Source: Ruminococcus sp. (GTDB lineage Bacteria > Bacillota > Clostridia > Oscillospirales > Ruminococcaceae). From it: a stretch of 64,000 nt of DNA. The DNA is taken from NCBI GenBank assembly GCA_017543335.1, contig JAFYGE010000049.1:26308-90307 (forward strand), read 5' to 3'. The position numbers and the translations under genes are program-made. The notes beneath the pieces are model-generated. The model saw nothing but the letters and a program-made list of their open reading frames with translations, had not been told where the DNA came from and made no database searches. How positions within the stretch are numbered: the first letter of the stretch is position 1; every line of letters starts with the position of its first letter. Below are positions 1 through 64,000 of this stretch, in pieces.

Positions 1-137
1 CTCTTAAAGAAAACGGACTTGAAGTTATAGAAGACGTAGCACCTATCTCTGCAAGACTTATTGCAAATACAGTAAGCCTGAAACTCAGACACGCAGAGAT
101 CGACAGACTTATTAAACTGATAGAGGAGAATCTGTAA
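1..137 (+). CDS. hisG: ATP phosphoribosyltransferase, C-terminal end (partial)
   Basis: The window opens inside a reading frame whose last 44 codons end at the TAA at 135-137, overlapping the ATG of hisD. The tail contains PISARLIANTVSLKLRH followed by a short charged helix. This is the usual end of the short-form HisG catalytic subunit, which condenses ATP with PRPP in the first step of histidine synthesis. Short-form HisG normally needs HisZ, which would lie upstream outside the window. The position directly before hisD agrees. Only the end is visible, so the short-form assignment rests on the absence of an ACT-like C-terminal domain. Confidence 0.85.
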   Translation, partial: LKENGLEVIEDVAPISARLIANTVSLKLRHAEIDRLIKLIEENL

Positions 138-1423
138 TGAAAAAGATATTTGCAAACGGAACAGACGAAGCTGCTTTTCTCGCTGATCTCAAAAAAAGAA
201 GCGGCGAGACCAATAAAAAAGTTACAGAAGTAGTTTCCGAGATCATTGAAAACGTAAAAGAAAACGGCGACGATGCTGTTAAGAATTATACATTAAAGTT
301 TGACGGAAATCTCCCGCAGTACTATGAAGTACCAAGAGAGGTAATAAACGACGCTCTTACAGAGGCAGATCAGGATTTTGTAAATGCGTTGCTGAATGCA
401 CAGGCAAATATCGCAGATTTCCACCAGAAGCAAGTCGAGCAGAGCTTTATATCTCCAAAGGAGAACGGAGTTATACTCGGACAGAGAATAAGAGGTCTTG
501 AACGTGTTGGACTTTACGTTCCGGGCGGTACAGCTGCATATCCTTCAAGCGTACTCATGAACGCTATTCCTGCTAAAATAGCCGGAGTAAAAGAGATAAT
601 CATGGTAACACCACCGCTCAAAGACGGTACACCTAACAAGGATATACTCGTTGCTGCTGCTATTTGCGGAGTTGACCGTATATTCCTTTCAGGCGGAGCA
701 CAGGCTATCGCAGCACTTGCTTATGGTACAGAAGAAATACCAAAGTGTGACAAGATAGTAGGTCCCGGAAATATTTACGTTGCAACAGCAAAGAAGCTTC
801 TTTACGGAGTTGTGGACATTGACATGATAGCAGGTCCAAGTGAGATACTTGTAATTGCTGATGAAACTGCTGATCCAAAGTTTGCAGCAGCAGACCTCAT
901 GTCACAGGCTGAGCACGATGTACTTGCATCAGCAATAATGGTAACTACAAGTGAGAAGCTCGCTGATGAGACTATCAAGGAGATAGACCGTCAGAAGGAA
1001 TATCTTTCAAGAAAGGCAATAATCGAGAAGTCTTTAGAAGACTACGGTGCAATTATAATTGCAGACAGCCGTGAGAGATGTGTTGAGCTTGCTAACGAGA
1101 TAGCTCCGGAGCACCTTGAAGTACTTATGAAAGACCCATTTGAGCTTCTTGGCAGTCTTGATAATGCAGGTTCGATCTTCCTTGGAAATTATGCTTCTGA
1201 ACCACTTGGAGACTATTTTGCAGGTCCGAACCACGTTCTTCCGACAAGCGGTACAGCAAGATTCTTCTCACCTCTTGGAGTAGCAAGCTTTACAAAGCGT
1301 ACAAGCTACACTTACTACACTGAGGAAGCTCTCAGAGAAGCAAAGGATGATATAGTCCTCATAGCTGAAAGAGAAGGACTTACAGCACACGCAAATGCTA
1401 TAAAGGTAAGATTTGAAGACTAA
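137..1423 (+). CDS. hisD: Histidinol dehydrogenase
   Basis: This 428-aa protein has the normal family length. HisD is a zinc enzyme that oxidises L-histidinol to L-histidine in two NAD-dependent steps, the last reactions of the pathway, in the cytoplasm. Recognisable blocks are the nucleotide-binding VGPGNIYVA near residue 211 and IAPEHLEVL near residue 322, where the Glu-His pair acts as the catalytic acid/base. SGGAQAIAALAYGTE and GPNHVLPTSGTARF are also typical. The ATG overlaps the hisG stop, which suggests translational coupling. A 7-bp stem-loop follows the stop, before hisC. Confidence 0.97.
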   Translation: MKKIFANGTDEAAFLADLKKRSGETNKKVTEVVSEIIENVKENGDDAVKNYTLKFDGNLPQYYEVPREVINDALTEADQDFVNALLNAQANIADFHQKQVEQSFISPKENGVILGQRIRGLERVGLYVPGGTAAYPSSVLMNAIPAKIAGVKEIIMVTPPLKDGTPNKDILVAAAICGVDRIFLSGGAQAIAALAYGTEEIPKCDKIVGPGNIYVATAKKLLYGVVDIDMIAGPSEILVIADETADPKFAAADLMSQAEHDVLASAIMVTTSEKLADETIKEIDRQKEYLSRKAIIEKSLEDYGAIIIADSRERCVELANEIAPEHLEVLMKDPFELLGSLDNAGSIFLGNYASEPLGDYFAGPNHVLPTSGTARFFSPLGVASFTKRTSYTYYTEEALREAKDDIVLIAEREGLTAHANAIKVRFED

Positions 1424-1436
1424 GATAAAACGCAAT

Positions 1437-1459
1437 GGGGCGGCTTAAAATGTCGCCCT
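1437..1459 (+). repeat. Intercistronic GC stem-loop between hisD and hisC
   Basis: Arms GGGCGGC (1438-1444) and GTCGCCC (1452-1458) pair over 7 bp, including one G-T wobble, around an AT loop. No U-run follows, so it is not a good terminator. It may be an mRNA processing or stability element. Its GGGCG core resembles two hairpins in the pgk-tpiA-gpmI operon. Confidence 0.5.
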
Positions 1460-1496
1460 ATAGGTGTTTTATAAGAATAGAAACGGAAGGAAAAAT

Positions 1497-2555
1497 ATGA
1501 GTTATAAATTAAATAAAAAACTGGCTGACCTTGTTCCGTACGATCCGATAACAGGAACTTACAAGATAAGACTTGACGCTAATGAAAGCTGTTTTGACCT
1601 GAATGAAAAGCTCAGAGAAAAGGTACTGAAAAGCATAGCCGAGGTAAATTTCAATCGCTATCCTGATCCTCTTTCAGCAAGACCGGTAAAAGCGTTTTCT
1701 GATCTATACGGTATATCGCCTGAGTATGTAACAGCCGGAAATGGTTCGGATGAGCTTATAAGCGTGATAACCGGATGTTTTTTTGAAGCTGGAGATACTC
1801 TTGTTACTGTTTCAAACGATTTTTCAATGTACGGATTTTACGCTCAGCTTTCCGAACTTAAAGTTGAGACATATCAGAAAGAATCAGACCTTACTATCTC
1901 AGCAGATAAGCTTATTGACTTCTGTAAATCTAAGAATGCTAAGGGACTTATTTTTTCAAATCCATGCAACCCAACTTCACTTGGACTTAAAAAAGAAGAT
2001 GTAAGAAAGATAATAACTTCTTTGGAGGATTGTCTCGTTATTCTGGACGCAGCATATATGGACTTCTGGGATCAGTCACTTCTTGATGAAGTAAGTGAGT
2101 ATGACAATCTTATAATACTCAAAACCTGCTCAAAGGCTATCGGACTTGCAGCAGTCAGATTTGGATTTGCAGTTGCAAATAAAGTGATAACCAGAGCAAT
2201 GAGAGCAGCAAAATCACCATATAACAACGACTCAGTGGCACAAACTATAGTATCCGTGATGCTTGAAGAAAAGGACTATCTTGCGGAGTGCAGAGATATT
2301 ATAGTTAATGAGACAAAAAATCTCTATAACGAGATAAAATCCTTGAATTCACAGTATAATTGTTTTGATGAAATATATGAACCGTGCACTAACTTTGTAT
2401 TTATAAAGACTGACAAGTATCAGGAAATATATGATTTTATGCTTGAAAACTCCATAGCAATAAGAAAATTCAACGGCTATTTAAGAATAACAGCAGGCTC
2501 ACCTGAAGAAAATGCGGAGGTTATTGCTGTATTAAAGAAGTATCTGAATAAATAA
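1497..2555 (+). CDS. hisC: Histidinol-phosphate aminotransferase
   Basis: HisC is a PLP-dependent class I/II aminotransferase that converts imidazole-acetol phosphate plus glutamate to histidinol phosphate. The start chosen is the ATG at 1497 (352 aa), because GGAAGG lies just upstream. An in-frame ATG at 1464 would add an unlikely basic 11-residue leader. Family blocks include RLDANES near the N-terminus, NPCNPTSLG near residue 160, DAAYMDF (the Asp that contacts the PLP nitrogen) and the Schiff-base lysine in CSKAIGLAAVRFGF near residue 212. It lies between hisD and hisB in the operon. Confidence 0.95.
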   Translation: MSYKLNKKLADLVPYDPITGTYKIRLDANESCFDLNEKLREKVLKSIAEVNFNRYPDPLSARPVKAFSDLYGISPEYVTAGNGSDELISVITGCFFEAGDTLVTVSNDFSMYGFYAQLSELKVETYQKESDLTISADKLIDFCKSKNAKGLIFSNPCNPTSLGLKKEDVRKIITSLEDCLVILDAAYMDFWDQSLLDEVSEYDNLIILKTCSKAIGLAAVRFGFAVANKVITRAMRAAKSPYNNDSVAQTIVSVMLEEKDYLAECRDIIVNETKNLYNEIKSLNSQYNCFDEIYEPCTNFVFIKTDKYQEIYDFMLENSIAIRKFNGYLRITAGSPEENAEVIAVLKKYLNK

Positions 2556-2570
2556 CAGGGGAGGTCTATC

Positions 2571-3152
2571 ATGCGTAAAGCAACAATAAAACGTGATACC
2601 AAAGAAACACAGATAGCTATCACAGTCGAACTTGACGAAAAAGGCAGAGCTGATATCGATACCGGCATCGGATTTTTCGATCATATGTTGACTGCACTTT
2701 CTGTTCACAGCGGTATAAGCATGAACATAAAGGTAAAAGGTGACCTTCATGTTGATTGTCACCATACGATCGAAGATACAGGCATCGCACTTGGACAGGC
2801 ACTCGGAGAAGCTCTTGGAACAAAATCCGGCATTGTAAGATATGGTACGAGCTATATCCCTATGGACGAGTCACTTGCAATGGCGAGTCTTGACCTCAGC
2901 AACAGACCGTTTTTAGTATTTAATTGCCCTTTTACAAATCAGAGCTGCGGACAGTATGACCTTTGTATGACTGAGGAATTTTTCAGAGCATTCGCCTTCA
3001 ATTCCGGAATGACACTTCATATCAATCTTCTTTACGGCAGCAACGATCATCATAAAGCAGAAGCCGTATATAAAGCAGTAGCACACGCATTAAAAACAGC
3101 GATCACATTTAATGCAGACGGTTCTACATTGTCTACGAAAGGAGTGTTATAA
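2571..3152 (+). CDS. hisB: Imidazoleglycerol-phosphate dehydratase
   Basis: This 193-aa monofunctional dehydratase removes water from imidazole glycerol phosphate, using two manganese ions. The metal-binding histidine clusters are clear: FFDHML near residue 37, DCHHTIEDTGIALGQ near residues 62-76 and GSNDHHKAEAVYKA near residues 163-176. There is no N-terminal HAD phosphatase domain as in enterobacterial HisB, so histidinol phosphatase must be encoded elsewhere. A GGGGAGG site precedes the ATG. The stop overlaps the hisH start by one base. Confidence 0.97.
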   Translation: MRKATIKRDTKETQIAITVELDEKGRADIDTGIGFFDHMLTALSVHSGISMNIKVKGDLHVDCHHTIEDTGIALGQALGEALGTKSGIVRYGTSYIPMDESLAMASLDLSNRPFLVFNCPFTNQSCGQYDLCMTEEFFRAFAFNSGMTLHINLLYGSNDHHKAEAVYKAVAHALKTAITFNADGSTLSTKGVL

Positions 3153-3754
3153 TGATAGCAATAATTGATTACGGTGCAGGAAATATATTCAGCGTAAAGA
3201 ACGCACTTGACTATCTTGGCTTTGAGAACAGGCTTGTTTCAGACAAAGAGAGCATAATAGCAGCTGATTCAGTTATATTGCCGGGTGTCGGAGCATTTCC
3301 GGCTGCAATGAAAAAGCTCGAAGGAACAGGTCTTATCGATACAATTAAGTCCGAGGCACAGAAGAAGCCTTTCCTCGGAATATGCCTTGGTATGCAGCTT
3401 ATATTTGATAAGGGATATGAGTTTGAAGAATGTGACGGACTCGGACTTATAAATGGATCTGTAAGAAAAATGGAAGAAACTGATCTGATAATCCCGCATA
3501 TGGGCTGGAATAAGCTTGAAAAGCTTAATGACTGTCCGCTCATGAACGGTGTAGGCGATAACGAGTACGTATATTTTGTGCACTCATATAAAGCTCACTG
3601 CGAGGATAAGAACATATCTGCTTACTGCGAATACGGCGGCAGAGTACCTGCTCTCGTATATGACGGTAAATACGTTTTCGGAGCTCAGTTCCATCCGGAA
3701 AAGAGTGGAGAAACAGGACTTAAAATACTCAAAAATTTTGGAGGTCTGAAATGA
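3152..3754 (+). CDS. hisH: Imidazole glycerol phosphate synthase, glutamine amidotransferase subunit
   Basis: HisH (200 aa) hydrolyses glutamine and channels ammonia to HisF. The class I amidotransferase triad is visible: the nucleophilic Cys in GICLGMQL near residue 78, and the His-x-Glu pair in QFHPEKSG near residue 181. The N-terminus IAIIDYGAGNIFSV is typical. It overlaps hisB by one base and hisA by four, so the three are probably translationally coupled. Confidence 0.97.
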   Translation: MIAIIDYGAGNIFSVKNALDYLGFENRLVSDKESIIAADSVILPGVGAFPAAMKKLEGTGLIDTIKSEAQKKPFLGICLGMQLIFDKGYEFEECDGLGLINGSVRKMEETDLIIPHMGWNKLEKLNDCPLMNGVGDNEYVYFVHSYKAHCEDKNISAYCEYGGRVPALVYDGKYVFGAQFHPEKSGETGLKILKNFGGLK

Positions 3755-4476
3755 TTATATTTCCAGCTATAGATATAAAAGACGGAAACTGCGTTCGTCT
3801 GTTCAAGGGCGATTTTTCTACAGTTGAAAAGGTGGCAGCTGATTATCTTGAAACTGCAAAAAGCTTTGAAGATGCAGGAGCTGAGTGGATACACATGGTC
3901 GACCTTGACGGTGCTAAAGAGGGAAGACCTGTAAATACTAAGATATACACTGATGTAGCTGAAAAGACTAACCTTAAAGTAGAACTTGGCGGAGGAATCA
4001 GAAGTCTTGAAACAATAAAAGAGTACCTTGAAATGGGTATAACAAGAGTAATTCTTGGTTCAGTAGCATTAAAGAATCCTAAGCTCGTGTGTGACGCTGT
4101 AGAGAAATTCGGAAGCGAAAAGATAGTTGTTGGGATAGATGCAATGAACGAAATGGTCGCAACCGAAGGCTGGCTCGAAAGCTCAGACGTTAATTATATA
4201 GACCTTGCTAACAAGATGATAGATTCCGGAGTTAAGTATTTTATCTTCACCGACATATCTAAGGACGGTACTCTCTCCGGAGTAAACTGCGAGCAGCTCA
4301 AAAAGCTTGCTGACGCTACAGAGGGCAGAGCAAATATTGTAGCAAGCGGCGGAGTTCACACAATGAAGGATATAATAGCCTGCAAGGAAATGGGACTTTA
4401 CGGAACTATCTGCGGCAAGTCCATATACAAAGGAACTCTTGACCTGCGTGAAGCTATAGAATATGCAGTAAAGTAA
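3751..4476 (+). CDS. hisA: Phosphoribosylformimino-5-aminoimidazole carboxamide ribotide isomerase
   Basis: HisA (241 aa) is a beta/alpha barrel enzyme that performs the Amadori rearrangement of ProFAR to PRFAR, the substrate of HisF. The two catalytic aspartates sit in PAIDIKDG near residue 8 and in FTDISKDGTLSG near residue 166. Phosphate-binding loops ELGGGIRS and VASGGVHTMKD occur at the expected places. It overlaps hisH by four bases. Confidence 0.97.
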   Translation: MIIFPAIDIKDGNCVRLFKGDFSTVEKVAADYLETAKSFEDAGAEWIHMVDLDGAKEGRPVNTKIYTDVAEKTNLKVELGGGIRSLETIKEYLEMGITRVILGSVALKNPKLVCDAVEKFGSEKIVVGIDAMNEMVATEGWLESSDVNYIDLANKMIDSGVKYFIFTDISKDGTLSGVNCEQLKKLADATEGRANIVASGGVHTMKDIIACKEMGLYGTICGKSIYKGTLDLREAIEYAVK

Positions 4477-4488
4477 GCGAGGGAAAAT

Positions 4489-4686
4489 ATGGATTCTGTT
4501 ATGCTCGCAGCAATGAGTATATTGCTGTTGATAGGGATATTGATGATAGTTGCTCCTGACCAATGTCTGAGAGCAGACAAGCGTGGAGACAAAGAGCTTG
4601 CTGCTAAGGTAAGAAAATGCGGTTACGGTATTGTTGGACTAATGGCAGCTGTCGCCCTTCTTTCATTTAAATATACGATGTTTTAA
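4489..4686 (+). CDS. Small two-helix membrane protein inside the his operon
   Basis: This 65-aa protein has an ATG at 4489 preceded by GAGGG. It has two hydrophobic segments, about residues 4-21 and 44-60, joined by a charged loop rich in Lys, Arg and Asp. That layout predicts a hairpin membrane protein with the loop in the cytoplasm. It lies between hisA and hisF in the same direction. I recognise no family, and no histidine-pathway enzyme is this small. It is probably a real gene because of its start site, spacing and composition. Its function is unknown. Confidence 0.65.
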   Translation: MDSVMLAAMSILLLIGILMIVAPDQCLRADKRGDKELAAKVRKCGYGIVGLMAAVALLSFKYTMF

Positions 4687-4741
4687 AATTCTGTATTTAT
4701 ATATGGAAGCACCATGCAGTCATAAAGAACGGAGGTAAATA

Positions 4742-5497
4742 ATGCTTGCAAAGAGAATAATCCCATGCCTTGACGTAAGAAACGGAAAGGTAGTAAAGGG
4801 AGTAAATTTTGAAGGAATAAGAGATGTAGGCGACCCTGTTGTGTGTGCTGAGGAGTACAACAAACAGGGAGCTGATGAGATAGTTTTTTACGATATTACA
4901 GCTTCTTTTGAAGGACGAGGAGTATTCCTTGATGTCGTAAGAGAAACAGCAAAAAAGGTGTTTGTACCGCTCACAGTCGGCGGAGGAATCAAGGACGTAG
5001 ATGATATACGTGAGGCTCTGAGAGCCGGAGCTGACAAGGTATCAGTCAACTCTCAGGCAGTAAAAAATCCTCAGCTTATAAAGGACGGAGCCGATATTTT
5101 CGGCAGTCAGTGCATTTGTGTCGGAATCGACGCAAAGAAAATCGCTGACCACAAATGGACAGTATTTATAAACGGCGGACGTGTTGATATGGGTATCGAC
5201 CTTATAGATTGGGTACACCAGATAGAAAAGCTCGGAGCAGGGGAGATATGCCTGAACTCCATAGACGCTGACGGTACTAAAGAGGGCTTTGATATTGAAA
5301 TGCTCAAAGCGGTCTGTGACAATTGTACCATACCTGTAATTGCTAGCGGCGGTGCAGGAAAAATAAATGACTTCTACGAAGTTTTTGAAAAGACCGGAGC
5401 TACTGCTGCTCTTGCAGCTTCACTGTTCCATTTCAAGGAGCTCACAGTTGGACAGGTAAAGGATTATTGCCGTAACAAAGGTGTAATTGTGAGGTAA
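4742..5497 (+). CDS. hisF: Imidazole glycerol phosphate synthase, cyclase subunit
   Basis: HisF (251 aa) uses ammonia from HisH to cleave and cyclise PRFAR into imidazole glycerol phosphate and AICAR. The barrel is canonical: [17 protein letters not shown] with catalytic Asp near residue 11, [13 protein letters not shown] near residue 80, [13 protein letters not shown] with the second catalytic Asp near residue 175, and [17 protein letters not shown] site precedes the ATG. The length matches the family. Confidence 0.97.
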
Positions 5498-5503
5498 ATA
5501 ATT

Positions 5504-5899
5504 ATGGATAAGATCTGGAATGAAATGTACGAAGCAGCAAAAGCTGTACTTGCACCGAGGCAGATCTCAGACTATGTTTTAGCAGGGGAAGTCTCAGCTG
5601 CAATACTCAGCAAGTCCGGAAAAATCTACACCGGAGTATGCATAGACACCTGCTCCACACTTGGCATTTGTGCGGAGAGAAATGCGATATTCAATATGAT
5701 TACAAATGGCGAGCAGGAAATAGAGCGAGTGCTCTGTATTGCACCTAACGAAAAGAAATGTGGTCCCTGTGGAGCCTGCCGTGAACTCATGGTACAGCTC
5801 ATGCCTGATACATATAAGGACATCCAGATAATGCTAAATTATACCACTGGTGAAACAGCAACACTCGGAGAATTGACTCCATACTGGTGGATAGGATAA
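5504..5899 (+). CDS. Cytidine deaminase-like protein embedded in the his operon
   Basis: This 131-aa protein belongs to the zinc-dependent cytidine deaminase fold. The zinc and catalytic motifs are CAERNAIF near residue 52, supplying a Cys ligand and the proton-shuttle Glu, and CGPCGACRELM near residue 86, supplying the two other Cys ligands. That Cys-Cys-Cys set is typical of homotetrameric CDA and blasticidin-S-deaminase-like enzymes. The start is 7 bases after the hisF stop and hisI follows after 9 bases, so it is fully within the operon. No step of histidine synthesis needs a deaminase of this type. Pyrimidine salvage is the default guess and the true substrate is unknown. Confidence 0.85.
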   Translation: MDKIWNEMYEAAKAVLAPRQISDYVLAGEVSAAILSKSGKIYTGVCIDTCSTLGICAERNAIFNMITNGEQEIERVLCIAPNEKKCGPCGACRELMVQLMPDTYKDIQIMLNYTTGETATLGELTPYWWIG

Positions 5900-5908
5900 G
5901 GAGTAATT

Positions 5909-6256
5909 ATGGTTAAAATCGACATAAATGACCTCGATAAATTCTTTGTAAAGGGAGAACTTATCCCTGCGATATGCTATGAGGTCAATACAAAAACAGT
6001 GCTAATGCTCGCATATATGAATAAGGAGAGCCTGAAAAAGACTCTTGAGACCGGATATACATGGTTCTGGAGCCGTTCCCGTCAGGAATACTGGAACAAG
6101 GGAGCTACATCCGGTCATTTACAGAAAGTAGTTTCCATATATGTAGACTGCGACAATGATACATTACTGGTTAATGTGGAGCAGACTGGTGTAGCTTGTC
6201 ATACCGGAAGCTACAGCTGTTTCTTCAATGAAATTTATAATAATGAGGAGAATTAA
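5909..6256 (+). CDS. hisI: Phosphoribosyl-AMP cyclohydrolase
   Basis: HisI (115 aa) is a zinc enzyme that opens the adenine ring of PR-AMP. The domain is monofunctional, since the HisE activity is a separate gene. Conserved blocks are [18 protein letters not shown], the [18 protein letters not shown] stretch, the metal-binding DCDND near residue 75 and [12 protein letters not shown] near residue 96, supplying zinc-binding Cys and His. The stop is just before the SD region of hisE. Confidence 0.96.
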
Positions 6257-6257
6257 A

Positions 6258-6596
6258 ATGACAGTTTACGAAGAAATATTTGAGGTAATCAAAGAGAGAA
6301 AAAAGCAGTTTGAGAACGGAACAGCTGCTGAGAATTCATACACCTGCTATCTTTTTGACAAGGGCGTAGACAAAATCTGCAAAAAGGTCGGAGAAGAAGC
6401 TACAGAGACTGTTATCGCAGCTAAAAACGGTGATAATAATGAACTTATGAACGAGATAAACGACCTTCTTTATCATGTAATGGTACTTTGTGCTAATCAG
6501 GGACTTGAATGGTCTGATGTTGAGAAAGTACTTGATGAGAGAAACGAAAAGATCGGAAATCTCAAAAAGTTCCATGAAGTTGACAAAAACACCTGA
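6258..6596 (+). CDS. hisE: Phosphoribosyl-ATP pyrophosphatase
   Basis: HisE hydrolyses PR-ATP to PR-AMP and pyrophosphate. I place the start at the ATG at 6258 (112 aa, MTVYEEIFEV), because GAGGAG lies about 8 bases upstream. An in-frame ATG at 6228 falls inside hisI and would add ten unrelated residues. The all-alpha MazG-like fold shows in KVGEEATETVIAAKNGD, with the acidic metal-binding residues, and in EINDLLYHVMVL. It is the last gene of the operon and a strong terminator follows. Confidence 0.95.
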   Translation: MTVYEEIFEVIKERKKQFENGTAAENSYTCYLFDKGVDKICKKVGEEATETVIAAKNGDNNELMNEINDLLYHVMVLCANQGLEWSDVEKVLDERNEKIGNLKKFHEVDKNT

Positions 6597-6614
6597 TTAA
6601 GATTTGACATAAAG

Positions 6615-6655
6615 AAACTGCTTCACTACGTTAAAAGGAGTGAAGCAGTTTTTAT
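6615..6655 (+). terminator. Terminator of the his operon
   Basis: Arms AAACTGCTTCACT (6615-6627) and AGTGAAGCAGTTT (6639-6651) form a 13-bp stem followed by T-rich sequence. The A-run on the other side means it could also end transcription of the convergent gene whose stop lies at 6655. Confidence 0.9.
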
Positions 6656-7476
6656 TATTTATCGTATTTGTCTGATAACGACCTTTTCAGTTCATTAAAC
6701 TGTTCTTTAAAAGAAAGCTCTCTTTCAAAATCAAGTTTAGGGAAAGCTTTTTTAATTCTGTCGATATTAAAGCTATGTCTTGAGATGTAGACTTTGTATT
6801 TCTCACGGAGCTCGTCATATTTCTGTCGTAATTCAGCACTTTTTTCATCGAATTCCTCTTTTTTGTCCATAACATCTTCAACTTTATTAAAGATCTTTTC
6901 ACCGGTTTTATCTGAAATACGTCTCATTTCAGCAGAAATATCTTCCAGCAGGAGAATACGCTTTTTGTAGTGGATAATAGCCAAAACAGTGATAATCATA
7001 TCGCTTGCAAATCCTGTCATAAAGAAGGCAATGAATATCAAGCCTACTGTATGCGGTAATTTATCTACAAATACAGTTATTGTAGGATGAACAAGTCTTA
7101 CGACTATCAGGCAGGCGACTCCCCATAACAATGAGAATTTCAAACAGATATACCCGTGAAGGTTTAGTCGCTCGCCGGAATAATCCCACCAATGCATATG
7201 GAATATTTTTTCCAAGAGGAAGCCGGTAACAAGCTCCAGACATGATGTAAGAATTACCGAACCGATATATAGGATTATAATATCGTTCTTAATAGGTTCG
7301 AGAACAGATGCAACTATAATGACTCCGAAACCGTATATCGGGCAATATGGACCGTTCAAAAAACCACGGTTAATGAATTTACCATGTTCAACAGCCTGAT
7401 ACACAACTTCGAGGCACCATCCGAAAAAGGAATAAATGATAAAGAAAGAGAAAAGGTCATAAACACTAAAGCTTAT
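6655..7476 (-). CDS. CmpB-type (putative ABC-transporter type IV) membrane protein with probable ATA start
   Basis: The protein has an N-terminal membrane domain of about five helices and a charged coiled-coil tail (about residues 150-270) rich in Lys, Glu and Asp. The block RGFLNGPYCPIYGFG and the helix around HWWDYSGERLNLHGYICL identify the CmpB/PF06541 family, whose function is poorly known. The first conventional start (GTG at 7404) would cut into the conserved first helix. The frame stays open upstream and encodes FFIIYSFFGWCLEVVYQAV, which is the normal family N-terminus. The only plausible initiator is ATA at 7474-7476, exactly 8 bases after a GGAGG. A TGA precedes it in frame. The resulting length is 273 aa. 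It lies 15 bases after the LUD gene. Confidence 0.75.
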   Translation of the reverse strand: MSFSVYDLFSFFIIYSFFGWCLEVVYQAVEHGKFINRGFLNGPYCPIYGFGVIIVASVLEPIKNDIIILYIGSVILTSCLELVTGFLLEKIFHMHWWDYSGERLNLHGYICLKFSLLWGVACLIVVRLVHPTITVFVDKLPHTVGLIFIAFFMTGFASDMIITVLAIIHYKKRILLLEDISAEMRRISDKTGEKIFNKVEDVMDKKEEFDEKSAELRQKYDELREKYKVYISRHSFNIDRIKKAFPKLDFERELSFKEQFNELKRSLSDKYDK

Positions 7477-7491
7477 TCAGAACACCTCCGA

Positions 7492-8163
7492 TCAATAGCC
7501 AAGTTCTTCACCAACAATTATTACTTTAATACGTCCCTTATGACGCTGCTGAGCTGAAATGAGGTAATTGCAGCATATTCTCTTATCGCTGCGGCAGCCG
7601 TCCGACATTTGATGATCTGCTTTAGATAAAGATACGCACTGACCTGTTTCACCGCAATAAGTATTGCAGTCAAGACGCACACAGTTAGGCGGAGCTGCTA
7701 CAGTTTTTACTCTTACCTCAGCTTCGTCAAGGTCACGCACTATTTTATTGTATCCGGCAATGATTATAACTGATTCCGGACCAAAAGCAATAGCGGCTAT
7801 ACGATTGCTGTTGCCGTCGACATTGTAGAGTACACCGTCCTCAGTGATAGCATTAGTACTTGAAATATAAACATCAGCAGAGAATGCCTGTCTGTATATT
7901 TTTTCGATTTCTTCGGGAGTTTCTGCTTTTGATCTGTCGAGGTAATTATATTTTCCGGAATTCAGCAGATCAGAAAGTCCACACTCTTTGATCGTAACTG
8001 ATCCTCCGTGAGTAACGGTATCGCCGTCCTTCATGAGAGATTCAACGATCTGACAGACATCATTTTTAGTTTCTGCGTAATAGAATTCCATATTATTCTT
8101 TTTTAAAGCAGCTCCGACTCTCTCGATTTTCTTTTGAAGAACAATTTTTTTGTTATCGTCCAT
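7492..8163 (-). CDS. LUD-domain protein (LutC/YkgG-like)
   Basis: This 223-aa protein has a LUD (lactate utilisation, DUF162) domain over its whole length. Typical features are the nucleotide-fold block GDTVTHGGSVTIKECG near residue 46, the STNAITEDGVLYNVDGNSNRI region near residue 101 and the FGPESVIIIAGYNKIV strand. The C-terminal part has several cysteines (NCVRLDCNTYCGETGQC) that could bind metal. Stand-alone proteins of this type are common in Clostridia without lutAB. Here no lactate-oxidation genes are near, so a role in lactate use is not supported. AGGAG precedes the ATG. Confidence 0.8.
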   Translation of the reverse strand: MDDNKKIVLQKKIERVGAALKKNNMEFYYAETKNDVCQIVESLMKDGDTVTHGGSVTIKECGLSDLLNSGKYNYLDRSKAETPEEIEKIYRQAFSADVYISSTNAITEDGVLYNVDGNSNRIAAIAFGPESVIIIAGYNKIVRDLDEAEVRVKTVAAPPNCVRLDCNTYCGETGQCVSLSKADHQMSDGCRSDKRICCNYLISAQQRHKGRIKVIIVGEELGY

Positions 8164-8204
8164 AAAAATACTCCTTTAAAATATATTAAGCGTTATTAAA
8201 TAAT

Positions 8205-8227
8205 ATGCGGGACAAGAAGTCCCGCAT
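8205..8227 (-). terminator. Stem-loop downstream of hpf
   Basis: Arms ATGCGGGAC (8205-8213) and GTCCCGCAT (8219-8227) make a perfect 9-bp stem with a 5-base loop, just after the hpf stop on the minus strand. The following tract is AT-rich rather than pure T, so it is a moderate terminator or an attenuator before the LUD gene. Confidence 0.6.
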
Positions 8228-8235
8228 TAGTTTTA

Positions 8236-8763
8236 TTAGTTATTATCAGGTTCAAGAACTGAGTAGTTACCGTCAGCACGTTTATAAACAACGTTTATCT
8301 CGCCTGATTCAGCGTTAGTGAACATAAAGAACTCGTGATCGAGCATATTCATCTGAAGTATAGCCTCTTCGATGTCCATAGGACGCATCTTGAATTTCTT
8401 ATGTTTGATGATCTCATAGTCAACTGTTTCAGGAACAGGATAAGCGAAAGCCTCCTTGAAAGCAGTATCCTTGAGTTTCTTTTCGATCTTTGTCTTATTC
8501 TTACGAATCTGTCTTATGATCTTATCAATAGCATCATCAAGAGCAACATATTTATCTTCAGCAGAACGCTCAGAGCGGAAAATAATACTGTTATATTTTA
8601 CAGTAAGCTCAAGAACGATCTGTGTCTTTATTTCTGATAAAACTATCTTAGCGTCAGCATCATCTCCAAAAAACTTTCCAAGTCGATTATCGATCCTTTT
8701 CTCAGCATATTCAGTGAAGTTCTGAGGTATCTGCATTTTCTTAGCTGTTATAGTAGTTTTCAT
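8236..8763 (-). CDS. hpf: Ribosome hibernation-promoting factor, long form
   Basis: The start is the ATG at 8763 (175 aa, MKTTITAKKMQ), preceded by GGAGG 6 bases away. A longer frame beginning at 8799 is not supported. The N-terminal domain (residues 1-95) is the YfiA/HPF fold that binds in the mRNA and tRNA channel of the 30S subunit. The C-terminal domain, after the linker, carries FKMRPMDIEEAILQMNMLDHEFFMFTN, the dimerisation module that makes 100S ribosomes in Firmicutes. The gene has its own promoter and a short palindromic leader. Confidence 0.93.
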   Translation of the reverse strand: MKTTITAKKMQIPQNFTEYAEKRIDNRLGKFFGDDADAKIVLSEIKTQIVLELTVKYNSIIFRSERSAEDKYVALDDAIDKIIRQIRKNKTKIEKKLKDTAFKEAFAYPVPETVDYEIIKHKKFKMRPMDIEEAILQMNMLDHEFFMFTNAESGEINVVYKRADGNYSVLEPDNN

Positions 8764-8780
8764 AGTAGGTCCTCCTTTAA

Positions 8781-8797
8781 GCTTTGTTAAACAAAGC
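8781..8797 (-). promoter_or_regulatory. Palindrome in the hpf leader
   Basis: Arms GCTTTGTT and AACAAAGC flank a single central base at 8781-8797, between the hpf promoter and its SD sequence. It could be an operator or a leader hairpin. No regulator can be named from the sequence. Confidence 0.4.
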
Positions 8798-8814
8798 ATA
8801 AATATTATGTTTAT

Positions 8815-8843
8815 ATTATACCATAACTATATGCAGATGGCAA
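8815..8843 (-). promoter_or_regulatory. hpf promoter
   Basis: On the minus strand TTGCCA (8843-8838) and TATAAT (8820-8815) are separated by 17 bp. The -10 is preceded by TGG, an extended -10. This is a housekeeping sigma-type promoter upstream of hpf. Confidence 0.75.
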
Positions 8844-8915
8844 TAGTTTTTTGTAATTTTTGTTTAAAACACACAAAGAATTTTTACTGCTTTGTTTAAT
8901 ATGCTATTTGAGAGA

Positions 8916-10274
8916 TCACTGATTCTCATTAATAGAATCAAGCATAACTTTTACTATATTTTCCGCAGTTACGTAAGTTCCGTACTTATTTTCAAGTACT
9001 ACACAGAAGGCGATAGGCAGCGACTCATCTTCGACGAAACCTACGAGAAGTGCATTTTCCTGAGCACCTTCTTTTACCTGAGCTGTACCGCTTTTTACTC
9101 CGATAGTATATCCGCCGATAGAGTAAGAATAATTATTTGCACCATTTGTGAGCAGCATCTCTTTGACTGTCGAAGCGGTATCTGGCAGGAAAAGTCTGTC
9201 ACTGTGTTCAGTTTTAGCAGTTCCCTTGACCTTTCCGCTTACATCGGTATAGTGATCGATAAGATAAGGCATAGTCATTTTACCGGTCTCATTAGCGATA
9301 GCACTCTGCCACATCATAAGCTGTATAGGACTTACGAGGGTATCTCCCTGACCTATGCATCCCCATTGAGTGCGGAATTCGTTAGGATCAACGAGAGTAG
9401 TAGAAGCCCTCTCACATTTTATACCGTCAATATCAATATATCTTTCGTCATCGCCGTTGAGTGCATATCCGAGATCGTCGTAGACCTTCTTGACCTTTTC
9501 AAGCGGCATATCCGGATCTTCAACAAGCTGGGCAAAGAAAGGATTACAGCTTTTTTCAATAGCCTGCTGAATATCAAGCTCACCATGACCGTAACTGTTA
9601 TGGCAGTCTATGTTTTTGCCTTCTTTATTTTCGTAAGAGCCGGTACAAGTGAAGCGTTTTGAGAAAAGCTTGTCCTGACCCATAATTTCGATAGCCGCAA
9701 TAAGCGTTGATACTTTCTGAGTTGAGCCCGGAACTGTACCGTACATATTTTTTGACATAAGAGTAGCAGGAGGGAAATTTTCTATGTTTTCATATCCTTT
9801 AGTTACATCGAGAGAGGGGAGACTTGTGCAGACAAGGATCTCACCTGTTTTGTAATTATAAGCGACTGCACATCCGTCATTTCCGGCAAAAGCGTCGTAT
9901 ACAGCACGATTAGCCTTATGGTCGATCGTGGTATAAATAGCGGCTTTACCGTTGCTCTTGATACCTGTTGAGAAGCTGTAATTATTAAGTTTGAGTATAT
10001 TCTGAGCAACGAGCGTATTGTCCATCTGACCTGAATCATCACCGATAAGGTTACCAACGTCTATAAAATAATTGTCAGGATACTCGCCATCGCCTGAGCC
10101 GTCAAAGAGTACATCACCAGTGCGGTCATAGACTTTTCCGAGTTCATGTTCATCAGTATGCATCATATAGAAGTTTGATTCACGCTGTATCTTGACGACA
10201 AGCACGATCATACCTATGATAAAAAAGGCAAGGAAAGCACTTATCAGCCTCTGACATCTTTTTATACTTTTCAA
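8916..10274 (-). CDS. Class B penicillin-binding protein (PbpA/FtsI type)
   Basis: This 452-aa D,D-transpeptidase cross-links peptidoglycan outside the membrane. The start is TTG at 10274, 8 bases after GGAGG and overlapping the end of the FtsW-like gene. One N-terminal helix (about residues 9-30) anchors it. The active-site motifs are SxxK in GSTQKVST near residue 182, SxN in KSCNPFF near residue 243 and KSG in GVKSGTAQV near residue 395. It is short for a class B PBP, with only a small N-terminal domain, like PbpA of actinobacteria. It probably works with the adjacent SEDS glycosyltransferase. Confidence 0.93.
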   Translation of the reverse strand: MKSIKRCQRLISAFLAFFIIGMIVLVVKIQRESNFYMMHTDEHELGKVYDRTGDVLFDGSGDGEYPDNYFIDVGNLIGDDSGQMDNTLVAQNILKLNNYSFSTGIKSNGKAAIYTTIDHKANRAVYDAFAGNDGCAVAYNYKTGEILVCTSLPSLDVTKGYENIENFPPATLMSKNMYGTVPGSTQKVSTLIAAIEIMGQDKLFSKRFTCTGSYENKEGKNIDCHNSYGHGELDIQQAIEKSCNPFFAQLVEDPDMPLEKVKKVYDDLGYALNGDDERYIDIDGIKCERASTTLVDPNEFRTQWGCIGQGDTLVSPIQLMMWQSAIANETGKMTMPYLIDHYTDVSGKVKGTAKTEHSDRLFLPDTASTVKEMLLTNGANNYSYSIGGYTIGVKSGTAQVKEGAQENALLVGFVEDESLPIAFCVVLENKYGTYVTAENIVKVMLDSINENQ

Positions 10275-11569
10275 GCTGTTTGCCTCCTTTTATGGATTGG
10301 AGAATGAGTATGTTGTGCAGGCATCTTCATAGTTGGAGACTGACAAGCAACAAGCATACCGGCCATAAATCCGCTTATCATCATCGAGCTTCCTCCGGAA
10401 GAGATAAATGGTATTGTAACACCTGTAAATGGTATGAGATTGCAGGAGCCGAAGATATTAAGAGCCATTTGAACCGTAAATGCAGCTCCGACACCTGCCG
10501 CCATAGTAGCATGATAGTAAGAGCGAGGCGGAGTGATAAGTGGGATGCTGATGAGAATGAGAATAGCAAATATAGTCATCAAAGCAAACATAAGTCCCCA
10601 TTCTTCGGATATTGTAGCGAATACTATGTCGTTTTCATGAGCAAAAACGTTGCAGAGGTCGCCGTGACCGGGACCTTTACCAAACCAACCTCCGTTAGCG
10701 ATACCTATAAGAGCCTGAGACTGCTGATAACCGTTACCATTTATGTCGTTCCAGATGTCAGCGTGAAGTCTGTCCTGAACGTATGCCGGAGCAAATTTGA
10801 ATCCTACAAAAGCAACAGCCAGCAGTGCTGATGCAGCGGCAATAAGTTTCTTTTTAGAAAATTTCGCCTTAGGATAGCAGATTCTGAGTAGAAATCCGCA
10901 AACAAAAATCCCCATGAAAGTTGGCAGACTTCCAAGGTCACGGCACCACCACTGCAAGAGACAGATAGCAGCTGTGAGACCCAAAAGAGCAAGGTTTTCA
11001 TAGACTACATAGAAACCAAGCACCTTGTGGCGATTCTGCTGTTCAGTTATCGAAGTAGCACAAGCAAGTATAAATAAAGGCTTGATAAACTCAGAAGGCT
11101 GGAGTGAGAATGAACCTATGGATATCCACATAGCACGGCTTCCTGTCAACGTCAGAATAAGAATCATAAGGATTCCGATACCAATGTAAAAGTACTTTCT
11201 TTGCTGCTGTAACCACTTATGATTTCGACAGAGCAGATAACCGCATCGACAGGCTACGAGAGCGACTATACAAGTCACAAAGTGCTTAATAGTATCCTTA
11301 TCGAATTCAACTTTGCCGAAACAAGCCTGAAAGATAGTACTCATATTCAGAATAAGTATGAGCAAGAAATCTATAGTATAGGAGCTTTGCTTGAAGAAAA
11401 GCATAGCAACGAAATATCCGATATCGAGTGCAACAACACATCCTGCAAGTAGAAAGACCTGTGAAGCGGAGTTATAGTCGCCATTGATAAAGACATTTAT
11501 CAGCATACCAACGTGAGCGAGAAGCACAAAAAGGCAAGAAGCAATATATGAACCGGTATTACCTGACAT
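10271..11569 (-). CDS. FtsW/RodA/SpoVE-type SEDS peptidoglycan polymerase
   Basis: This 432-aa protein has about ten membrane helices. SEDS proteins polymerise lipid II into glycan strands. Recognisable blocks are SFSLQPSEFIKPLF near residue 160, the WWCRDLGS loop near residue 208 that carries the catalytic-type Asp, KGPGHGD near residue 290, and VTIPFISSGGSSMM near residue 395. AGGAGGG lies before the ATG. It is translationally coupled with the FHA gene upstream (11-base overlap) and the PBP downstream (4-base overlap). FtsW and RodA cannot be separated from sequence alone. Confidence 0.93.
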   Translation of the reverse strand: MSGNTGSYIASCLFVLLAHVGMLINVFINGDYNSASQVFLLAGCVVALDIGYFVAMLFFKQSSYTIDFLLILILNMSTIFQACFGKVEFDKDTIKHFVTCIVALVACRCGYLLCRNHKWLQQQRKYFYIGIGILMILILTLTGSRAMWISIGSFSLQPSEFIKPLFILACATSITEQQNRHKVLGFYVVYENLALLGLTAAICLLQWWCRDLGSLPTFMGIFVCGFLLRICYPKAKFSKKKLIAAASALLAVAFVGFKFAPAYVQDRLHADIWNDINGNGYQQSQALIGIANGGWFGKGPGHGDLCNVFAHENDIVFATISEEWGLMFALMTIFAILILISIPLITPPRSYYHATMAAGVGAAFTVQMALNIFGSCNLIPFTGVTIPFISSGGSSMMISGFMAGMLVACQSPTMKMPAQHTHSPIHKRRQTA

Positions 11570-11978
11570 TGATGTCCCTCCTTTGTCTGAAAATTAGTCG
11601 TCTGTTGCCAAGTGAGATAATGTCATTCGGTATTAATTGAGCCTGTCTGACAGGGGTACCGTTTATAAGGATACCCGATGTAGAGCCCATGTCAGTTATA
11701 GTCCATATTCCGTTTGAGACACTGAGAATAGCGTGATAACGAGATACCGACATATCCGGCAGACGTATATCAGCAGAAGCGTGTCTGCCGATCAGAATTT
11801 CATCGCATCCAAGCGGATAGACATTAACATTATCTGCAAGTTCCATAAAACTTGTTATTCTATTCCATCTTTTATTGCTTGTAGAGCGTTCATGGTAGGC
11901 AGAATAAAGAAGTACAAGAATACAAATATCCAAAGCCGCAGCAGCTACGGCACATAATATAAGATTGAGCGAGCTCAA
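11559..11978 (-). CDS. Membrane-anchored FHA-domain protein
   Basis: The start chosen is TTG at 11978 (139 aa), 8 bases after GGAGG. An ATG at 12026 would place the SD inside the gene. A single N-terminal helix (about residues 4-25) is followed by a cytoplasmic forkhead-associated domain at about residues 55-135, with the FHA blocks ILIGRHASADIRLPDMSVSR and GSTSGILINGT. FHA domains bind phosphothreonine. No Ser/Thr kinase or phosphatase is present in the window, so its partner is elsewhere. The gene order FHA-SEDS-PBP resembles the fhaB-rodA-pbpA cluster of actinobacteria. Confidence 0.85.
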   Translation of the reverse strand: MSSLNLILCAVAAAALDICILVLLYSAYHERSTSNKRWNRITSFMELADNVNVYPLGCDEILIGRHASADIRLPDMSVSRYHAILSVSNGIWTITDMGSTSGILINGTPVRQAQLIPNDIISLGNRRLIFRQRRDINVR

Positions 11979-12011
11979 AGAAAACACCTCCAATGAATAA
12001 TACCATGGATT

Positions 12012-12040
12012 ATTATACCACACCACATAAATGAATGCAA
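12012..12040 (-). promoter_or_regulatory. Promoter of the FHA-SEDS-PBP operon
   Basis: On the minus strand TTGCAT (12040-12035) and TATAAT (12017-12012) are spaced 17 bp apart, with TGG before the -10. The transcript would start about 25 bases before the TTG start of the FHA gene. Confidence 0.7.
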
Positions 12041-12091
12041 TATGAATTAATCAAATTTAACCAATTGTTACGAAAGCGTAATAAAAGCAAA

Positions 12092-12115
12092 ACCGGAGAG
12101 CAATAACTCTCCGGT
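12092..12115 (-). terminator. Terminator of the rnj-ftsH operon
   Basis: Arms ACCGGAGAG (12092-12100) and CTCTCCGGT (12107-12115) form a perfect 9-bp stem just after the ftsH stop. On the minus strand a short T-run follows. Confidence 0.85.
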
Positions 12116-12120
12116 AAAAA

Positions 12121-14037
12121 TTAATCAATATCAGTTACAGGTTCTTCGTCAATTGAACTTGAAGAGCTTGAATCGGACTCTTCTGTTGAATCGATGACAG
12201 TCAGTTCACCTTTCATAAGTTTTTCAAAGTCAGGACCGTCGATCTTTTCATGAATGAGGAGATATTTTGCGAGAAGATGCATCTTATCGCTGTTATTTTT
12301 GATGAGCTCAGTACAATCGCTGTGAGCCTTATCGATAATCATTTTAACTTCTTCATCGATCTGAGCTGCAATAGCTTCACTGTAATTTCTTGTATGACCG
12401 TAATCCTTACCGAGGAATACCTCATCATTTTCAGAGCCATAAACAACAGTACCTATCTTTCCGGAGAAACCATACTTAGTAACCATGCTTCTTGCAATAG
12501 AAGTAGCTCTTTCGATATCGTTAGAAGCTCCGGTAGATATATCGTCAATGAATATTTCCTCTGCGACACGTCCGCCGAGGAGCATAATGATCTTTTCACG
12601 CATCTGGTTTCTTGAAACGTGCTGATCATCGGAATCAGGTCTTGTAACGGTAAGTCCGGCAGCCATACCACGCTGAATGATAGTTACCTGATGAACCTTA
12701 TCCTGAGTTTTAAGGTTGTATGCAGCTACAGCGTGACCAGCTTCGTGATAAGCAGTAACTTTTTTATCGTGCTCTGAAACGATCCTTGATTTCTTTTCAG
12801 GACCAGCTATTACCTTCATAGTAGCTTCTTCAATATCAGATTCTGTGATAGCCATTCGGTCATTTCTTGCAGCGAGAAGAGCAGCTTCGTTGAGAAGATT
12901 TTCAAGGTCAGCACCGGTAAATCCCTGAGTAGTCTGAGCGATGACTTTAAGGTCAACATCCGGACCAAGAGGTTTATTCTTAGCATGAACTTTGAGAATG
13001 TCCTCACGTCCCTTTACATCCGGATAACCAACAACGATCTGTCTGTCGAAACGTCCCGGACGGAGAAGAGCAGGGTCGAGAATATCACGGCGGTTAGTAG
13101 CGGCAATTACAATAACGCTTTCATTGCCGGTAAAGCCGTCCATTTCAACGAGAAGCTGGTTAAGAGTCTGTTCTCTTTCATCGTGACCGCCGCCAAGACC
13201 GGCACCTCTGTGACGACCTACAGCATCGATCTCATCGATGAATATGATAGCAGGAGCGTGCTTTTTAGCCTGTTCAAAGAGATCTCTTACTCTTGAAGCA
13301 CCGACTCCGACGAACATTTCAACGAAGTCTGAACCGGAGATAGGGAAGAACGGGCATCCAGCCTCGCCGGCTACAGCTCTTGCGAGGAGGGTCTTACCTG
13401 TACCCGGAGGGCCGAGAAGAAGCACACCCTTTGGAACTTTAGCACCGATCTCCTTATATTTATTTGGATGTTTAAGGAAGTCAACGATCTCTTCGAGCTC
13501 CTGTTTTTCCTCATCAGCACCGGCAACATCCTTGAATGTAGCCTTACGTGCATTTGCCTGATTTTTCAGATTAGCCTTACCGAAAGAAGTGTACTTACCG
13601 CCGCCGCCGCTTTGTTTCATCATGAAATAGAGAATAGCACAGCCGAGGAGGACTGTAAGGATAACAGGTATCAAAGAATACAGCCATGTTCTGTCAGTTA
13701 TCTTAATATAGTTCTGATCGAGTTTTATCTCGTCAGCCTTATGTTTTTCGTTGAACTTCTTACGGTAGTCCTTAGTCTCATCGAGGAAAATGCTGACATT
13801 AGGAACTTCGTACTTATGCTCTTTGTCATCGTCAATAGTCTTATAGGTGAGTTCACCGGAGCCAAGATCAAGTTCATACTCAGATATCTGGTAGTTATCG
13901 AAGAGCTCCATGACCTCGTTGTAATCAGATTTATCCGAATTTTTGGAAAGCTTTGAACTTACAAAATAGATACATCCGATAGCAAGGAGAATAATCAGAA
14001 GATAAGTAAAAATACCTCTGTTCTTTTTTGGTGTCAA
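12121..14037 (-). CDS. ftsH: ATP-dependent zinc metalloprotease FtsH
   Basis: This membrane-bound AAA+ protease degrades damaged or regulatory membrane and cytosolic proteins. The start is probably TTG at 14037 (638 aa), 8 bases after GGAG. A GTG at 14046 lies too close to that SD. The order is TM1 (about 9-29), extracytoplasmic domain, TM2 (about 120-142), AAA+ domain with GPPGTGKT near residue 208 and [10 protein letters not shown] for Walker B, the SRH with [15 protein letters not shown], and the peptidase domain with zinc motif HEAGH near residue 429. The tail is Ser/Asp/Glu-rich. It lies last in an operon after tilS, the same pairing as in Bacillus. Confidence 0.97.
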
Positions 14038-14064
14038 GATATCCACTCCAATCGTAATATAGAA

Positions 14065-15396
14065 TTATCTTATGCTTATCATAAGGATTCTTGCAGTATT
14101 TTCGGAGATCTTGACTCTGTCAGCGATACCGATACGTTCCGCAAAGATTGTACCTTTTTCGTCCTCGATAAAATGAAGTTCAGGACGCAGTTTTTCAGGT
14201 ACTTTTTCATTAATAAGCTTTTTGACTGAGGAACTGAAATTCCTTCCTTTGAGCTGTATACGGTCGCCGAAGCGTCTGTTGCGTACGACAGCTCTTCCTA
14301 TTATTTTATCATAATCTAACATATAAAATGTTAACATTTTATGAACATTTTCAATTTTCTTCAAATTATCACAATCGACTATCTCACAGTGAAGAATTTT
14401 ATCCTTGAAAATCGAATTATCTCCAATATTGAGATCAGCCGACAGCAATTGATGTTCATTTGAGACATAGAGCTTTATTAACTCAATACTTCCGTTTTTA
14501 GCTTTTAAGAAAAGGTCACCGGAGACATTCAGCTGTCCGCTTGACATGAGCAGCTCATCAGCTTTATCGAGTCTGTCGTGAGAATAGGGGATATGATTTT
14601 CAGTAAGGAGTTTTGCGATACATCTTTTCCGAATAACTCCGTTATATTTTGATAATCCGACCAGTGAAGTGCCTTTTTTGCATTCTGAATAAGCCTCACT
14701 GCACAAGTCTGAGATAAAGGAATTCTCTTCTCTGAGCGTACTAAATGAATTGACGGAAGTAGTGATAACGGAAGAATTTATTTTCTCCAACACAGGTACG
14801 ATCTGATGCCTTATCATATTTCTTGTATAATCATCGGACAAATTTGTGCTGTCTGTAACATGATCCTGTCCGTGATTTCTGAGATATTCTTCAATTTCGC
14901 ATCGAGTTACGGTAAGAAGAGGTCTTATTATGTTATCACGCTTGACCGGGATTCCGGAAAGACCTTTTATTCCCGTACCACGAGTTAGATTAAGAACAGC
15001 AGTTTCAAGATTGTCATTTGCATTATGAGCAGTAGCCATAAGTTTACCTTCTGAAACCTCTGCAAAGGCTCTATAACGCAATTTTCGAGCTGCTTCTTCA
15101 AGAGAGAGAGAGTACTCCTTAGCGTACTCCGGAACATTATATATTATTGCAGTAAATGGGATCTGAAGTTTCTCGCAAAGCTTACTGCAAAATTGTTCAT
15201 CTCTGTCGCTTTCTTCACCACGAATGCAGTGATTAACGTGAAGTGCTTCAACTTTAAAGTCCAATATAGGAGATAGTTCGTTAAGCACCATAAGGAGCGA
15301 AACGCTGTCAGCTCCGCCGGATAGTCCGCATACAACCGTGTCACCGCTATTGATAAGGGAGTTTTCTTTAATAAAATTCAGAACTTTATCGGTCAT
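14065..15396 (-). CDS. tilS: tRNA(Ile)-lysidine synthase
   Basis: TilS attaches lysine to C34 of the CAU-anticodon tRNA-Ile using ATP, so that AUA is read as isoleucine. The start is the ATG at 15396 (443 aa, MTDKVLNF), with GAGGA nearby. The PP-loop motif GLSGGADSVSLL is near residue 24, and HNANDNLETAVLNLTRGTG is near residue 129. Substrate-binding and C-terminal TilS domains follow. The gene is adjacent to the dnaB stop and 27 bases before ftsH. Confidence 0.95.
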   Translation of the reverse strand: MTDKVLNFIKENSLINSGDTVVCGLSGGADSVSLLMVLNELSPILDFKVEALHVNHCIRGEESDRDEQFCSKLCEKLQIPFTAIIYNVPEYAKEYSLSLEEAARKLRYRAFAEVSEGKLMATAHNANDNLETAVLNLTRGTGIKGLSGIPVKRDNIIRPLLTVTRCEIEEYLRNHGQDHVTDSTNLSDDYTRNMIRHQIVPVLEKINSSVITTSVNSFSTLREENSFISDLCSEAYSECKKGTSLVGLSKYNGVIRKRCIAKLLTENHIPYSHDRLDKADELLMSSGQLNVSGDLFLKAKNGSIELIKLYVSNEHQLLSADLNIGDNSIFKDKILHCEIVDCDNLKKIENVHKMLTFYMLDYDKIIGRAVVRNRRFGDRIQLKGRNFSSSVKKLINEKVPEKLRPELHFIEDEKGTIFAERIGIADRVKISENTARILMISIR

Positions 15397-15397
15397 A

Positions 15398-16753
15398 TCA
15401 TTGTTCCTCAGGCGGTGTAGTATAGTCAGGGTTAGAGAATCTTGTGAACTGACCGTCCCAGATGAGCTCAACTGTACCGGTCTCGCCGTGTCTGTTTTTA
15501 GCGACTATACACTCAGAAATATTCTGTTTTGGACTTTCTTTATTGTAATAAGCCTCACGGTAGAGGAAAAGAACTATATCAGCATCCTGCTCGATAGAAC
15601 CTGATTCACGCAGGTCTGAAAGCATCGGACGTTTATCTGTACGGCTCTCGACTGCACGAGAAAGCTGTGAAAGAAGAATAACCGGAACATTCAGCTCTTT
15701 AGCCATAACTTTAAGCTGACGTGTTATCTCGGAAATTACAACAACTCTGTTATCTGACTTTGAAGTAGATTCCATGAGCTGAAGGTAGTCGATGATGACA
15801 AGACCGAGATTTTTTGTTCGTCTGAGCTTTGCCTTCATTTGCTGAACAGTCATACTTGCGGTATCATCGATATAGAGTGGGAGAGTGCTCAGATAGCCGG
15901 CACTTACAGCCAATTTCACCCAATCGTCGCCGGATATTCTGCCGTTTCTGAGATTATGTGATTCAACCAGAGCTTCTGTAGAAAGAATACGTGTAGCAAG
16001 CTGCTCCTTTGACATTTCGAGGTTGAAGGTCACGACTTCCTTTTCTGAACGTCTTGCGACATTAGTGGCGATATTCATAGCAAAAGAGGTCTTACCCATA
16101 CCAGGACGGGCAGCTATTATTATCAGGTCCGACTTATTAAGACCTGAAGTAATGCTGTCAAGGAGCGTAAATCCGGTACGAGCTCCGACGTACTTATCCT
16201 TATCCGGACCTGAAATTTTACCCAGACGGTCATAAGCTTCGGTAATAGCATCGGCAAGAGGAACAAGTCCACGCACATCACGTCCCTGACGGATGTCATA
16301 AATTTTCTGTTCAGCAGCATCGAGCAGAAGCTGTGCATCGTGCTCACCGGCTTGAATTTCCTCCAGAATAGTTCTTGCAGTATAGCTAAGACTTCTTATG
16401 AAGTATTTATCAGCAACTATCTTGCAGTAGCTTGCAATATTTGAAGTTGAGGGGAGCATATTTCCTATTTCAGCGAGATATTTTCTTCCCTCTGCCGGAC
16501 TGTCAAATATATGAGCTTTTTCAGCTTCATTGAGGAGCGTTACAACGTCGACAGCCTGACCTGATGAATCCATGCGTAATATTATCGAGTAAATAGCTTT
16601 ATGCTGTTCACTGTAAAAATACTCAGGTTTTATGAGCTCGATGACCTCAGCTAAAACAGAAGGCTGGGAAATTATAGCACCTAAAACGGACTGCTCCGCC
16701 TCGATGCTGTGTGGCAGCTCTCGGGCGGAGAGTAAGAGTTCATTATTGTCCAT
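15398..16753 (-). CDS. dnaB: Replicative DNA helicase DnaB
   Basis: DnaB is the ring-shaped 5'-3' helicase of the replication fork. The start taken is the ATG at 16753 (451 aa, MDNNELLL). A TTG at 16765 overlaps the rplI stop and is an alternative. The N-terminal primase-interacting domain begins with PHSIEAEQSVLGAIIS. The RecA-like domain has Walker A in IIAARPGMGKTSFAM near residue 217, Walker B in LVIIDYLQLM near residue 324, and SQLSRAVESRTDKRPMLSDL. It lies directly after rplI, a common firmicute arrangement. Confidence 0.97.
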   Translation of the reverse strand: MDNNELLLSARELPHSIEAEQSVLGAIISQPSVLAEVIELIKPEYFYSEQHKAIYSIILRMDSSGQAVDVVTLLNEAEKAHIFDSPAEGRKYLAEIGNMLPSTSNIASYCKIVADKYFIRSLSYTARTILEEIQAGEHDAQLLLDAAEQKIYDIRQGRDVRGLVPLADAITEAYDRLGKISGPDKDKYVGARTGFTLLDSITSGLNKSDLIIIAARPGMGKTSFAMNIATNVARRSEKEVVTFNLEMSKEQLATRILSTEALVESHNLRNGRISGDDWVKLAVSAGYLSTLPLYIDDTASMTVQQMKAKLRRTKNLGLVIIDYLQLMESTSKSDNRVVVISEITRQLKVMAKELNVPVILLSQLSRAVESRTDKRPMLSDLRESGSIEQDADIVLFLYREAYYNKESPKQNISECIVAKNRHGETGTVELIWDGQFTRFSNPDYTTPPEEQ

Positions 16754-16761
16754 AGTACCGA

Positions 16762-17208
16762 TCAACCTTCGCTGACTTCAACGTCAACTGTTTCGGATAC
16801 ACCATTATAGAATTTAAGGGTCGCAGTATAAGAGCCGAAGTTCTTTATATCAGTGCTGAGAGTGATCTTCTTTTTGTCGAGCTTAACGCCGAACTGCTTA
16901 TCAAGAGCTTCTGCGACGTTTGCAGCTGTAACGGAACCGAAAAGCTTTCCGTTTGAACCGGCTTTAGCTGTGATATTGACCTTCTTGCCCTTAACTTTAG
17001 CAGCGGATTCTTTAGCAGACTGTATTTCAAGGTCAATTTTATGCTGAGCAGAGGACTGCTGTCCCTGAAGTTTTGTCATATTCTCAGGAGTAGCTTCTAC
17101 AGCCAATCCCTTAGGAAGGAGCATATTTCTTGCATATCCGTCAGCAACATTCTTTACTTCTCCTTTTTTTCCGGAGCCTTTAACGTCCTGTAAGAAAATA
17201 ATTTTCAT
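16762..17208 (-). CDS. rplI: 50S ribosomal protein L9
   Basis: L9 (148 aa) binds 23S rRNA near the L1 stalk base. The N-terminal signature [36 protein letters not shown] is complete in substance, followed by the long connecting helix and the C-terminal domain with [10 protein letters not shown]. The length is normal. It lies between gdpP and dnaB. Confidence 0.97.
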
Positions 17209-17226
17209 ATTAAAACAACCTTTCTA

Positions 17227-19197
17227 TTATGTAATATCATTATAATAATTATCAATTATAGAGATCAAAGATTCGATAGTATCGTTAATTGAAGTGTTTT
17301 CGAGCTGAGTAGCAGCCATAGTCTGATGACCACCGCCTCCGAGCTGTTCCATAATGACCTGAACATTCATTGCACCGAGAGAACGTGCCGAGATATTTAT
17401 AATATCTCCTGTACGATATATAACAAACGAAGCGTCCACATCGGTTATATTCAGGAGCTCATCGGCAGCCTGAGGAGCAACAATTCTTATATCATCCGAC
17501 TGTTCCTCCGTAAAAGCTATCGCACATCGAGAGTGGACATTTGCCGAACTTACAATGTTAGTCTTTCTCTTGTACGACTCAAACGAATTAGAGAACAACA
17601 GCTTTACAGCGACAGTATCAGCACCGAGTTTTTTCAGATATGCCGCAGCCTCAAATGTACGCACACCTGTCCTCATGATAAAGTTTTTAGTATCAAGCAT
17701 TATACCTGAAAGCAGAGCTTCAGCGTATATACTTTGCAGTCTTTCTTCTGAATCATAACGGAAGTACTGTATGACCTCCGTGACCATTTCAGAAGCAGAT
17801 GATGCATACGGTTCATGATGGAAGATAACGGCATTGTCGATGAAATTGACCGTCTTTCTGTGGTGATCGATAACAACAACTGATTTTGCCGATTCATAGA
17901 GCTTTTTGCTTTCAATAAAGTCTTTGTTATGAGTATCGACTATTATCAGCAGATCGTTTTCACCGATACTTTCCTCAGCATCAGCCGGAGAGATGAACAA
18001 TTCGTTTTCAGTTTGTTCTTCAACAATATCGATCAGATTAGAAGCAAGATTTTTTGTTCTGTCAACGACGATATAAGCTTCTTTGCCGAGAAGATTTATT
18101 GCACCGGCAATACCGCATGAAGCACCGACAGAATCAAGGTCACCGAATCTGTGACCCATTACGAATACTCTGTCAGAATTAATTATAAGATCCTGAAGAG
18201 CATTGGAAATGACTCTTGTTTTAGCGTGGGAACGTTTTTCGACGCCCTTAGATACACCGCCGAAGAAGCGGTAGCCGTTATCAGTTTTAACGACAGCCTG
18301 ATCTCCGCCACGTCCGAGAGCCATATCTATACACTGACGTGCGATTTTTTCACTTTCAGCAAGATCATCCGCCCCCAGACCGACACCGATCGAAAAGGTG
18401 AGAGGATACTTACCTGATATTTTAATACTTCTTGCAGAATCAAGTATCCTGAACTTCTCATCAATAACTTTCTGCAAATATTTATTTTCAATTATAGCAT
18501 AGAAAGTATTTGAAGAAGTTTTCTTTACGAAGCAGTTTGTAGTTTTAGTAAAGTTTTCGATGATCTTTTCGGTTTCAAGGGAAGTCTGGGACTTTTCACT
18601 TTCCTTGGCATTCTGCATGATCTCATCGTAGTTATCGATCGTAATGATGACTACATTCTGATGAGAGTCGTCGGAATGTCTTTTTAAGGTATAGTAATCA
18701 GTCTGATCGTGAAAAAACAACACAGTAAAAGAGATATCATGTTTATCAAATTTTTCAGCCTTGACTTTATATATGCTCCCGTTTATAGGGCAAATTGCAC
18801 ATCCGTTAGCACGCAGAGAAGAAACGTCGATCTTGACGAATCCCTCCAGATCCATACCAAAGACGTCCTGTCCAAGGCTTATTTTTTCAGAGAATATCTG
18901 ATTATACCAGACAAACTGTCGGTTTTCATCAATAACGGCGATAGGAGCCGGCAGTGAGTTCATATATTCAGCAGCAGTATTTTCAAGATGTGAATTCATT
19001 TTCGAGATATGTCTGAATGAATTCCTGGTATAGATAAGGTAAAGACAAATACAGGCAGCCATAAGCATAAATGCTGAGATCAGGCAGAACAGACCTATCC
19101 TGCCATTATAGCTGTGAAGTATCAAAGCAGACACTGTTACATCGGTCAGCAGCAAAAGCTGGAGAACAAGGAGTGCTGCCGGGAATTTATTTTTCAC
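17227..19197 (-). CDS. gdpP: Cyclic-di-AMP phosphodiesterase GdpP
   Basis: This 656-aa membrane enzyme hydrolyses c-di-AMP, controlling potassium and osmotic balance and cell-wall stress. The order is two N-terminal helices (about 6-50), a PAS-like domain (about 70-150), a degenerate GGDEF domain (about 180-300), and the DHH-DHHA1 phosphodiesterase. DHH catalytic motifs are GHRFGDLDSVGA near residue 345, VDTHNKDF near residue 416 and VIDHHRKT near residue 441. The C-terminal GGGGHQTMAA is near residue 628. It sits between rnj and rplI, the order seen in many Clostridia and Bacilli (gdpP-rplI-dnaB). Confidence 0.95.
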   Translation of the reverse strand: MKNKFPAALLVLQLLLLTDVTVSALILHSYNGRIGLFCLISAFMLMAACICLYLIYTRNSFRHISKMNSHLENTAAEYMNSLPAPIAVIDENRQFVWYNQIFSEKISLGQDVFGMDLEGFVKIDVSSLRANGCAICPINGSIYKVKAEKFDKHDISFTVLFFHDQTDYYTLKRHSDDSHQNVVIITIDNYDEIMQNAKESEKSQTSLETEKIIENFTKTTNCFVKKTSSNTFYAIIENKYLQKVIDEKFRILDSARSIKISGKYPLTFSIGVGLGADDLAESEKIARQCIDMALGRGGDQAVVKTDNGYRFFGGVSKGVEKRSHAKTRVISNALQDLIINSDRVFVMGHRFGDLDSVGASCGIAGAINLLGKEAYIVVDRTKNLASNLIDIVEEQTENELFISPADAEESIGENDLLIIVDTHNKDFIESKKLYESAKSVVVIDHHRKTVNFIDNAVIFHHEPYASSASEMVTEVIQYFRYDSEERLQSIYAEALLSGIMLDTKNFIMRTGVRTFEAAAYLKKLGADTVAVKLLFSNSFESYKRKTNIVSSANVHSRCAIAFTEEQSDDIRIVAPQAADELLNITDVDASFVIYRTGDIINISARSLGAMNVQVIMEQLGGGGHQTMAATQLENTSINDTIESLISIIDNYYNDIT

Positions 19198-19219
19198 TTT
19201 CCTGACTCCTTTCGGACAA

Positions 19220-21046
19220 TCAAGTCTCCATTATTATAGGAAGTATCATAGGACTTCTCTTTGTTTTCTGGTAAATGTAATCAGAAAGAGCATCACGCAT
19301 TTTGCCTTTAAGGGTGTTCCACTCTCTGAGTTCAGCGGCTGAGCAAGCGTTCAGGGTGCTTGCAAGGATGAGCTTAGCTTCAACTATGAGTTCTTCCGAT
19401 TCTCTGACATATACAAATCCTCTTGAGATGATATCCGGACCTGCAACTATCTCATTGGAGCTTTTTTCTATGCCTATGACGATTATAATAAGACCGTCCT
19501 GAGCAAGATGCTTTCTGTCCCTGAGAACTATAGAGCCAACATCGCCGACACCGAGACCGTCAACGAGTATTCTGCCTGCCGGTACCTGAGAAACAATGCT
19601 CATCTTAGAACCGTCAGTTTCGATGACATTTCCTATCTCTGCGATAATGACGTTGCTTTCCGGAATACCCATTTGCAGAGCAAGTCCGGCGTGTTTCTTC
19701 AGGTGCTTATACTCACCGTGAACAGGGATGAAGAACTTAGGCTTTGTGAGTGCGAGCATGAGTTTCAGTTCTTCCTGGCAGGCATGACCCGAAACGTGTA
19801 CTTCGTACATAGCCTCGTATACGACTTCTGCACCGGATTTCATAAGTTCATTTACAACACGGGTAACGAATTTTTCATTGCCCGGAATTGGAGTAGCTGA
19901 GATGATTATGAAGTCCATAGGAGTTATGTTGACTTTTTTATGGTCATTCATAGCCATTCTTGTAAGAGCGGACATCGGCTCGCCCTGACTGCCGGTAGTG
20001 ATAAGAACTATTCTTTCGCTGTCGTAGCGGTTCATAGTTTCAATATCAATAATAAGGCCGTCCGGAGCTTTCAGATAGCCGAGCTCAATAGCAGTATTTA
20101 TAACGTTGACCATGCTTCGACCGAACACAGCAACTTTACGGTCATAGCGTACAGCACAGTTTATTATCTGCTGAACACGATGAATGTTGGACGAGAAAGT
20201 AGCGATTATGATACGTTTTCCCTCGCCCTTCTTGAAGAGCTTATCAAAGGACTCACCAACTGTGCGTTCAGAGTGAGTATAACCCGGACGCTCAGCATTA
20301 GTAGAGTCAGCCATGAGAGCGAGTACGCCTCTGCTGCCAAGCTCACCAAATCTTGCAAGGTCGATTATTTCGCCGTCAATAGGGGAGTAGTCGACTTTGA
20401 AGTCGCCGGTGTGTACGATAATACCGGCAGGAGTGTGTATAGCCATACCAACTGAATCTGGTATAGAGTGGTTGACCTTAATAAATTCGACAGCCATGCA
20501 GCCCATCTTAACGGTTTTTTTAGGCTCAACGACATTGAGAGTTACTTTGCCGTACAATCCCTGTTCACGGAGTTTTCCTTCAATAAGACCTATAGTAAGT
20601 CTTGTAGCATATACAGGGACATTTATCTTTTTAAGGAAATAAGCAAGTCCGCCTATATGATCCTCATGACCGTGAGTGATAACAACGCCTCTGATCTTAT
20701 CACGATTTCGTTCAACGTAAGTAAAATCAGGTATAACGATGTTGACGCCCGGCATATCAGCATCAGGGAATGCGAGACCGCAGTCAAGAATGAACATATC
20801 ATTAGCACATTCAAAAACTGTCATATTTTTTCCGATCTCGTTCAGACCTCCGAGAGGTATGATACGTACCGGAGTACGCTTGATCTCTCTTGGCTTTCTT
20901 GTTCTTGTTTTTGCAGCCGGAGCAGCAGCATTCTGAGAAGCTGTTTCCTGAGCAGCTGAAGAAGTTTTTTTCTTGTAATAACGTTTTGCAGCCGGAGCAG
21001 ATGAAGATGATCTGCGTGGTGTTTTAGTTTTTTCTTTTTCGTTCAC
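19220..21046 (-). CDS. rnj: Ribonuclease J
   Basis: RNase J is the 5'-3' exonuclease and endonuclease of Gram-positive mRNA decay. The 608-aa protein starts at a GTG (21046), 8 bases after GTGAGG. An Ala/Lys/Thr-rich, probably disordered extension of about 50 residues precedes the metallo-beta-lactamase domain. The zinc motif THGHEDHIGG is near residue 123, HTGDFKVDY near residue 215, and the beta-CASP block ends in PVHGEYKHLKKH. A C-terminal domain is present. It heads the operon rnj-gdpP-rplI-dnaB-tilS-ftsH. A structured RNA lies 140 bases upstream on the same strand. Confidence 0.95.
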   Translation of the reverse strand: MNEKEKTKTPRRSSSSAPAAKRYYKKKTSSAAQETASQNAAAPAAKTRTRKPREIKRTPVRIIPLGGLNEIGKNMTVFECANDMFILDCGLAFPDADMPGVNIVIPDFTYVERNRDKIRGVVITHGHEDHIGGLAYFLKKINVPVYATRLTIGLIEGKLREQGLYGKVTLNVVEPKKTVKMGCMAVEFIKVNHSIPDSVGMAIHTPAGIIVHTGDFKVDYSPIDGEIIDLARFGELGSRGVLALMADSTNAERPGYTHSERTVGESFDKLFKKGEGKRIIIATFSSNIHRVQQIINCAVRYDRKVAVFGRSMVNVINTAIELGYLKAPDGLIIDIETMNRYDSERIVLITTGSQGEPMSALTRMAMNDHKKVNITPMDFIIISATPIPGNEKFVTRVVNELMKSGAEVVYEAMYEVHVSGHACQEELKLMLALTKPKFFIPVHGEYKHLKKHAGLALQMGIPESNVIIAEIGNVIETDGSKMSIVSQVPAGRILVDGLGVGDVGSIVLRDRKHLAQDGLIIIVIGIEKSSNEIVAGPDIISRGFVYVRESEELIVEAKLILASTLNACSAAELREWNTLKGKMRDALSDYIYQKTKRSPMILPIIMET

Positions 21047-21186
21047 TATGTGACCTCACTTTCAATTGCAAGGAATAGAGCATAAAATACGGATGCAATA
21101 TTCCGGATGAATAGACTTATGAGACCGGTCAGTAAAGTAAATAAATTACAGAAGTAAAAGAAATATACATCTCAGAACACAACAAA

Positions 21187-21388
21187 GCAGACGGCAAACG
21201 TACCTGATATCGAAAGTATCAGTGCCGTCGTGTTTTTATAAAATACGATATGAAGATGTAAAACATACTTAACCGGTAATGTATGGGGAAGTCCCCGAAT
21301 ATATCTTAAAGGCACATTCTATGCCAATAAAGTCAGAAAATAAAGACAGCAAACGGTTTGAGAGGACCGTCTGCACATAATTATATAC
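21187..21388 (-). ncRNA. Structured small RNA, 6S-like candidate
   Basis: On the minus strand a perfect promoter would start an RNA of about 200 nt ending near 21180. Its ends pair: GCAGACGG (21374-21367) with CCGTCTGC (21194-21187). The stem continues with CAAAC/GTTTG and GT/AC after small bulges. The middle is a large loop region with a small hairpin on its 3' side (CTGATA/TATCAG) and a distal GGGG/CCCC hairpin. A long closing stem, an open centre and a length near 190 nt are the hallmarks of 6S RNA, which binds the housekeeping RNA polymerase. I cannot confirm the family. It could also be a leader for rnj, because the 5' arm can alternatively pair locally with ACCGTTTGC (21354-21346). Confidence 0.55.
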
Positions 21389-21394
21389 AATAAT

Positions 21395-21423
21395 ATTATA
21401 GCGAAATTTCAGTACAATGTCAA
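21395..21423 (-). promoter_or_regulatory. Consensus promoter of the 6S-like RNA
   Basis: TTGACA (21423-21418) and TATAAT (21400-21395) are both perfect and exactly 17 bp apart. No open reading frame follows for about 350 bases, so a strong promoter here points to an abundant RNA or a long leader. Confidence 0.85.
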
Positions 21424-21537
21424 TAGAAAAAACGTGTTATATTCAACATTATGCATAATCAATAAAAATAATACGAAAGTTGAAGTAACTACTAAAAAAT
21501 TGTTTTTATTTAATATTTATTGACATATAATACGGAA

Positions 21538-22782
21538 TTATACCTTCTTTACATCTTTCGACAATAAAATCAAAGCAAATACGTTCGGAATTATCATAAG
21601 ACCGTTAAAAATATCCGAAATTACCCATACCGTGTCAAAGCTAAGGACTGCACCAAACGAAACTATTGCTGCGTATATGATAAAAAAGTATCTGCACTTT
21701 TGTTTATTTGATATAAATTTAAAAGCAGTCTCTCCGCAGTAATACCACCCTATAACTGTACAAACAGCGAATACAGACATTTCAAAAGCGAGGAAAAGAG
21801 AGGTACTGCTGCCGAGTAAAGAATGCAGTGCAGTATCTATTGCATAATCAGGTGCGGCACAGAGAATAGTCACCGCCGTCAGAGTACAGCATATGATAGT
21901 GTCGATAAAAACTTCCGTCATCGCACACGCTCCCTGTAATTCAGGAGATTTGCTTTCTGCTGTACTATGAAGGATAGGTGAGCTTCCAAGACCGGCTTCG
22001 TTTGAAAAAATACCACGCCTTATACCGATAGACAGTGCAGTACCGGCAGCACCTCCGGATACCGATTTAAAGTCTAAAGCTTCGAGAAATATACTCTGAA
22101 AGACTGCTGGTAATTTTTCTCTTGAACAAAAAATGACTACAAAACATGATAGAATGTAAAGAACAGAAGCTATAGGTAGAAGTACCTGTGCTGCGTTTCC
22201 TATGCGTTTAGCACCGCCTTTAGTGATAAAGCATATCACACAGAATATGACAAATGCAGAATAATACCTATTTACCGGACATATTTTTTCTATGGAGTCA
22301 AAACATGATTTCACATGCACCATACCGCCCATACCTATTGAAGCTCCCAAACACATTGCAGCAAATAGTACTGCGGTAATATTCGATTTAACACCGTATT
22401 TAAGATAAGCCATAGGACCTTTTGCATCATCTGTACTGTAAACGACTGAAAGTACATTTTCAGCGTAGATAAGAGCCATTCCAAGCAAAGCAGATACCCA
22501 CATCCAGAAAACTGCACCTGCTCCGCCGATAGAGATAGCTGATGCTACACCAACAATATTTCCTGTACCCATAGCTGCACCAAGAGATAAACAGGCAGTT
22601 TTTAACTGAGAAATTCCATTTGACTGATGTTCACGTTTTTTGGAGCTTTTTATCAATACCGAAATAAAGCGGAACTGTATACCCTTTAGTTTGAATGTAA
22701 ATATTAAACCTGTGCAAAGCAGAATAAATATCAAACCGTTTCCCCACACAAACGAATTGATAGATTGAAGAAATTTGTACAT
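21538..22782 (-). CDS. Sodium:alanine (AGCS-family) symporter
   Basis: This 414-aa transporter has about ten membrane helices and takes up alanine or glycine with sodium. The start is the ATG at 22782 (MYKFLQSINSFVWGNGL), 5 bases after GGAGG. A longer frame to 23115 would have an atypical leader. Signature blocks are the LSLGAAMGTGNIVGVASAI region near residue 75, the GIFSNEAGLGSSPILHSTAE block near residue 267 and VIGWYYCGETAFKF near residue 358. It is transcribed away from the PH-domain genes. It is a single-gene unit with no paired regulator. Confidence 0.93.
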   Translation of the reverse strand: MYKFLQSINSFVWGNGLIFILLCTGLIFTFKLKGIQFRFISVLIKSSKKREHQSNGISQLKTACLSLGAAMGTGNIVGVASAISIGGAGAVFWMWVSALLGMALIYAENVLSVVYSTDDAKGPMAYLKYGVKSNITAVLFAAMCLGASIGMGGMVHVKSCFDSIEKICPVNRYYSAFVIFCVICFITKGGAKRIGNAAQVLLPIASVLYILSCFVVIFCSREKLPAVFQSIFLEALDFKSVSGGAAGTALSIGIRRGIFSNEAGLGSSPILHSTAESKSPELQGACAMTEVFIDTIICCTLTAVTILCAAPDYAIDTALHSLLGSSTSLFLAFEMSVFAVCTVIGWYYCGETAFKFISNKQKCRYFFIIYAAIVSFGAVLSFDTVWVISDIFNGLMIIPNVFALILLSKDVKKV

Positions 22783-22814
22783 AAAAACCTCCGTAAATTT
22801 AAGTATAATGATGG

Positions 22815-22843
22815 TGTACAGTACAGGATATTTGTGGTATAAT
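22815..22843 (+). promoter_or_regulatory. Promoter of the PH-domain gene pair, with an overlapping palindrome
   Basis: TGTACA (22815-22820) and TATAAT (22838-22843) are spaced 17 bp, with TGG before the -10. The palindrome TGTACAGTACA at 22815-22825 covers the -35 and lies close to the divergent symporter's leader, so it could be a shared operator. Confidence 0.65.
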
Positions 22844-22872
22844 AGAAATATACCGGAATTGTGAGGTGTAAT

Positions 22873-23311
22873 ATGAGACATTTTTATCCAGATAAAAAAT
22901 GCCTGCATATTGCAGATCGTAATAACAGTAATAACAGCAGTATTGGTACTGGCTTTAAATATATATATTCCAGTGAACAAAGTAGTTTTAATAGCAAGTA
23001 TTGCTCTTGTTTCTTTAGCTTTTATAGCAATGTTCATATATCTGCCGTTGTTTATATCTTCCATAGAGTACACGGTAACGGATACTGAGATCGCAAGGTC
23101 AAGCGGAGTTTTCATAAGATTCGATCATTCGGTTAAATTCACATCCATACAGTACCACACATTCATAAGAACGCCTTTTTCAGATAAGACCGGATTGAAC
23201 TTTATCTCACTATTTGTATTCGGAGGACACCTCAGTCTGTTATTTCTTGATCTGAAAGACGCAGAGGAGATCCTTGTTCTTACAGGCAGTATCAGCGGAG
23301 GTGAGTTATGA
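22873..23311 (+). pseudogene. PH-domain (bPH2/YdbS-like) membrane protein with apparent frameshift
   Basis: The natural start is the ATG at 22873 after GAGGTG, giving MRHFYPDKK. That frame then runs into Asn/Ser-rich nonsense. The +1 frame, from about 22901 to 23311, encodes two membrane helices (VITVITAVLVLALNIYI and VLIASIALVSLAFIAMFIY) and a bPH2 domain with the block YTVTDTEIARSSGVFIRFDHSVKF. If the A6 run at 22894-22899 were A5, one continuous protein of about 145 aa would result. The alternatives are a real indel, a sequencing error, transcriptional slippage, or initiation at TTG 22910 without an SD (133 aa). The downstream part keeps its coding character, so decay, if any, is recent. 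It overlaps the next gene by four bases. Confidence 0.7.
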
Positions 23312-24798
23312 CCAATTATCGTGAACACCCGTTAAAGGTATTGCGATATTCAGCTAAAAATATATGGCTTCTGCTGTTTCCGCTGCTGAGAGGTATCGGA
23401 GCTGTGTGGACGGATAAGAATTGGTTTTACAACTGGCTTCGTGGAGCTTGGATGGACATTCTTGTAATAGGGATAATCATAGTATTCGGCTATATACGCT
23501 GGTATTGCTCTTATATAACGGTGACTGATTCTTATATAAGACATAACGAGGGGATATTCATAAAAGTATCAAAGCAGATACCTTTTTCGAGTATAAGCTC
23601 GGTCACAGTCGAGAGAGCTTTTTATCTGATGCCATTTAAGGCAGTAAGGGTAAGATGTGATACGAGTGCCGGAATTTTTGATTCAGCTGACATGAAAATG
23701 ATGATAAGCGATCAGACCTGTGGAGAAATAATAAAACGTCTGCCGCACGTCAGATCAAAGACTGAAAACAGTGAAGTACCTAAACCAACAGCTTTATCGA
23801 TAATACTTTTCTCAATATTTTTCTCAAGCGGTTTTTCGGGTACGATATACATTGCAGCTCTCTTTTTTCAGGGAGGAAACATTGCAAGGGACATCATCAG
23901 TCGGTCACTGACAACAATAACCGAAGAAACTGAAAAACATACAGAAAAATTCATATATAAAATACCTGATGCCGCAGTTGTGATCGCAGTATTCTTTTTA
24001 AGTGCGTGGCTTCTGTCGTTCATTATTAATCTTCTGAGATACTCTCGCTTTGAGCTGAAAAGTGACGATAAATATTTGTATACATCATATGGAGTTTTCA
24101 CTAAAAGAGCTTATACAGTTTTTCCGTCACAGATAAATTATATAGACATCAGACAGAATCTCATCATGAAGATCTTCGGAGCTGTAGCTGTCCACATAAG
24201 CTGTTCCGGCTATGGAGCAGGCAAACATAGTCTGCCTGTGCTTCATCCTGTACAGAATCAGAAAAAAATGAGCAGTATTTACGGAACGATAGGCATAGCT
24301 GAGATAGCTCCAAATGAATACAGACCAAAATGGAACGGATTATGGCAGCATATATGGCAGCCAACATTGATAGGTGCCGGACTTATACCTATGTACTATA
24401 TTACAATGCATTTCTTTCCCGATTTTTACGGACTTACAAAATTCAGCGTATTTATGCTTGAAATACCGGCTGTATGGTTCGTTATCGTCAAGATCGCAGC
24501 CTTTTTTACGAGCGGAATAGCAATATATGATGATAAAATATTGGTAAGATGCTGCAAATGGAGCAAGTTTCACACCCTTATAGTCGACCGCAGTAAGATA
24601 ATCAAAGTAGAGCTTGAACAGACTATCTTTCAGAAAATAGGTAAAAGGTGCAGCGTCAGCCTCTGGTTTGAAGGTGAAAAGCATATAAAGTATAAAGTAA
24701 AAGCGTTTGACGAGCAGAAAGCACTGGATATCGCTGAACTGCTTGGCTACGAAGTATGCAAAGAACAGAAGCTGCGTTACAGAAGAAAAAGCGGATGA
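23308..24798 (+). CDS. Membrane protein with repeated bPH2 domains (YdbT-like)
   Basis: This 496-aa protein has paired membrane helices followed by bacterial PH domains, three times over. Helices are near residues 15-65, 150-185 and 215-240, with another pair after residue 350. The bPH2 signature appears as YITVTDSYIRHNEGIFIKV near residue 72, YLYTSYGVFTKRAYTVFPSQI near residue 255 and IYDDKILVRCCKWSKF near residue 410. The second fits YdbT best. The function of the YdbS/YdbT pair is not well established. In Bacillus homologues are linked to resistance to some antimicrobials. GGAGGTG precedes the ATG. Confidence 0.85.
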   Translation: MTNYREHPLKVLRYSAKNIWLLLFPLLRGIGAVWTDKNWFYNWLRGAWMDILVIGIIIVFGYIRWYCSYITVTDSYIRHNEGIFIKVSKQIPFSSISSVTVERAFYLMPFKAVRVRCDTSAGIFDSADMKMMISDQTCGEIIKRLPHVRSKTENSEVPKPTALSIILFSIFFSSGFSGTIYIAALFFQGGNIARDIISRSLTTITEETEKHTEKFIYKIPDAAVVIAVFFLSAWLLSFIINLLRYSRFELKSDDKYLYTSYGVFTKRAYTVFPSQINYIDIRQNLIMKIFGAVAVHISCSGYGAGKHSLPVLHPVQNQKKMSSIYGTIGIAEIAPNEYRPKWNGLWQHIWQPTLIGAGLIPMYYITMHFFPDFYGLTKFSVFMLEIPAVWFVIVKIAAFFTSGIAIYDDKILVRCCKWSKFHTLIVDRSKIIKVELEQTIFQKIGKRCSVSLWFEGEKHIKYKVKAFDEQKALDIAELLGYEVCKEQKLRYRRKSG

Positions 24799-24814
24799 TT
24801 TTCAGAAAAAATGC

Positions 24815-24843
24815 TTGACAAGCTCGATTGACCGTGATATAAT
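24815..24843 (+). promoter_or_regulatory. tRNA-Pro promoter
   Basis: TTGACA (24815-24820) and TATAAT (24838-24843) are perfect with a 17-bp spacer. Transcription would begin about 24 bases before the tRNA. Confidence 0.9.
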
Positions 24844-24873
24844 ATTTACTGTTGATTGCGTAAAGTCATTAGT

Positions 24874-24949
24874 CTGGGTGTGGCGCAGTTGGTAGCGCGC
24901 TACCTTGGGGTGGTAGAGGCCGTGGGTTCAAGTCCCGTCACTCAGACCA
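24874..24949 (+). tRNA. tRNA-Pro (anticodon GGG)
   Basis: A 76-base cloverleaf is present. The acceptor stem is CTGGGTG with CACTCAG. The anticodon arm is CTACC-TTGGGGT-GGTAG with GGG at 34-36. The T arm contains GGTTCAAGTCC. The CCA is encoded at 24947-24949. It has its own promoter and terminator. Confidence 0.96.
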
Positions 24950-24974
24950 GATGCAGTCAGCATTCACCCCAAAG

Positions 24975-25002
24975 CTCCGGTGTAAATGCATCGGAGTTTT
25001 TT
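24975..25002 (+). terminator. Terminator after tRNA-Pro
   Basis: Arms CTCCGGTG (24975-24982) and CATCGGAG (24989-24996) pair over 8 bp, with one G-T, followed by six T. Confidence 0.9.
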
Positions 25003-25042
25003 ATTTATAAAAAAATACAGTTTATTTTAGTTTAAATGCTGA

Positions 25043-25071
25043 TTGACTAAAAATAATATATATGATATAAT
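25043..25071 (+). promoter_or_regulatory. Promoter of the UDPGP-family gene
   Basis: TTGACT (25043-25048) and TATAAT (25066-25071) are 17 bp apart, 43 bases before the ATG at 25115. Confidence 0.8.
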
Positions 25072-25114
25072 AATTTTATATGAGCCAGTATTTTTACTGA
25101 ACAGGAGGAATGTA

Positions 25115-26347
25115 ATGATTACTTTAAATGATGCTAAAAAAGTACTGTCTGAATACGGACAGGAACACATACTAAAATATTATACTGAACTTGACCAGAG
25201 TGAAAAAGAAGAACTCCTTTCACAAATCGAATTGATAGATTTTTCAGTTCTGGATAATTTAAAAGCAGAAAACAGTTTTACGGCTGCACGAGGAACTTTC
25301 GCACCTCTTGGAGCTGTTACTATTGATGATATTGCCAAAAACAAGGAAATTTACCTCAATAAAGGCATTGATGCTATAAAGAACTGTAAAGTAGCTGCTG
25401 TACTTCTTGCTGGCGGTCAGGGCACAAGACTTGGTTTCGACAAGCCAAAAGGAATGTTCAACATAGGAGTTAACAAGGAACTGTATATATTTCAGTGCCT
25501 TATAAACAACCTCATGGACGTTGTAAAGCAGGCTGGTGCATGGGTCCCTCTCTATATCATGACCAGCGAAAAAAATCACGATGATACGGTTAATTTCTTC
25601 AAGGAAATGAATTATTTCGGATACGACAGCTCATTTATCAGCTTCTTTGTACAGGATATGGCTCCGTCAGTTTCATTTGACGGTAAAATATATATGGAGG
25701 GAAAATCACGTATATCCATATCACCTAACGGTAACGGAGGCTGGTTCTCATCTCTTGTCAGAGCAGGTCTGCTTGACGAGATCAGAGACAAGGGCATAGA
25801 GTGGATCAACGTTTTTGCTGTTGACAACGTACTGCAAAGAATAGCTGACCCGTGTTTTGTCGGAGCTGTAATAGATTCCGGACTTCAATCCGGAGGAAAA
25901 GTAGTAAGCAAGGCAGATCCTGATGAAAGAGTTGGAGTCCTTTGCCTTGAGGACGGAATGCCTTCAATAGTTGAGTACTATGAAATGACGGAGGAAATGC
26001 GTACACTTCGTGATGAAAACGGTGAGTTAGCTTATAAATTCGGTGTTATTCTGAACTATCTATTTAACGTGGACAAGCTTGAAGCTATCCTCAACAACAA
26101 GCTCCCTATCCACGTTGTTGATAAAAAAATACCGTATATGGACGAAAATGGTGATCTGATAAAGCCTGATAAGCCTAATGGTCATAAATTTGAGACACTC
26201 GTTCTTGATATGGTCCATATGCAGGACAGTTGCCTTGCATATGAAGTTGAACGAAATAAGGAGTTTGCCCCTGTAAAAAATGCAACTGGAGTTGATTCGG
26301 TTGAGTCAGCAAGAGAGCTCCTCAAAGAAAATGGCATAGAAATATAG
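25115..26347 (+). CDS. UDPGP-family (UDP-sugar pyrophosphorylase-like) nucleotidyltransferase
   Basis: The start is the ATG at 25115 (410 aa, MITLNDAKK), because AGGAGGA precedes it. A frame from 25043 lacks an SD. The protein is the eukaryotic-type UDPGP/UAP1 fold rather than bacterial GalU or GlmU. The nucleotide-binding loop is LLAGGQGTRLGFDKPKGMF near residue 97. SISPNGNGGWFSSL is near residue 205, and NVFAVDNVLQRIADP is near residue 230. Such enzymes make UDP-glucose, UDP-GlcNAc or UDP-GalNAc from UTP and the sugar 1-phosphate. The sugar cannot be decided here. It is a single-gene unit. Confidence 0.88.
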   Translation: MITLNDAKKVLSEYGQEHILKYYTELDQSEKEELLSQIELIDFSVLDNLKAENSFTAARGTFAPLGAVTIDDIAKNKEIYLNKGIDAIKNCKVAAVLLAGGQGTRLGFDKPKGMFNIGVNKELYIFQCLINNLMDVVKQAGAWVPLYIMTSEKNHDDTVNFFKEMNYFGYDSSFISFFVQDMAPSVSFDGKIYMEGKSRISISPNGNGGWFSSLVRAGLLDEIRDKGIEWINVFAVDNVLQRIADPCFVGAVIDSGLQSGGKVVSKADPDERVGVLCLEDGMPSIVEYYEMTEEMRTLRDENGELAYKFGVILNYLFNVDKLEAILNNKLPIHVVDKKIPYMDENGDLIKPDKPNGHKFETLVLDMVHMQDSCLAYEVERNKEFAPVKNATGVDSVESARELLKENGIEI

Positions 26348-26352
26348 AAGTT

Positions 26353-26380
26353 ACGGACGCTTATAGCGTCCGTTGCTTAT
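26353..26380 (+). terminator. Stem-loop after the UDPGP-family gene
   Basis: Arms ACGGACGC (26353-26360) and GCGTCCGT (26366-26373) form a perfect 8-bp stem. The tail TGCTTATT is only partly T, so termination may be incomplete before the ABC genes that start at 26393. Confidence 0.65.
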
Positions 26381-26392
26381 TAAGAGGTTATC

Positions 26393-28126
26393 ATGAAAAA
26401 ACTTTTAAAGTATCTGAAAAATTACAAAAAAGAGCTGATATTCGGTCCGTTTTTTAAATTGCTCGAAGCAATTTTTGAATTGATAGTACCTGTGGTAATG
26501 GCAAAGATAATAGATAACGGTATCGGAAACAACGACAGCGGTTATATATTCAGAATGTGCGGACTTATCGTACTTCTTGGAATATGCGGACTTGCATTTG
26601 CATTGACCTGTCAGTATCTTGCTGCAAAATGTGCTTACGGATTCGGAACTGAACTCCGGTCCGCACTTTACGAGCACATCAACAAGCTTTCGTACAGCGG
26701 AATAGATAAAGTAGGAACGTCATCACTTGTGAATCGCCTTACAAACGACTCTAATACAGTCCAAAACGGGGTCAATATGTTTATCCGACTTGCTGTAAGA
26801 GCACCTTTTCTCGTTATCGGAGCGGCTGTCATGGCAGTTATGATAGATGTTAAGCTCTCGCTCATATTTTTTGTAGTAGCTCCGCTGATATCGTTAGTTA
26901 TATTCTTCATCATGAGGAAAACGGTCCCAATGTACAAGCGTACACAACAGAAACTCGATAGAGCGGCAATGCTCACGAGAGAAAATCTCGAAGGTACAAG
27001 GGTCATACGAGCTTTTTCAAGACAAGAAGAAGAAATGAAAGAGTTCAGGGAAGCTGTTGACGAGATAGCTGATTGTTCTATAGCAGTAGGAAAAATATCA
27101 GCAATACTTAACCCTGTAGCTTTCATGGTCATGAATCTTGGAATAGTTGCAGTTATATGGGGAGGCGGACTGCGAATAGATAGCGGAAGTCTTACGCAAG
27201 GTGAGCTTACCGCATTCACCAATTATATGACTCAGATTTTGCTTGCATTGGTAGTACTTGCTAATCTTATAGTTATATTTACTAAAGCTTTCGCATCTGC
27301 TAATAGAATAAGCGAGATATTTGATATTTTACCTGAGGAATCCGGTGAAATCACAGAAATAAATAAAAATTCTGAAAACATACTCGAATTCAGAAATGTT
27401 TCATTTGCATATGAAAATTCCGGAGATGAATCTCTTTCAGATATATCGTTCACATTAAAGAGGGGACAGATGCTCGGTATCATCGGTGGTACGGGAAGTG
27501 GTAAGTCAACTCTTGCTTCACTGATACCGTGCTTTTACAAGGTCACATCAGGAACTGTACTCTTTGCAGGTGAAGACGTTAACAATTATGCTCCGGATGT
27601 ACTTCGCAGAAATATAGGCTATGTTCCGCAAAAAGCCGTACTCTTTTCAGGTTCAGTCAGAGAAAACATGAAATGGAGAACTGAAAATGCTTCTGACGAG
27701 GAAATAACAGCGGCATTGAAAACGGCTCAGGCATGGGGATTTATTTCGCAGAAAACTGATGTGCTCGACACAAGAGTAGTTCAGGGAGGCAAAAATTTTT
27801 CCGGCGGACAGAGACAGCGTTTATCCATAGCAAGAGCTTTAGTCGGTAAGCCGGATCTTATAATACTTGATGATTCAACAAGTGCTCTTGACTACGCTAC
27901 TGATCTCGCACTGAGAAAAGCTCTGAAAGAAGATATGTCCGGTACTTCTGTAATAATGATCTCACAGAGGACTACGTCACTGAAAGACGCTGATAAAATA
28001 ATAGTAATGGACGACGGAAAAGCTGTCGGGATAGGTACTCATGAGGAACTTTTATCATCCTGTGAAGTGTATCAGGAGATATACAGGTCGCAGATGAATG
28101 AAAAGGAGGGTGACGCCAATGCTTAA
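26393..28126 (+). CDS. ABC exporter half-transporter, degenerate NBD
   Basis: This 577-aa fused exporter has a six-helix membrane domain (about 15-300) and an ATPase domain (about 330-570). Walker A is GGTGSGKST near residue 366 and the signature is FSGGQRQRLS near residue 470. Walker B ends LIILDDSTSALD, so the catalytic Glu is an Asp. That is typical of the degenerate site in heterodimeric exporters such as BmrC/D and LmrC/D. The partner follows with an 8-base overlap. These pumps often export drugs or lipids. The real cargo is unknown and no regulator is adjacent. Confidence 0.93.
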   Translation: MKKLLKYLKNYKKELIFGPFFKLLEAIFELIVPVVMAKIIDNGIGNNDSGYIFRMCGLIVLLGICGLAFALTCQYLAAKCAYGFGTELRSALYEHINKLSYSGIDKVGTSSLVNRLTNDSNTVQNGVNMFIRLAVRAPFLVIGAAVMAVMIDVKLSLIFFVVAPLISLVIFFIMRKTVPMYKRTQQKLDRAAMLTRENLEGTRVIRAFSRQEEEMKEFREAVDEIADCSIAVGKISAILNPVAFMVMNLGIVAVIWGGGLRIDSGSLTQGELTAFTNYMTQILLALVVLANLIVIFTKAFASANRISEIFDILPEESGEITEINKNSENILEFRNVSFAYENSGDESLSDISFTLKRGQMLGIIGGTGSGKSTLASLIPCFYKVTSGTVLFAGEDVNNYAPDVLRRNIGYVPQKAVLFSGSVRENMKWRTENASDEEITAALKTAQAWGFISQKTDVLDTRVVQGGKNFSGGQRQRLSIARALVGKPDLIILDDSTSALDYATDLALRKALKEDMSGTSVIMISQRTTSLKDADKIIVMDDGKAVGIGTHEELLSSCEVYQEIYRSQMNEKEGDANA

Positions 28127-29858
28127 AACACTGAAACGAGTTTTTTCATATGCACGTCCCTATATCTTGTACTTCGTTATGACAGTCTTATTTGCGATAA
28201 TCGGAGTTTCTCTTTCGTTAGCAGTTCCGGTATTCATTGGTGAAGCGGTCGACTGCTGTATCGGAAAAAATGACGTTGATTTTGATAGATTAAAGAAAAT
28301 TGTAACAACTCTTGCCGGAATGGTCATATGCAGTACTCTTTTCCAATGGCTGATGAGTCTTTGTACCAATAAACTGTCTTTTCTTACAGTAAGGGACCTT
28401 CGTGCTGATATATTCAATAAACTGGAAAGAGTCCCACTCAAATATATTGACGGTCATACAAAAGGTGAACTCACCAGCAGGGTCATAAATGACATTGAAA
28501 TAATCTCGGACGGTCTTTTGCAGGGATTTACGCAGTTTTTCAGTGGTATCATAACTATTCTTGGTACTCTGATTTTTATGATGACTATAAATGTAAGAAT
28601 AGCATTCGTAGTAGTTCTGCTGACTCCTTTGTCATTTATTGCGGCATCAAAGATAACAAAAGCTTCACATGACTCCTACATGAAACAGTCTAAGCTAAGA
28701 GGTGACATGGTCGCACTTGCTGAAGAAATGGCTGGTAATCAGAAGCTTGTAAAAGCATTTGTATACGACGAACGTGCGGAAAAAAGATTTGCAGAAATAA
28801 ATAAAGAGTACGGAAAAATAGGCACTCAAGCTACATTTTTCAGCTCTATGACAAACCCGACTACACGATTTGTAAACGGACTTATCTATGCTGCTGTAGG
28901 ACTGCTTGGTTCGCTTGGAGCTATAGGTTATTCGTCGATCATAGGTGTTATGTCAGTCGGAAAGCTGTCCAGTTTCTTAGCGTATGCGAACCAGTACACC
29001 AAACCATTCAACGAAATTTCCGGAGTTTTTGCCGAATTGCAGAACGCTATCGCATCAGCTCAGAGAGTATTTGATGTACTCGATGAAGAAGAAGTCAGTG
29101 ATGATTCAGAAAAAGCTGTAATTTCTGACAGAAGAGGAGATGTAAGCTTCCGTGATGTATTCTTCTCTTATACTCCTGAAGTTAAACTTATTCAGAATTT
29201 CAGTCTTGATGTTAAGTCCGGACAAAGAATAGCTATTGTAGGTCCTACAGGATGCGGAAAGTCGACTATTATCAATCTTTTGCTCAGATTTTATGATATT
29301 GACAGCGGCAGCATAGAGGTGTCCGGCAAAAATATCAGCGACATCACCCGTGACAGTCTGAGGAGCAGCTTTGGTATGGTGCTGCAAGATACATGGATAT
29401 TTACTGGTACTGTCGCTGAAAATATAGCATACGGACTTCCGGATGCATCCAAGGAACAAATAATAGAAGCTGCAAAAGCTGTTTATGCACACGGATTCAT
29501 TAAGAGACTGCCACAAGGCTATGATACGGTCATAAGTGAAGACAGTGGACTTTCTCAGGGACAAAAACAGCTTATATGTATCGCACGTATAATGCTAATG
29601 GATCCGCCAATGCTTATTCTTGATGAAGCTACAAGCTCGATAGACCTGCGAACTGAACACAAGATACAAAAAGCGTTTATCAAACTTATGGAAGGCAGAA
29701 CAAGCTTTGTGATAGCTCACAGACTGTCAACGATAAAAAATTCAGATACTATACTTGTTATGGATAACGGAAATATTATCGAGCAGGGAAGTCACGAAAA
29801 GCTGATGAAAGAAAATGGATTCTATTCAAAGCTTTATAACAGTCAGTTTGCTTCATAA
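28119..29858 (+). CDS. ABC exporter half-transporter, canonical NBD
   Basis: The start is the ATG at 28119 (579 aa, MLKTLKRVF), 9 bases after AAGGAGGG. The frame from 28098 is rejected. Six helices occupy about residues 15-300. The ATPase domain has Walker A GPTGCGKST near residue 375, a signature varied to LSQGQKQLI near residue 480, and Walker B MLILDEATSSID with a normal catalytic Glu. Together with the preceding protein it should form a heterodimer with one active and one degenerate ATP site. A strong bidirectional terminator follows. Confidence 0.93.
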   Translation: MLKTLKRVFSYARPYILYFVMTVLFAIIGVSLSLAVPVFIGEAVDCCIGKNDVDFDRLKKIVTTLAGMVICSTLFQWLMSLCTNKLSFLTVRDLRADIFNKLERVPLKYIDGHTKGELTSRVINDIEIISDGLLQGFTQFFSGIITILGTLIFMMTINVRIAFVVVLLTPLSFIAASKITKASHDSYMKQSKLRGDMVALAEEMAGNQKLVKAFVYDERAEKRFAEINKEYGKIGTQATFFSSMTNPTTRFVNGLIYAAVGLLGSLGAIGYSSIIGVMSVGKLSSFLAYANQYTKPFNEISGVFAELQNAIASAQRVFDVLDEEEVSDDSEKAVISDRRGDVSFRDVFFSYTPEVKLIQNFSLDVKSGQRIAIVGPTGCGKSTIINLLLRFYDIDSGSIEVSGKNISDITRDSLRSSFGMVLQDTWIFTGTVAENIAYGLPDASKEQIIEAAKAVYAHGFIKRLPQGYDTVISEDSGLSQGQKQLICIARIMLMDPPMLILDEATSSIDLRTEHKIQKAFIKLMEGRTSFVIAHRLSTIKNSDTILVMDNGNIIEQGSHEKLMKENGFYSKLYNSQFAS

Positions 29859-29860
29859 AC

Positions 29861-29901
29861 AAAAAGTCAGAAAGCAGTATCAGCTGCTCTCTGACTTTTT
29901 T
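29861..29901 (+). terminator. Bidirectional terminator
   Basis: AGTCAGAAAGCAG pairs with CTGCTCTCTGACT around a short loop, with an A-run on the left and six T on the right. It separates the ABC genes from the convergent GNAT gene. Confidence 0.9.
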
Positions 29902-29909
29902 CGTATCAG

Positions 29910-30650
29910 TTATATTTTCTCAGCTCCGACTTCTATCCATGCCGGTCTGAAACCGCATTTAAACGCTATGTTCCACGAATGAAGATTTGCTATCTGAGTT
30001 CCATAGAACGGAATATCTCCCTGTTCAATAATTTTATTTTTCAATAAAGATACAAGATAAGTACCGATACCTTTCGACCTGTATTTAGGCATTACGTCTA
30101 TGCCTATCTGCATCCAGCCTTTTGTATCCTCCGAACATCCTGCCATACCGAGTATTTCACGTCCTTTGCAGGCACATACGACTATTCTGTCCGGACGTCC
30201 GGCTAAGAATTCTGTAGATATAGCATTAGGGAATCGGCTGTCACCGTAGAATTTATGTATCTCTTCGTCATAGTACCAGCGAGTATCGAACTTTCCTTCA
30301 ATAGTCACATCTTTTTCAGCAAGGAACATATGAGAAGTTTCTGACAATTTGTAGCCGAATTTATTAAGCTCAGGAGATAATTCTGAGAGGATCGGCAGTT
30401 TAAAAAGATCTTTTCCGCTGCCTTTTTTCATAAAATCAATCAATACGTCATCAAGACAGCTATCAGCTGAAATGACCGCATTTGTTCCGGTAGTCACCAT
30501 TCTGAAAAAGAACTTTTCAAGACTATAGATCCTTCTTCCTTCATTTAATGCTGATTCAGTCAGTACGTTTTCTTCAATATCAAAATCTCTTGGCTGACAG
30601 TTAAAGTCAACTGACAGCATTTTCAGTAACTCGTTGTAATAATTCATCAT
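29910..30650 (-). CDS. GNAT-family N-acetyltransferase
   Basis: This 246-aa protein has a C-terminal acetyl-CoA-binding GNAT domain (about residues 125-246). GWMQIGIDVMPKYRSKGIGTYLVSLLKNKI carries the Q/RxxGxG/A-type loop RSKGIGT near residue 190, and HSWNIAFKCGFRPAW is the usual closing block. The N-terminal half (1-120) is not a recognisable domain. It may be the substrate-recognition part of a two-domain GNAT. It lies 27 bases after the radical SAM gene and probably shares its promoter. The acyl acceptor is unknown. Confidence 0.8.
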   Translation of the reverse strand: MMNYYNELLKMLSVDFNCQPRDFDIEENVLTESALNEGRRIYSLEKFFFRMVTTGTNAVISADSCLDDVLIDFMKKGSGKDLFKLPILSELSPELNKFGYKLSETSHMFLAEKDVTIEGKFDTRWYYDEEIHKFYGDSRFPNAISTEFLAGRPDRIVVCACKGREILGMAGCSEDTKGWMQIGIDVMPKYRSKGIGTYLVSLLKNKIIEQGDIPFYGTQIANLHSWNIAFKCGFRPAWIEVGAEKI

Positions 30651-30677
30651 TTACTTCCTTTCGTTGGTTGGCAATGT

Positions 30678-31625
30678 TTAGTTTGGGGAGCAATATAAAC
30701 GTCCCTGATAGGTATCAAGCTCAACAAGCCGCTTATCAATACCGTTTATGACTGCTTTTTTATTACTGCTCCAAAGCGGAGCTATAAGTTTAGATTTGTC
30801 ACCGTCACCGGTTATTCTTTCAATAACAATTTCAGCAGGCAGAAGCTCCAGCTGTTTTACTATAATGTCGATATATTCTTCACGAGACAGTAGCTTTATA
30901 TCTGTATTCTGATAAATTTCATGCAGCTTAGTCCCTTTAATGATGTGCAGCATTTGCAGTTTTACAGCATCCGGACTCATCCTTGCGACCTCGTTTGCAC
31001 TTTGCAGCATCATTTCAGTCGATTCATTTGGGAGTCCGTTTATAAGGTGCAGACAAGTGCGGATACCGGCGTTTTTCAGTTTATAAAAACCTTCAAGAAA
31101 CTCTGCGTGACTGCAACAGCGATTTATTACAGATAGCGTACTATCGTGCATAGTCTGCATACCAAGCTCTACGGTGAGCGAGGTATGTTTATTTACTTGC
31201 TTCAGAAGTTCGATAATATCATCAGGCAGACAGTCTCCACGAGTACCAATAGATATTCCAATGGTGTTCGGAAAGGAGATCGCCTCGTCAAGCAGCTTTT
31301 CTAATCTGTCAGCACTTGTATATGTATTTGTATTTGCCTGAAAATAGGCAATAAACTTAATGTCATTTCCAAATTTTTTAGATAGACGTTCGTACTCTTT
31401 TTTCAGTTGTTCCGTTACTGTAAGGTTCGGAACGGTAAAATATCCGCTTCCGCCGTCACAGAATATGCATCCGCCAACACCTTTCGATCCATCTATATTC
31501 GGACAGGTGAATCCACATTCAAGAACAGCTTTATGCACTTTTATTCCGAATTTGTTTTTATTGTAATAATTTAGTGTATGGTACCGTTTATTATCCAAAG
31601 AAAACGGAAAAGGATTTAATTTCAT
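30678..31625 (-). CDS. TIGR01212-family radical SAM protein (YtqA-like)
   Basis: The best start is the ATG at 31625 (315 aa, MKLNPFPFSLDNKRYHTLN), 8 bases after GGAG. The iron-sulfur cysteines are in ECGFTCPNIDGSKGVGGCIFC near residue 35, a long-spaced CX7CX2C-like motif found in the Elp3-like TIGR01212 group rather than the plain CX3CX2C. The barrel continues with YFQANTNTYT, the GTRGDC block and VELGMQTMHDSTL. Bacillus YtqA is usually next to an rRNA or tRNA methyltransferase. Here it pairs with a GNAT protein. The reaction is not known. Confidence 0.88.
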   Translation of the reverse strand: MKLNPFPFSLDNKRYHTLNYYNKNKFGIKVHKAVLECGFTCPNIDGSKGVGGCIFCDGGSGYFTVPNLTVTEQLKKEYERLSKKFGNDIKFIAYFQANTNTYTSADRLEKLLDEAISFPNTIGISIGTRGDCLPDDIIELLKQVNKHTSLTVELGMQTMHDSTLSVINRCCSHAEFLEGFYKLKNAGIRTCLHLINGLPNESTEMMLQSANEVARMSPDAVKLQMLHIIKGTKLHEIYQNTDIKLLSREEYIDIIVKQLELLPAEIVIERITGDGDKSKLIAPLWSSNKKAVINGIDKRLVELDTYQGRLYCSPN

Positions 31626-31643
31626 ACTCATCACTCCAAATAA

Positions 31644-31672
31644 ATGTTATCACACATATCAATATTTGTCAA
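31644..31672 (-). promoter_or_regulatory. Promoter of the radical SAM-GNAT pair
   Basis: On the minus strand TTGACA (31672-31667) and TAACAT (31649-31644) are 17 bp apart. Confidence 0.65.
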
Positions 31673-31719
31673 CAGATATAAAAAACGTACTTAAACAGCA
31701 ATATATGGTCTTTAAATAC

Positions 31720-31748
31720 TTGACATATCTTTGTAAATGAGTTAAAAT
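31720..31748 (+). promoter_or_regulatory. Promoter of the shikimate-kinase-like gene
   Basis: TTGACA (31720-31725) and TAAAAT (31743-31748) are 17 bp apart, 35 bases before the ATG. Confidence 0.75.
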
Positions 31749-31782
31749 ATATACAACATACATTATTAAGGAATAAGATGAA

Positions 31783-32280
31783 ATGAAAAATAATATAATA
31801 CTTATTGGAATGCCCGGAGTAGGTAAAAGTACTGTTGGTGTTATACTCGCCAAAATTCTGGGATATAAGTTCATAGATACTGATATCGTTATTCAGGAAA
31901 AAGAAAAACGTCTTCTTAAAGATATCATAGAATCCGAAGGTATCGACGGTTTTATTGAAGTCGAAAATCGTATAAACAGCTGCTTGGAAGCTGAAAATTC
32001 GGTCATAGCTACCGGCGGCAGTGTAGTTTACGGTAAAGAGGCGATGAAACATCTTTCTGAAATAGGCAAAATAGTGTATCTTAAACTTGATTACCGTAAA
32101 CTGAAATACAGACTCGGTAATATAAAAAACAGGGGAGTAGTAATCAGAAAAGGTCAGCGATTATCTGACCTTTACAACGAAAGAACTGCTCTTTACGAAA
32201 AATATGCAGATGTAGTTATAGATGAGAATGGATGTAATATCGAGAAAACCGTTAATAAAGTACTTGACAGCATTAAATGA
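31783..32280 (+). CDS. Shikimate kinase-like P-loop kinase
   Basis: This 165-aa protein has the overall shikimate kinase fold: Walker A GMPGVGKST near residue 9, the DTD motif in FIDTDIVIQ near residue 30, ATGGSVVYG near residue 75, and a lid/C-terminal helix with LYNERTALYEKYADV. The segment that normally reads FRxxE and supplies the substrate-binding Arg reads GFIEVENRI instead. The lid also lacks the usual RPLL. It may therefore phosphorylate something other than shikimate. No aromatic-pathway gene is nearby. Confidence 0.75.
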   Translation: MKNNIILIGMPGVGKSTVGVILAKILGYKFIDTDIVIQEKEKRLLKDIIESEGIDGFIEVENRINSCLEAENSVIATGGSVVYGKEAMKHLSEIGKIVYLKLDYRKLKYRLGNIKNRGVVIRKGQRLSDLYNERTALYEKYADVVIDENGCNIEKTVNKVLDSIK

Positions 32281-32359
32281 TTCTTTGTTGGATGTGTACA
32301 AAAGTAAACTGAAAAAAGCACCAATCTGCACAATTTTGTTTTTTGCACAAAAAACTTCT

Positions 32360-32388
32360 TTGACAAGTCGGGCTTTTTGTGGTATAAT
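32360..32388 (+). promoter_or_regulatory. Promoter of minD
   Basis: TTGACA (32360-32365) and TATAAT (32383-32388), with TGG before the -10 and a 17-bp spacer. A leader of about 85 bases follows, containing a small CAGCAG/CTGCT hairpin. Confidence 0.85.
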
Positions 32389-32478
32389 ATAGCGTAGGTA
32401 AATATTATGATTATATAGAGTCCGGTGCCGTTCAGCAGCTATACTGCTCTGGCTTGCGGATATCGGAAAGGAAAAGAA

Positions 32479-33216
32479 ATGTCTAAAATTATTGCAGTTA
32501 CATCTGGAAAAGGCGGCACCGGTAAATCTACTGTTTGTGCCGGACTTGGATATACTCTTGCTAAACAAGGCCACAGAACTCTTATCATCGAACTTGATTT
32601 TGGACTTAGATGTCTTGACATTATGTTCGGAATGGAAAATAGCATAAAGTATGATCTGGGAGATGTTCTTAGCGGAAAGAAACAGGCTCTTGAAGCTGTT
32701 TCACAGGTTCCTATGGCATCAAATCTGAGCCTTTTATGTGCTCCTAAAACATTGACAACAGTAAATGCAGAAAAGATATATGATATCTGTCGTTCAGTAA
32801 AGAAGTATTTTGAATATATCATAATCGATACTGGTGCCGGAATAAATTCTCATGTATTCGAGATCGTTGAGCAGGCTAATCTTATTCTCGTAATATCTAC
32901 TCCGGATCAGGTATGCATCAGAGACGCAAGCCTTATGTCCGATGAGTTCTACAATAGAGGAAATAAAAGTCAGAGACTTATCATTAATAAAATAAGCAAA
33001 AAGGTTATCGGAAATGCACTTGTAGCTAACCTTGACGAGATCATCGACAAGGTCGGCGTTCAGCTTATTGGTGTCATTCCGGATGATTTTAAAATGACTG
33101 TAGCAACAGGTAAAGGTAATCCGATACCTACTGATTCTGAGGCTCTCAGAGCTTTTGATGCTATTTCAAAGAGACTTGACGGAGATTTTGTTCCGCTGAC
33201 TGTAAAAATATCTTAA
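32479..33216 (+). CDS. MinD-type ATPase
   Basis: The start is the ATG at 32479 (245 aa, MSKIIAVTSGKGG), after GGAAAGG. The deviant Walker A is KGGTGKST near residue 11. The MinD-specific block is ELDFGLRCLDIMFGMENSIKYDLGDV near residue 40, and switch regions follow. MinD controls division-site placement by recruiting MinC. No minC or minE is adjacent, and the C-terminus (KRLDGDFVPLTVKIS) does not look like the amphipathic membrane-binding helix of classical MinD. It may therefore have a variant localisation mechanism. The next gene is mgsA, 42 bases away. Confidence 0.85.
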   Translation: MSKIIAVTSGKGGTGKSTVCAGLGYTLAKQGHRTLIIELDFGLRCLDIMFGMENSIKYDLGDVLSGKKQALEAVSQVPMASNLSLLCAPKTLTTVNAEKIYDICRSVKKYFEYIIIDTGAGINSHVFEIVEQANLILVISTPDQVCIRDASLMSDEFYNRGNKSQRLIINKISKKVIGNALVANLDEIIDKVGVQLIGVIPDDFKMTVATGKGNPIPTDSEALRAFDAISKRLDGDFVPLTVKIS

Positions 33217-33258
33217 CTCGGAAAATATATACCGCAATGCGGAGAAAGGAACGAAAAA

Positions 33259-33660
33259 ATGAAAATAGCTATAATAGCACACGATGCCAAGAAGGAACTT
33301 ATGGTTCAGTTCTGTAGTGCTTACTGCGGAATACTGTCAAAGCATACTCTTATAGCAACAAATACGACAGGAAAGCAGGTAAGTGAAGCAACTGGCTTGC
33401 CAATAAAAAGGTATCTTAGCGGTCAAGGCGGTGCAGAGCAGATACTCGCACTTCTCTCATGCAATGAAGTAGATGTGCTTCTTTTCTTCAGAGATCCTAT
33501 CAATCCAAAAACGACCGATGTTCATGGAATGAATCTGCTCAGACTTTGCGATGTACATAATGTACCTGTCGCAACAAATATTGCCACTGCTGAAGCACTT
33601 ATCCTCGCCCTTGAAAGAGGAGACCTCGATTGGCGAGAGGTCGGTACTCCAAGTATTTAA
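33259..33660 (+). CDS. mgsA: Methylglyoxal synthase
   Basis: MgsA (133 aa) converts dihydroxyacetone phosphate to methylglyoxal and phosphate, a glycolytic bypass used when phosphate is limiting. The family blocks are IAIIAHDAKKELM near the N-terminus, GPLGGDQ-type phosphate-binding sequence present as SGQGGAEQI near residue 55, FFRDP near residue 76, and DVHNVPVATN near residue 95. The usual catalytic Asp-His residues are present. It shares the minD promoter or has its own in the 42-base spacer, which carries an AAGGAA SD. Confidence 0.93.
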   Translation: MKIAIIAHDAKKELMVQFCSAYCGILSKHTLIATNTTGKQVSEATGLPIKRYLSGQGGAEQILALLSCNEVDVLLFFRDPINPKTTDVHGMNLLRLCDVHNVPVATNIATAEALILALERGDLDWREVGTPSI

Positions 33661-33665
33661 AAGTT

Positions 33666-33692
33666 AATTGTCCCTTATAAGGGACAATTTTC
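33666..33692 (+). terminator. Terminator-like perfect dyad after mgsA
   Basis: A 24-bp perfect palindrome spans 33666-33689 (half site AATTGTCCCTTA). Its core stem TTGTCCC/GGGACAA is followed by TTT. The U-run is short. Confidence 0.7.
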
Positions 33693-33810
33693 ATGTATAA
33701 GAACTTTGGCATATTATCGTATAAAGTATATCGATGTATATAACTTATATGCACTTTGATAAACGATAGATAATATTTCCAATACAAAATAAATTGAAAG
33801 GCTGAAAAAT

Positions 33811-35151
33811 ATGGCTGTAAATATCAAACGCCCAAATGGTACAGAGGATGTTCTTCCAAAGGATATCCACAAATGGCACACCGTTGAAAAGATAGCAAGG
33901 GAAACTGCTGAAAGTTTCGGATTCTCTGAAATAAGAGTACCGACTTTTGAAAACACAGATCTTTTCCTCAGATCAGTAGGTGAAACTACAGATGTTGTGC
34001 AGAAGGAAATGTACACTGTTATGGCAAAGGAGACTAAATTTACTCTTCGTCCGGAAGGTACTGCCGGAACTATCCGTGCAATGCTCCAGAACGGACTTCT
34101 TAATGAAGCTCTGCCACAGAGAGTTTTCTATATACTTTCTTGTTTCCGTCACGAGCGTCCTCAGGCTGGAAGACTTCGTGAATTCCACCAGTTCGGTCTT
34201 GAAATGGCTGGAAGTGCGTCACCGGCAGCTGATGCTGAGGTAATCTCGCTTGCAAAAACTATCCTTGACAGACTTGAAGTAAAGAATATAGAGCTTTATA
34301 TCAATTCTATCGGTTGTCCGACTTGCCGTGCTAAATACCATGAAGCATTACGCAGCTATTTTGAAGCAAGAAAAGATGAGCTCTGCGAGACTTGTCAGGA
34401 CAGACTTGTCAAGAATCCTATGAGAATTCTTGACTGCAAGAGCCCAATTTGTCAGGAGATAGGTAAAAATGCTCCAGTTATCCTCGATTATCTTTGTGAG
34501 GAGTGCGGAGATCATTTTGAAAAACTCAAAAAATATCTTACAAATCTCGGTATTGATTTCAAGGTAAATCCTAAGATAGTACGTGGACTTGACTATTATA
34601 CAAAGACTGTTTTTGAATTCGTAACAACAGAAATAGGTGCTCAGGGAACTGTCTGCGGCGGCGGACGCTATGACGGACTTATTGAGCAGCTCGGCGGTCA
34701 GCATACTCCAGCTCTTGGCTTCGGTATGGGAATAGAGAGACTTCTCCTTGTTATGGACAAGCAGAATTGTCCTTATCTATTGCCTAAGAAATGCGACATC
34801 TATTTTGCAACTATGGGAGATGCCGCTCTTGAAAAGGCTATGGAGCTTTCACGTAAACTCCGTGAATTCGGATATTATGCTGAATATGACCTCATGGGCA
34901 GGGGAATTAAAGCTCAGATGAAGTATGCTAATAAGATCGGTGCTGCTTTCACTGTAGTTCTCGGCGACAATGAGCTTGAAGAAGGCAAAGCAAAGCTCAA
35001 AGAAATGGAAAAAGGTGAAGAGAAGGAGATACTTCTCAATGATAAATTTGTAAACAACTTTGATTCTGTTTATTTTGATAAAATGATGGATACTCTTGAG
35101 GATGATGAAGTTCTCGGTGCATTCAATAAATCTGTTGAGGTGAATGAATAA
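33811..35151 (+). CDS. hisS: Histidine-tRNA ligase
   Basis: HisRS (446 aa) is a class IIa synthetase that charges tRNA-His. Motif 2 is in FRHERPQAGRLREFHQFGLE near residue 110. The histidine-binding block is VRGLDYYTKTVFEF near residue 258, and motif 3 GFGMGIERLLL near residue 308. The C-terminal anticodon-binding domain is complete. An insertion with a Cys cluster (CPTCRAKY, CETCQDR, CEECGDHF) near residues 170-235 suggests a small zinc-binding element. I see no T-box in the 120 bases upstream. aspS follows with a 1-base overlap. Confidence 0.97.
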   Translation: MAVNIKRPNGTEDVLPKDIHKWHTVEKIARETAESFGFSEIRVPTFENTDLFLRSVGETTDVVQKEMYTVMAKETKFTLRPEGTAGTIRAMLQNGLLNEALPQRVFYILSCFRHERPQAGRLREFHQFGLEMAGSASPAADAEVISLAKTILDRLEVKNIELYINSIGCPTCRAKYHEALRSYFEARKDELCETCQDRLVKNPMRILDCKSPICQEIGKNAPVILDYLCEECGDHFEKLKKYLTNLGIDFKVNPKIVRGLDYYTKTVFEFVTTEIGAQGTVCGGGRYDGLIEQLGGQHTPALGFGMGIERLLLVMDKQNCPYLLPKKCDIYFATMGDAALEKAMELSRKLREFGYYAEYDLMGRGIKAQMKYANKIGAAFTVVLGDNELEEGKAKLKEMEKGEEKEILLNDKFVNNFDSVYFDKMMDTLEDDEVLGAFNKSVEVNE

Positions 35152-36929
35152 TGGCAGACACAATGAAAGGACTTAAAAGAACTCACTATTGCGGTGATGT
35201 TACAGAAGCCGGCAGAGAAGTCGTAGTTGGCGGATTCGTTGACAGAATAAGAAATAAAGGCGGAGTTATTTTTATCGTTCTCCGAGACAGAACAGGCGTC
35301 GTTCAGCTTCTTTTTAATGAAACAACTGCACCTGAGATATTTGAAAAAGCTTCTTCATGCAGAAGTGAGTTTGTTCTTATGGCAAAGGGCGAAGTACGTG
35401 AGCGTGAGAGCAAGAACGATAAGCTAAAAACCGGTAATGTAGAGATTTTTGTTACAGACCTCAGAATACTCGCTAAAGCTCAGACAACTCCGTTTGAAAT
35501 CACAAATGAGACTAAAGTTAATGACGAACTTCGTCTTAAATACCGCTATCTGGACCTCAGAAGAGCTCCGCTTCAGGAGAATATAATCAAGCGTCACCAG
35601 ATCGCTAAAGTTACCCGTGAGTACTTCTATGAGAATGGTTTCCTTGAAATAGAAACTCCGATGATGATGAAATCAACCCCTGAGGGAGCAAGAGACTATC
35701 TTATTCCTTCAAGAGTTCATCCTGGTAAATTCTATGCACTTCCGCAGTCTCCTCAGATATACAAGCAGCTCCTCATGATCGCTGGCTACGACAGATATAT
35801 CCAGCTTGCACGCTGCTTCCGTGATGAGGACCTAAGAGCTGACCGTCAGCCGGAGTTCACTCAGATAGACCTTGAAATGTCATTTGTTGACGCTGAGGAT
35901 ATTCAGCAGTGCGTAGAAGGCTTTGTACAGCGTGTTTTCAAAGAAGTAATTAATGTGGATATTCCTGTTCCGCTTCCAAGACTTACTTTCGCTGATGCTA
36001 TGAACAGATATGGCTCAGACAAGCCTGATACACGTTTTGGTTTTGAGATACAGGATATTACAGAAACTGTTAAGGATATAGATTTTGTAGTATTCAAGAA
36101 TGCAATAGAAGAAGGCGGTTCTGTACGTGCTATCAACGTGAAGAACGGAGCTGCTACATATACACGTAAGGAGATCGACAAGCTTGTCGAACACGCAAAG
36201 GGCATAGGTGCAAAGGGACTTGCTTACATTCGCTGGGCAGATGAGCCTAACTGCTCATTCAAGAAATTCCTCGGCGAGGGAGACCTCGAAAAGATATGCA
36301 GTGCAGTTGATGCTCATGAAGGTGACCTTGTACTCATATGTGCTGACAAAACTAAGACAGTTCTTTCAACTCTTGGAGCAATAAGACTTATCTGTGGTAA
36401 GAAACTTGATGTTATACCGGAAGATCAGTATAATTTCCTCTGGATAACTGAAATGCCGTTCTTTGAGTATGACGACGAGAACAATACATGGGTAGCTGCA
36501 CATCACCCATTTACAATGCCTATGGAGGAGTGTCTGGAATATCTTGATACCGATCCTGCAAATGTACGTGCAAAGGCTTGGGATCTCGTGCTCAACGGTA
36601 CTGAGCTTTCAAGCGGTTCAATGCGTATAACAGACTTCGAGTTACAGCAGAAGATGTTTGAAGCTCTTGGCATGACAGATGAGGAGATTCAGGCTAAGTT
36701 CGGCTTCCTTGTTGACGCTTATCGCTATGCTGCACCGCCTCACGGTGGTATGGGAATCGGTCTTGACAGACTTGCTATGATCATGTGCAAGGCTGACAGT
36801 CTTCGTGATGTAACTGCATTCCCGAAGGTACAAAATGCAAGTGAGCTTATGTCTGAGTGTCCGTCTACTGTTGACGACGAAAGTCTTGAGGTGCTGGGAA
36901 TCAGCGTAACAGCAAGCGATGACGAGTAA
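35151..36929 (+). CDS. aspS: Aspartate-tRNA ligase
   Basis: AspRS (592 aa) is the bacterial-type class IIb enzyme. It has an N-terminal OB fold (1-105), motif 2 in RCFRDEDLRADRQPEFTQ near residue 223, a GAD insertion domain (about 285-420), and motif 3 GIGLDRLAMIM near residue 537. The length fits bacterial AspRS. Whether it is discriminating or also charges tRNA-Asn cannot be told here. It forms an operon with hisS, a common pairing in Firmicutes, and overlaps the NUDIX gene by 11 bases. Confidence 0.97.
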   Translation: MADTMKGLKRTHYCGDVTEAGREVVVGGFVDRIRNKGGVIFIVLRDRTGVVQLLFNETTAPEIFEKASSCRSEFVLMAKGEVRERESKNDKLKTGNVEIFVTDLRILAKAQTTPFEITNETKVNDELRLKYRYLDLRRAPLQENIIKRHQIAKVTREYFYENGFLEIETPMMMKSTPEGARDYLIPSRVHPGKFYALPQSPQIYKQLLMIAGYDRYIQLARCFRDEDLRADRQPEFTQIDLEMSFVDAEDIQQCVEGFVQRVFKEVINVDIPVPLPRLTFADAMNRYGSDKPDTRFGFEIQDITETVKDIDFVVFKNAIEEGGSVRAINVKNGAATYTRKEIDKLVEHAKGIGAKGLAYIRWADEPNCSFKKFLGEGDLEKICSAVDAHEGDLVLICADKTKTVLSTLGAIRLICGKKLDVIPEDQYNFLWITEMPFFEYDDENNTWVAAHHPFTMPMEECLEYLDTDPANVRAKAWDLVLNGTELSSGSMRITDFELQQKMFEALGMTDEEIQAKFGFLVDAYRYAAPPHGGMGIGLDRLAMIMCKADSLRDVTAFPKVQNASELMSECPSTVDDESLEVLGISVTASDDE

Positions 36930-37380
36930 TAGATTTTATGCGGTGTGCGGCATATTGGAAATAGACGGAAAGATATTATTTGTCCGTCATACATATGGTG
37001 CTGCGAAGGATAGAATACTCATTCCGGGCGGATACGTTAAGGAAGGGGAGTTTCCTTCTGAAGCTGTTAAACGTGAGTTTTTTGAGGAAACAAGCGTAAT
37101 GGCTGAAGCTCAGTCAGTATTCGCAATTCAGTTCCGTACAGACCAATGGTGTATCGTATTTCGCATGAAGCATCTATCAGGTCTGCCGGTATCTGATGGT
37201 TACGAGAACAGCGAAGTATTGCTTTTAACTCCGGAAGAGGCTATTGAACGTCCGGACATTACAAATATGAGCCGTGCAATATTGAAGTCCTACATAAGAG
37301 ACAAGGACAAAACTCTTGAAAAAGGAGATTATCAGTCCATATCACTTAAACGAGGCGAATACGAGATATTCGGAATATAA
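36919..37380 (+). CDS. NUDIX hydrolase
   Basis: This 153-aa protein has a complete Nudix box, GGYVKEGEFPSEAVKREFFEET, near residue 36, with the REFFEE glutamates intact. It should hydrolyse a nucleoside diphosphate derivative, substrate unknown. Coupling to aspS by an 11-base overlap could suggest removal of a by-product of aminoacylation, but that is speculation. The terminator follows at once. Confidence 0.88.
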   Translation: MTSNRFYAVCGILEIDGKILFVRHTYGAAKDRILIPGGYVKEGEFPSEAVKREFFEETSVMAEAQSVFAIQFRTDQWCIVFRMKHLSGLPVSDGYENSEVLLLTPEEAIERPDITNMSRAILKSYIRDKDKTLEKGDYQSISLKRGEYEIFGI

Positions 37381-37385
37381 AATAG

Positions 37386-37417
37386 GGGAGTTGCTGATTT
37401 AGCAACTCCCGTTTTTT
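37386..37417 (+). terminator. Terminator after hisS-aspS-NUDIX
   Basis: Arms GGGAGTTGCT (37386-37395) and AGCAACTCCC (37401-37410) form a perfect 10-bp stem followed by six T. Confidence 0.92.
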
Positions 37418-38075
37418 ATTGTTCAATTAATTTTTTGACCGCATCCGGTATCTCATAAATAGAATTTACAATTAAATCTGCATCTTTCAGTTCATCTTCT
37501 GAACCATATCCATATCCACAGCCTATTGACATAAGACTGTTTTTTACAGCAGTTTCAATGTCATGAAACCTATCTCCGATGACAATAAAAGTACCTTTGT
37601 GCTGTGGTGCTATCTTTCTGAATATCTCGTACTTCGGTATGAAATTGAAAGCTTCGCAGCAGTAAAAATCATCAAAATACTTGTCGAGTTTGAAAACTCG
37701 TTTATGTCTTTCAAGATAATGGAAACGACAATTGCTCAGGAAAATCAGCTTATGTCCCTGAGATTTCAATAGCGTGAGCATATCTTCTGCACCTTCATAC
37801 AAAGCTCCTTCACCATTGTCAACACGTTCAGCCATATTCTGTCCAAGCATAGCACGAGCTTTTTCTCTGATACTTATATCAAGCTCAGGATGAAATTGTC
37901 CCCACATATCAGTGGAATTGAATCCAAGCCAGCGACTTATTTCATTATCAGTATATTCACGGTCAGCAATGTATCCGTTGTCAGAGAGCCATTTCATTGT
38001 ATCCCTGAAAGCCGGAGCATAAGTTAGCATAGAGTTATGGATAGTTCCGTCGTAATCGAAAATCAGATTAGCCAT
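37416..38075 (-). CDS. HAD hydrolase, candidate riboflavin-pathway phosphatase
   Basis: This 219-aa haloacid dehalogenase-type phosphatase has motif I IFDYDGTIHNS at residue 4 with both Asp, motif II FLSNCR near residue 115, a motif III lysine in NFIPKYEIF and motif IV VIGDRFHDIE near residue 167. A cap domain lies between motifs I and II. Its ATG overlaps the ribH stop by one base, so it belongs to the riboflavin operon. Riboflavin synthesis needs an HAD phosphatase for 5-amino-6-ribitylamino-uracil phosphate, and none of the other genes here supplies it. That function is inferred from position alone. Phosphoglycolate-type activity is the alternative. Confidence 0.85.
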   Translation of the reverse strand: MANLIFDYDGTIHNSMLTYAPAFRDTMKWLSDNGYIADREYTDNEISRWLGFNSTDMWGQFHPELDISIREKARAMLGQNMAERVDNGEGALYEGAEDMLTLLKSQGHKLIFLSNCRFHYLERHKRVFKLDKYFDDFYCCEAFNFIPKYEIFRKIAPQHKGTFIVIGDRFHDIETAVKNSLMSIGCGYGYGSEDELKDADLIVNSIYEIPDAVKKLIEQ

Positions 38076-38542
38076 TATGCCTCAATTTCTCTGATAAGGT
38101 TTATCATTTCGATCGCACCCTCAGCACATTCGCTGCCCTTATTGCCAGCCTTTGAACCTGCTCTTTCGATAGCCTGCTCAATATTTTCAGTTGTTATAAC
38201 ACCGAACATAACCGGAATATCGCTGTTGAGTGATACCTGTGCTATTCCCTTTGCTGCTTCATTGCATACAAGGTCATAGTGAGAAGTGCTTCCACGAATT
38301 ATAGCTCCAAGACATATAACAGCGTCATATTTTCCGGACTTAGCCATTTTTGAAGCGATAAGCGGTATCTCAAATGCACCCGGTACCCATGCAACATCAA
38401 TTGAGTCCTCGTTTACATCGTGACGTTTGAGAGTATCGATAGCACCTCCGAGAAGTTTTGAAGTGATGAACTCGTTGAAACGAGCAACAACAATACCTAT
38501 TCTTGTATTTTTAGCTACAAGATTTCCTTCATAAGTTTTCAT
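38075..38542 (-). CDS. ribH: 6,7-dimethyl-8-ribityllumazine synthase
   Basis: RibH (155 aa) joins 5-amino-6-ribitylaminouracil and 3,4-dihydroxy-2-butanone 4-phosphate. The capsid-forming fold has VVARFNEFI near residue 19, VPGAFEIPL near residue 53, [14 protein letters not shown] near residue 80 with the catalytic His, and [22 protein letters not shown] precedes the ATG. It lies 88 bases after ribBA. Confidence 0.97.
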
Positions 38543-38630
38543 AAAAAAGCTCCTTAAAATTTATTTTGTAAGCGGCTCCTATCAGCATTTTGTATAATAG
38601 TCCGCAAGCAATTTTACTATTTGATATACC

Positions 38631-39830
38631 TCAATAGTTAAGTATATGTCCCATTTTATCACGTTTTGTTTTAAGATAGAAAAGGTCGTATGCAGTAGGA
38701 TCCATTTGTATCGGTACACGTTCTTTTATCTCGATACCGAATTCATTTAGTCCATAAACTTTATCGGGATTATTCGTAAGCAGTCTCAAAGTTTTGCAGC
38801 CAAGTTTGCGGAGTATCTGAGCACCTATATAGTATTCTCTCATGTCTCCCGGAAAACCAAGTGCGAGATTAGCTTCAAGAGTATCCATACCATTGTCCTG
38901 CAATTCATAGGCTTTGAGCTTATTAATAAGTCCTATCCCTCTGCCTTCCTGACGCATATAAAGCAGTATGCCTCTGCCTTCTTTTTCAATTTGTGTCATA
39001 GCCGCAGCAAACTGTTGACCGCAGTCACATTTTAATGAACCAAAAGCATCTCCGGTCAGGCATTCTGAGTGAACTCGGCAGAGTATATCCTCTCCGTTAC
39101 CAATATCACCCTTTACAAGAGCTACATGGTGTTCGCCGTTTAATTTGTTTATGAAGCCTATAGCACGGAATTCGCCGTATTTAGTTGGGAGTTTAGTATT
39201 TGCCACCATTTCTACAAGATCATCGTGACACTTTCTATATTCTTTTAATTCCTGTATAGTGATGAACTTCATGCCCCATTCCTGAGCTTTTTCCTGCAAT
39301 TCAGCAGAACGCATCATAGTACCGTCATCACGCATTATCTCGCAGCAAAGACCACATTCTGAAAGTCCGGCAAGCCTCATGAGGTCAACGGTAGCTTCCG
39401 TATGTCCCTCACGTTCAAGGACTCCATTTTTCTTTGCAGTTAATGGAAACATATGTCCCGGACGACGAAAGTCCTCAGGTTTAGCGTCAGGGGAGACACA
39501 CTTTCTTGCTGTAAAGCCACGCTCCTGAGCAGATATACCTGTTGTTGTCTCAACATGGTCTATTGAGACAGTAAAAGCAGTTGAGTGATTATCGGTGTTA
39601 TAGTCAACCATCTGAGGAAGGTGCAGCTTATTGCACAGCTCGATGCTCATAGGCATACATATCAGACCTTTAGCGTGTGCTGCCATAAAATTAACATTTT
39701 CAGTTGTAGCAAATTCAGCTGCACATATCATATCGCCTTCATTTTCTCTGTCCTCATCATCTGTAACGAGGATTATCTCACCGTTTCTGAGAGCTTCAAG
39801 AGCTTCAGGTATAGTGTTGTATTCAAACAT
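38631..39830 (-). CDS. ribBA: Bifunctional DHBP synthase / GTP cyclohydrolase II
   Basis: This 399-aa fusion starts two branches of riboflavin synthesis. Residues 1-200 are RibB, making dihydroxybutanone phosphate from ribulose 5-phosphate, with [11 protein letters not shown] near residue 24 and the [18 protein letters not shown] block. Residues 205-399 are RibA, with the zinc cysteines in [17 protein letters not shown] near residue 253 and the RQEGRGIGL loop near residue 293. The fusion is usual in Firmicutes. Confidence 0.97.
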
Positions 39831-39857
39831 TATAAGACTCCTGTTCTTTAAATATAT

Positions 39858-40505
39858 TTAAAAACCATTTTGTATCAGAAAATCCATGGTAATATTACTT
39901 TCAGATTTCTCTGATGCAGCAGGTCTCATTAATTTTTCAACGTACTTGCCTATAATATCGTTTTCAAGATTTACAGTATCTCCAATAGTTTTGAAGCCAA
40001 GGACGGTCTGCTCGGCTGTATGAGGTATAACAGATACGCTGAATGATGTATCGGTCACTTTTGCTACAGTAAGGCTGATGCCGTCAATAGCGATAGAGCC
40101 TTTTTCGACGATATATCGCAGTATCTGACTGCTTGTTGATATGGTGAACCATATTGCAATGCCGTCTTTTTTAATATCCGATATAACACCTGTTCCGTCT
40201 ATATGACCGGAAACGATATGACCTCCGAAACGTCCGTTTGCAGACATCGCACGTTCAAGATCAACATAACTTCCTGTTTTGAGACTGCCAAGTGATGATC
40301 GTTCAAGAGTTTCGTTCATAACGTCTGCTTTGAAATAGTTTTTTCCGAATTCAGTGACTGTGAGACACACTCCATTTACAGCAATACTGTCACCAAGCTT
40401 TACATCTTCAAGGACTTTTTCAGCATTTACCTCAATATAGGACGAAGTGCTGCCTTTCTTTATTCCTTTAATGATACCTATTTCCTCAACTATTCCCGTG
40501 AACAT
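39858..40505 (-). CDS. ribE: Riboflavin synthase alpha chain
   Basis: The start is the ATG at 40505 (215 aa, MFTGIVEEIG), the usual N-terminus. Two similar lumazine-binding barrels are visible, each with the G-x-S-(I/V)-A-(V/I)-(N/D)-G-(V/I) block: GDSIAVNGVCLTV near residue 41 and KGSIAIDGISLTV near residue 137. The enzyme dismutates two dimethylribityllumazines to riboflavin. The start lies inside the end of ribD (20-base overlap). The tail after residue 190 is slightly longer than usual. Confidence 0.96.
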   Translation of the reverse strand: MFTGIVEEIGIIKGIKKGSTSSYIEVNAEKVLEDVKLGDSIAVNGVCLTVTEFGKNYFKADVMNETLERSSLGSLKTGSYVDLERAMSANGRFGGHIVSGHIDGTGVISDIKKDGIAIWFTISTSSQILRYIVEKGSIAIDGISLTVAKVTDTSFSVSVIPHTAEQTVLGFKTIGDTVNLENDIIGKYVEKLMRPAASEKSESNITMDFLIQNGF

Positions 40506-41601
40506 ATCTGACCCTGCTTTCAATAAGAATATCTTCTCCGAAATTTTTTATTTTAGAATCCTCAAGCATAAATGCGTTATCAGGGAAATCAACGCCACGT
40601 CCGCCGATAGGGGATTTAGAGCGTTCTCCGCCAAACAGCTTAGGAGCAATATACGCCTGCACTTTATTGACTATGCCAGAATTTAAAGCCGACCAGTTTA
40701 AGCGAGCTCCACCTTCAAGCAGTACGCTGTCTATTTTATGTTCTCCAAGAATATCCATGAGTTTAATTAGGTCAACTTTCTGACTGTCATCAGTGCCGCA
40801 TTCTATTACCCAGCATCCAGCCTGCTGATATTTTTTTATTTTTTCAGTATCACTAACTGCTGTAGCAATGATAGTGTGTATCTCACCGGCTGTCTTTACG
40901 ATCTGACTATCCATAGGAGTTCTCAAACCTGAATCACAGATTATTCTGTAAGGATCACGACCACCTTCAATTCTGCAAGTGAGCATAGGATCGTCCGCAA
41001 GAACAGTACCCACACCTACCATTATAGCCGCATGACGGAGTCTGTCCCTATGGACATTCTCTCTTGCCTTTTCACCGGTGACCCATTTTGATTCACCGGT
41101 ATAACAAGCAATTTTGCCGTCCATTGACATGGCATATTTCATTGTTACAAAAGGCTTATTTGTGGTTATATAATGGAAAAAGATCTCATTTATCGCATCG
41201 CACTCATCTCTGAGGACATTTTCTGTGACCTCTATGCCATGACTTCTGAGTATATTTACTCCCTTACCTGAAACAAGAGGATTCGGGTCAGGGGAACCAA
41301 TAAACACTCTTTTTATACCATGCTGAATTATAGCCTCTGTGCAAGGCGGAGTTTTTCCCTGATGACAGCACGGCTCAAGTGAAACATATATATCACCGCC
41401 TGAGCAGTCGATATTTTTTTCATCACAATCAGCAAAAGCATTGCGTTCAGCGTGAAGATCGCCGTATTTTTTGTGCCAGCCTTTGCCAATTATTTTGCCG
41501 TCTTTTACAATAACTGCACCGACCATAGGGTTAGGGGAGACAAAACCCATTCCTTTTTCGGCAAGGGAAATGGCTTCTCTCATATAGTCTGCCTGTTCCA
41601 T
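40486..41601 (-). CDS. ribD: Bifunctional diaminohydroxyphosphoribosylaminopyrimidine deaminase / reductase
   Basis: RibD (371 aa) performs the deamination and reduction steps after RibA. The N-terminal deaminase has HAERNAF near residue 50 and PCCHQGKTPPCTEAI near residue 76 as zinc motifs. The C-terminal reductase begins near residue 150, with KYAMSMDGKIA and VLLEGGARLN near residue 285. GGAGG lies before the ATG. It is the first gene of the operon, directly under the FMN riboswitch. Confidence 0.96.
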   Translation of the reverse strand: MEQADYMREAISLAEKGMGFVSPNPMVGAVIVKDGKIIGKGWHKKYGDLHAERNAFADCDEKNIDCSGGDIYVSLEPCCHQGKTPPCTEAIIQHGIKRVFIGSPDPNPLVSGKGVNILRSHGIEVTENVLRDECDAINEIFFHYITTNKPFVTMKYAMSMDGKIACYTGESKWVTGEKARENVHRDRLRHAAIMVGVGTVLADDPMLTCRIEGGRDPYRIICDSGLRTPMDSQIVKTAGEIHTIIATAVSDTEKIKKYQQAGCWVIECGTDDSQKVDLIKLMDILGEHKIDSVLLEGGARLNWSALNSGIVNKVQAYIAPKLFGGERSKSPIGGRGVDFPDNAFMLEDSKIKNFGEDILIESRVRYVHGNS

Positions 41602-41642
41602 ATAAAACCTCCGAAAAATAAATTAAGCCAATAAAATAAAAT

Positions 41643-41659
41643 GCCCCGCAAATCGGGGC
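41643..41659 (-). terminator. Riboswitch-controlled terminator before ribD
   Basis: On the minus strand GCCCCG and CGGGGC make a GC-rich stem (41659-41643) followed by ATTTTATTTT. It lies between the FMN aptamer and ribD, and would end transcription when FMN is bound. Confidence 0.9.
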
Positions 41660-41694
41660 AATAAATCATCTATATAGTACATATACTTAGATTT

Positions 41695-41803
41695 ATCTTC
41701 TTACATCCGGACTTTTACCGTCGGCTCCGGAATGTCACCGGATCAACCTTTTAAGGCTCGCAGGCTTTACTGCCGGTAGGGATTTTCACCCTGCCCTGAA
41801 GAT
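41695..41803 (-). promoter_or_regulatory. FMN riboswitch (RFN element)
   Basis: The minus-strand sequence carries the conserved RFN landmarks in order: closing stem ATCTTC/GAAGAT, AGGGCAGGGTGAAAATCCC, ACCGGCAGTAAAGCCTGCGA, GATCCGGTGA-ATTCCGG, and GCCGACGGTAAAAGTCCGG. It lies at the head of ribD-ribE-ribBA-ribH-HAD with a terminator downstream. This fits transcriptional shut-off by FMN. Confidence 0.97.
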
Positions 41804-41821
41804 ATTAATTTCAACTCTTAT

Positions 41822-41850
41822 ATTATATCACGCTGTTATTATTATGTCAA
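41822..41850 (-). promoter_or_regulatory. Promoter of the rib operon
   Basis: On the minus strand TTGACA (41850-41845) and TATAAT (41827-41822) are perfect with a 17-bp spacer, placing the start just before the riboswitch. Confidence 0.92.
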
Positions 41851-41919
41851 TAGGAATATGTAAAATCTATATAAATCAATTATTTCATCTGTTGTCATAT
41901 TAACACCTATTCCATTTAT

Positions 41920-42357
41920 TTATGAATCCTTTAACATTCTGATTAGCGTGTCCTTTAAAAAAATATCAAAAGATTCTAATTTTGTAACTTCACCGTGATC
42001 TTCCCACATAATCTCACCTGTTTCTTTTGAAAAACCTATGAATTCACCATCGCCAATTACTTCACCTATTATAACCATATCTTCAGGTACTAATTCACAA
42101 TCAATTTTAAAGGCATTTACTCCTTTTATTATTGCAAGTTCACTGCAGATATTTGAATAGCGTGAAAACCTGAGCCAATCTTTGAGTGATTCAGGTATTT
42201 TTATATTATTTTCTTTTTCCCATGAAGATAACTCTTCCTCAGTGGCAGGCGGATCATAATCAAAATAATAACCTTCATCTTCAAGTTTTTTACTTAACTC
42301 AACAATCTGAGTTATTTCATCTGTCAAACTGTTGTTTGGTATTTCCGGAATATACAT
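41920..42357 (-). CDS. SMI1/KNR4 (SUKH)-domain protein
   Basis: This 145-aa protein resembles the SUKH superfamily. The key block is PPATEEELSSWEKENNIKIPESLKDWLRFS at about residues 35-65, followed by strands ending in the WEDHGEVTKLESFDIFLKDTL helix. SUKH proteins are common immunity proteins of contact-dependent and polymorphic toxin systems, but many are also orphans. No toxin gene is next to it. It is 17 bases downstream of another small gene and probably shares a transcript. The local DNA is more AT-rich than the neighbouring core genes. Confidence 0.75.
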   Translation of the reverse strand: MYIPEIPNNSLTDEITQIVELSKKLEDEGYYFDYDPPATEEELSSWEKENNIKIPESLKDWLRFSRYSNICSELAIIKGVNAFKIDCELVPEDMVIIGEVIGDGEFIGFSKETGEIMWEDHGEVTKLESFDIFLKDTLIRMLKDS

Positions 42358-42374
42358 ATATCATTCTCCTTTAA

Positions 42375-42821
42375 TCAGCATTCAAATCTTACAGAAACAT
42401 TCTTAACCCGTTCATGATTAAATAGTTCTGAATATGATTCACAGATAAATGCTTCTGTGATAATTTCTCTGATCTTTCTTTCATCTTCTGGTACATAACC
42501 TTCAGGATATTCTATAGCTTCTATAATCCAATTGAATTCAGCATTACACTTTGCTGCACTTCCTTTGTGATCGGCTGCTACAGTAAGATTTATAGGTGTT
42601 CCCTTGAAGCACAGAGCATAATATGCCAAATCTACATTATCTCTATTAGGATTAGTTCCACCTGTTAGAATAAGAAAAGCATCGTTCTCTTCATCCACAT
42701 TCAACCAACTAACTAAATTGTCAATTTCAAGTCCTCTAGGATTCTTGTATCCAATTCTTCTCAAATAATCAATCTCTTTTGATGGTTCATTAAATTTGCG
42801 TTTCTTTTTTATAAATGCCAT
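42375..42821 (-). CDS. Hypothetical protein next to SUKH gene
   Basis: The start is the ATG at 42821 (148 aa, MAFIKKKRKF), after AGGAG. The N-terminal 30 residues are basic. The middle, GLEIDNLVSWLNVDEENDAFLILTGG and YYALCFKGTPINLTVAAD, alternates strands and helices. There is no signal peptide or membrane helix. I do not recognise the family. Pairing with a SUKH gene, small size and acidity of the C-terminal half would suit another immunity protein, but this is only a guess. It is 57 bases from the recombinase stop. Confidence 0.6.
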   Translation of the reverse strand: MAFIKKKRKFNEPSKEIDYLRRIGYKNPRGLEIDNLVSWLNVDEENDAFLILTGGTNPNRDNVDLAYYALCFKGTPINLTVAADHKGSAAKCNAEFNWIIEAIEYPEGYVPEDERKIREIITEAFICESYSELFNHERVKNVSVRFEC

Positions 42822-42878
42822 ACTGCATCTCCTAAGCAAAATTTTAACTAAAACCCAAAATAGGGGAGGACTCTGAAT

Positions 42879-43859
42879 TTATTTATCATCCTTATTTGAT
42901 GATTTGATATTTGAAAGCGGATTTGACTCTACAGCATTTCTTACATTATCATCATTTAAATGAGTATATATCTCGGTGGTTGATATGCTTGCGTGACCAA
43001 GCAGCTCTTTAAGCTGTAAAACGTCAGCATCGCCATATTGATACATTAACGTAGCAGCGGTGTGCCTGAGTTTATGTGTAGTGATGCCTTTACCGTCGAG
43101 ACCGGCTTTTTCAAGAGTGCTCTCTACAATTTGCTGTACACGACGCTTAGAAATACGTCTTTTCTGATTACTGATAAAAAGTGCAGGTTCATTTGATGCC
43201 TCCGGATCGCTTTTTCTTATTTCAAGATATTTGTTTATAGCGTCCATACAAGCTGAATTCAGATAAACAGTACGATGTTTGTTTCCTTTTCCAAGAACAG
43301 TCATTCGGCATTCAAAAAGATCAATGTCATTTATATTAATTCCTACTAACTCACTAAGTCTTATTCCGCAATTTAGAAAAATTGTGATTATACAATAATC
43401 TCTTTTTGAATCTGATTTGTCAGAAGCTTCAAGTAACCTCAGACTTTCTTTTAATGAAAGAAATTTTGGACGTGCAGCTTTTGGAGTTCTTACATCAAGA
43501 TCTTTAGTTGGATCTTTTTCTATTATATTTGCAACTTTTTCTAAGTATTTGAAAAAACTTCGCAGTGCGGAAATTTTTCTGTATCTGGAGCGTTCGGCAT
43601 TATTGCGGTCATCAGCTGTGAAAAATATAAAATTGTAAATATCAGATACAGTTATTTTTTTTAGTTCATCTTCGGTCATATCACTAATATTTACTTCGGT
43701 AACGTCTTTTTCGCCAGTTCCGTGTACGTATCTTAGAAAAAGACGTATATCTAAATAATATTCCTCAATAGTTCTTTCCGAAAGTAATTTTACGATCTTC
43801 AGATGCATGAGATAATTATTAAGGAATTCGGGATTATTTGAATTATTGTAACTGTTCAT
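42879..43859 (-). CDS. Tyrosine recombinase, XerC/XerD type
   Basis: The start is the ATG at 43859 (326 aa, MNSYNNSNN), 4 bases after GAGGAG. The N-terminal SAM-like DNA-binding domain covers about residues 10-120. The catalytic domain has the Arg in CGIRLSELVG near residue 183, a Lys in GKGNKHRTVYL near residue 210, HKLRHTAAT near residue 277, LGHASISTTEIYTH with His and nucleophilic Tyr near residues 300-311. It could be the chromosome-dimer Xer protein or a recombinase for a local element. A long inverted repeat lies in its own leader. Confidence 0.9.
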   Translation of the reverse strand: MNSYNNSNNPEFLNNYLMHLKIVKLLSERTIEEYYLDIRLFLRYVHGTGEKDVTEVNISDMTEDELKKITVSDIYNFIFFTADDRNNAERSRYRKISALRSFFKYLEKVANIIEKDPTKDLDVRTPKAARPKFLSLKESLRLLEASDKSDSKRDYCIITIFLNCGIRLSELVGININDIDLFECRMTVLGKGNKHRTVYLNSACMDAINKYLEIRKSDPEASNEPALFISNQKRRISKRRVQQIVESTLEKAGLDGKGITTHKLRHTAATLMYQYGDADVLQLKELLGHASISTTEIYTHLNDDNVRNAVESNPLSNIKSSNKDDK

Positions 43860-43877
43860 ATCTGCTCCTCTTTTATC

Positions 43878-43917
43878 TTCAAAGTTTCGCCAAACTTTCA
43901 TTTGGTGAAACTTTGAA
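43878..43917 (-). repeat. 17-bp inverted repeat with 6-bp centre in the xer leader
   Basis: The arms 43878-43894 and 43901-43917 match in 16 of 17 positions (outer part TTCAAAGTTTC, inner part CCAAA) and flank the 6-bp centre CTTTCA. It lies between the recombinase promoter and its SD, so the mRNA would begin with a long hairpin. It could be an autoregulatory operator, an mRNA structure or a Xer core site. Confidence 0.75.
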
Positions 43918-43935
43918 TCTGCTTTCAATACTGAT

Positions 43936-43964
43936 ATTATATCTCATCAGAAAGAATATGTCAA
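43936..43964 (-). promoter_or_regulatory. Promoter of the xer-type gene
   Basis: On the minus strand TTGACA (43964-43959) and TATAAT (43941-43936) are perfect and 17 bp apart. The transcript would start near 43929, just upstream of the inverted repeat. Confidence 0.88.
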
Positions 43965-43993
43965 TTAAAAATTAGCTTTTTACAGTGGTAAAC

Positions 43994-44022
43994 TTGACAT
44001 AATATAAAAAAACGTGTAAAAT
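43994..44022 (+). promoter_or_regulatory. Promoter of the clostripain-like gene
   Basis: TTGACA (43994-43999) and TAAAAT (44017-44022) are 17 bp apart, back to back with the recombinase promoter. Confidence 0.8.
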
Positions 44023-44071
44023 ATATATATGATTAAATTAACTGCCTAAACGCAGAATAACGGAGGTCAAT

Positions 44072-46384
44072 ATGGATCCTAATCAGAAACGGCCAAAAGC
44101 AAGAGAAAAAAATGTTACTACAGGCGGTACCGGAGCACATAAACGAGGCGAAGGACTTGGAACAGGTAAAGTTGGTTCAGCAGATCATACTGCTGCTACA
44201 CCATCTGGAAGCAATGCCAAAAAAGCAGCAGCCGGCGGAGGTGGTATTGCAATTATTGCGTTGATCGCAATGCTTCTGTTCAAAGGCGGCGGACTTGGAG
44301 GACTTCTTGGCGGCGGTGGAGGTTCAGATGATGCCGACACCAGCACCGGTGGATATACAGCAAGCAGCGAAACCAGTGTTGATACATCAGTAGCAGACGG
44401 TTCAAGAGCTAAACGTACTAATATACTTGGCAATAATCAGGACAAAGTGACTCTCATGGTTTATATGTGCGGTACTGACCTTGAGTCAAAGTATGGTATG
44501 GCTTCATCTGATATGGAGGAAATGCGTCAGGCAAGTACAGCATTTGGCAATAATATAAATCTTATAGTTTATACCGGAGGATGCAAGGCTTGGAAGACAT
44601 CAAGTATAAGTTCCAAAACTAATCAGATATATCAGATAAGCGGCGGACAGGTTACAAGACTTGTTTCTGATGACGGAAGCAAAGCTATGACTGACCCTAA
44701 TACGCTTGCATCATTTATACAATATTGCAGTAAGAATTTTCCAGCAAACCGTAATCAGCTTATTCTCTGGGATCACGGCGGCGGCTCAGTAAGCGGATAT
44801 GGATACGACGAGAAAAATCAGAGCAGCGGATCTATGAGTCTTGAAGGTGTTTCACAGGCACTAAAAAAAGGCGGTGTAACATTTGATTTTGTAGGTTTTG
44901 ACGCTTGTCTTATGGCAACAGCTGAAACAGCTCTTATGCTAAATGACTATGCCGATTATCTCATAGCTTCTGAGGAAACTGAACCCGGTATTGGCTGGTA
45001 TTATACAAACTGGCTCAATAAACTGGCTAATAACACATCTACACCAACTTTAGAGATAGGTAAAAATATAGTTGATGACTTTGTTACAGAATGCGGAAGA
45101 AAATGCAAAGGTCAGAAAACTACACTTTCAGTTATCGATCTTGCTGAATTTTCTAATACAGTTCCGGCTGATCTTTCTGCATTCTCTAAATCTATATCAA
45201 AAAGAATAGCTGATAAGGAGTATAAGGAAATATCTGACGCAAGATATGCTACAAGAGAATTTGCATCAAGCTCAAAGATAGATCAGGTCGATCTTGTAAA
45301 TCTTGCAGAAAATATGGGAACTGATGAAGGTGCAGCACTTAAAAAATCTATTCAAAATGCTGTTAAATATAATCGTACATCTTCAAATATGACTAATGCA
45401 TATGGAGTTTCTATTTATTTCCCATATAAGAGAACTTCTTATGTTGATACAGCTTGCAGTACTTATAATAAAATAGGAATGGATTCCGATTATGCAGAGT
45501 GTATAAGACAGTTTGCAAAGCTCGAAACAAGCGGTCAGATAGCAGCAGGAGGCTCCTCCTCCCCTCTCGGTTCACTCTTTGGTGATCTATCATCTGGTTC
45601 ATCCGGAAATGCCGACATGATAACTCAGCTTCTTGGTTCTTTCCTCGGAGGTTCGTCCGGACGCAGTATTATCAATGGACTTGACGATACAAATACGCAG
45701 TTCATGAAAGGCGGCAACACTGAGGAGGATGCCCAGTATCTTGCTGAACATTTCTTTGATACAAGTAATCTTATCTGGGAAGAAAATGACGGTAAGTATA
45801 TAATGAATCTGCCTGAAGCTCAGTGGGATATGATTCACACCGTTGATAAGAATATGTTCTATGATGACGGTGAAGGATATATCGACCTTGGTCTGGACAA
45901 TACATATACTCTCGACGATGATGGTAACCTTATTGCCGATACGGACCGCAACTGGCTTGCAATAAACGGTCAGCCTGTTGCATACTATCATACAGATACT
46001 ATTGAATATGAGGACGAAAGTATTATAACCGGCTATGTTCCGGCATTCCTTAACGGTGAACGTGTGAAGGTCATAATCGTATTTGACAAAGAAAATCCTA
46101 ATGGCTATATCGCTGGTGCTGAAAGTGCATATGTAAATAATGAGACAGATACAGTTGCTAAAAGTCTTACTGAACTTAATGTTGGAGATAAGCTCGATTT
46201 CATATGTGATTATTATACTTATGATAAAAAGTACAAAGACAGCTATTATTTCGGTAATACTATGACGGTAACAAATGATATGAAAATAAGCAATGTTGAC
46301 GTTGGTGACGGTGCAGTACGAATCATGTACTTTATTACTGATATATATAATCAGCAGTACTGGTCGGAAGCTATAGAGAAATAG
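44072..46384 (+). CDS. Membrane-anchored clostripain-family (C11) cysteine peptidase
   Basis: This 770-aa protein begins with a hydrophilic Lys/Gly-rich cytoplasmic segment (1-55). A single helix GIAIIALIAMLLF (about 58-70) follows, then a Gly-rich stretch. There is no cleavable signal peptide, so it is a type II-like anchored protein with an external peptidase. The C11 catalytic dyad is visible: LILWDHGGGSVSGYG with the His near residue 234, and FDACLMATAETALM with the Cys near residue 277. The remaining about 270 residues form an extra domain of unknown type rich in Asp and Tyr. Clostripain relatives cleave after Arg. GGAGG precedes the ATG. Confidence 0.88.
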   Translation: MDPNQKRPKAREKNVTTGGTGAHKRGEGLGTGKVGSADHTAATPSGSNAKKAAAGGGGIAIIALIAMLLFKGGGLGGLLGGGGGSDDADTSTGGYTASSETSVDTSVADGSRAKRTNILGNNQDKVTLMVYMCGTDLESKYGMASSDMEEMRQASTAFGNNINLIVYTGGCKAWKTSSISSKTNQIYQISGGQVTRLVSDDGSKAMTDPNTLASFIQYCSKNFPANRNQLILWDHGGGSVSGYGYDEKNQSSGSMSLEGVSQALKKGGVTFDFVGFDACLMATAETALMLNDYADYLIASEETEPGIGWYYTNWLNKLANNTSTPTLEIGKNIVDDFVTECGRKCKGQKTTLSVIDLAEFSNTVPADLSAFSKSISKRIADKEYKEISDARYATREFASSSKIDQVDLVNLAENMGTDEGAALKKSIQNAVKYNRTSSNMTNAYGVSIYFPYKRTSYVDTACSTYNKIGMDSDYAECIRQFAKLETSGQIAAGGSSSPLGSLFGDLSSGSSGNADMITQLLGSFLGGSSGRSIINGLDDTNTQFMKGGNTEEDAQYLAEHFFDTSNLIWEENDGKYIMNLPEAQWDMIHTVDKNMFYDDGEGYIDLGLDNTYTLDDDGNLIADTDRNWLAINGQPVAYYHTDTIEYEDESIITGYVPAFLNGERVKVIIVFDKENPNGYIAGAESAYVNNETDTVAKSLTELNVGDKLDFICDYYTYDKKYKDSYYFGNTMTVTNDMKISNVDVGDGAVRIMYFITDIYNQQYWSEAIEK

Positions 46385-46394
46385 TACTCATAAC

Positions 46395-46427
46395 AAAAAG
46401 CGTAGATAGCAAAATCTACGCTTTTTT
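46395..46427 (+). terminator. Bidirectional terminator after the peptidase gene
   Basis: AGCGTAGAT and ATCTACGCT pair perfectly around a short A-rich loop, with AAAA on the left and TTTTTT on the right. Confidence 0.92.
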
Positions 46428-46916
46428 ATTTATGTCAAGCCGCTTTAAGACCAATTGTGCACATATACCCGTAAATGCACCTGCAATGCATCCTGAAACA
46501 ATAAGCACAGGATAATAAGCCAGCACTGCCAGTGACCTCATTACAGCTGATGCAACTATTATTTGTCCTGTATTATGAAGTACTGCTCCAATAATACTGC
46601 ATATCCACAGATATTTTATAGGAATCAATCTGCGAAGAAGAAGCATTCCGGTCAGACATAATAATGCTCCCGAAAGGCTGTAAAGCAAGGCTGACATATT
46701 AGTACTGAATATAGAACCCAAAATCACTCTTGTCAGTACCATTAGCATTACTTCTTTGCTTGTAAATCTGTATACAGCATAAACGGTAAATATATTGGCG
46801 AGTCCGAGTTTAACACCGGGGATAGGTATTATATCTGGAAATCTTAGCTCAACAATAAATACGATCAACGCTGCCGCTGTAAGCATGGAAAGCTCTGCAA
46901 GTCTCTTTGTTTTCAT
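46416..46916 (-). CDS. Gx transporter family membrane protein (EetB-like)
   Basis: This 166-aa protein has five to six membrane helices. The block PDIIPIPGVKLGLANIFTVYAVYRF near residue 27 is diagnostic of the Gx-transporter family, also annotated as heptaprenyl diphosphate synthase component I. In Gram-positive flavin-based electron-transfer loci a protein of this type is called EetB. It follows the NusG-II and ApbE genes in the same direction, which supports that reading. No prenyl transferase gene is next to it. Confidence 0.8.
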   Translation of the reverse strand: MKTKRLAELSMLTAAALIVFIVELRFPDIIPIPGVKLGLANIFTVYAVYRFTSKEVMLMVLTRVILGSIFSTNMSALLYSLSGALLCLTGMLLLRRLIPIKYLWICSIIGAVLHNTGQIIVASAVMRSLAVLAYYPVLIVSGCIAGAFTGICAQLVLKRLDINKKA

Positions 46917-46927
46917 GGTGCCCTCCC

Positions 46928-47287
46928 CTACTCGCTGAATCTGATTATAAGCTTATGCGGAAGACACACTATAGGTACATATTCCGAACGAAGTTTGCCT
47001 GTCTTTATGCAGGTGTGGTCAGGACAATCTGCATCAGATATGTAGATTTCCTCGTCCTCAATAGTTATATCATTCCAGCCTCCGTTGTATTCTATGCGAA
47101 ACGTTTGGTTTTCAGCTCCTGCAAGGTCTATTTTATTAATGACTTTTCCGTCCTGAACTATTTCTATGTAATTATGTTCATCAGAACTCTTTCTGTCTGC
47201 TGGTCTGAAAATAATTATTGAAGCAGCAACAGAAGCAATAAAAACAATTATTACAACTGCAAGAATAATTTTAACTCTTGTCGGCAA
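46928..47287 (-). CDS. NusG domain II-containing protein (EetA-like)
   Basis: This 119-aa protein has one N-terminal helix (ILAVVIIVFIASVAASIIIF, about 7-26) and an extracytoplasmic NusG-II domain with VIDKIDLAG-type strands and the conserved ISDADCPDHTCIKTGKL block near residue 80, including the Cys pair. Such proteins sit beside ApbE and Gx transporters in Firmicutes. The name EetA is by analogy. It overlaps the end of the apbE gene by 17 bases. Confidence 0.8.
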   Translation of the reverse strand: MPTRVKIILAVVIIVFIASVAASIIIFRPADRKSSDEHNYIEIVQDGKVINKIDLAGAENQTFRIEYNGGWNDITIEDEEIYISDADCPDHTCIKTGKLRSEYVPIVCLPHKLIIRFSE

Positions 47288-48335
47288 TTTTTAACACCTC
47301 CGCAGACATAGAGCTTGTATTTGTAAAACTGCCTTCAAGACCCTCTGTATAGAAAATCTCTCCATTAGTCGTAACTAACACCATGTCAAAAAAAGAATCT
47401 TTTCTCCAGTGATCTATCGCATCTGGATATCCCAATACAAACAAAGCTGTAGAAAGTGCGTCGCAATCCAGTCCGCTATCACCTATTATTGTCACCGAAA
47501 CCAGTCCGTTATCCGCAGGATAGCCGTCCTTAGGATCAATTATATGCCAGTAATTCTTCCCATCATCACCGGTAAAGAAACGCTCATAATTTCCTGATGT
47601 TATTACAGCTTTTTCTCCGACTTCGATCACGCACATATCTTTATCAGGTGAAAATGGATCAGTTATTGCGACTTTCCAGTTGCTTCCGTCCGGCTTTTTT
47701 CCAAGTGTCTGGACATTACCTCCAAGACTTACTACCGCTGATTCTACACCATTTTCACGCAAAATTCTCATTATCTCGTCGCTTGTATACCCCTTAGCAA
47801 GAGCACCGAAATCTATCTGGTAATCAAAAGGTATACTAACGCTATTGTCCGATATTGCTATTTTAGATACATCCGTATTTTTTAGCATAGAGTCAAGTTT
47901 GTTCTGCTCTGGAATTTTATATTCACCTGTAGTGAATCCCCATTCCTTTAGTATGGGATAAAGACATATATTCAATGCTCCATTAGTTTCTTCGGATTTA
48001 GATTCAGCCTTTTCTAACAAAATTTTTACATCATTACTTACTTGTACAGACTGTCCGCTTGCATTGTTTATCTTCTTTATTTCGCTGTTTTCATCTGTAA
48101 CTGATAATTCTGATTCAAGCTGCTGTATTCTCTCTACTGCCTCGTCAAGTCCACTATCAGCGTTATCTCCGTAGGCTTTTAGCGTCATGAAAGTATCCAT
48201 TGCAAATACGTCACGAACAGATGAATCTGAATTGGTCACACTTTTATCGGTACTGCTGCTTGCTTGTGCTCCACAGCTTGTAAATGCCAAAACTCCAAGT
48301 ATCATCAAAGAAACAAAATTTAATCTTTTTCTCAT
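47271..48335 (-). CDS. FAD:protein FMN transferase, ApbE family, lipoprotein
   Basis: ApbE (354 aa) attaches FMN covalently to Ser/Thr of extracytoplasmic flavoproteins. The N-terminus has a lipoprotein signal, MILGVLAFTSCGAQ, with the lipobox Cys near residue 22. The domain shows FAMDTFMTLKAYG near residue 45, FGALAKGYTSDEI near residue 175, and HIIDPKDGYPADNGLVSVTIIG near residue 265, and an Asp-rich Mg site in CDALSTALFVLG. It heads a three-gene set with NusG-II and Gx proteins. Its target flavoprotein is not in the window. Confidence 0.93.
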   Translation of the reverse strand: MRKRLNFVSLMILGVLAFTSCGAQASSSTDKSVTNSDSSVRDVFAMDTFMTLKAYGDNADSGLDEAVERIQQLESELSVTDENSEIKKINNASGQSVQVSNDVKILLEKAESKSEETNGALNICLYPILKEWGFTTGEYKIPEQNKLDSMLKNTDVSKIAISDNSVSIPFDYQIDFGALAKGYTSDEIMRILRENGVESAVVSLGGNVQTLGKKPDGSNWKVAITDPFSPDKDMCVIEVGEKAVITSGNYERFFTGDDGKNYWHIIDPKDGYPADNGLVSVTIIGDSGLDCDALSTALFVLGYPDAIDHWRKDSFFDMVLVTTNGEIFYTEGLEGSFTNTSSMSAEVLKIADKS

Positions 48336-48360
48336 TACTCCTCCTTAAACCTATACTTTA

Positions 48361-48391
48361 AATAGGCTGCCGTAAATTACAGCAGCCTATT
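48361..48391 (-). terminator. Terminator-like stem-loop after gpmI
   Basis: Arms AATAGGCTGC (48361-48370) and GCAGCCTATT (48382-48391) pair perfectly over 10 bp. The T-rich side is stronger on the plus strand. On the minus strand the tail is short. Confidence 0.7.
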
Positions 48392-48397
48392 TTATTA

Positions 48398-49918
48398 TTA
48401 TTTCTTGAGGAGTGATTTACCTGTCATTTCCTCTGGCTGAGGAACTCCCATAATATCGAGCATTGTTGGTGCGAGGTCAGCAAGTACTCCGCCTTCCATA
48501 AGTTCACCGTCAACACCTACTGCGATAAGTGGAACAGGATTTGTTGTATGAGCTGTAAACGGACTTCCGTCTGGCTCCATCATCTTGTCAGCGTTACCGT
48601 GGTCAGCAGTGATAAGAGCAGCTCCGCCCTTAGCGAGGATAGCGTCAACCATACGTCCAACGCACTCGTCAGTAGCTTCAACAGCCTTGACAGCTGCGTC
48701 AAATATACCTGTATGACCTACCATGTCGCAGTTTGCATAGTTAAGTATGATAACATCATACTTATCAGCTTCGATAGCTTCACAAACAGCATCGCAAACC
48801 TCGTAAGCACTCATTTCAGGTTTAAGGTCGAATGTAGGAACGTCAGGTGACTTGATGAGGATTCTGTCCTCGCCCTCAAACTGCTTTTCCTCGCCGCCGT
48901 TAAAGAAGAATGTAACGTGAGCATACTTCTGAGTCTCAGCAATACGAAGCTGAGTCTTTCCAAGCTTAGAAAGATACTCACCCATTGTCATTGTGAGCTG
49001 CTCAGGAGGATATGCAACTGATACATTTGGCATTGTTGCATCGTACTGTGCCATGCAAACAAAATTTACAGGGAAGAATCCGTTCTTTCTCTCGAATCCT
49101 GTAAAGTCAGGATCAACAAAAGAACGAGTTATCTGTCTTGCTCTGTCAGGACGGAAGTTGAAGAATATAACGCTGTCATCAGCCTTGATCTGAGCACCGC
49201 CCTCAATAACTGTAGGAAGCATAAACTCATCAGTTACTTCATTTGCATAGGAATTCTTGATAGCCTGAACCGGATCAGACTCCTTAACACCCTCACCGTA
49301 AACGAGTGCAGCATAAGCCTTTTCTACTCTGTCCCAAGCGTTATCTCTGTCCATAGCGTAGAAACGTCCGGAAATTGTAGCTACTTTTCCAAGACCTATC
49401 TTGTTGAGTTCAGCTACAGCTTCTTCCATATATTCAGCAGCAGATGAAGGAGGAACGTCACGTCCGTCAAGGAATGCGTGGATATATACCTTGTCAAGAC
49501 CGTTCTTCTTAGCCATTTCTACGATACCATAGAGATGCTCCATATGGCTGTGAACTCCGCCGGGAGAAAGAAGTCCCATAAGGTGAAGGGCACTGTTCTT
49601 CTCTTTGCAGTTATTCATAGCGTCAAGAATAGCCTTATTATTGAAGAAAGTGCCGTCCTTGATATCCTTGGAGATCTTAACGAGCATCTGGTAAACGATA
49701 CGTCCGGCACCGATATTGGTGTGACCAACCTCTGAGTTACCCATCTGTCCGTCAGGAAGACCAACGTCAAGTCCGCTTGCTCCGATAATGGTATTTGACC
49801 ATTCCTTCATGTATTTATCAAGATTTGGCTTCTTAGCAGCAGCAATAGCATTGCCGTATGTATCAGGATTATAGCCGAAGCCGTCCATGATTATAAGTGC
49901 TACGGGTTTTTTTGACAT
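48398..49918 (-). CDS. gpmI: 2,3-bisphosphoglycerate-independent phosphoglycerate mutase
   Basis: GpmI (506 aa) interconverts 3- and 2-phosphoglycerate with two manganese ions. The N-terminal VALIIMDGFGYN contains the metal-binding Asp, and GQMGNSEVGHTNIGAGR near residue 58 carries the catalytic phosphoserine. HAFLDGRDVPPSS is near residue 122, and metal residues recur in NYANCDMVGHTG and ITADHGNAD near residues 400-445. It is the last gene of the glycolytic set pgk-[TPR]-tpiA-gpmI. Confidence 0.97.
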   Translation of the reverse strand: MSKKPVALIIMDGFGYNPDTYGNAIAAAKKPNLDKYMKEWSNTIIGASGLDVGLPDGQMGNSEVGHTNIGAGRIVYQMLVKISKDIKDGTFFNNKAILDAMNNCKEKNSALHLMGLLSPGGVHSHMEHLYGIVEMAKKNGLDKVYIHAFLDGRDVPPSSAAEYMEEAVAELNKIGLGKVATISGRFYAMDRDNAWDRVEKAYAALVYGEGVKESDPVQAIKNSYANEVTDEFMLPTVIEGGAQIKADDSVIFFNFRPDRARQITRSFVDPDFTGFERKNGFFPVNFVCMAQYDATMPNVSVAYPPEQLTMTMGEYLSKLGKTQLRIAETQKYAHVTFFFNGGEEKQFEGEDRILIKSPDVPTFDLKPEMSAYEVCDAVCEAIEADKYDVIILNYANCDMVGHTGIFDAAVKAVEATDECVGRMVDAILAKGGAALITADHGNADKMMEPDGSPFTAHTTNPVPLIAVGVDGELMEGGVLADLAPTMLDIMGVPQPEEMTGKSLLKK

Positions 49919-49940
49919 ATTTATTATCCTTTCAAAATGC

Positions 49941-49961
49941 AGGGCGGATATTATCCGCCCT
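49941..49961 (-). repeat. Intercistronic hairpin tpiA-gpmI
   Basis: Arms AGGGCGGAT (49941-49949) and ATCCGCCCT (49953-49961) form a perfect 9-bp stem with a 3-base loop. A near-identical stem lies before the TPR-like gene. There is no U-run, so it is more likely an mRNA processing or stability element. Confidence 0.65.
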
Positions 49962-49982
49962 TATGATTTTTAATTAACGTTA

Positions 49983-50759
49983 TCAGCCCTCAACAGCAGC
50001 CTGAACGATTACGTTGAAGTCCTCAGCCTTGAGTGATGCACCGCCGATAAGTCCACCGTCAATGTTTGGCTTAGCAAGAAGCTCAGCAGCGTTCTTAGCG
50101 TTCATAGAACCACCGTACTGAATTGTAACAGCGTCAGCAGTAGCCTGATCAAAGAGCTTAGCGAGCTGTGCACGGATGAATCCGCAAACTTCCTCAGCCT
50201 GATCCGGTGTAGCTGTAAGACCTGTACCGATTGCCCATACTGGCTCGTAAGCGATAACAACGTTCTTTACCTGCTCTGCTGTAAGTGACCAGAGGTCAAG
50301 CTTGATCTGACGAGCGATAACTTCCTCAGTGATGTTGCACTCACGCTCCCATTTGAGCTCGCCAACGCAAACGATAGGCTTGAGTCCAGCTTCAAGAGCA
50401 GCAATAGTTCTCTTGTTTACTGTCTCGTCTGTTTCACCGAAGTACTGTCTTCTCTCGCTGTGACCGATAACAACGTACTCAACTCCGAGCTCTGTAAGCA
50501 TATCAGCTGAAATTTCACCTGTGAATGCACCGCTCTTTTCAAAGTGAACATTCTCAGCACCGATCTTTACGTTGCTGCCAGCTGTAGTATTGATAGCTGT
50601 TTCAAGGTTTGTGAAAGGTACGCAAGCGATAACTTCGATCTTGCCCTCAGCATTTGCAACGAGTGGCTTGATAGCTTCGAGAAGAGCCTTAGCCTCAGGT
50701 CTTGTCTTATTCATTTTCCAGTTTCCGGCAATGATTGCCTTTCTTAAATTCTTGTTCAT
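49983..50759 (-). CDS. tpiA: Triosephosphate isomerase
   Basis: TpiA (258 aa) interconverts DHAP and glyceraldehyde 3-phosphate. The signatures are IAGNWKMNKT with the catalytic Lys near residue 15, VIGHSERRQYFGE with the His near residue 97, and AYEPVWAIGTG with the catalytic Glu near residue 170, followed by IQYGGSMNAKNA. The length is normal. It lies between the TPR-like gene and gpmI. Confidence 0.97.
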   Translation of the reverse strand: MNKNLRKAIIAGNWKMNKTRPEAKALLEAIKPLVANAEGKIEVIACVPFTNLETAINTTAGSNVKIGAENVHFEKSGAFTGEISADMLTELGVEYVVIGHSERRQYFGETDETVNKRTIAALEAGLKPIVCVGELKWERECNITEEVIARQIKLDLWSLTAEQVKNVVIAYEPVWAIGTGLTATPDQAEEVCGFIRAQLAKLFDQATADAVTIQYGGSMNAKNAAELLAKPNIDGGLIGGASLKAEDFNVIVQAAVEG

Positions 50760-50888
50760 TTCAGATTACTCCTTAATAATTATTATAGAAAAAGCAGATT
50801 AAACATATTCCTATGATATATCCACTTTATTTTTAACCTCGGGGTGGTGAAAATGGATCACATGACTATAAGTGCATTTCCCGACATT

Positions 50889-51548
50889 TTACTTCATATA
50901 GATGTCTAACATTCTGATAAAGTCGGCTTTCTGCCATGCATACTTGTAAGAATCATAATTCTCAATGTACTGTCTTGTTTTCTCTGCTTCCTCAGCAGCC
51001 ATTGCGTCATTTCCGGCAACTTTGAGCATATGCACATTTGTAAGTCTTGGATATGTGCCGGTGATATCATAAGTCTCAGCTGACTTCTGTTCGAGCTGAT
51101 AATAATATCCGGCTGCTTCAAGCCTGCCGTTCATTGCAAGCACTACTGCTGCTGTGTCATAATAAGCGATAGCCCTACTCCTCTGGGACGGTGCAGAGAA
51201 AAAAATATCGAGGAACTTCTGATTCTTGATGAAAATATCAAGAGCCTCCTCACCTTTTTTCAGACCGATAAGAAGATTCATCTTTTCGAGATAGTAAACA
51301 CCTTTGAGCGTGTCATCAGTCATAAAATTGATCTTTACACGGTCAAGCATCTCTTCGGACTCACTATATCTTTCTCTTGATGTATACATACCGGCAAGGA
51401 TAAGACAGTCCATACCCTGTAATTTCTTACTGTGGAGAGCTCTGTATTTATCGATATACTCGTCACATATTCCTCTTTCTTCGTATATCTGCTTAAGCTC
51501 TTCATTGATTCCTGCGAGTTTACAGAGTATTTTATTCATTAAACTCAT
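50889..51548 (-). CDS. TPR-like helical repeat protein in the glycolytic operon
   Basis: The start is the ATG at 51548 (219 aa, MSLMNKILCK), with GGGGGA upstream. The protein is all helical and Tyr/Glu/Lys-rich, with helix pairs such as YTSRERYSESEEMLDRV and AYYDTAAVVLAMNGRLEAAGYYYQLE at about 35-residue spacing, which suggests TPR-like repeats. There is no membrane helix or signal. It is embedded between pgk and tpiA, so it is co-expressed with glycolysis, but I recognise no named family. A structural or regulatory role is possible. Confidence 0.65.
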   Translation of the reverse strand: MSLMNKILCKLAGINEELKQIYEERGICDEYIDKYRALHSKKLQGMDCLILAGMYTSRERYSESEEMLDRVKINFMTDDTLKGVYYLEKMNLLIGLKKGEEALDIFIKNQKFLDIFFSAPSQRSRAIAYYDTAAVVLAMNGRLEAAGYYYQLEQKSAETYDITGTYPRLTNVHMLKVAGNDAMAAEEAEKTRQYIENYDSYKYAWQKADFIRMLDIYMK

Positions 51549-51573
51549 GATTATTCCCCCTGTCAAGTCAATA

Positions 51574-51597
51574 AGGGCGAATATCTCTATCCGCCCT
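51574..51597 (-). repeat. Intercistronic hairpin pgk-TPR gene
   Basis: Arms AGGGCGAATA (51574-51583) and TATCCGCCCT (51588-51597) pair with one mismatch. It is the same element as the stem at 49941-49961 in this operon. Confidence 0.65.
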
Positions 51598-51610
51598 ATT
51601 GTTCATATGA

Positions 51611-52831
51611 TTACTTTTCAGCGATAGCTGCAACACCTGGGAGAACCTTTCCTTCAAGATACTCAAGTGATGCACCGCCGCCTGTTGAAATATGGCTCAT
51701 CTTATCAGCGAAACCGAGCTGGATAGCAGCAGTTGCAGAGTCACCGCCGCCGATGATTGTTGTAGCATCAGCCTCAGCAAGAGCCTCACAAACAGCTACA
51801 GTACCCTTCTTGAGAGTTGGATTCTCGAATACGCCCATAGGACCGTTCCAAACAACTGTCTTAGCAGACTTAGCAGCCTCAGCAAAGATCTCAGCTGTCT
51901 TTGGACCGATGTCAAGACCCATCTTATCAGCAGGGATCTTGTCAGAGTCAACGTACTCTACAGAGATCTCAGCATCGATTGGATCAGGGAATGAAGATGC
52001 GATAGCTGTATCAACCGGGAGAAGAATCTTCTTGCCGAGCTTTTCAGCCTTAGCAAGCATTTCCTTACAGTAGTCAAGCTTATCGTCATCAACGAGGGAC
52101 TTACCGATTGAACCGCCCTGTGCCTTTATGAATGTATATGCCATACCGCCGCCGATGATAAGTGTATCACACTTTTCAAGGAGGTTAGAGATAACGTTGA
52201 GCTTATCAGCAACCTTAGCTCCGCCGAGGATAGCAACAAATGGTCTCTCAGGAACTTCTACTGCGTTTCCGAGATACTGGATCTCCTTCTGCATGAGGTA
52301 GCCAACAGCTGTTTCCTTAACGAACTTTGTTACACCAGCAGTTGAAGCGTGAGCTCTGTGTGCAGAACCGAAAGCGTCCATAACGAATACTTCGCCGTCA
52401 ACAAGATCAGCAAGTTCCTTAGAGAACTCCTCACCGTTCTTTGTTTCTTCTGCACCACGGAAACGAGTATTCTCAAGAACAACGATCTCGCCGTCGTTCA
52501 TCTCAGCAACAGCCTTCTTAGCATTGTCGCCAACAACAGTATCATCAGCTGCGAAAACAACCTTTGTATTTACAAGTTCAGCAAGTCTTGCTGCAGCAGG
52601 TGCAAGTGAGAACTTAGCCTCTGGACCGTTCTTTGGCTTACCAAGGTGTGAGCAAAGAACTACCTTTGCACCATTCTCAACGAGCTTGTTGATTGTTGGA
52701 AGAGCTGCCTGAATACGGTTATCATTTGTGATAACGCCGTCCTTCATTGGAACGTTGAAGTCAACTCTTACGAGAACCTTTCTGCCTTTTACATTAATGT
52801 CTTCTACAGTGACTTTGTTTAATCCTGCCAT
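51611..52831 (-). CDS. pgk: Phosphoglycerate kinase
   Basis: Pgk (406 aa) makes ATP and 3-phosphoglycerate from 1,3-bisphosphoglycerate. The signature [12 protein letters not shown] is near residue 18, LCSHLGKP near residue 61, the nucleotide-binding [14 protein letters not shown] near residue 197, and the C-terminal NGPMGVFE and GGGDSATAA near residues 328-365. It heads the pgk-[TPR]-tpiA-gpmI operon. gapA is not adjacent. A Rex-type operator lies 40 bases before its start. Confidence 0.97.
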
Positions 52832-52870
52832 GGGTATGACATCCTTTCGTTATAAATTACATTTTAAATG

Positions 52871-52888
52871 TTGTTAATCTTATAACAA
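52871..52888 (-). promoter_or_regulatory. Rex-type operator before pgk
   Basis: The 18-bp site reads TTGTTAATCTTATAACAA at 52871-52888. It fits the clostridial Rex consensus TTGTTAA-N4-TTAACAA at 13 of 14 defined positions. Rex is the NADH/NAD-sensing repressor. The site lies in the pgk leader between the predicted promoter and the ATG, where binding would block transcription. Confidence 0.7.
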
Positions 52889-52892
52889 CGTA

Positions 52893-52924
52893 CATTTATA
52901 TTCTACACTATTTCAAGAAATTTT
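52893..52924 (-). promoter_or_regulatory. Candidate pgk promoter
   Basis: On the minus strand TTGCAA and TAGAAT are separated by 17 bp, just upstream of the Rex-type site. It is weaker than most promoters in the window. The rest of the 52,925-53,100 spacer shows no gene, and only AT-rich sequence. Confidence 0.5.
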
Positions 52925-53106
52925 GCAAGCCTTTCCGGAATTTTTTTCATAAAATTATATTCTTTTTTATAAATTCGGCTCATTGACACTCATTGATGTG
53001 TATTAAAAGTAGGCTAAAATATTATTTCTTCTTCAAAATCTTGCTTATAATTGGATTGTAATCGTCATAAATCAGGTCACTCTATTTTTGTAAAGTACTA
53101 AAAAAA

Positions 53107-53131
53107 CAGGCTCCGCACAAAGCGAAGCCTG
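53107..53131 (-). terminator. Terminator of the dockerin gene
   Basis: CAGGCTCCGC and GCGAAGCCTG pair with one mismatch. On the minus strand seven T follow. Confidence 0.85.
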
Positions 53132-53143
53132 CAAATATATTTA

Positions 53144-55045
53144 TTACTTATTCAGTAAATACTGCTTTAACAGTGTAAGGTCTGTTGCGTTAACGCTACC
53201 GTTAAGATCAATGTCAGCACGAATGAGCTGATCGTCTGTAAGAGTAATGGATGTATTGAGATAATTGGTCAAACGTGTAGCATCAGTGTTATTTACATTC
53301 TTGTCGTTGTTAAGATCACCGAATGGGTAAGCACCTGTTCTGTGTGTCGTAGAATCATAAATATTGTATGTACGCATATTAGTTGTATCGCTTATTGACC
53401 AGTAAATAGATGTTTCATGGTCGTCTACATATCTCTGTGCATCTGTGATTATGAATCTCTTGTTAGGATAGAGAACATCCTTATTGCCAACTGAACCGCC
53501 AGCAATTGTTGTAATATCTACGTGACCCCACTTTCCTGGAGCGTACTCAACTATATTCCATGCATGGCCCTTGCCGTGAACAACCTGAGCGTTTACGCCG
53601 CAGTTTTCAAGGAGATATGCATATGCGAGTGAGAATGAAGCACAAACGCCCTTGTTGAAGAGAAGTGCTCCCTCAACTTCCTGATGACCGTTGCCCCAAC
53701 CGTATGTCCAGTTCTGGCAAGCGTACTCACGAAGCTTCTTAATAGCCTTCTTCTTATATGCAACAGTAGTTGTGCCGGATGGTCTCCATGTAAGACCACA
53801 TCCCTGAATGATCTGCTTTGCCTTAGCTTCGCAGCGATTTATAGCGTACTTTGAACCCATAAGACCATAGAGATTCTCATAGAAATCGTTGTCGCTTATT
53901 GGTGAGCCCCATCTCTTAACTGTTGTAAGCTTAGAGCCGTTTGCATATGAAAGTGCGTTGTTATTGATGTGGTTTACACCGCCAAGATCAATTGTTGTAA
54001 CATTTGAACCGTTGAATGCATTCTCAGAAATTGAGCAGATGCTTGAATTTGCTCCGCTGAGGTCACAGTTTGTTGCTGTGCTTGCGAACTTGTAAAGTGT
54101 ACGTCCAAGTGTTACATATGTATTAGTGTTATTTGAAAGCCACTTTGTACCTTTAAGTGCATCAACACCGATATCCATTACAGCGTTAGCATTTGTAAAT
54201 GTAGCAAGGTTAGTACAATTCTGGAATGCATATCTGTCAATGTAGAGTACAGGGCTGAGATCAACGCTCTTGATCTGTTTCTTGCCTTCAAAAGCAGCTC
54301 TACCGATGTACTGGATACAGTGACCATCAAAAGTGCTCATTGTAAGCTTACCTGTAGATGCGTTGAAACCGGTTACATTATTGAGGTTAACGCATCTGTA
54401 GAGGTACTGACCGATTATCATGTTAGAAGACTGTCTTTCCCAGTCTGTCTGCCAGAGTGTACCTGTACCAAGTGCTTTAACATGAGAAACATTACTGTCA
54501 GTTGTTGTTGTGTCACTGCTGTTATAGAATTTAAGTGTTTTAAGTCTCTTTGTATCTGTGCCATTATTTGTATAATAATCGCATCCGTAGAAGCAGTAAT
54601 CACCCATTGTCTCAAGTGTATATGGGAGAACAACAGTTACGAGATTATCATTGTAAGAACAGAAATTCTTACCAAAGCTCTTTACGCCGTTCTTTACATA
54701 CACACTGCTGAGCTTTTTAGAATTGGAGAAGAAGTTATCACCGATCGTTTCGATACCCTTGCTAACTACTACAGATGTGATCTTCTGATTATCCTTCATG
54801 AAGTCGTCCGCAATAGCTTTTACCTTAGTGCCGTTGATAGTTGCAGGAATAGTTATGGATGTAGCTGTTCCTTTGTATCCGGTGATAGTGATCTCACCAT
54901 TTACGTTGTTGTAAGTAAAGTTGTTATATGTACCTGATGTAGTTGCTGCAGAAGCAGTTATTGGTGCAGAGACCATAGATGCTGCTGCAATAGTGTTCAG
55001 TGATAACGCTGAAACAAATGCTGCAATAATTTTTTTAGCCTTCAT
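53144..55045 (-). CDS. Secreted LRR_5/transglutaminase-like protein with type I dockerin
   Basis: This 633-aa protein has a signal peptide (1-33, ending near TASAA) and BspA-type leucine-rich repeats (about 45-400), such as FMKDNQKITSVVVSKGIETIGD. A transglutaminase/protease-like domain follows: Cys in NKGVCASFSLAYAYLLE near residue 467, His in KGHAWNIVEY near residue 493 and Asp in WGHVDIT near residue 508. The type I dockerin (about 573-633) has two calcium loops, GDLNNDKNVNNTDATRL and ADIDLNGSVNATDLTLL. The dockerin would bind a cohesin on a scaffoldin of a cellulosome- or amylosome-like complex. The enzyme domain may be a peptidase or cross-linker. The gene has its own promoter and terminator. 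Confidence 0.93.
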   Translation of the reverse strand: MKAKKIIAAFVSALSLNTIAAASMVSAPITASAATTSGTYNNFTYNNVNGEITITGYKGTATSITIPATINGTKVKAIADDFMKDNQKITSVVVSKGIETIGDNFFSNSKKLSSVYVKNGVKSFGKNFCSYNDNLVTVVLPYTLETMGDYCFYGCDYYTNNGTDTKRLKTLKFYNSSDTTTTDSNVSHVKALGTGTLWQTDWERQSSNMIIGQYLYRCVNLNNVTGFNASTGKLTMSTFDGHCIQYIGRAAFEGKKQIKSVDLSPVLYIDRYAFQNCTNLATFTNANAVMDIGVDALKGTKWLSNNTNTYVTLGRTLYKFASTATNCDLSGANSSICSISENAFNGSNVTTIDLGGVNHINNNALSYANGSKLTTVKRWGSPISDNDFYENLYGLMGSKYAINRCEAKAKQIIQGCGLTWRPSGTTTVAYKKKAIKKLREYACQNWTYGWGNGHQEVEGALLFNKGVCASFSLAYAYLLENCGVNAQVVHGKGHAWNIVEYAPGKWGHVDITTIAGGSVGNKDVLYPNKRFIITDAQRYVDDHETSIYWSISDTTNMRTYNIYDSTTHRTGAYPFGDLNNDKNVNNTDATRLTNYLNTSITLTDDQLIRADIDLNGSVNATDLTLLKQYLLNK

Positions 55046-55135
55046 TGTTTATTCCTCCGAATGTGTCATAATTAAAAGTTAGATAGTAGTCAAATTATAA
55101 TTATAATTTTGTAAAATATAAGCTATAGCGTATGC

Positions 55136-55164
55136 ATTATAACACGATATTGATATATTGTCAA
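55136..55164 (-). promoter_or_regulatory. Promoter of the dockerin gene
   Basis: On the minus strand TTGACA (55164-55159) and TATAAT (55141-55136) are perfect with a 17-bp spacer. A leader of about 85 bases follows, ending in CGGAGGAATAAAC before the ATG. Confidence 0.92.
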
Positions 55165-55190
55165 TACCTTTTAAAAAAATTTGTGCAATT

Positions 55191-56399
55191 TTACTTTCTT
55201 AAAAGAGCTTTTTCATAAACATGGCACATTTCTACATTAGCTGCCGTTTCTCCGTAAACCTTGTATAACTTGTCAGCACAAGTCATGTAAGATATGTCTT
55301 CGGAGAGTAATTCTCCTGTCTGACACAAAATTTTACCTTTGGTCATGTCAAGATGTGTTACAGCTATTGAGATCTTTTCGTCATCAAGTGCATACTTTCT
55401 GTCGTTTGATAAAGATGTCATGAATTCAGGAAGATCAAACCAGCCATACCTGAAATAGCCTTGAAACTCATTTGGTGAATTTGTTTTATCAATAAGTCCG
55501 CACTTTTTTTGAAGTTCGGGATATTCTGTATCAAATCTTCCCGCACCGTGTCTGGTAAAATACGTACGTGTTACATAGCACACTTCTGTATCACGTTTTT
55601 CAACTCTGTCAAGGATACTTCTGATATTTTTCATACCTGTATTCGATGGAGTAAGATTTGGAAAATAATCATCTCTGTCCATGTCGAGAAGCAAGCCCTG
55701 AGCTCCTTCAAAAACTGCTGTCTGGTACTGATCAATCACAGTAACATCCGATTTACAGCACAATTTTGTCATATAAATCAGCTCATCAATATAATTCAAA
55801 ATTATATTTTCATTGTTGATCAGTTCAAATAATTCTTTGAGCCTGTCATCTTTTATTTTCAGTTCATCCGCTCTTTTACGGCAATAGTTCTTTGAGATCT
55901 CCTGCATTTTGCTGATAAGCTGAGTCCTATATTCATAAGAATCTTCAACCTCACCATATTCAAGCATGTACTTCTCATCAACACTTCGTAGCATTGTCTC
56001 GTATATACCTACTCCGCAGCTTCCGTGACGTTTGTCACCACGATTTCTTTCGGCAAATTGATTTAAAAGCATATCGCACGGAAGCGTAAGCAGACAATGC
56101 TTATCAATATATACTTTGCCGGCTTTAAGTCCGAGTTGCTCAGATTCTCTGTTAAACAGCATCGGATTCACAATAAAAAACTCAGAAAGATATGTGTCAG
56201 CTCCGGCAAAATAACCTGCTCCGATATGAGAAAATACGTGTCTTTTGCCGTCCGGATTGCAGACAGTGTGACCTGCCTGTGCTCCGCCGTTTATCCTTAC
56301 ATCTATGACATTTTCATTTTTTCCGCAAAAATAATCGGTCATAAGCCCCTTACCCTCATCACCAAAATTAGCTCCGATGACTGCGTATGCTTTTTTCAT
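55191..56399 (-). CDS. Divergent adenylosuccinate synthetase (PurA) homologue
   Basis: The start is the ATG at 56399 (402 aa, MKKAYAVIGANFGDEGKGL), after GAGGTG. The GTP-binding N-terminus GANFGDEGKGL keeps the catalytic Asp, and NGGAQAGHTV keeps the catalytic His. FEGAQGLLLDMD and NLTPSNTGMKNI are also PurA-like. But the IMP-binding TTGRGIGP loop is changed to HGSCGVGIYE, and the aspartate-binding TTGRxRR loop is replaced by TNSPNEFQGYFRYGW. So it should be a GTP-dependent ligase-like enzyme with another acceptor or donor. It is the second gene after the VWA gene in a divergon with an NrtR-like regulator. Confidence 0.85.
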   Translation of the reverse strand: MKKAYAVIGANFGDEGKGLMTDYFCGKNENVIDVRINGGAQAGHTVCNPDGKRHVFSHIGAGYFAGADTYLSEFFIVNPMLFNRESEQLGLKAGKVYIDKHCLLTLPCDMLLNQFAERNRGDKRHGSCGVGIYETMLRSVDEKYMLEYGEVEDSYEYRTQLISKMQEISKNYCRKRADELKIKDDRLKELFELINNENIILNYIDELIYMTKLCCKSDVTVIDQYQTAVFEGAQGLLLDMDRDDYFPNLTPSNTGMKNIRSILDRVEKRDTEVCYVTRTYFTRHGAGRFDTEYPELQKKCGLIDKTNSPNEFQGYFRYGWFDLPEFMTSLSNDRKYALDDEKISIAVTHLDMTKGKILCQTGELLSEDISYMTCADKLYKVYGETAANVEMCHVYEKALLRK

Positions 56400-56409
56400 A
56401 TGTATCACC

Positions 56410-57303
56410 TCAGAATCCTATTTTCCTTCTGAAAAATCCTCTTTTCTCGTCATTCATATTGCCAAAAACAGATCTATTTTCATGCTGTACAACAATATCA
56501 TCACTATCTTGCTTGTTCCCTGCATACTCTATCATTGACAATATAACCTGTGGAAGTCTCTGATAATCGTCAACTATAACAGCTCTCTCCCCCATTAACT
56601 TTCTCCAACGGTCTGGCTGCACCTGACCTGCACTTCCTCCCTGCATGAGCATAAGGTGGAAAACTTCATATCTTTTGCTTACTTCGTCAAGTAATGCTCT
56701 TGTATCGACATTTTCATAAACTCTGTCTCCGAACACTCTCTCGATCTCGTCAGCACGTATATATTCCGGGAAGCAATCGTCGCCCATTGTAATGATTATG
56801 CCTTTCTGACGGCGTTTGTCCCACGCATCTGAACGTGTTCTTGTAGCTGCAAAATACCATACTAACGGATAGCTTTCAAAGCCGTTTCCTCCGCCTCCAC
56901 GTTCAAACCAAAGATCTGTAAGCTGATGAGCTATTCTTATGTCAGATTCAAACTGTGTGGCTTGAAGCGGCGAGCTGTCACAAGTCGAATCACCTACTGC
57001 ATTGAACATTATTTGCGGACCCTCAACAGGTCTTCTGTCCAGAAGCTCCTTTACCATGTCGCCAAGCTTCTGTGCTGTAACTGTAAGTATATTGCTCATA
57101 GAACCTGTTACGTCAAGTCCGATAATTATTGGAGTAGATATCGGATGATCCGCTGAATCACAGCTTTCCCTCATTGTGATATTTTTAGGATCATATTTCG
57201 GATCAGTAAATCGGGCGTTGTATATCTCCCCTACACTTCTTCCGCTTATCCTTGCAGATGAATAGCTTCTCCACTCCTCTGTTTTCCATGCACCGTATCC
57301 CAT
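56410..57303 (-). CDS. VWA-domain protein of the PurA-like/NrtR-like divergon
   Basis: The start is the ATG at 57303 (297 aa, MGYGAWKTEEW), after AGGAGG. There is no signal peptide. A von Willebrand A domain occupies about residues 55-245. It has a MIDAS motif DVTGSMS near residue 67 with DxSxS-like residues, and later ITMGDDCFPEY near residue 188 for the distal metal site. Sequence before it, GRSVGEIYNARFTDPKYDP, is not a known domain. VWA proteins often act as adaptors that recruit AAA+ or other partners, but none is present. It starts the minus-strand side of the divergon and ends 10 bases before the PurA-like start. Confidence 0.88.
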   Translation of the reverse strand: MGYGAWKTEEWRSYSSARISGRSVGEIYNARFTDPKYDPKNITMRESCDSADHPISTPIIIGLDVTGSMSNILTVTAQKLGDMVKELLDRRPVEGPQIMFNAVGDSTCDSSPLQATQFESDIRIAHQLTDLWFERGGGGNGFESYPLVWYFAATRTRSDAWDKRRQKGIIITMGDDCFPEYIRADEIERVFGDRVYENVDTRALLDEVSKRYEVFHLMLMQGGSAGQVQPDRWRKLMGERAVIVDDYQRLPQVILSMIEYAGNKQDSDDIVVQHENRSVFGNMNDEKRGFFRRKIGF

Positions 57304-57448
57304 AAATAATCCTCCTTGAATTTTATTAACTGCATTGCAGTTGGTAATATGTTGAGTCAGACTATTAAGCATTTCACTTAATATCATTTTAATAGTAACA
57401 AAAGATAAATAAAAATCGAGCTGAGCTCATTTGTATTTATATCCTTTT

Positions 57449-57471
57449 GTTATTATCATTATAATACTAAC
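57449..57471. promoter_or_regulatory. Operator-like 23-bp palindrome A
   Basis: An imperfect 23-bp palindrome with ends GTTA-TTAT and ATA-CTAAC. It covers the -10 of the minus-strand VWA/PurA promoter. It shares length and pattern with the two other sites in this spacer. Confidence 0.7.
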
Positions 57472-57486
57472 TACTTGATTTGTCAA
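57458..57486 (-). promoter_or_regulatory. Promoter of the VWA-PurA-like operon
   Basis: On the minus strand TTGACA (57486-57481) and TATAAT (57463-57458) are perfect with a 17-bp spacer. Confidence 0.9.
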
Positions 57487-57520
57487 TAGATTTCTATGGA
57501 TTCTACATTTATTCCAATGT

Positions 57521-57543
57521 GATAATATCATTTTAGTATTATC
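57521..57543. promoter_or_regulatory. Operator-like 23-bp palindrome B
   Basis: Ends GATAATA and TATTATC are exact inverted repeats around a 9-bp centre. It lies between the two divergent promoters and overlaps neither -35. It could support loop formation between the other two sites. Confidence 0.7.
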
Positions 57544-57576
57544 TTTGAGCAGTATGCATAATTAGTCATCATTTCC

Positions 57577-57605
57577 TTGACTTACCTTGTTTTTAGTGAT
57601 ATTAT
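57577..57605 (+). promoter_or_regulatory. Promoter of the NrtR-like gene
   Basis: TTGACT (57577-57582) and TATTAT (57600-57605) are 17 bp apart, 31 bases before the ATG. The -10 is inside palindrome C. Confidence 0.75.
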
Positions 57606-57620
57606 TAGTATGATATTATC
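57598..57620. promoter_or_regulatory. Operator-like 23-bp palindrome C
   Basis: Ends GATATTAT and ATATTATC form a 23-bp dyad with the same pattern as A and B. It covers the -10 and the start point of the NrtR-like gene, so the product would probably repress itself. Confidence 0.7.
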
Positions 57621-57635
57621 GAACGGAGGTTTTTT

Positions 57636-58436
57636 ATGGACTACGATATAACCGCATACGACCGCCCTTCTGTAACAGCTGATATTGTCGTTTTCGCTGC
57701 AAGAAAAAGCGACGGCGAGAGCTACAGACACCTTTCAACTCCAGTGCTATCAGTATTGCTCGTTAAACGTACAGATGATCCGTTTTCAGGTATGTTAGCT
57801 CTCCCCGGAGGATTTTGCTGTCGTGAGGAAACTATAGAAGAAACTGCTGAACGTAAACTCAAAGAAAAAACCGGCATCTCTGATCTACCGCTTTCGCTTC
57901 TGTGTAATCTCTCACGCCTCGGACGTGACCCTCGTGGATGGATCATTTCCTGCTGTTATTGGACTTTAATGGAGTTCTCTAATTCAAAAATCGAGAAAAA
58001 TGCTGCTTGGTACGAGGTAGAATTGGATGAAAAGAATGATGTATACACCCTCAAATTGACAGACGATAACGGAAATATTTACCGTTCCGAAGTAAGGCTC
58101 AATAATTCAAATGAGCTTTATAATCAGTCCTCGGAAGCTGAAATACCTGAGAATAGTCTCGCTTTTGACCATGCAGAAATAATTGTGCGAGCTGTTCTTC
58201 AGCTCAGAAACAGCCTTGATAAACCTTTTGCTGCTTTCAGAATGCTGCCGGAGCAGTTTACTCTCACTGAATTGCAGCAAATTTATGAGATGATACTTGA
58301 TAAAAAATTGCTTATGGCTAATTTCAGAAGAAAAATTGCTCCATATGTCGAGGAGACCGGTAATATAGACTCCGGAGCAGGTCATCGCCCGTCTAAATTG
58401 TTCAGAAAAAAGAATGATGTTAATTCATCTATATGA
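57636..58436 (+). CDS. NrtR-like NUDIX-related transcriptional regulator
   Basis: This 266-aa protein has a Nudix domain at residues 12-145 and a C-terminal winged helix at about residues 195-255 (FTLTELQQIYEMILDKKLLMANFRRKI), the NrtR layout. The Nudix box is degenerate: RKLKEKTGI replaces REUxEExGU, so two catalytic glutamates are Lys. NrtR regulators bind ADP-ribose or related ligands and repress NAD or sugar genes. Loss of catalysis is normal for them. The ATG follows GGAGG. It faces the VWA-PurA operon across a spacer with three palindromes, which suggests it regulates both sides. The ligand is unknown. Confidence 0.85.
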   Translation: MDYDITAYDRPSVTADIVVFAARKSDGESYRHLSTPVLSVLLVKRTDDPFSGMLALPGGFCCREETIEETAERKLKEKTGISDLPLSLLCNLSRLGRDPRGWIISCCYWTLMEFSNSKIEKNAAWYEVELDEKNDVYTLKLTDDNGNIYRSEVRLNNSNELYNQSSEAEIPENSLAFDHAEIIVRAVLQLRNSLDKPFAAFRMLPEQFTLTELQQIYEMILDKKLLMANFRRKIAPYVEETGNIDSGAGHRPSKLFRKKNDVNSSI

Positions 58437-58449
58437 TTGGAGTGCTTTT

Positions 58450-58998
58450 ATGGATTTTGAAAGATTAGAAAAAAATATTTGTGATAACGTACTTGAAGCT
58501 CAGCTAAAACTTGGATATGATAAGCGTCCTATCAGCTTCAATTACACGTTGAGCACTCTGCGTAATCTTCTTGCTACAGATGCTGACATGACTGATATGC
58601 AATACGCTCTGTTTCAGTTCAGATTATATTCTGAGCCTGCCCTTGGAGAACTGTCATTTCACGAAATAAAAGACGGTTTCTGCATTACCGTCCCCGAAAA
58701 AGGTACAGAAAATATTCACAATTTATATGACCATAACGTTCTTATTCCCGAACTTGTAAATAAGGTCAGGGAGCATTGCAGCTCTGTTGACGAAGTACTT
58801 GATATATTCAGAAAATACTCCGATGATGCAGTGATAGAGAAAAAGAGCAATGACGAATTCGACTACCTTGTATATTTCAAAAATGGAGTTCCGGACGAGT
58901 ATTATTACTGCATTTCTGTTGAGGAAGAGATAGACGGAAGTCTCCACGTTTCCTATCACAGATTTATAAAAGAAGACTATGAGGAACTCGGATTCTAA
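58450..58998 (+). CDS. DUF3877-like protein
   Basis: The start is the ATG at 58450 (182 aa, MDFERLEKNI), preceded by GGAG. An upstream in-frame ATG at 58414 lies inside the regulator gene. It is a soluble alpha/beta protein. The block VLEAQLKLGYDKRPISFNYTLSTLRNLL near residue 10 matches my memory of the DUF3877 family, function unknown. The domain contains FCITVPEKGTENIHNLYDHN near residue 77. Coupling to the NrtR-like gene places it in the same module. I cannot name a reaction. Confidence 0.7.
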   Translation: MDFERLEKNICDNVLEAQLKLGYDKRPISFNYTLSTLRNLLATDADMTDMQYALFQFRLYSEPALGELSFHEIKDGFCITVPEKGTENIHNLYDHNVLIPELVNKVREHCSSVDEVLDIFRKYSDDAVIEKKSNDEFDYLVYFKNGVPDEYYYCISVEEEIDGSLHVSYHRFIKEDYEELGF

Positions 58999-59012
58999 TA
59001 ATGTCAAATATT

Positions 59013-59044
59013 ATCGCCTCTGCATATTATATATGGGAGGCGAT
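59013..59044 (+). promoter_or_regulatory. Hairpin that covers the SD of the GH25 gene
   Basis: ATCGCCTC (59013-59020) and GAGGCGAT (59037-59044) pair perfectly over 8 bp around a 16-base AT-rich loop. The 3' arm contains the GGAGG of the muramidase gene, so it could limit translation unless opened. Confidence 0.65.
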
Positions 59045-59048
59045 TACT

Positions 59049-59741
59049 ATGACCAGATATGGAATTGACGTTTCACGCTGGCAAGGCAATATCGACTGGA
59101 CTAAGGTAAAAGTCGATTTTTGTATAATGCAGGCTGGTTTTGGCAGAGAACTTTCTCAGAAAGATATCTGCTTTGATAATAATTATAACGGCTGCAAGAA
59201 GAATAAAATTCCCTGCGGTGCTTATTGGTATAGCTATGCACAGTCCGAGGATGAAGCAAGACTTGAAGCTAAAGTCTGCATCGAGACTATAAAAAATAAG
59301 CAATTTGAGTACCCTATATATTACGATGTAGAGGAACAGCGTACTCTTGACCTTGGCAGAGAAAAGATCAGTGCAATTATAAAAGCTTTTCTTGACGAAC
59401 TCGAAAAAGCCGGTTATTTCGCCGGACTTTATATGTCAGCTTACTTCCTTAAAGAATACGTGAATGACTCGATAAAAAATCGATATGCTGTCTGGGTAGC
59501 TCATCATGGTGTAAATAAACCGGACTATACAGGTAAATATGGAATGTGGCAAAAGTCCAATACAGGTTCAGTTGCCGGAATAAACGGAAATGTCGATTTA
59601 GACGAATGCTATGTCGATTATCCGGCTGACATAAAAGCCGCAGGACTTAACGGATTCCCTAAAGCTCCGAATAAAAAGTCGAAATTCTTTAAGATCACAG
59701 TCGATAATAAGACCTACAGCGGCACTTTAACTGAAATATAA
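59049..59741 (+). CDS. GH25 muramidase (lysozyme)
   Basis: The start is the ATG at 59049 (230 aa, MTRYGIDVSRWQGNIDW), after GGAGGCG. A frame from 59001 has no SD. The GH25 fold shows the N-terminal DVSRWQG with one catalytic Asp and YPIYYDVEEQ near residue 93 with the catalytic Asp-Glu pair, plus the late WQKSNTGSVAGINGNVDLDE block. It cleaves the glycan chain of peptidoglycan. There is no signal peptide or membrane helix, so secretion would need another route, or it acts after lysis. It is 50 bases after the DUF3877-like gene and ends in a terminator. Confidence 0.92.
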   Translation: MTRYGIDVSRWQGNIDWTKVKVDFCIMQAGFGRELSQKDICFDNNYNGCKKNKIPCGAYWYSYAQSEDEARLEAKVCIETIKNKQFEYPIYYDVEEQRTLDLGREKISAIIKAFLDELEKAGYFAGLYMSAYFLKEYVNDSIKNRYAVWVAHHGVNKPDYTGKYGMWQKSNTGSVAGINGNVDLDECYVDYPADIKAAGLNGFPKAPNKKSKFFKITVDNKTYSGTLTEI

Positions 59742-59746
59742 TTTTT

Positions 59747-59772
59747 ACCTCTCCGTATGTGAGAGGTTTTTT
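59747..59772 (+). terminator. Terminator after the GH25 gene
   Basis: Arms ACCTCTC (59747-59753) and GAGAGGT (59761-59767) pair perfectly, followed by a run of T. Confidence 0.88.
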
Positions 59773-59905
59773 GTTGATAATTAACTTTTGATATGCTAAA
59801 ATAAATATTGAAAAATCTTTGTATTTCATGTCCACATAATAAAAAAACATTCGAGAGTATTTTACGAAAGCGTTCGCTTAAAGAAAAATATGAGGAGGAG
59901 TGTAA

Positions 59906-60472
59906 ATGACAGACAGCGAACTTAAAGTGCAAATGACTAAATCGCCGGCATCAGCCAGAAGAGCACTTTTTGATGAATATTGTAATTATGTTTATGCTGT
60001 TGTTATAAATAAACTCAGAAATTGTGGTACTCGTGAAGATATGGAGGAATGTGTCAGCGACGTTTTTGCTGACGTTTTCAGAAGTCTCGATTCACTTGAA
60101 CCACGTAATGAAGACCTGAAAGGATTTATTGGTGTTGTTGCCAAACGCCGTGCTATCGACTCTTACAGAAAACTCAGTAAAAATGCCAATATGACTCTTT
60201 CTATTGATGACGATGATTTCAATAAATTGTCTTCGTCTGAAAATGTAGTTGCTAACACTGAGCGTTCTGAACAAAATGCACTGCTTATACAGAAAGTACG
60301 TGAACTCGGTGAACCGGACTCTACTATAATAATTCAGCAATTCTATTATAACAGGTCGTCCTCTGAGATAGCTAAAGCAATTTCTATGACTACGGCAGCT
60401 GTTCATAAGCGTAGTAAACGTGCACGAGAAAAATTAAAGCTAATGCTTGCCGAAGTCGGTATCAGCCTTTAA
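59906..60472 (+). CDS. ECF-type RNA polymerase sigma factor
   Basis: This 188-aa protein is an extracytoplasmic-function sigma factor. Region 2 covers about residues 15-90, with YCNYVYAVVINKL and DMEECVSDVFADVFRSLDSL. Region 4 covers about residues 130-185, with FYYNRSSSEIAKAISMTTAAVHKRSKRAREKL as the helix-turn-helix. GAGGAGGAG precedes the ATG. It has no clear housekeeping promoter. ECF factors usually drive their own gene, but I cannot define the motif. The next gene is probably its anti-sigma partner. Confidence 0.88.
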   Translation: MTDSELKVQMTKSPASARRALFDEYCNYVYAVVINKLRNCGTREDMEECVSDVFADVFRSLDSLEPRNEDLKGFIGVVAKRRAIDSYRKLSKNANMTLSIDDDDFNKLSSSENVVANTERSEQNALLIQKVRELGEPDSTIIIQQFYYNRSSSEIAKAISMTTAAVHKRSKRAREKLKLMLAEVGISL

Positions 60473-60484
60473 GGAGGGATTTCT

Positions 60485-61600
60485 TTGAAAGATAACAGAA
60501 ATATTTTCGATAATATGGATGATAATTCAGTTGGAACGATATCTGATTATTTTCCTGTTTTAACCGATAAAGAAAAAGACAGAATCTTTTTAATGAGCGA
60601 AAAAAAGTTAAATAAAAACATCTCAGAACAAAGCATAGAAAACGATGATGTGGTCGAAATTGAAAACTATAGCCGTCCTGTATGGCACAGATATTTGGGT
60701 ATGGCTGCGGCTTTTGTTATTGCTGTGATAGGTATTGGAGGAGGCGGATATCTCATGCACAGTATGAAAAAAACTGCTCCGGAAAAAAATAATTCCGAAA
60801 TCGTTACTGAATCAGCAACTACGGTAACTCAGGTAACTTCAACCAATGCAACAGTGTCAACTACTACAACTACAAATAATAACGTTGAAACTGTAACATC
60901 TATAGTAACTATTTTTACTGATATTCCTAACACTGATATTGCAACTGAAAATAATTCAGATCAGTACAATAATACGTCTGTGCTAACTGAAACAACAACT
61001 ACTCCGATCTCGCAGGATACAGGTGAAAATAATAATGATGAGGACTTGTCCGCTATTGCCGATGAAATTCTTGAGCAGTACCCTGAGATAGTTAAAATTG
61101 AGATGGGCACTTACTATAGTGACAAAACTGATGCAATAAAATTCAAGTATCAATTTGATAATAATGAAATCACTTATTATCACATAGACCCTAATATTTT
61201 CCCTGATATGGACTCTTTAAAATCATTTTACCACACCATGGTCACTCCATCATCAAATGACCTTACACTTTTTGGTCCGGAATATACCTCTGATGAACTC
61301 CCGGAAGGTTCTATGTTTGATGATTTAAAGCTTTACCGTTACATAACATATGACGGTAAGCTTTATGGTTCACAAGATGCTTCGGATATCAGTAAATTCA
61401 ACACATGGAGTCAGGAACCAGCGGTTATCAATAATGTCATATATGACGGTGATGAAGCAATTGAATTTACCGCTCTGAAATCTCATACCATGTTCAACTA
61501 CGAAACCTCATCATTAGGCATGGTTTCCATTGAATTCAGATTGGAAAAAGACCGCTCAACCGGTAAATGGATGATAAGTTCTTATCATTACGCTAATTAA
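60485..61600 (+). CDS. Single-pass membrane protein, probable anti-sigma partner
   Basis: This 371-aa protein starts at TTG (60485) after AAGGAGGG, 12 bases from the sigma stop. The N-terminal 75 residues are cytoplasmic and acidic. One helix (YLGMAAAFVIAVIGIGGGGYL, about 76-96) crosses the membrane. The outside part has a Thr/Asn/Ser-rich linker (about 105-185) and a folded domain (190-371) without a known name. This topology and position match anti-sigma factors that sense envelope signals. No zinc-binding HxxxCxxC motif is present, so it is not a ZAS-type. Confidence 0.72.
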   Translation: MKDNRNIFDNMDDNSVGTISDYFPVLTDKEKDRIFLMSEKKLNKNISEQSIENDDVVEIENYSRPVWHRYLGMAAAFVIAVIGIGGGGYLMHSMKKTAPEKNNSEIVTESATTVTQVTSTNATVSTTTTTNNNVETVTSIVTIFTDIPNTDIATENNSDQYNNTSVLTETTTTPISQDTGENNNDEDLSAIADEILEQYPEIVKIEMGTYYSDKTDAIKFKYQFDNNEITYYHIDPNIFPDMDSLKSFYHTMVTPSSNDLTLFGPEYTSDELPEGSMFDDLKLYRYITYDGKLYGSQDASDISKFNTWSQEPAVINNVIYDGDEAIEFTALKSHTMFNYETSSLGMVSIEFRLEKDRSTGKWMISSYHYAN

Positions 61601-61692
61601 AGCCTATTTTGTATGCCTTATGCAACATCATCAATTTTGATAATTAAGTAATGAGCTCACTTAAATCAAAATTAATATGATTATTGAACAAA

Positions 61693-61719
61693 TCTCCGGA
61701 TGTTTTTCGTCCGGAGATA
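61693..61719 (+). terminator. Terminator after the anti-sigma-like gene
   Basis: Arms ATCTCCGGA (61693-61701) and TCCGGAGAT (61711-61719) pair perfectly over 9 bp around a loop containing TTTTT. The downstream tract is AT-rich. Confidence 0.75.
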
Positions 61720-61789
61720 CTTATTTATTACAAATAATTAGCTCAAAATTAAAGTTAAAATAAAAAAATATATATTTTTCTGTACACTC

Positions 61790-61818
61790 TTGTCAATTTG
61801 CTACGATTATGTTATAAT
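61790..61818 (+). promoter_or_regulatory. Promoter of the SH3-repeat gene
   Basis: TTGTCA (61790-61795) and TATAAT (61813-61818) are 17 bp apart, 60 bases before the ATG at 61878. Confidence 0.75.
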
Positions 61819-61877
61819 GAAAAGTGATATGAATTTTTTTGCTTTTAACTATATAGAAATAATTAGGAGTGGAATTT

Positions 61878-64000
61878 ATGAAGAGAATTTTTCCAGTTAT
61901 TCTCGCTGCTGTGTGTTTAGCCGGTTCAAGCAATGCTTTGAATGTTTATGCGGCTGAACAGAGTGAGATCATCGAAGATGATGAATTGATCGAAAACGAC
62001 ACATTTGAAAGTGATTTTGCAGAAGAGGGCTACGAAATCACTTTAACTGAAACCCAGTTTTTAGCTCAGGATGTTGTCGGTACCTACACCACTAATGGTG
62101 TCAATGCCGGTTCAGGCTTAAACATCAGAAAAGAAGCAAAGGCAGGTTCAACTATTCTTGGAAGTATACCTGCAAATGCTAAGTTTAAAGTTAATGCGAT
62201 TTCCGGCGACTGGGCTGCTGTTGATTACAATAACATCAAGGGCTATGTTTCTAAAGCGTTCATTAAAAAAGTCGAAAATGAACCGGGCACTTACACTACA
62301 AAGGATTTAGAAGCAGGATATAATCTGAATATCAGAAAGGAAGCTAATGCAACTTCTGCTATCCTTGGTTCTATCCCTCGGAATGCTAAGTTTAAAGTGA
62401 CTTCATTCACTGGCAACTGGGCTGCGGTTGAGTACAATAATATCAAGGGTTACGTTTCTAAAGACTTTATCCAGAAAACTACTGGTGAACCTACTACCAC
62501 TACTACTACTCAGACAACTACAACAACTGATGAACCCGGCACTTACACTACAAAAGATTTAGAAGCAGGTTATAATCTGAATATCAGAAAAGAAGCTAAT
62601 GCAACTTCTGCTATCCTTGGTTCTATCCCTCAGAATGCTAAGTTTAAAGTGACTTCATTCACTGGTAACTGGGCTGCGGTTGAATACAACAATATCAAGG
62701 GTTACGTTTCTAAAGACTTTATCCAGAAAACTACTGGTGAACCTACTACTACCACTACTACTCAGACAACTACAACAACTGATGAACCCGGCACTTACAC
62801 TACAAAAGATTTAGAGGCAGGTTATAATCTGAATATCAGAAAAGAAGCTAATACAACTTCTGCTATCCTTGGTTCTATCCCTCAGAATGCTAAGTTTAAA
62901 GTGACTTCATTCACTGGCAACTGGGCTGCGGTTGAGTACAATAATATCAAGGGTTACGTTTCTAAGGACTTCATTCAGAAAACTACTGGCGAACCTACTA
63001 CTACCACTACTACTCAGACAACTACAACAACTGACACCCCCGGCACTTACACTACAAAGGATTTAGAAGCAGGATATAATCTGAATATCAGAAAAGAAGC
63101 TAATGCAACTTCTGCTATTCTCGGTTCTATTCCTCAGAATGCCAAGTTTAAAGTAACTTCATTCACTGGCAACTGGGCTGCGGTTGAATATAATAACATC
63201 AAGGGTTACGTTTCTAAGGACTTTATCCAGAAAACTACTGGTGAACCTACTACTACCACTACTACTCAGACAACTACAACAACTGACACCCCCGGCACCT
63301 ACACTACAAAGGATTTAGAAGCAGGATATAATCTGAATATCAGAAAAGAAGCTAATACAACTTCTGCTATCCTTGGTTCTATCCCTCAGAATGCTAAATT
63401 TAAAGTAACTTCATTCACTGGGAACTGGGCTGCGGTTGAGTACAATAATATCAAGGGTTACGTTTCTAAGGACTTCATTCAGAAAACTACTGGTGAACCT
63501 ACTACCACTACTACTCAGACAACTACAACAACTGATGAAACCGGTACTTATACCACTAAAGGTGTCGATGCAGACTCAAATCTCAACATAAGAAAAGAAG
63601 CTAATGCTTCCTCTGCTATTCTTGGAGTTATTCCTCCAAATGCTAAATTCAAAGTAACATCATTCAGCGGTAACTGGGCTGCGGTTGAATACAACAATAT
63701 CAAGGGTTACGTTTCTAAGGACTTTATCCAGAAAACTACCGGCGAACCTACTACTCAGACTCCAACTGATGAAACCGGTACTTATACAACTAAGGGTGTC
63801 GACGCAGACTCAAATCTCAACATAAGAAAAGAAGCTAATGCTTCTTCTGCTATTCTTGGAGTTGTTCCTCCAAACGCTAAATTCAAAGTAACTTCATTCA
63901 GCGGTAACTGGGCTGCGGTTGAGTACAACAATATCAAGGGTTACGTTTCTAAGGACTTTATCCAGAAAACTACCGGCGAACCTACTACTCAGACTCCAAC
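61878..64000 (+). CDS. Secreted protein with tandem SH3-like domains (partial, runs off the window)
   Basis: The ATG at 61878 follows GGAGTGG. At least 707 codons are open. A signal peptide (1-26, ending near NVYAA) precedes an acidic segment (about 27-67). Then at least eight SH3b-type repeats occur, beginning at 62079, 62286, 62538, 62790, 63042, 63294, 63543 and 63777. Each has GTYTT...LNIRKEA, ILGSIP, NAKFKV and NWAAVEYNNIKGYVSK. Repeats 2-7 are joined by Thr-rich linkers such as TTTTTTQTTTTTDEP. Such domains usually bind peptidoglycan or surface polymers. No catalytic domain is visible before the window ends, so an enzymatic end cannot be excluded. Confidence 0.9.
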   Translation, partial: MKRIFPVILAAVCLAGSSNALNVYAAEQSEIIEDDELIENDTFESDFAEEGYEITLTETQFLAQDVVGTYTTNGVNAGSGLNIRKEAKAGSTILGSIPANAKFKVNAISGDWAAVDYNNIKGYVSKAFIKKVENEPGTYTTKDLEAGYNLNIRKEANATSAILGSIPRNAKFKVTSFTGNWAAVEYNNIKGYVSKDFIQKTTGEPTTTTTTQTTTTTDEPGTYTTKDLEAGYNLNIRKEANATSAILGSIPQNAKFKVTSFTGNWAAVEYNNIKGYVSKDFIQKTTGEPTTTTTTQTTTTTDEPGTYTTKDLEAGYNLNIRKEANTTSAILGSIPQNAKFKVTSFTGNWAAVEYNNIKGYVSKDFIQKTTGEPTTTTTTQTTTTTDTPGTYTTKDLEAGYNLNIRKEANATSAILGSIPQNAKFKVTSFTGNWAAVEYNNIKGYVSKDFIQKTTGEPTTTTTTQTTTTTDTPGTYTTKDLEAGYNLNIRKEANTTSAILGSIPQNAKFKVTSFTGNWAAVEYNNIKGYVSKDFIQKTTGEPTTTTTQTTTTTDETGTYTTKGVDADSNLNIRKEANASSAILGVIPPNAKFKVTSFSGNWAAVEYNNIKGYVSKDFIQKTTGEPTTQTPTDETGTYTTKGVDADSNLNIRKEANASSAILGVVPPNAKFKVTSFSGNWAAVEYNNIKGYVSKDFIQKTTGEPTTQTP
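62286..63542 (+). repeat. Five near-identical 249-252-bp tandem units
   Basis: Units start at 62286, 62538, 62790, 63042 and 63294. The first four are 252 bp and the last 249 bp, losing one Thr codon in the linker. They differ mainly at silent sites and at a few residues, such as Ala/Thr after EAN. The first unit and the last two (63543 and 63777) are more divergent. This implies recent copy amplification or gene conversion. Confidence 0.92.

Follow-up and report, generated by a model that had tools for sequence, protein, structure and literature searches.

A probable NrtR-family autorepressor with conserved candidate operator sites at a phage-shared vWA/PurA-like operon in Ruminococcus

Results

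Architecture of the divergent locus

The window analysed here, a 64,000-nucleotide stretch of Ruminococcus sp. DNA, holds two transcription units that diverge from one spacer. The plus strand carries a gene for a 266-residue NrtR-family regulator with a degenerate Nudix domain and an NrtR winged helix (57636–58436; assigned with Pfam and phmmer). The minus strand encodes a 297-residue vWA-like protein (56410–57303), matching phrog_2971, a family of unknown function (E 1.2e-50), and a 402-residue PurA-like protein of the adenylosuccinate synthetase family (55191–56399; PF00709 at 133.8 bits, phrog_1211 at E 8.2e-61). The vWA-like frame starts at 57303 behind AAGGAGGA; its product has no Pfam or NCBIfam match, and the ‘vWA’ label rests on our reading of a MIDAS-like DVTGS motif. 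A DUF3877 gene (58450–58995) follows the regulator; a search of 40 relative loci did not recover it.

Both promoters in the spacer are as an earlier note on this DNA described them: TTGACA-17-TATAAT for the vWA operon (57458–57486, minus strand; 12/12 consensus) and TTGACT-17-TATTAT for the regulator (57577–57605, plus strand; 10/12 consensus, with TG before the −10). The three 23-bp palindromes it placed here are dyads of exactly that length at 57449–57471, 57521–57543 and 57598–57620, albeit imperfect ones (arms matching at 9/11, 8/11 and 8/11 positions), and a fourth copy in the vWA leader (57377–57399) had been overlooked. The first covers the −10 hexamer of the vWA promoter, the third that of the regulator promoter, and the second lies between both promoters.

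The unit common to these sites is a 9-bp box, G(A/T)TAnTA(A/T)C, at a 14-bp pitch; two boxes with 5 bp between them span 23 bp. A single box is itself nearly palindromic, and a box pair therefore looks like a 23-bp palindrome. The boxes score 8/8 and 7/8 over the vWA −10, 8/8 and 6/8 in the middle site, and 7/8 and 8/8 over the regulator −10. The leader site (boxes 57377–57385 and 57391–57399) reaches 7/11 in arm symmetry as a dyad and 14/16 as a box pair, with an ungapped aligned copy in 15/15 relatives used. A weak third box (57435–57443, 6/8) stands 14 bp from the vWA-side site, making a three-box array; several relatives hold a better copy, ATTAATATC, and three boxes in a row are likewise seen upstream of one type B regulator (L058; see below) and in L115. 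The vWA leader also contains a short terminator-like hairpin (57417–57429, minus strand).

Start to start, the four window sites are separated by 72, 72 and 77 bp. The two middle sites lie 72 bp apart in the window and 73 bp apart in the 12 relatives with both scored. The next interval measures 76–80 bp in the window and in all but two of 13 relatives, the exceptions being L036 (107) and L031 (69). This near-constant spacing fits cooperation and does not establish looping; the earlier note had entertained looping, which we do not find supported, the 72–73 bp between the middle sites being the sole hint.

An NrtR-type regulator with a degraded Nudix box

Domain matches bear out the NrtR-type assignment that the earlier note had made from the letters: the regulator scores 71.7 bits against PF21906 (NrtR_WHD; cut-off 27) and 36.6 bits against PF00293 (NUDIX; cut-off 21.1). 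With phmmer it matches the solved proteins 2fml and 3gz5 (3gz5 over both domains) and the AraR structure 5bs6; 3gz5 is presumably the Shewanella oneidensis NrtR. The Nudix box reads G-x5-E-x7-RKLKEKTG, lysine replacing two signature glutamates, and 3gz5, with RKLAEKT at the same place, has the same substitutions. The signature is quoted as GX5-EX7REUXEEXGU (PMC4666351), and the type B paralogues read keep R-E-x-x-E-E. Against NCBIfam NF050029 (ADPR responsive repressor) the regulator gives 115.7 bits, below the cut-off of 400. Its 86%-complete genome yielded no other NrtR_WHD place in a search that was positive in 4 of 14 control genomes.

The sites are conserved beyond chance

Dyad symmetry alone proves nothing, since 23-bp dyads reaching 8/11 or better occur at 152 positions of the window. 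A box pattern drawn from the sites finds 14 window matches at up to two mismatches (1.95 expected; 0/100 shuffles reach 14), eight of them being the four sites read on both strands. In the 2.45-Mb genome, places with 0 mismatches are limited to three sites of this spacer; the counts at up to two mismatches (55+57) are near those of a reversed-pattern control (50+46).

Since that pattern comes from these very sites, a matrix built from relatives is the independent test. Trained on 60 sites from 15 relatives with the divergon, window left out, it ranks the four sites first to fourth in the 64-kb window: the vWA −10 site at 28.5, the regulator −10 site at 28.1, the middle site at 25.7 and the leader site at 21.5, with the next place at 11.8. 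The best scores of 100 single-base-shuffled windows average 10.0, and one reaches 22.3, above the fourth site and below the other three. Relatives that keep the divergon also keep the sites, as the earlier note had expected if its reading held: across 15 aligned spacers (L100, with a 460-bp spacer, left out), mean column conservation is 91.4% in the four sites (92 columns) vs 68.0% elsewhere (161 columns), the best difference among 253 shifts of the site mask. The window carries the base most common among the relatives at 77% of site columns vs 58% of others. Chance AT-rich dyads were rejected on the conservation and on the matrix trained without the window. A second matrix, from 12 type B sites, places the same four sites 1–4 (24.6, 24.0, 23.8 and 19.6; next 14.3), and is not fully independent because its sites were chosen for their resemblance to the type A consensus.

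Sites travel with the regulator and with the operon

Homologues of the regulator occur in 79 of 125 genomes of the genus, 19 at 74% identity or more (the window’s own included), three at about 60% and the others lower. Among the 18 type A relatives, 13 have a J-like gene diverging at 266–295 bp and five have other neighbours. Behind the J-like gene come vWA and PurA-like genes in 12 of the 13, and the remaining locus ends at a contig end. The site corresponding to 57598–57620 is matched in 18/18 type A relatives, at positions −36 to −39 relative to the start of the regulator gene, and is thus kept in all five that lack the operon beside the regulator. Conversely, three genomes with the operon away from the regulator (G053, G066 and G033; loci L091–L093) hold weaker box pairs, 14–15/16, at its promoter. 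In two more (G101 and G058, the latter 80% complete; L107 and L108) the operon has perfect box pairs and there is no regulator homologue closer than about 40% identity. With a threshold of 58% identity for each, regulator and vWA are found together in 18 of the 125 genomes, regulator only in four, vWA only in two and neither in 101, counts that ignore kinship.

Negative controls agree. In five loci of the genus, where a two-vWA module lacks an adjacent regulator, box scores do not exceed 11/16 (p 0.49–0.64); four of these genomes lack a regulator homologue in the genus search and the fifth, G022, has one. The earlier note’s proposal of a repressor for its own gene and the divergent operon is supported by the domains, the solved relatives and the preferential conservation of the sites, which remain at the regulator gene or at the operon in genomes that have the two apart. 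In the two-vWA loci (L193–L196 and L201), a pair of tandem vWA-like genes and a PurA-like gene follow a gene whose product is similar to the J-like protein in its C-terminal part, and no NrtR gene adjoins them; the L196 copy of that product starts with a cysteine-pair region.

The NAD-type NrtR paralogues of the genus (type B) share the motif, which is consequently not special to this regulator. A pncA-like gene lies within 6 kb of the regulator in 17 of 18 type B loci, and those read also carry a (nicotinate or nicotinamide) phosphoribosyltransferase-like gene. Box pairs of at least 14/16 at the 14-bp pitch occur in 13 of 18 loci (0.1 expected from shuffles), compared with 2/18 for pairs at 11 bp. 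In type A spacers, the 11-bp and 14-bp pitches are equally frequent (18/19 loci each), probably because TTATTATTA overlaps itself.

Box pairs at module loci across the Bacillota

A vWA-family scan of named genomes returned 65 loci, 62 of which were scored (L094, L133 and L154 dropped). The PurA-like gene comes after vWA in nearly all, and most have a J-like gene or P185 ahead of vWA. An NrtR-type gene (at least 60 bits) is near in 36 of the 62, in divergent, first or last position. Box pairs scoring 14/16 or better at p ≤ 0.02 (floor 1/301) are present in 31/62, where chance would give about one; all 31 are Bacillota by name, and 11 lie outside the type A Ruminococcus group; cyanobacterial L124 (13/16, p 0.003) stands outside this count. 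Three Desulfosporosinus modules carry box pairs with a regulator 30–31% identical to ours, and in Colinaster, whose regulator gene comes at the end of the row, the boxes lie at the first gene.

Over the 62 loci, box pairs are modestly associated with a nearby regulator: 23 loci have both, 13 the regulator alone, 8 the boxes alone and 18 neither (Fisher p 0.02, kinship ignored). The 13 regulator-only loci include L150, scanned before P185 and having a perfect pair before its regulator gene, L143, cut by a contig end, and four Lachnospiraceae loci (L126, L138, L139 and L141) that have a TAGTCA..TGACTA dyad at the module promoter instead. Among the eight with boxes only, the regulator is encoded at another place of the genome for L091–L093 and L110, L107 and L108 have only a 40% homologue, and L135 and L147 show no regulator within the fetched stretch. 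A 66-row regulator tree requires seven changes of the module label and three of the NAD label; long branches meet there and leave the deep order unsure, and the rows omit L091–L099, nine near-duplicates, and short or weak matches.

Two further observations concern these rows. In the four Lachnospiraceae loci the NrtR-type gene is last, and a second TAGTCA..TGACTA copy lies roughly 55–60 bp upstream, weaker in L139 and L141. In L143 (2–5130), regulator, pncA, P185, vWA and PurA-like genes form a single co-oriented row in which about 590 bp separate pncA from P185; L150 (4842–9087) has the same neighbours, and such rows are a direct NAD link.

The putatively controlled module is shared with phages

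To judge from its proteins, the operon is a chromosomal form of a module—a J/kinase-like protein or P185, then vWA and PurA-like proteins—that is also found in phages. A vWA relative is present in 207 of 50,697 phage records and precedes a PurA-like gene in the three records read. IMG/VR holds 387 stretches encoding a vWA-like protein; among the best 80 of them, a PurA-like gene is present in 78, the J-like gene in 46, P185 in 14 and a partial NrtR-like match in four, so the repressor appears to be mostly a feature of bacterial copies, among those fetched. Phage contigs L204–L283 show the module as a J/kinase-like gene or P185 with vWA-like and PurA-like genes.

In Mycobacterium phage MoMoMixon (L090:3835–7608) the product of the gene before vWA has a kinase match above the Pfam cut-off and a J-domain match below it. 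The Ruminococcus J-like protein likewise has a below-cut-off J-domain match; it matches phrog_3043, the phage family matched by the MoMoMixon protein as well, at 2.9e-10. The HPD of the J-domain is invariant in 18 aligned J-like proteins. No J-like gene was found in the window genome (86% complete) by one search run without a positive control. P185 has no Pfam match. J-like (66/134 loci) and P185 (34/134) look like alternatives, with no locus listed for both; this neighbour clustering used 134 of 145 loci, eleven near-duplicates having been removed. Nicotinamidase occurs in phage locus L213, and, by first residues, a nicotinamide phosphoribosyltransferase-like family in 6/134 loci and an NAD synthetase-like one in 4/134.

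The PurA-like protein scores below the equivalog cut-offs for purA (95.9 vs 395.55 bits) and PurZ (44 vs 300). Where 3r7t has STGRKRRCGW, the window protein, its relatives and Vibrio phage Va1 have PNEFQG or close variants, and the resulting loop, PNEFQGxxRYG, is non-canonical; given this change, the substrates may differ from the canonical ones. PADLOC returned no match for four window proteins, and filing the locus as a defence system was dropped on that ground.

Discussion

We propose that the regulator is an autorepressor that also represses the vWA/PurA-like operon and is released by an ADP-ribose-like ligand, a reading to which we give a probability of about 0.8. Genome comparison supports the sites, their conservation and their link to the regulator clade and the operon; binding by the regulator, repression, ligand and any looping are what we infer. 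The 266-residue protein would act as a one-component repressor, a dimer reading two boxes 14 bp apart. At 57598–57620 such a dimer would cover the −10 of its own promoter, and at 57449–57471 that of the divergent operon; repression by occlusion is suggested by this overlap with both −10 hexamers. The middle and leader sites may contribute affinity or cooperativity. Release of the repressor, switching on both transcripts, would follow from a ligand bound in its degraded Nudix domain, and ADP-ribose or a related NAD-derived or purine nucleotide seems likeliest, a class pointed to by the Nudix box and published NrtR work.

In the accounts we draw on, ADP-ribose suppresses NrtR DNA binding in Shewanella, Synechocystis and Mycobacterium, and a Corynebacterium family member responds to NAD (PMC4666351, PMC6800001, in part). 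Family members (3gz5; MsNrtR, PMC6800001) share with ours the Nudix domain and winged helix, a degraded Nudix box and, as predicted for ours, autorepression, and the Mycobacterium palindrome, GTTTTCGA-N7-TCGAAAAC, is likewise 23 bp (PMC6800001). They differ in target, NAD synthesis rather than a vWA/PurA-like operon, and in motif: the Mycobacterium and Streptococcus motifs quoted in passages of PMC6800001 are unlike the 14-bp-pitch boxes. NrtR proteins with non-NAD targets are already known from AraR. BtAraR of Bacteroides (5bs6) acts through tandem sites on such a target, its dimer covering 25 bp, comparable to the 23-bp sites here, whereas its genes are for arabinose and its effector is L-arabinose (PMC4666351, as far as the relevant passages go). 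Section 3.8 of PMC9503650 predicts Nudix-HTH repressors beside vWA genes in ADP-ribosylglycohydrolase-centred conflict systems; the common elements are a one-component Nudix repressor by a vWA gene and proposed ADP-ribose sensing. The PurA-like gene sets our locus apart, ‘adenylosuccinate’ being absent from the main text of PMC9503650, and no ADP-ribosylglycohydrolase was recognised, by first residues, among the 30 largest neighbour clusters. The PurA-like protein of the window has its adenylosuccinate synthetase family and a phage distribution in common with PurZ and the phage enzymes of phrog_1211, and differs in its 44 bits against the PurZ cut-off of 300 and in its PNEFQGxxRYG loop. Titles and selected passages of the papers searched yielded no description of the module or the operator. 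By its domains the regulator is an NrtR-family member, and its arrangement with a vWA/PurA-like operon is new among the NrtR systems compared.

Three other accounts of the sites deserve weighing. The boxes could serve another, unlinked transcription factor, or be AT-rich promoter features without a repressor; 8/11 dyads are indeed common in the window (152 positions), two sites coincide with −10 hexamers, and L135 and L147 have box pairs with no regulator in the fetched stretch. We nevertheless think this improbable: two of the four sites are away from any −10, the site stays with a lone regulator gene in 5/5 cases, the same boxes precede NAD-type NrtR genes (13/18 type B loci), and five module loci without an adjacent regulator are without boxes. 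About as improbable is an RNA hairpin attenuator built from the leader copy at 57377–57399 and the promoter-proximal box. By our own reading, these arms form the fold in the leaders of 11 out of 16 relatives, and other arms do so in the window, and the window has the terminator-like hairpin at 57429–57417. Against this, palindromic boxes pair as RNA by themselves, and the 133 arm-pair cells of 15 relatives comprise 106 Watson–Crick, 15 G–U and 12 mismatched pairs; only two column pairs hold a pairing-preserving double change, in one sequence each. With so little compensatory change, the attenuator was rejected.

A stronger contender, which we still judge rather unlikely, is that the regulator is an ordinary NAD regulator and the vWA–PurA-like operon just one of its NAD-regulon targets. 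The operator is common to type A and type B, 17 of 18 type B paralogues are near a pncA-like gene, and the L143 and L150 rows join regulator, pncA and module. The window’s own metagenome-assembled genome (86% complete) may point the other way: its pncA–nadE locus has no box pair above 12/16, from which the protein may serve only itself and the vWA operon in this species. In the same genome, five of the seven other 1-mismatch places fall inside coding sequence (L075 and L078–L081), for which a genome-wide regulon there was set aside; L074 lies between genes, L077 at a gene start, and none of the seven is beside a recognised NAD gene.

On the autorepressor reading, Bacillota may have placed a phage-shared module under an ADP-ribose-sensing repressor, such that NAD breakdown, for example upon phage attack, would induce an unknown purine-nucleotide chemistry; we offer this only tentatively. 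More directly, an uncharacterised module shared with phages gains a candidate regulator, an operator code and a candidate inducer class, NAD or ADP-ribose derivatives. The data also suggest one operator grammar for the NAD-salvage NrtR genes and the module, by which both regulons would be callable in Bacillota genomes from the box pair at its 14-bp pitch.
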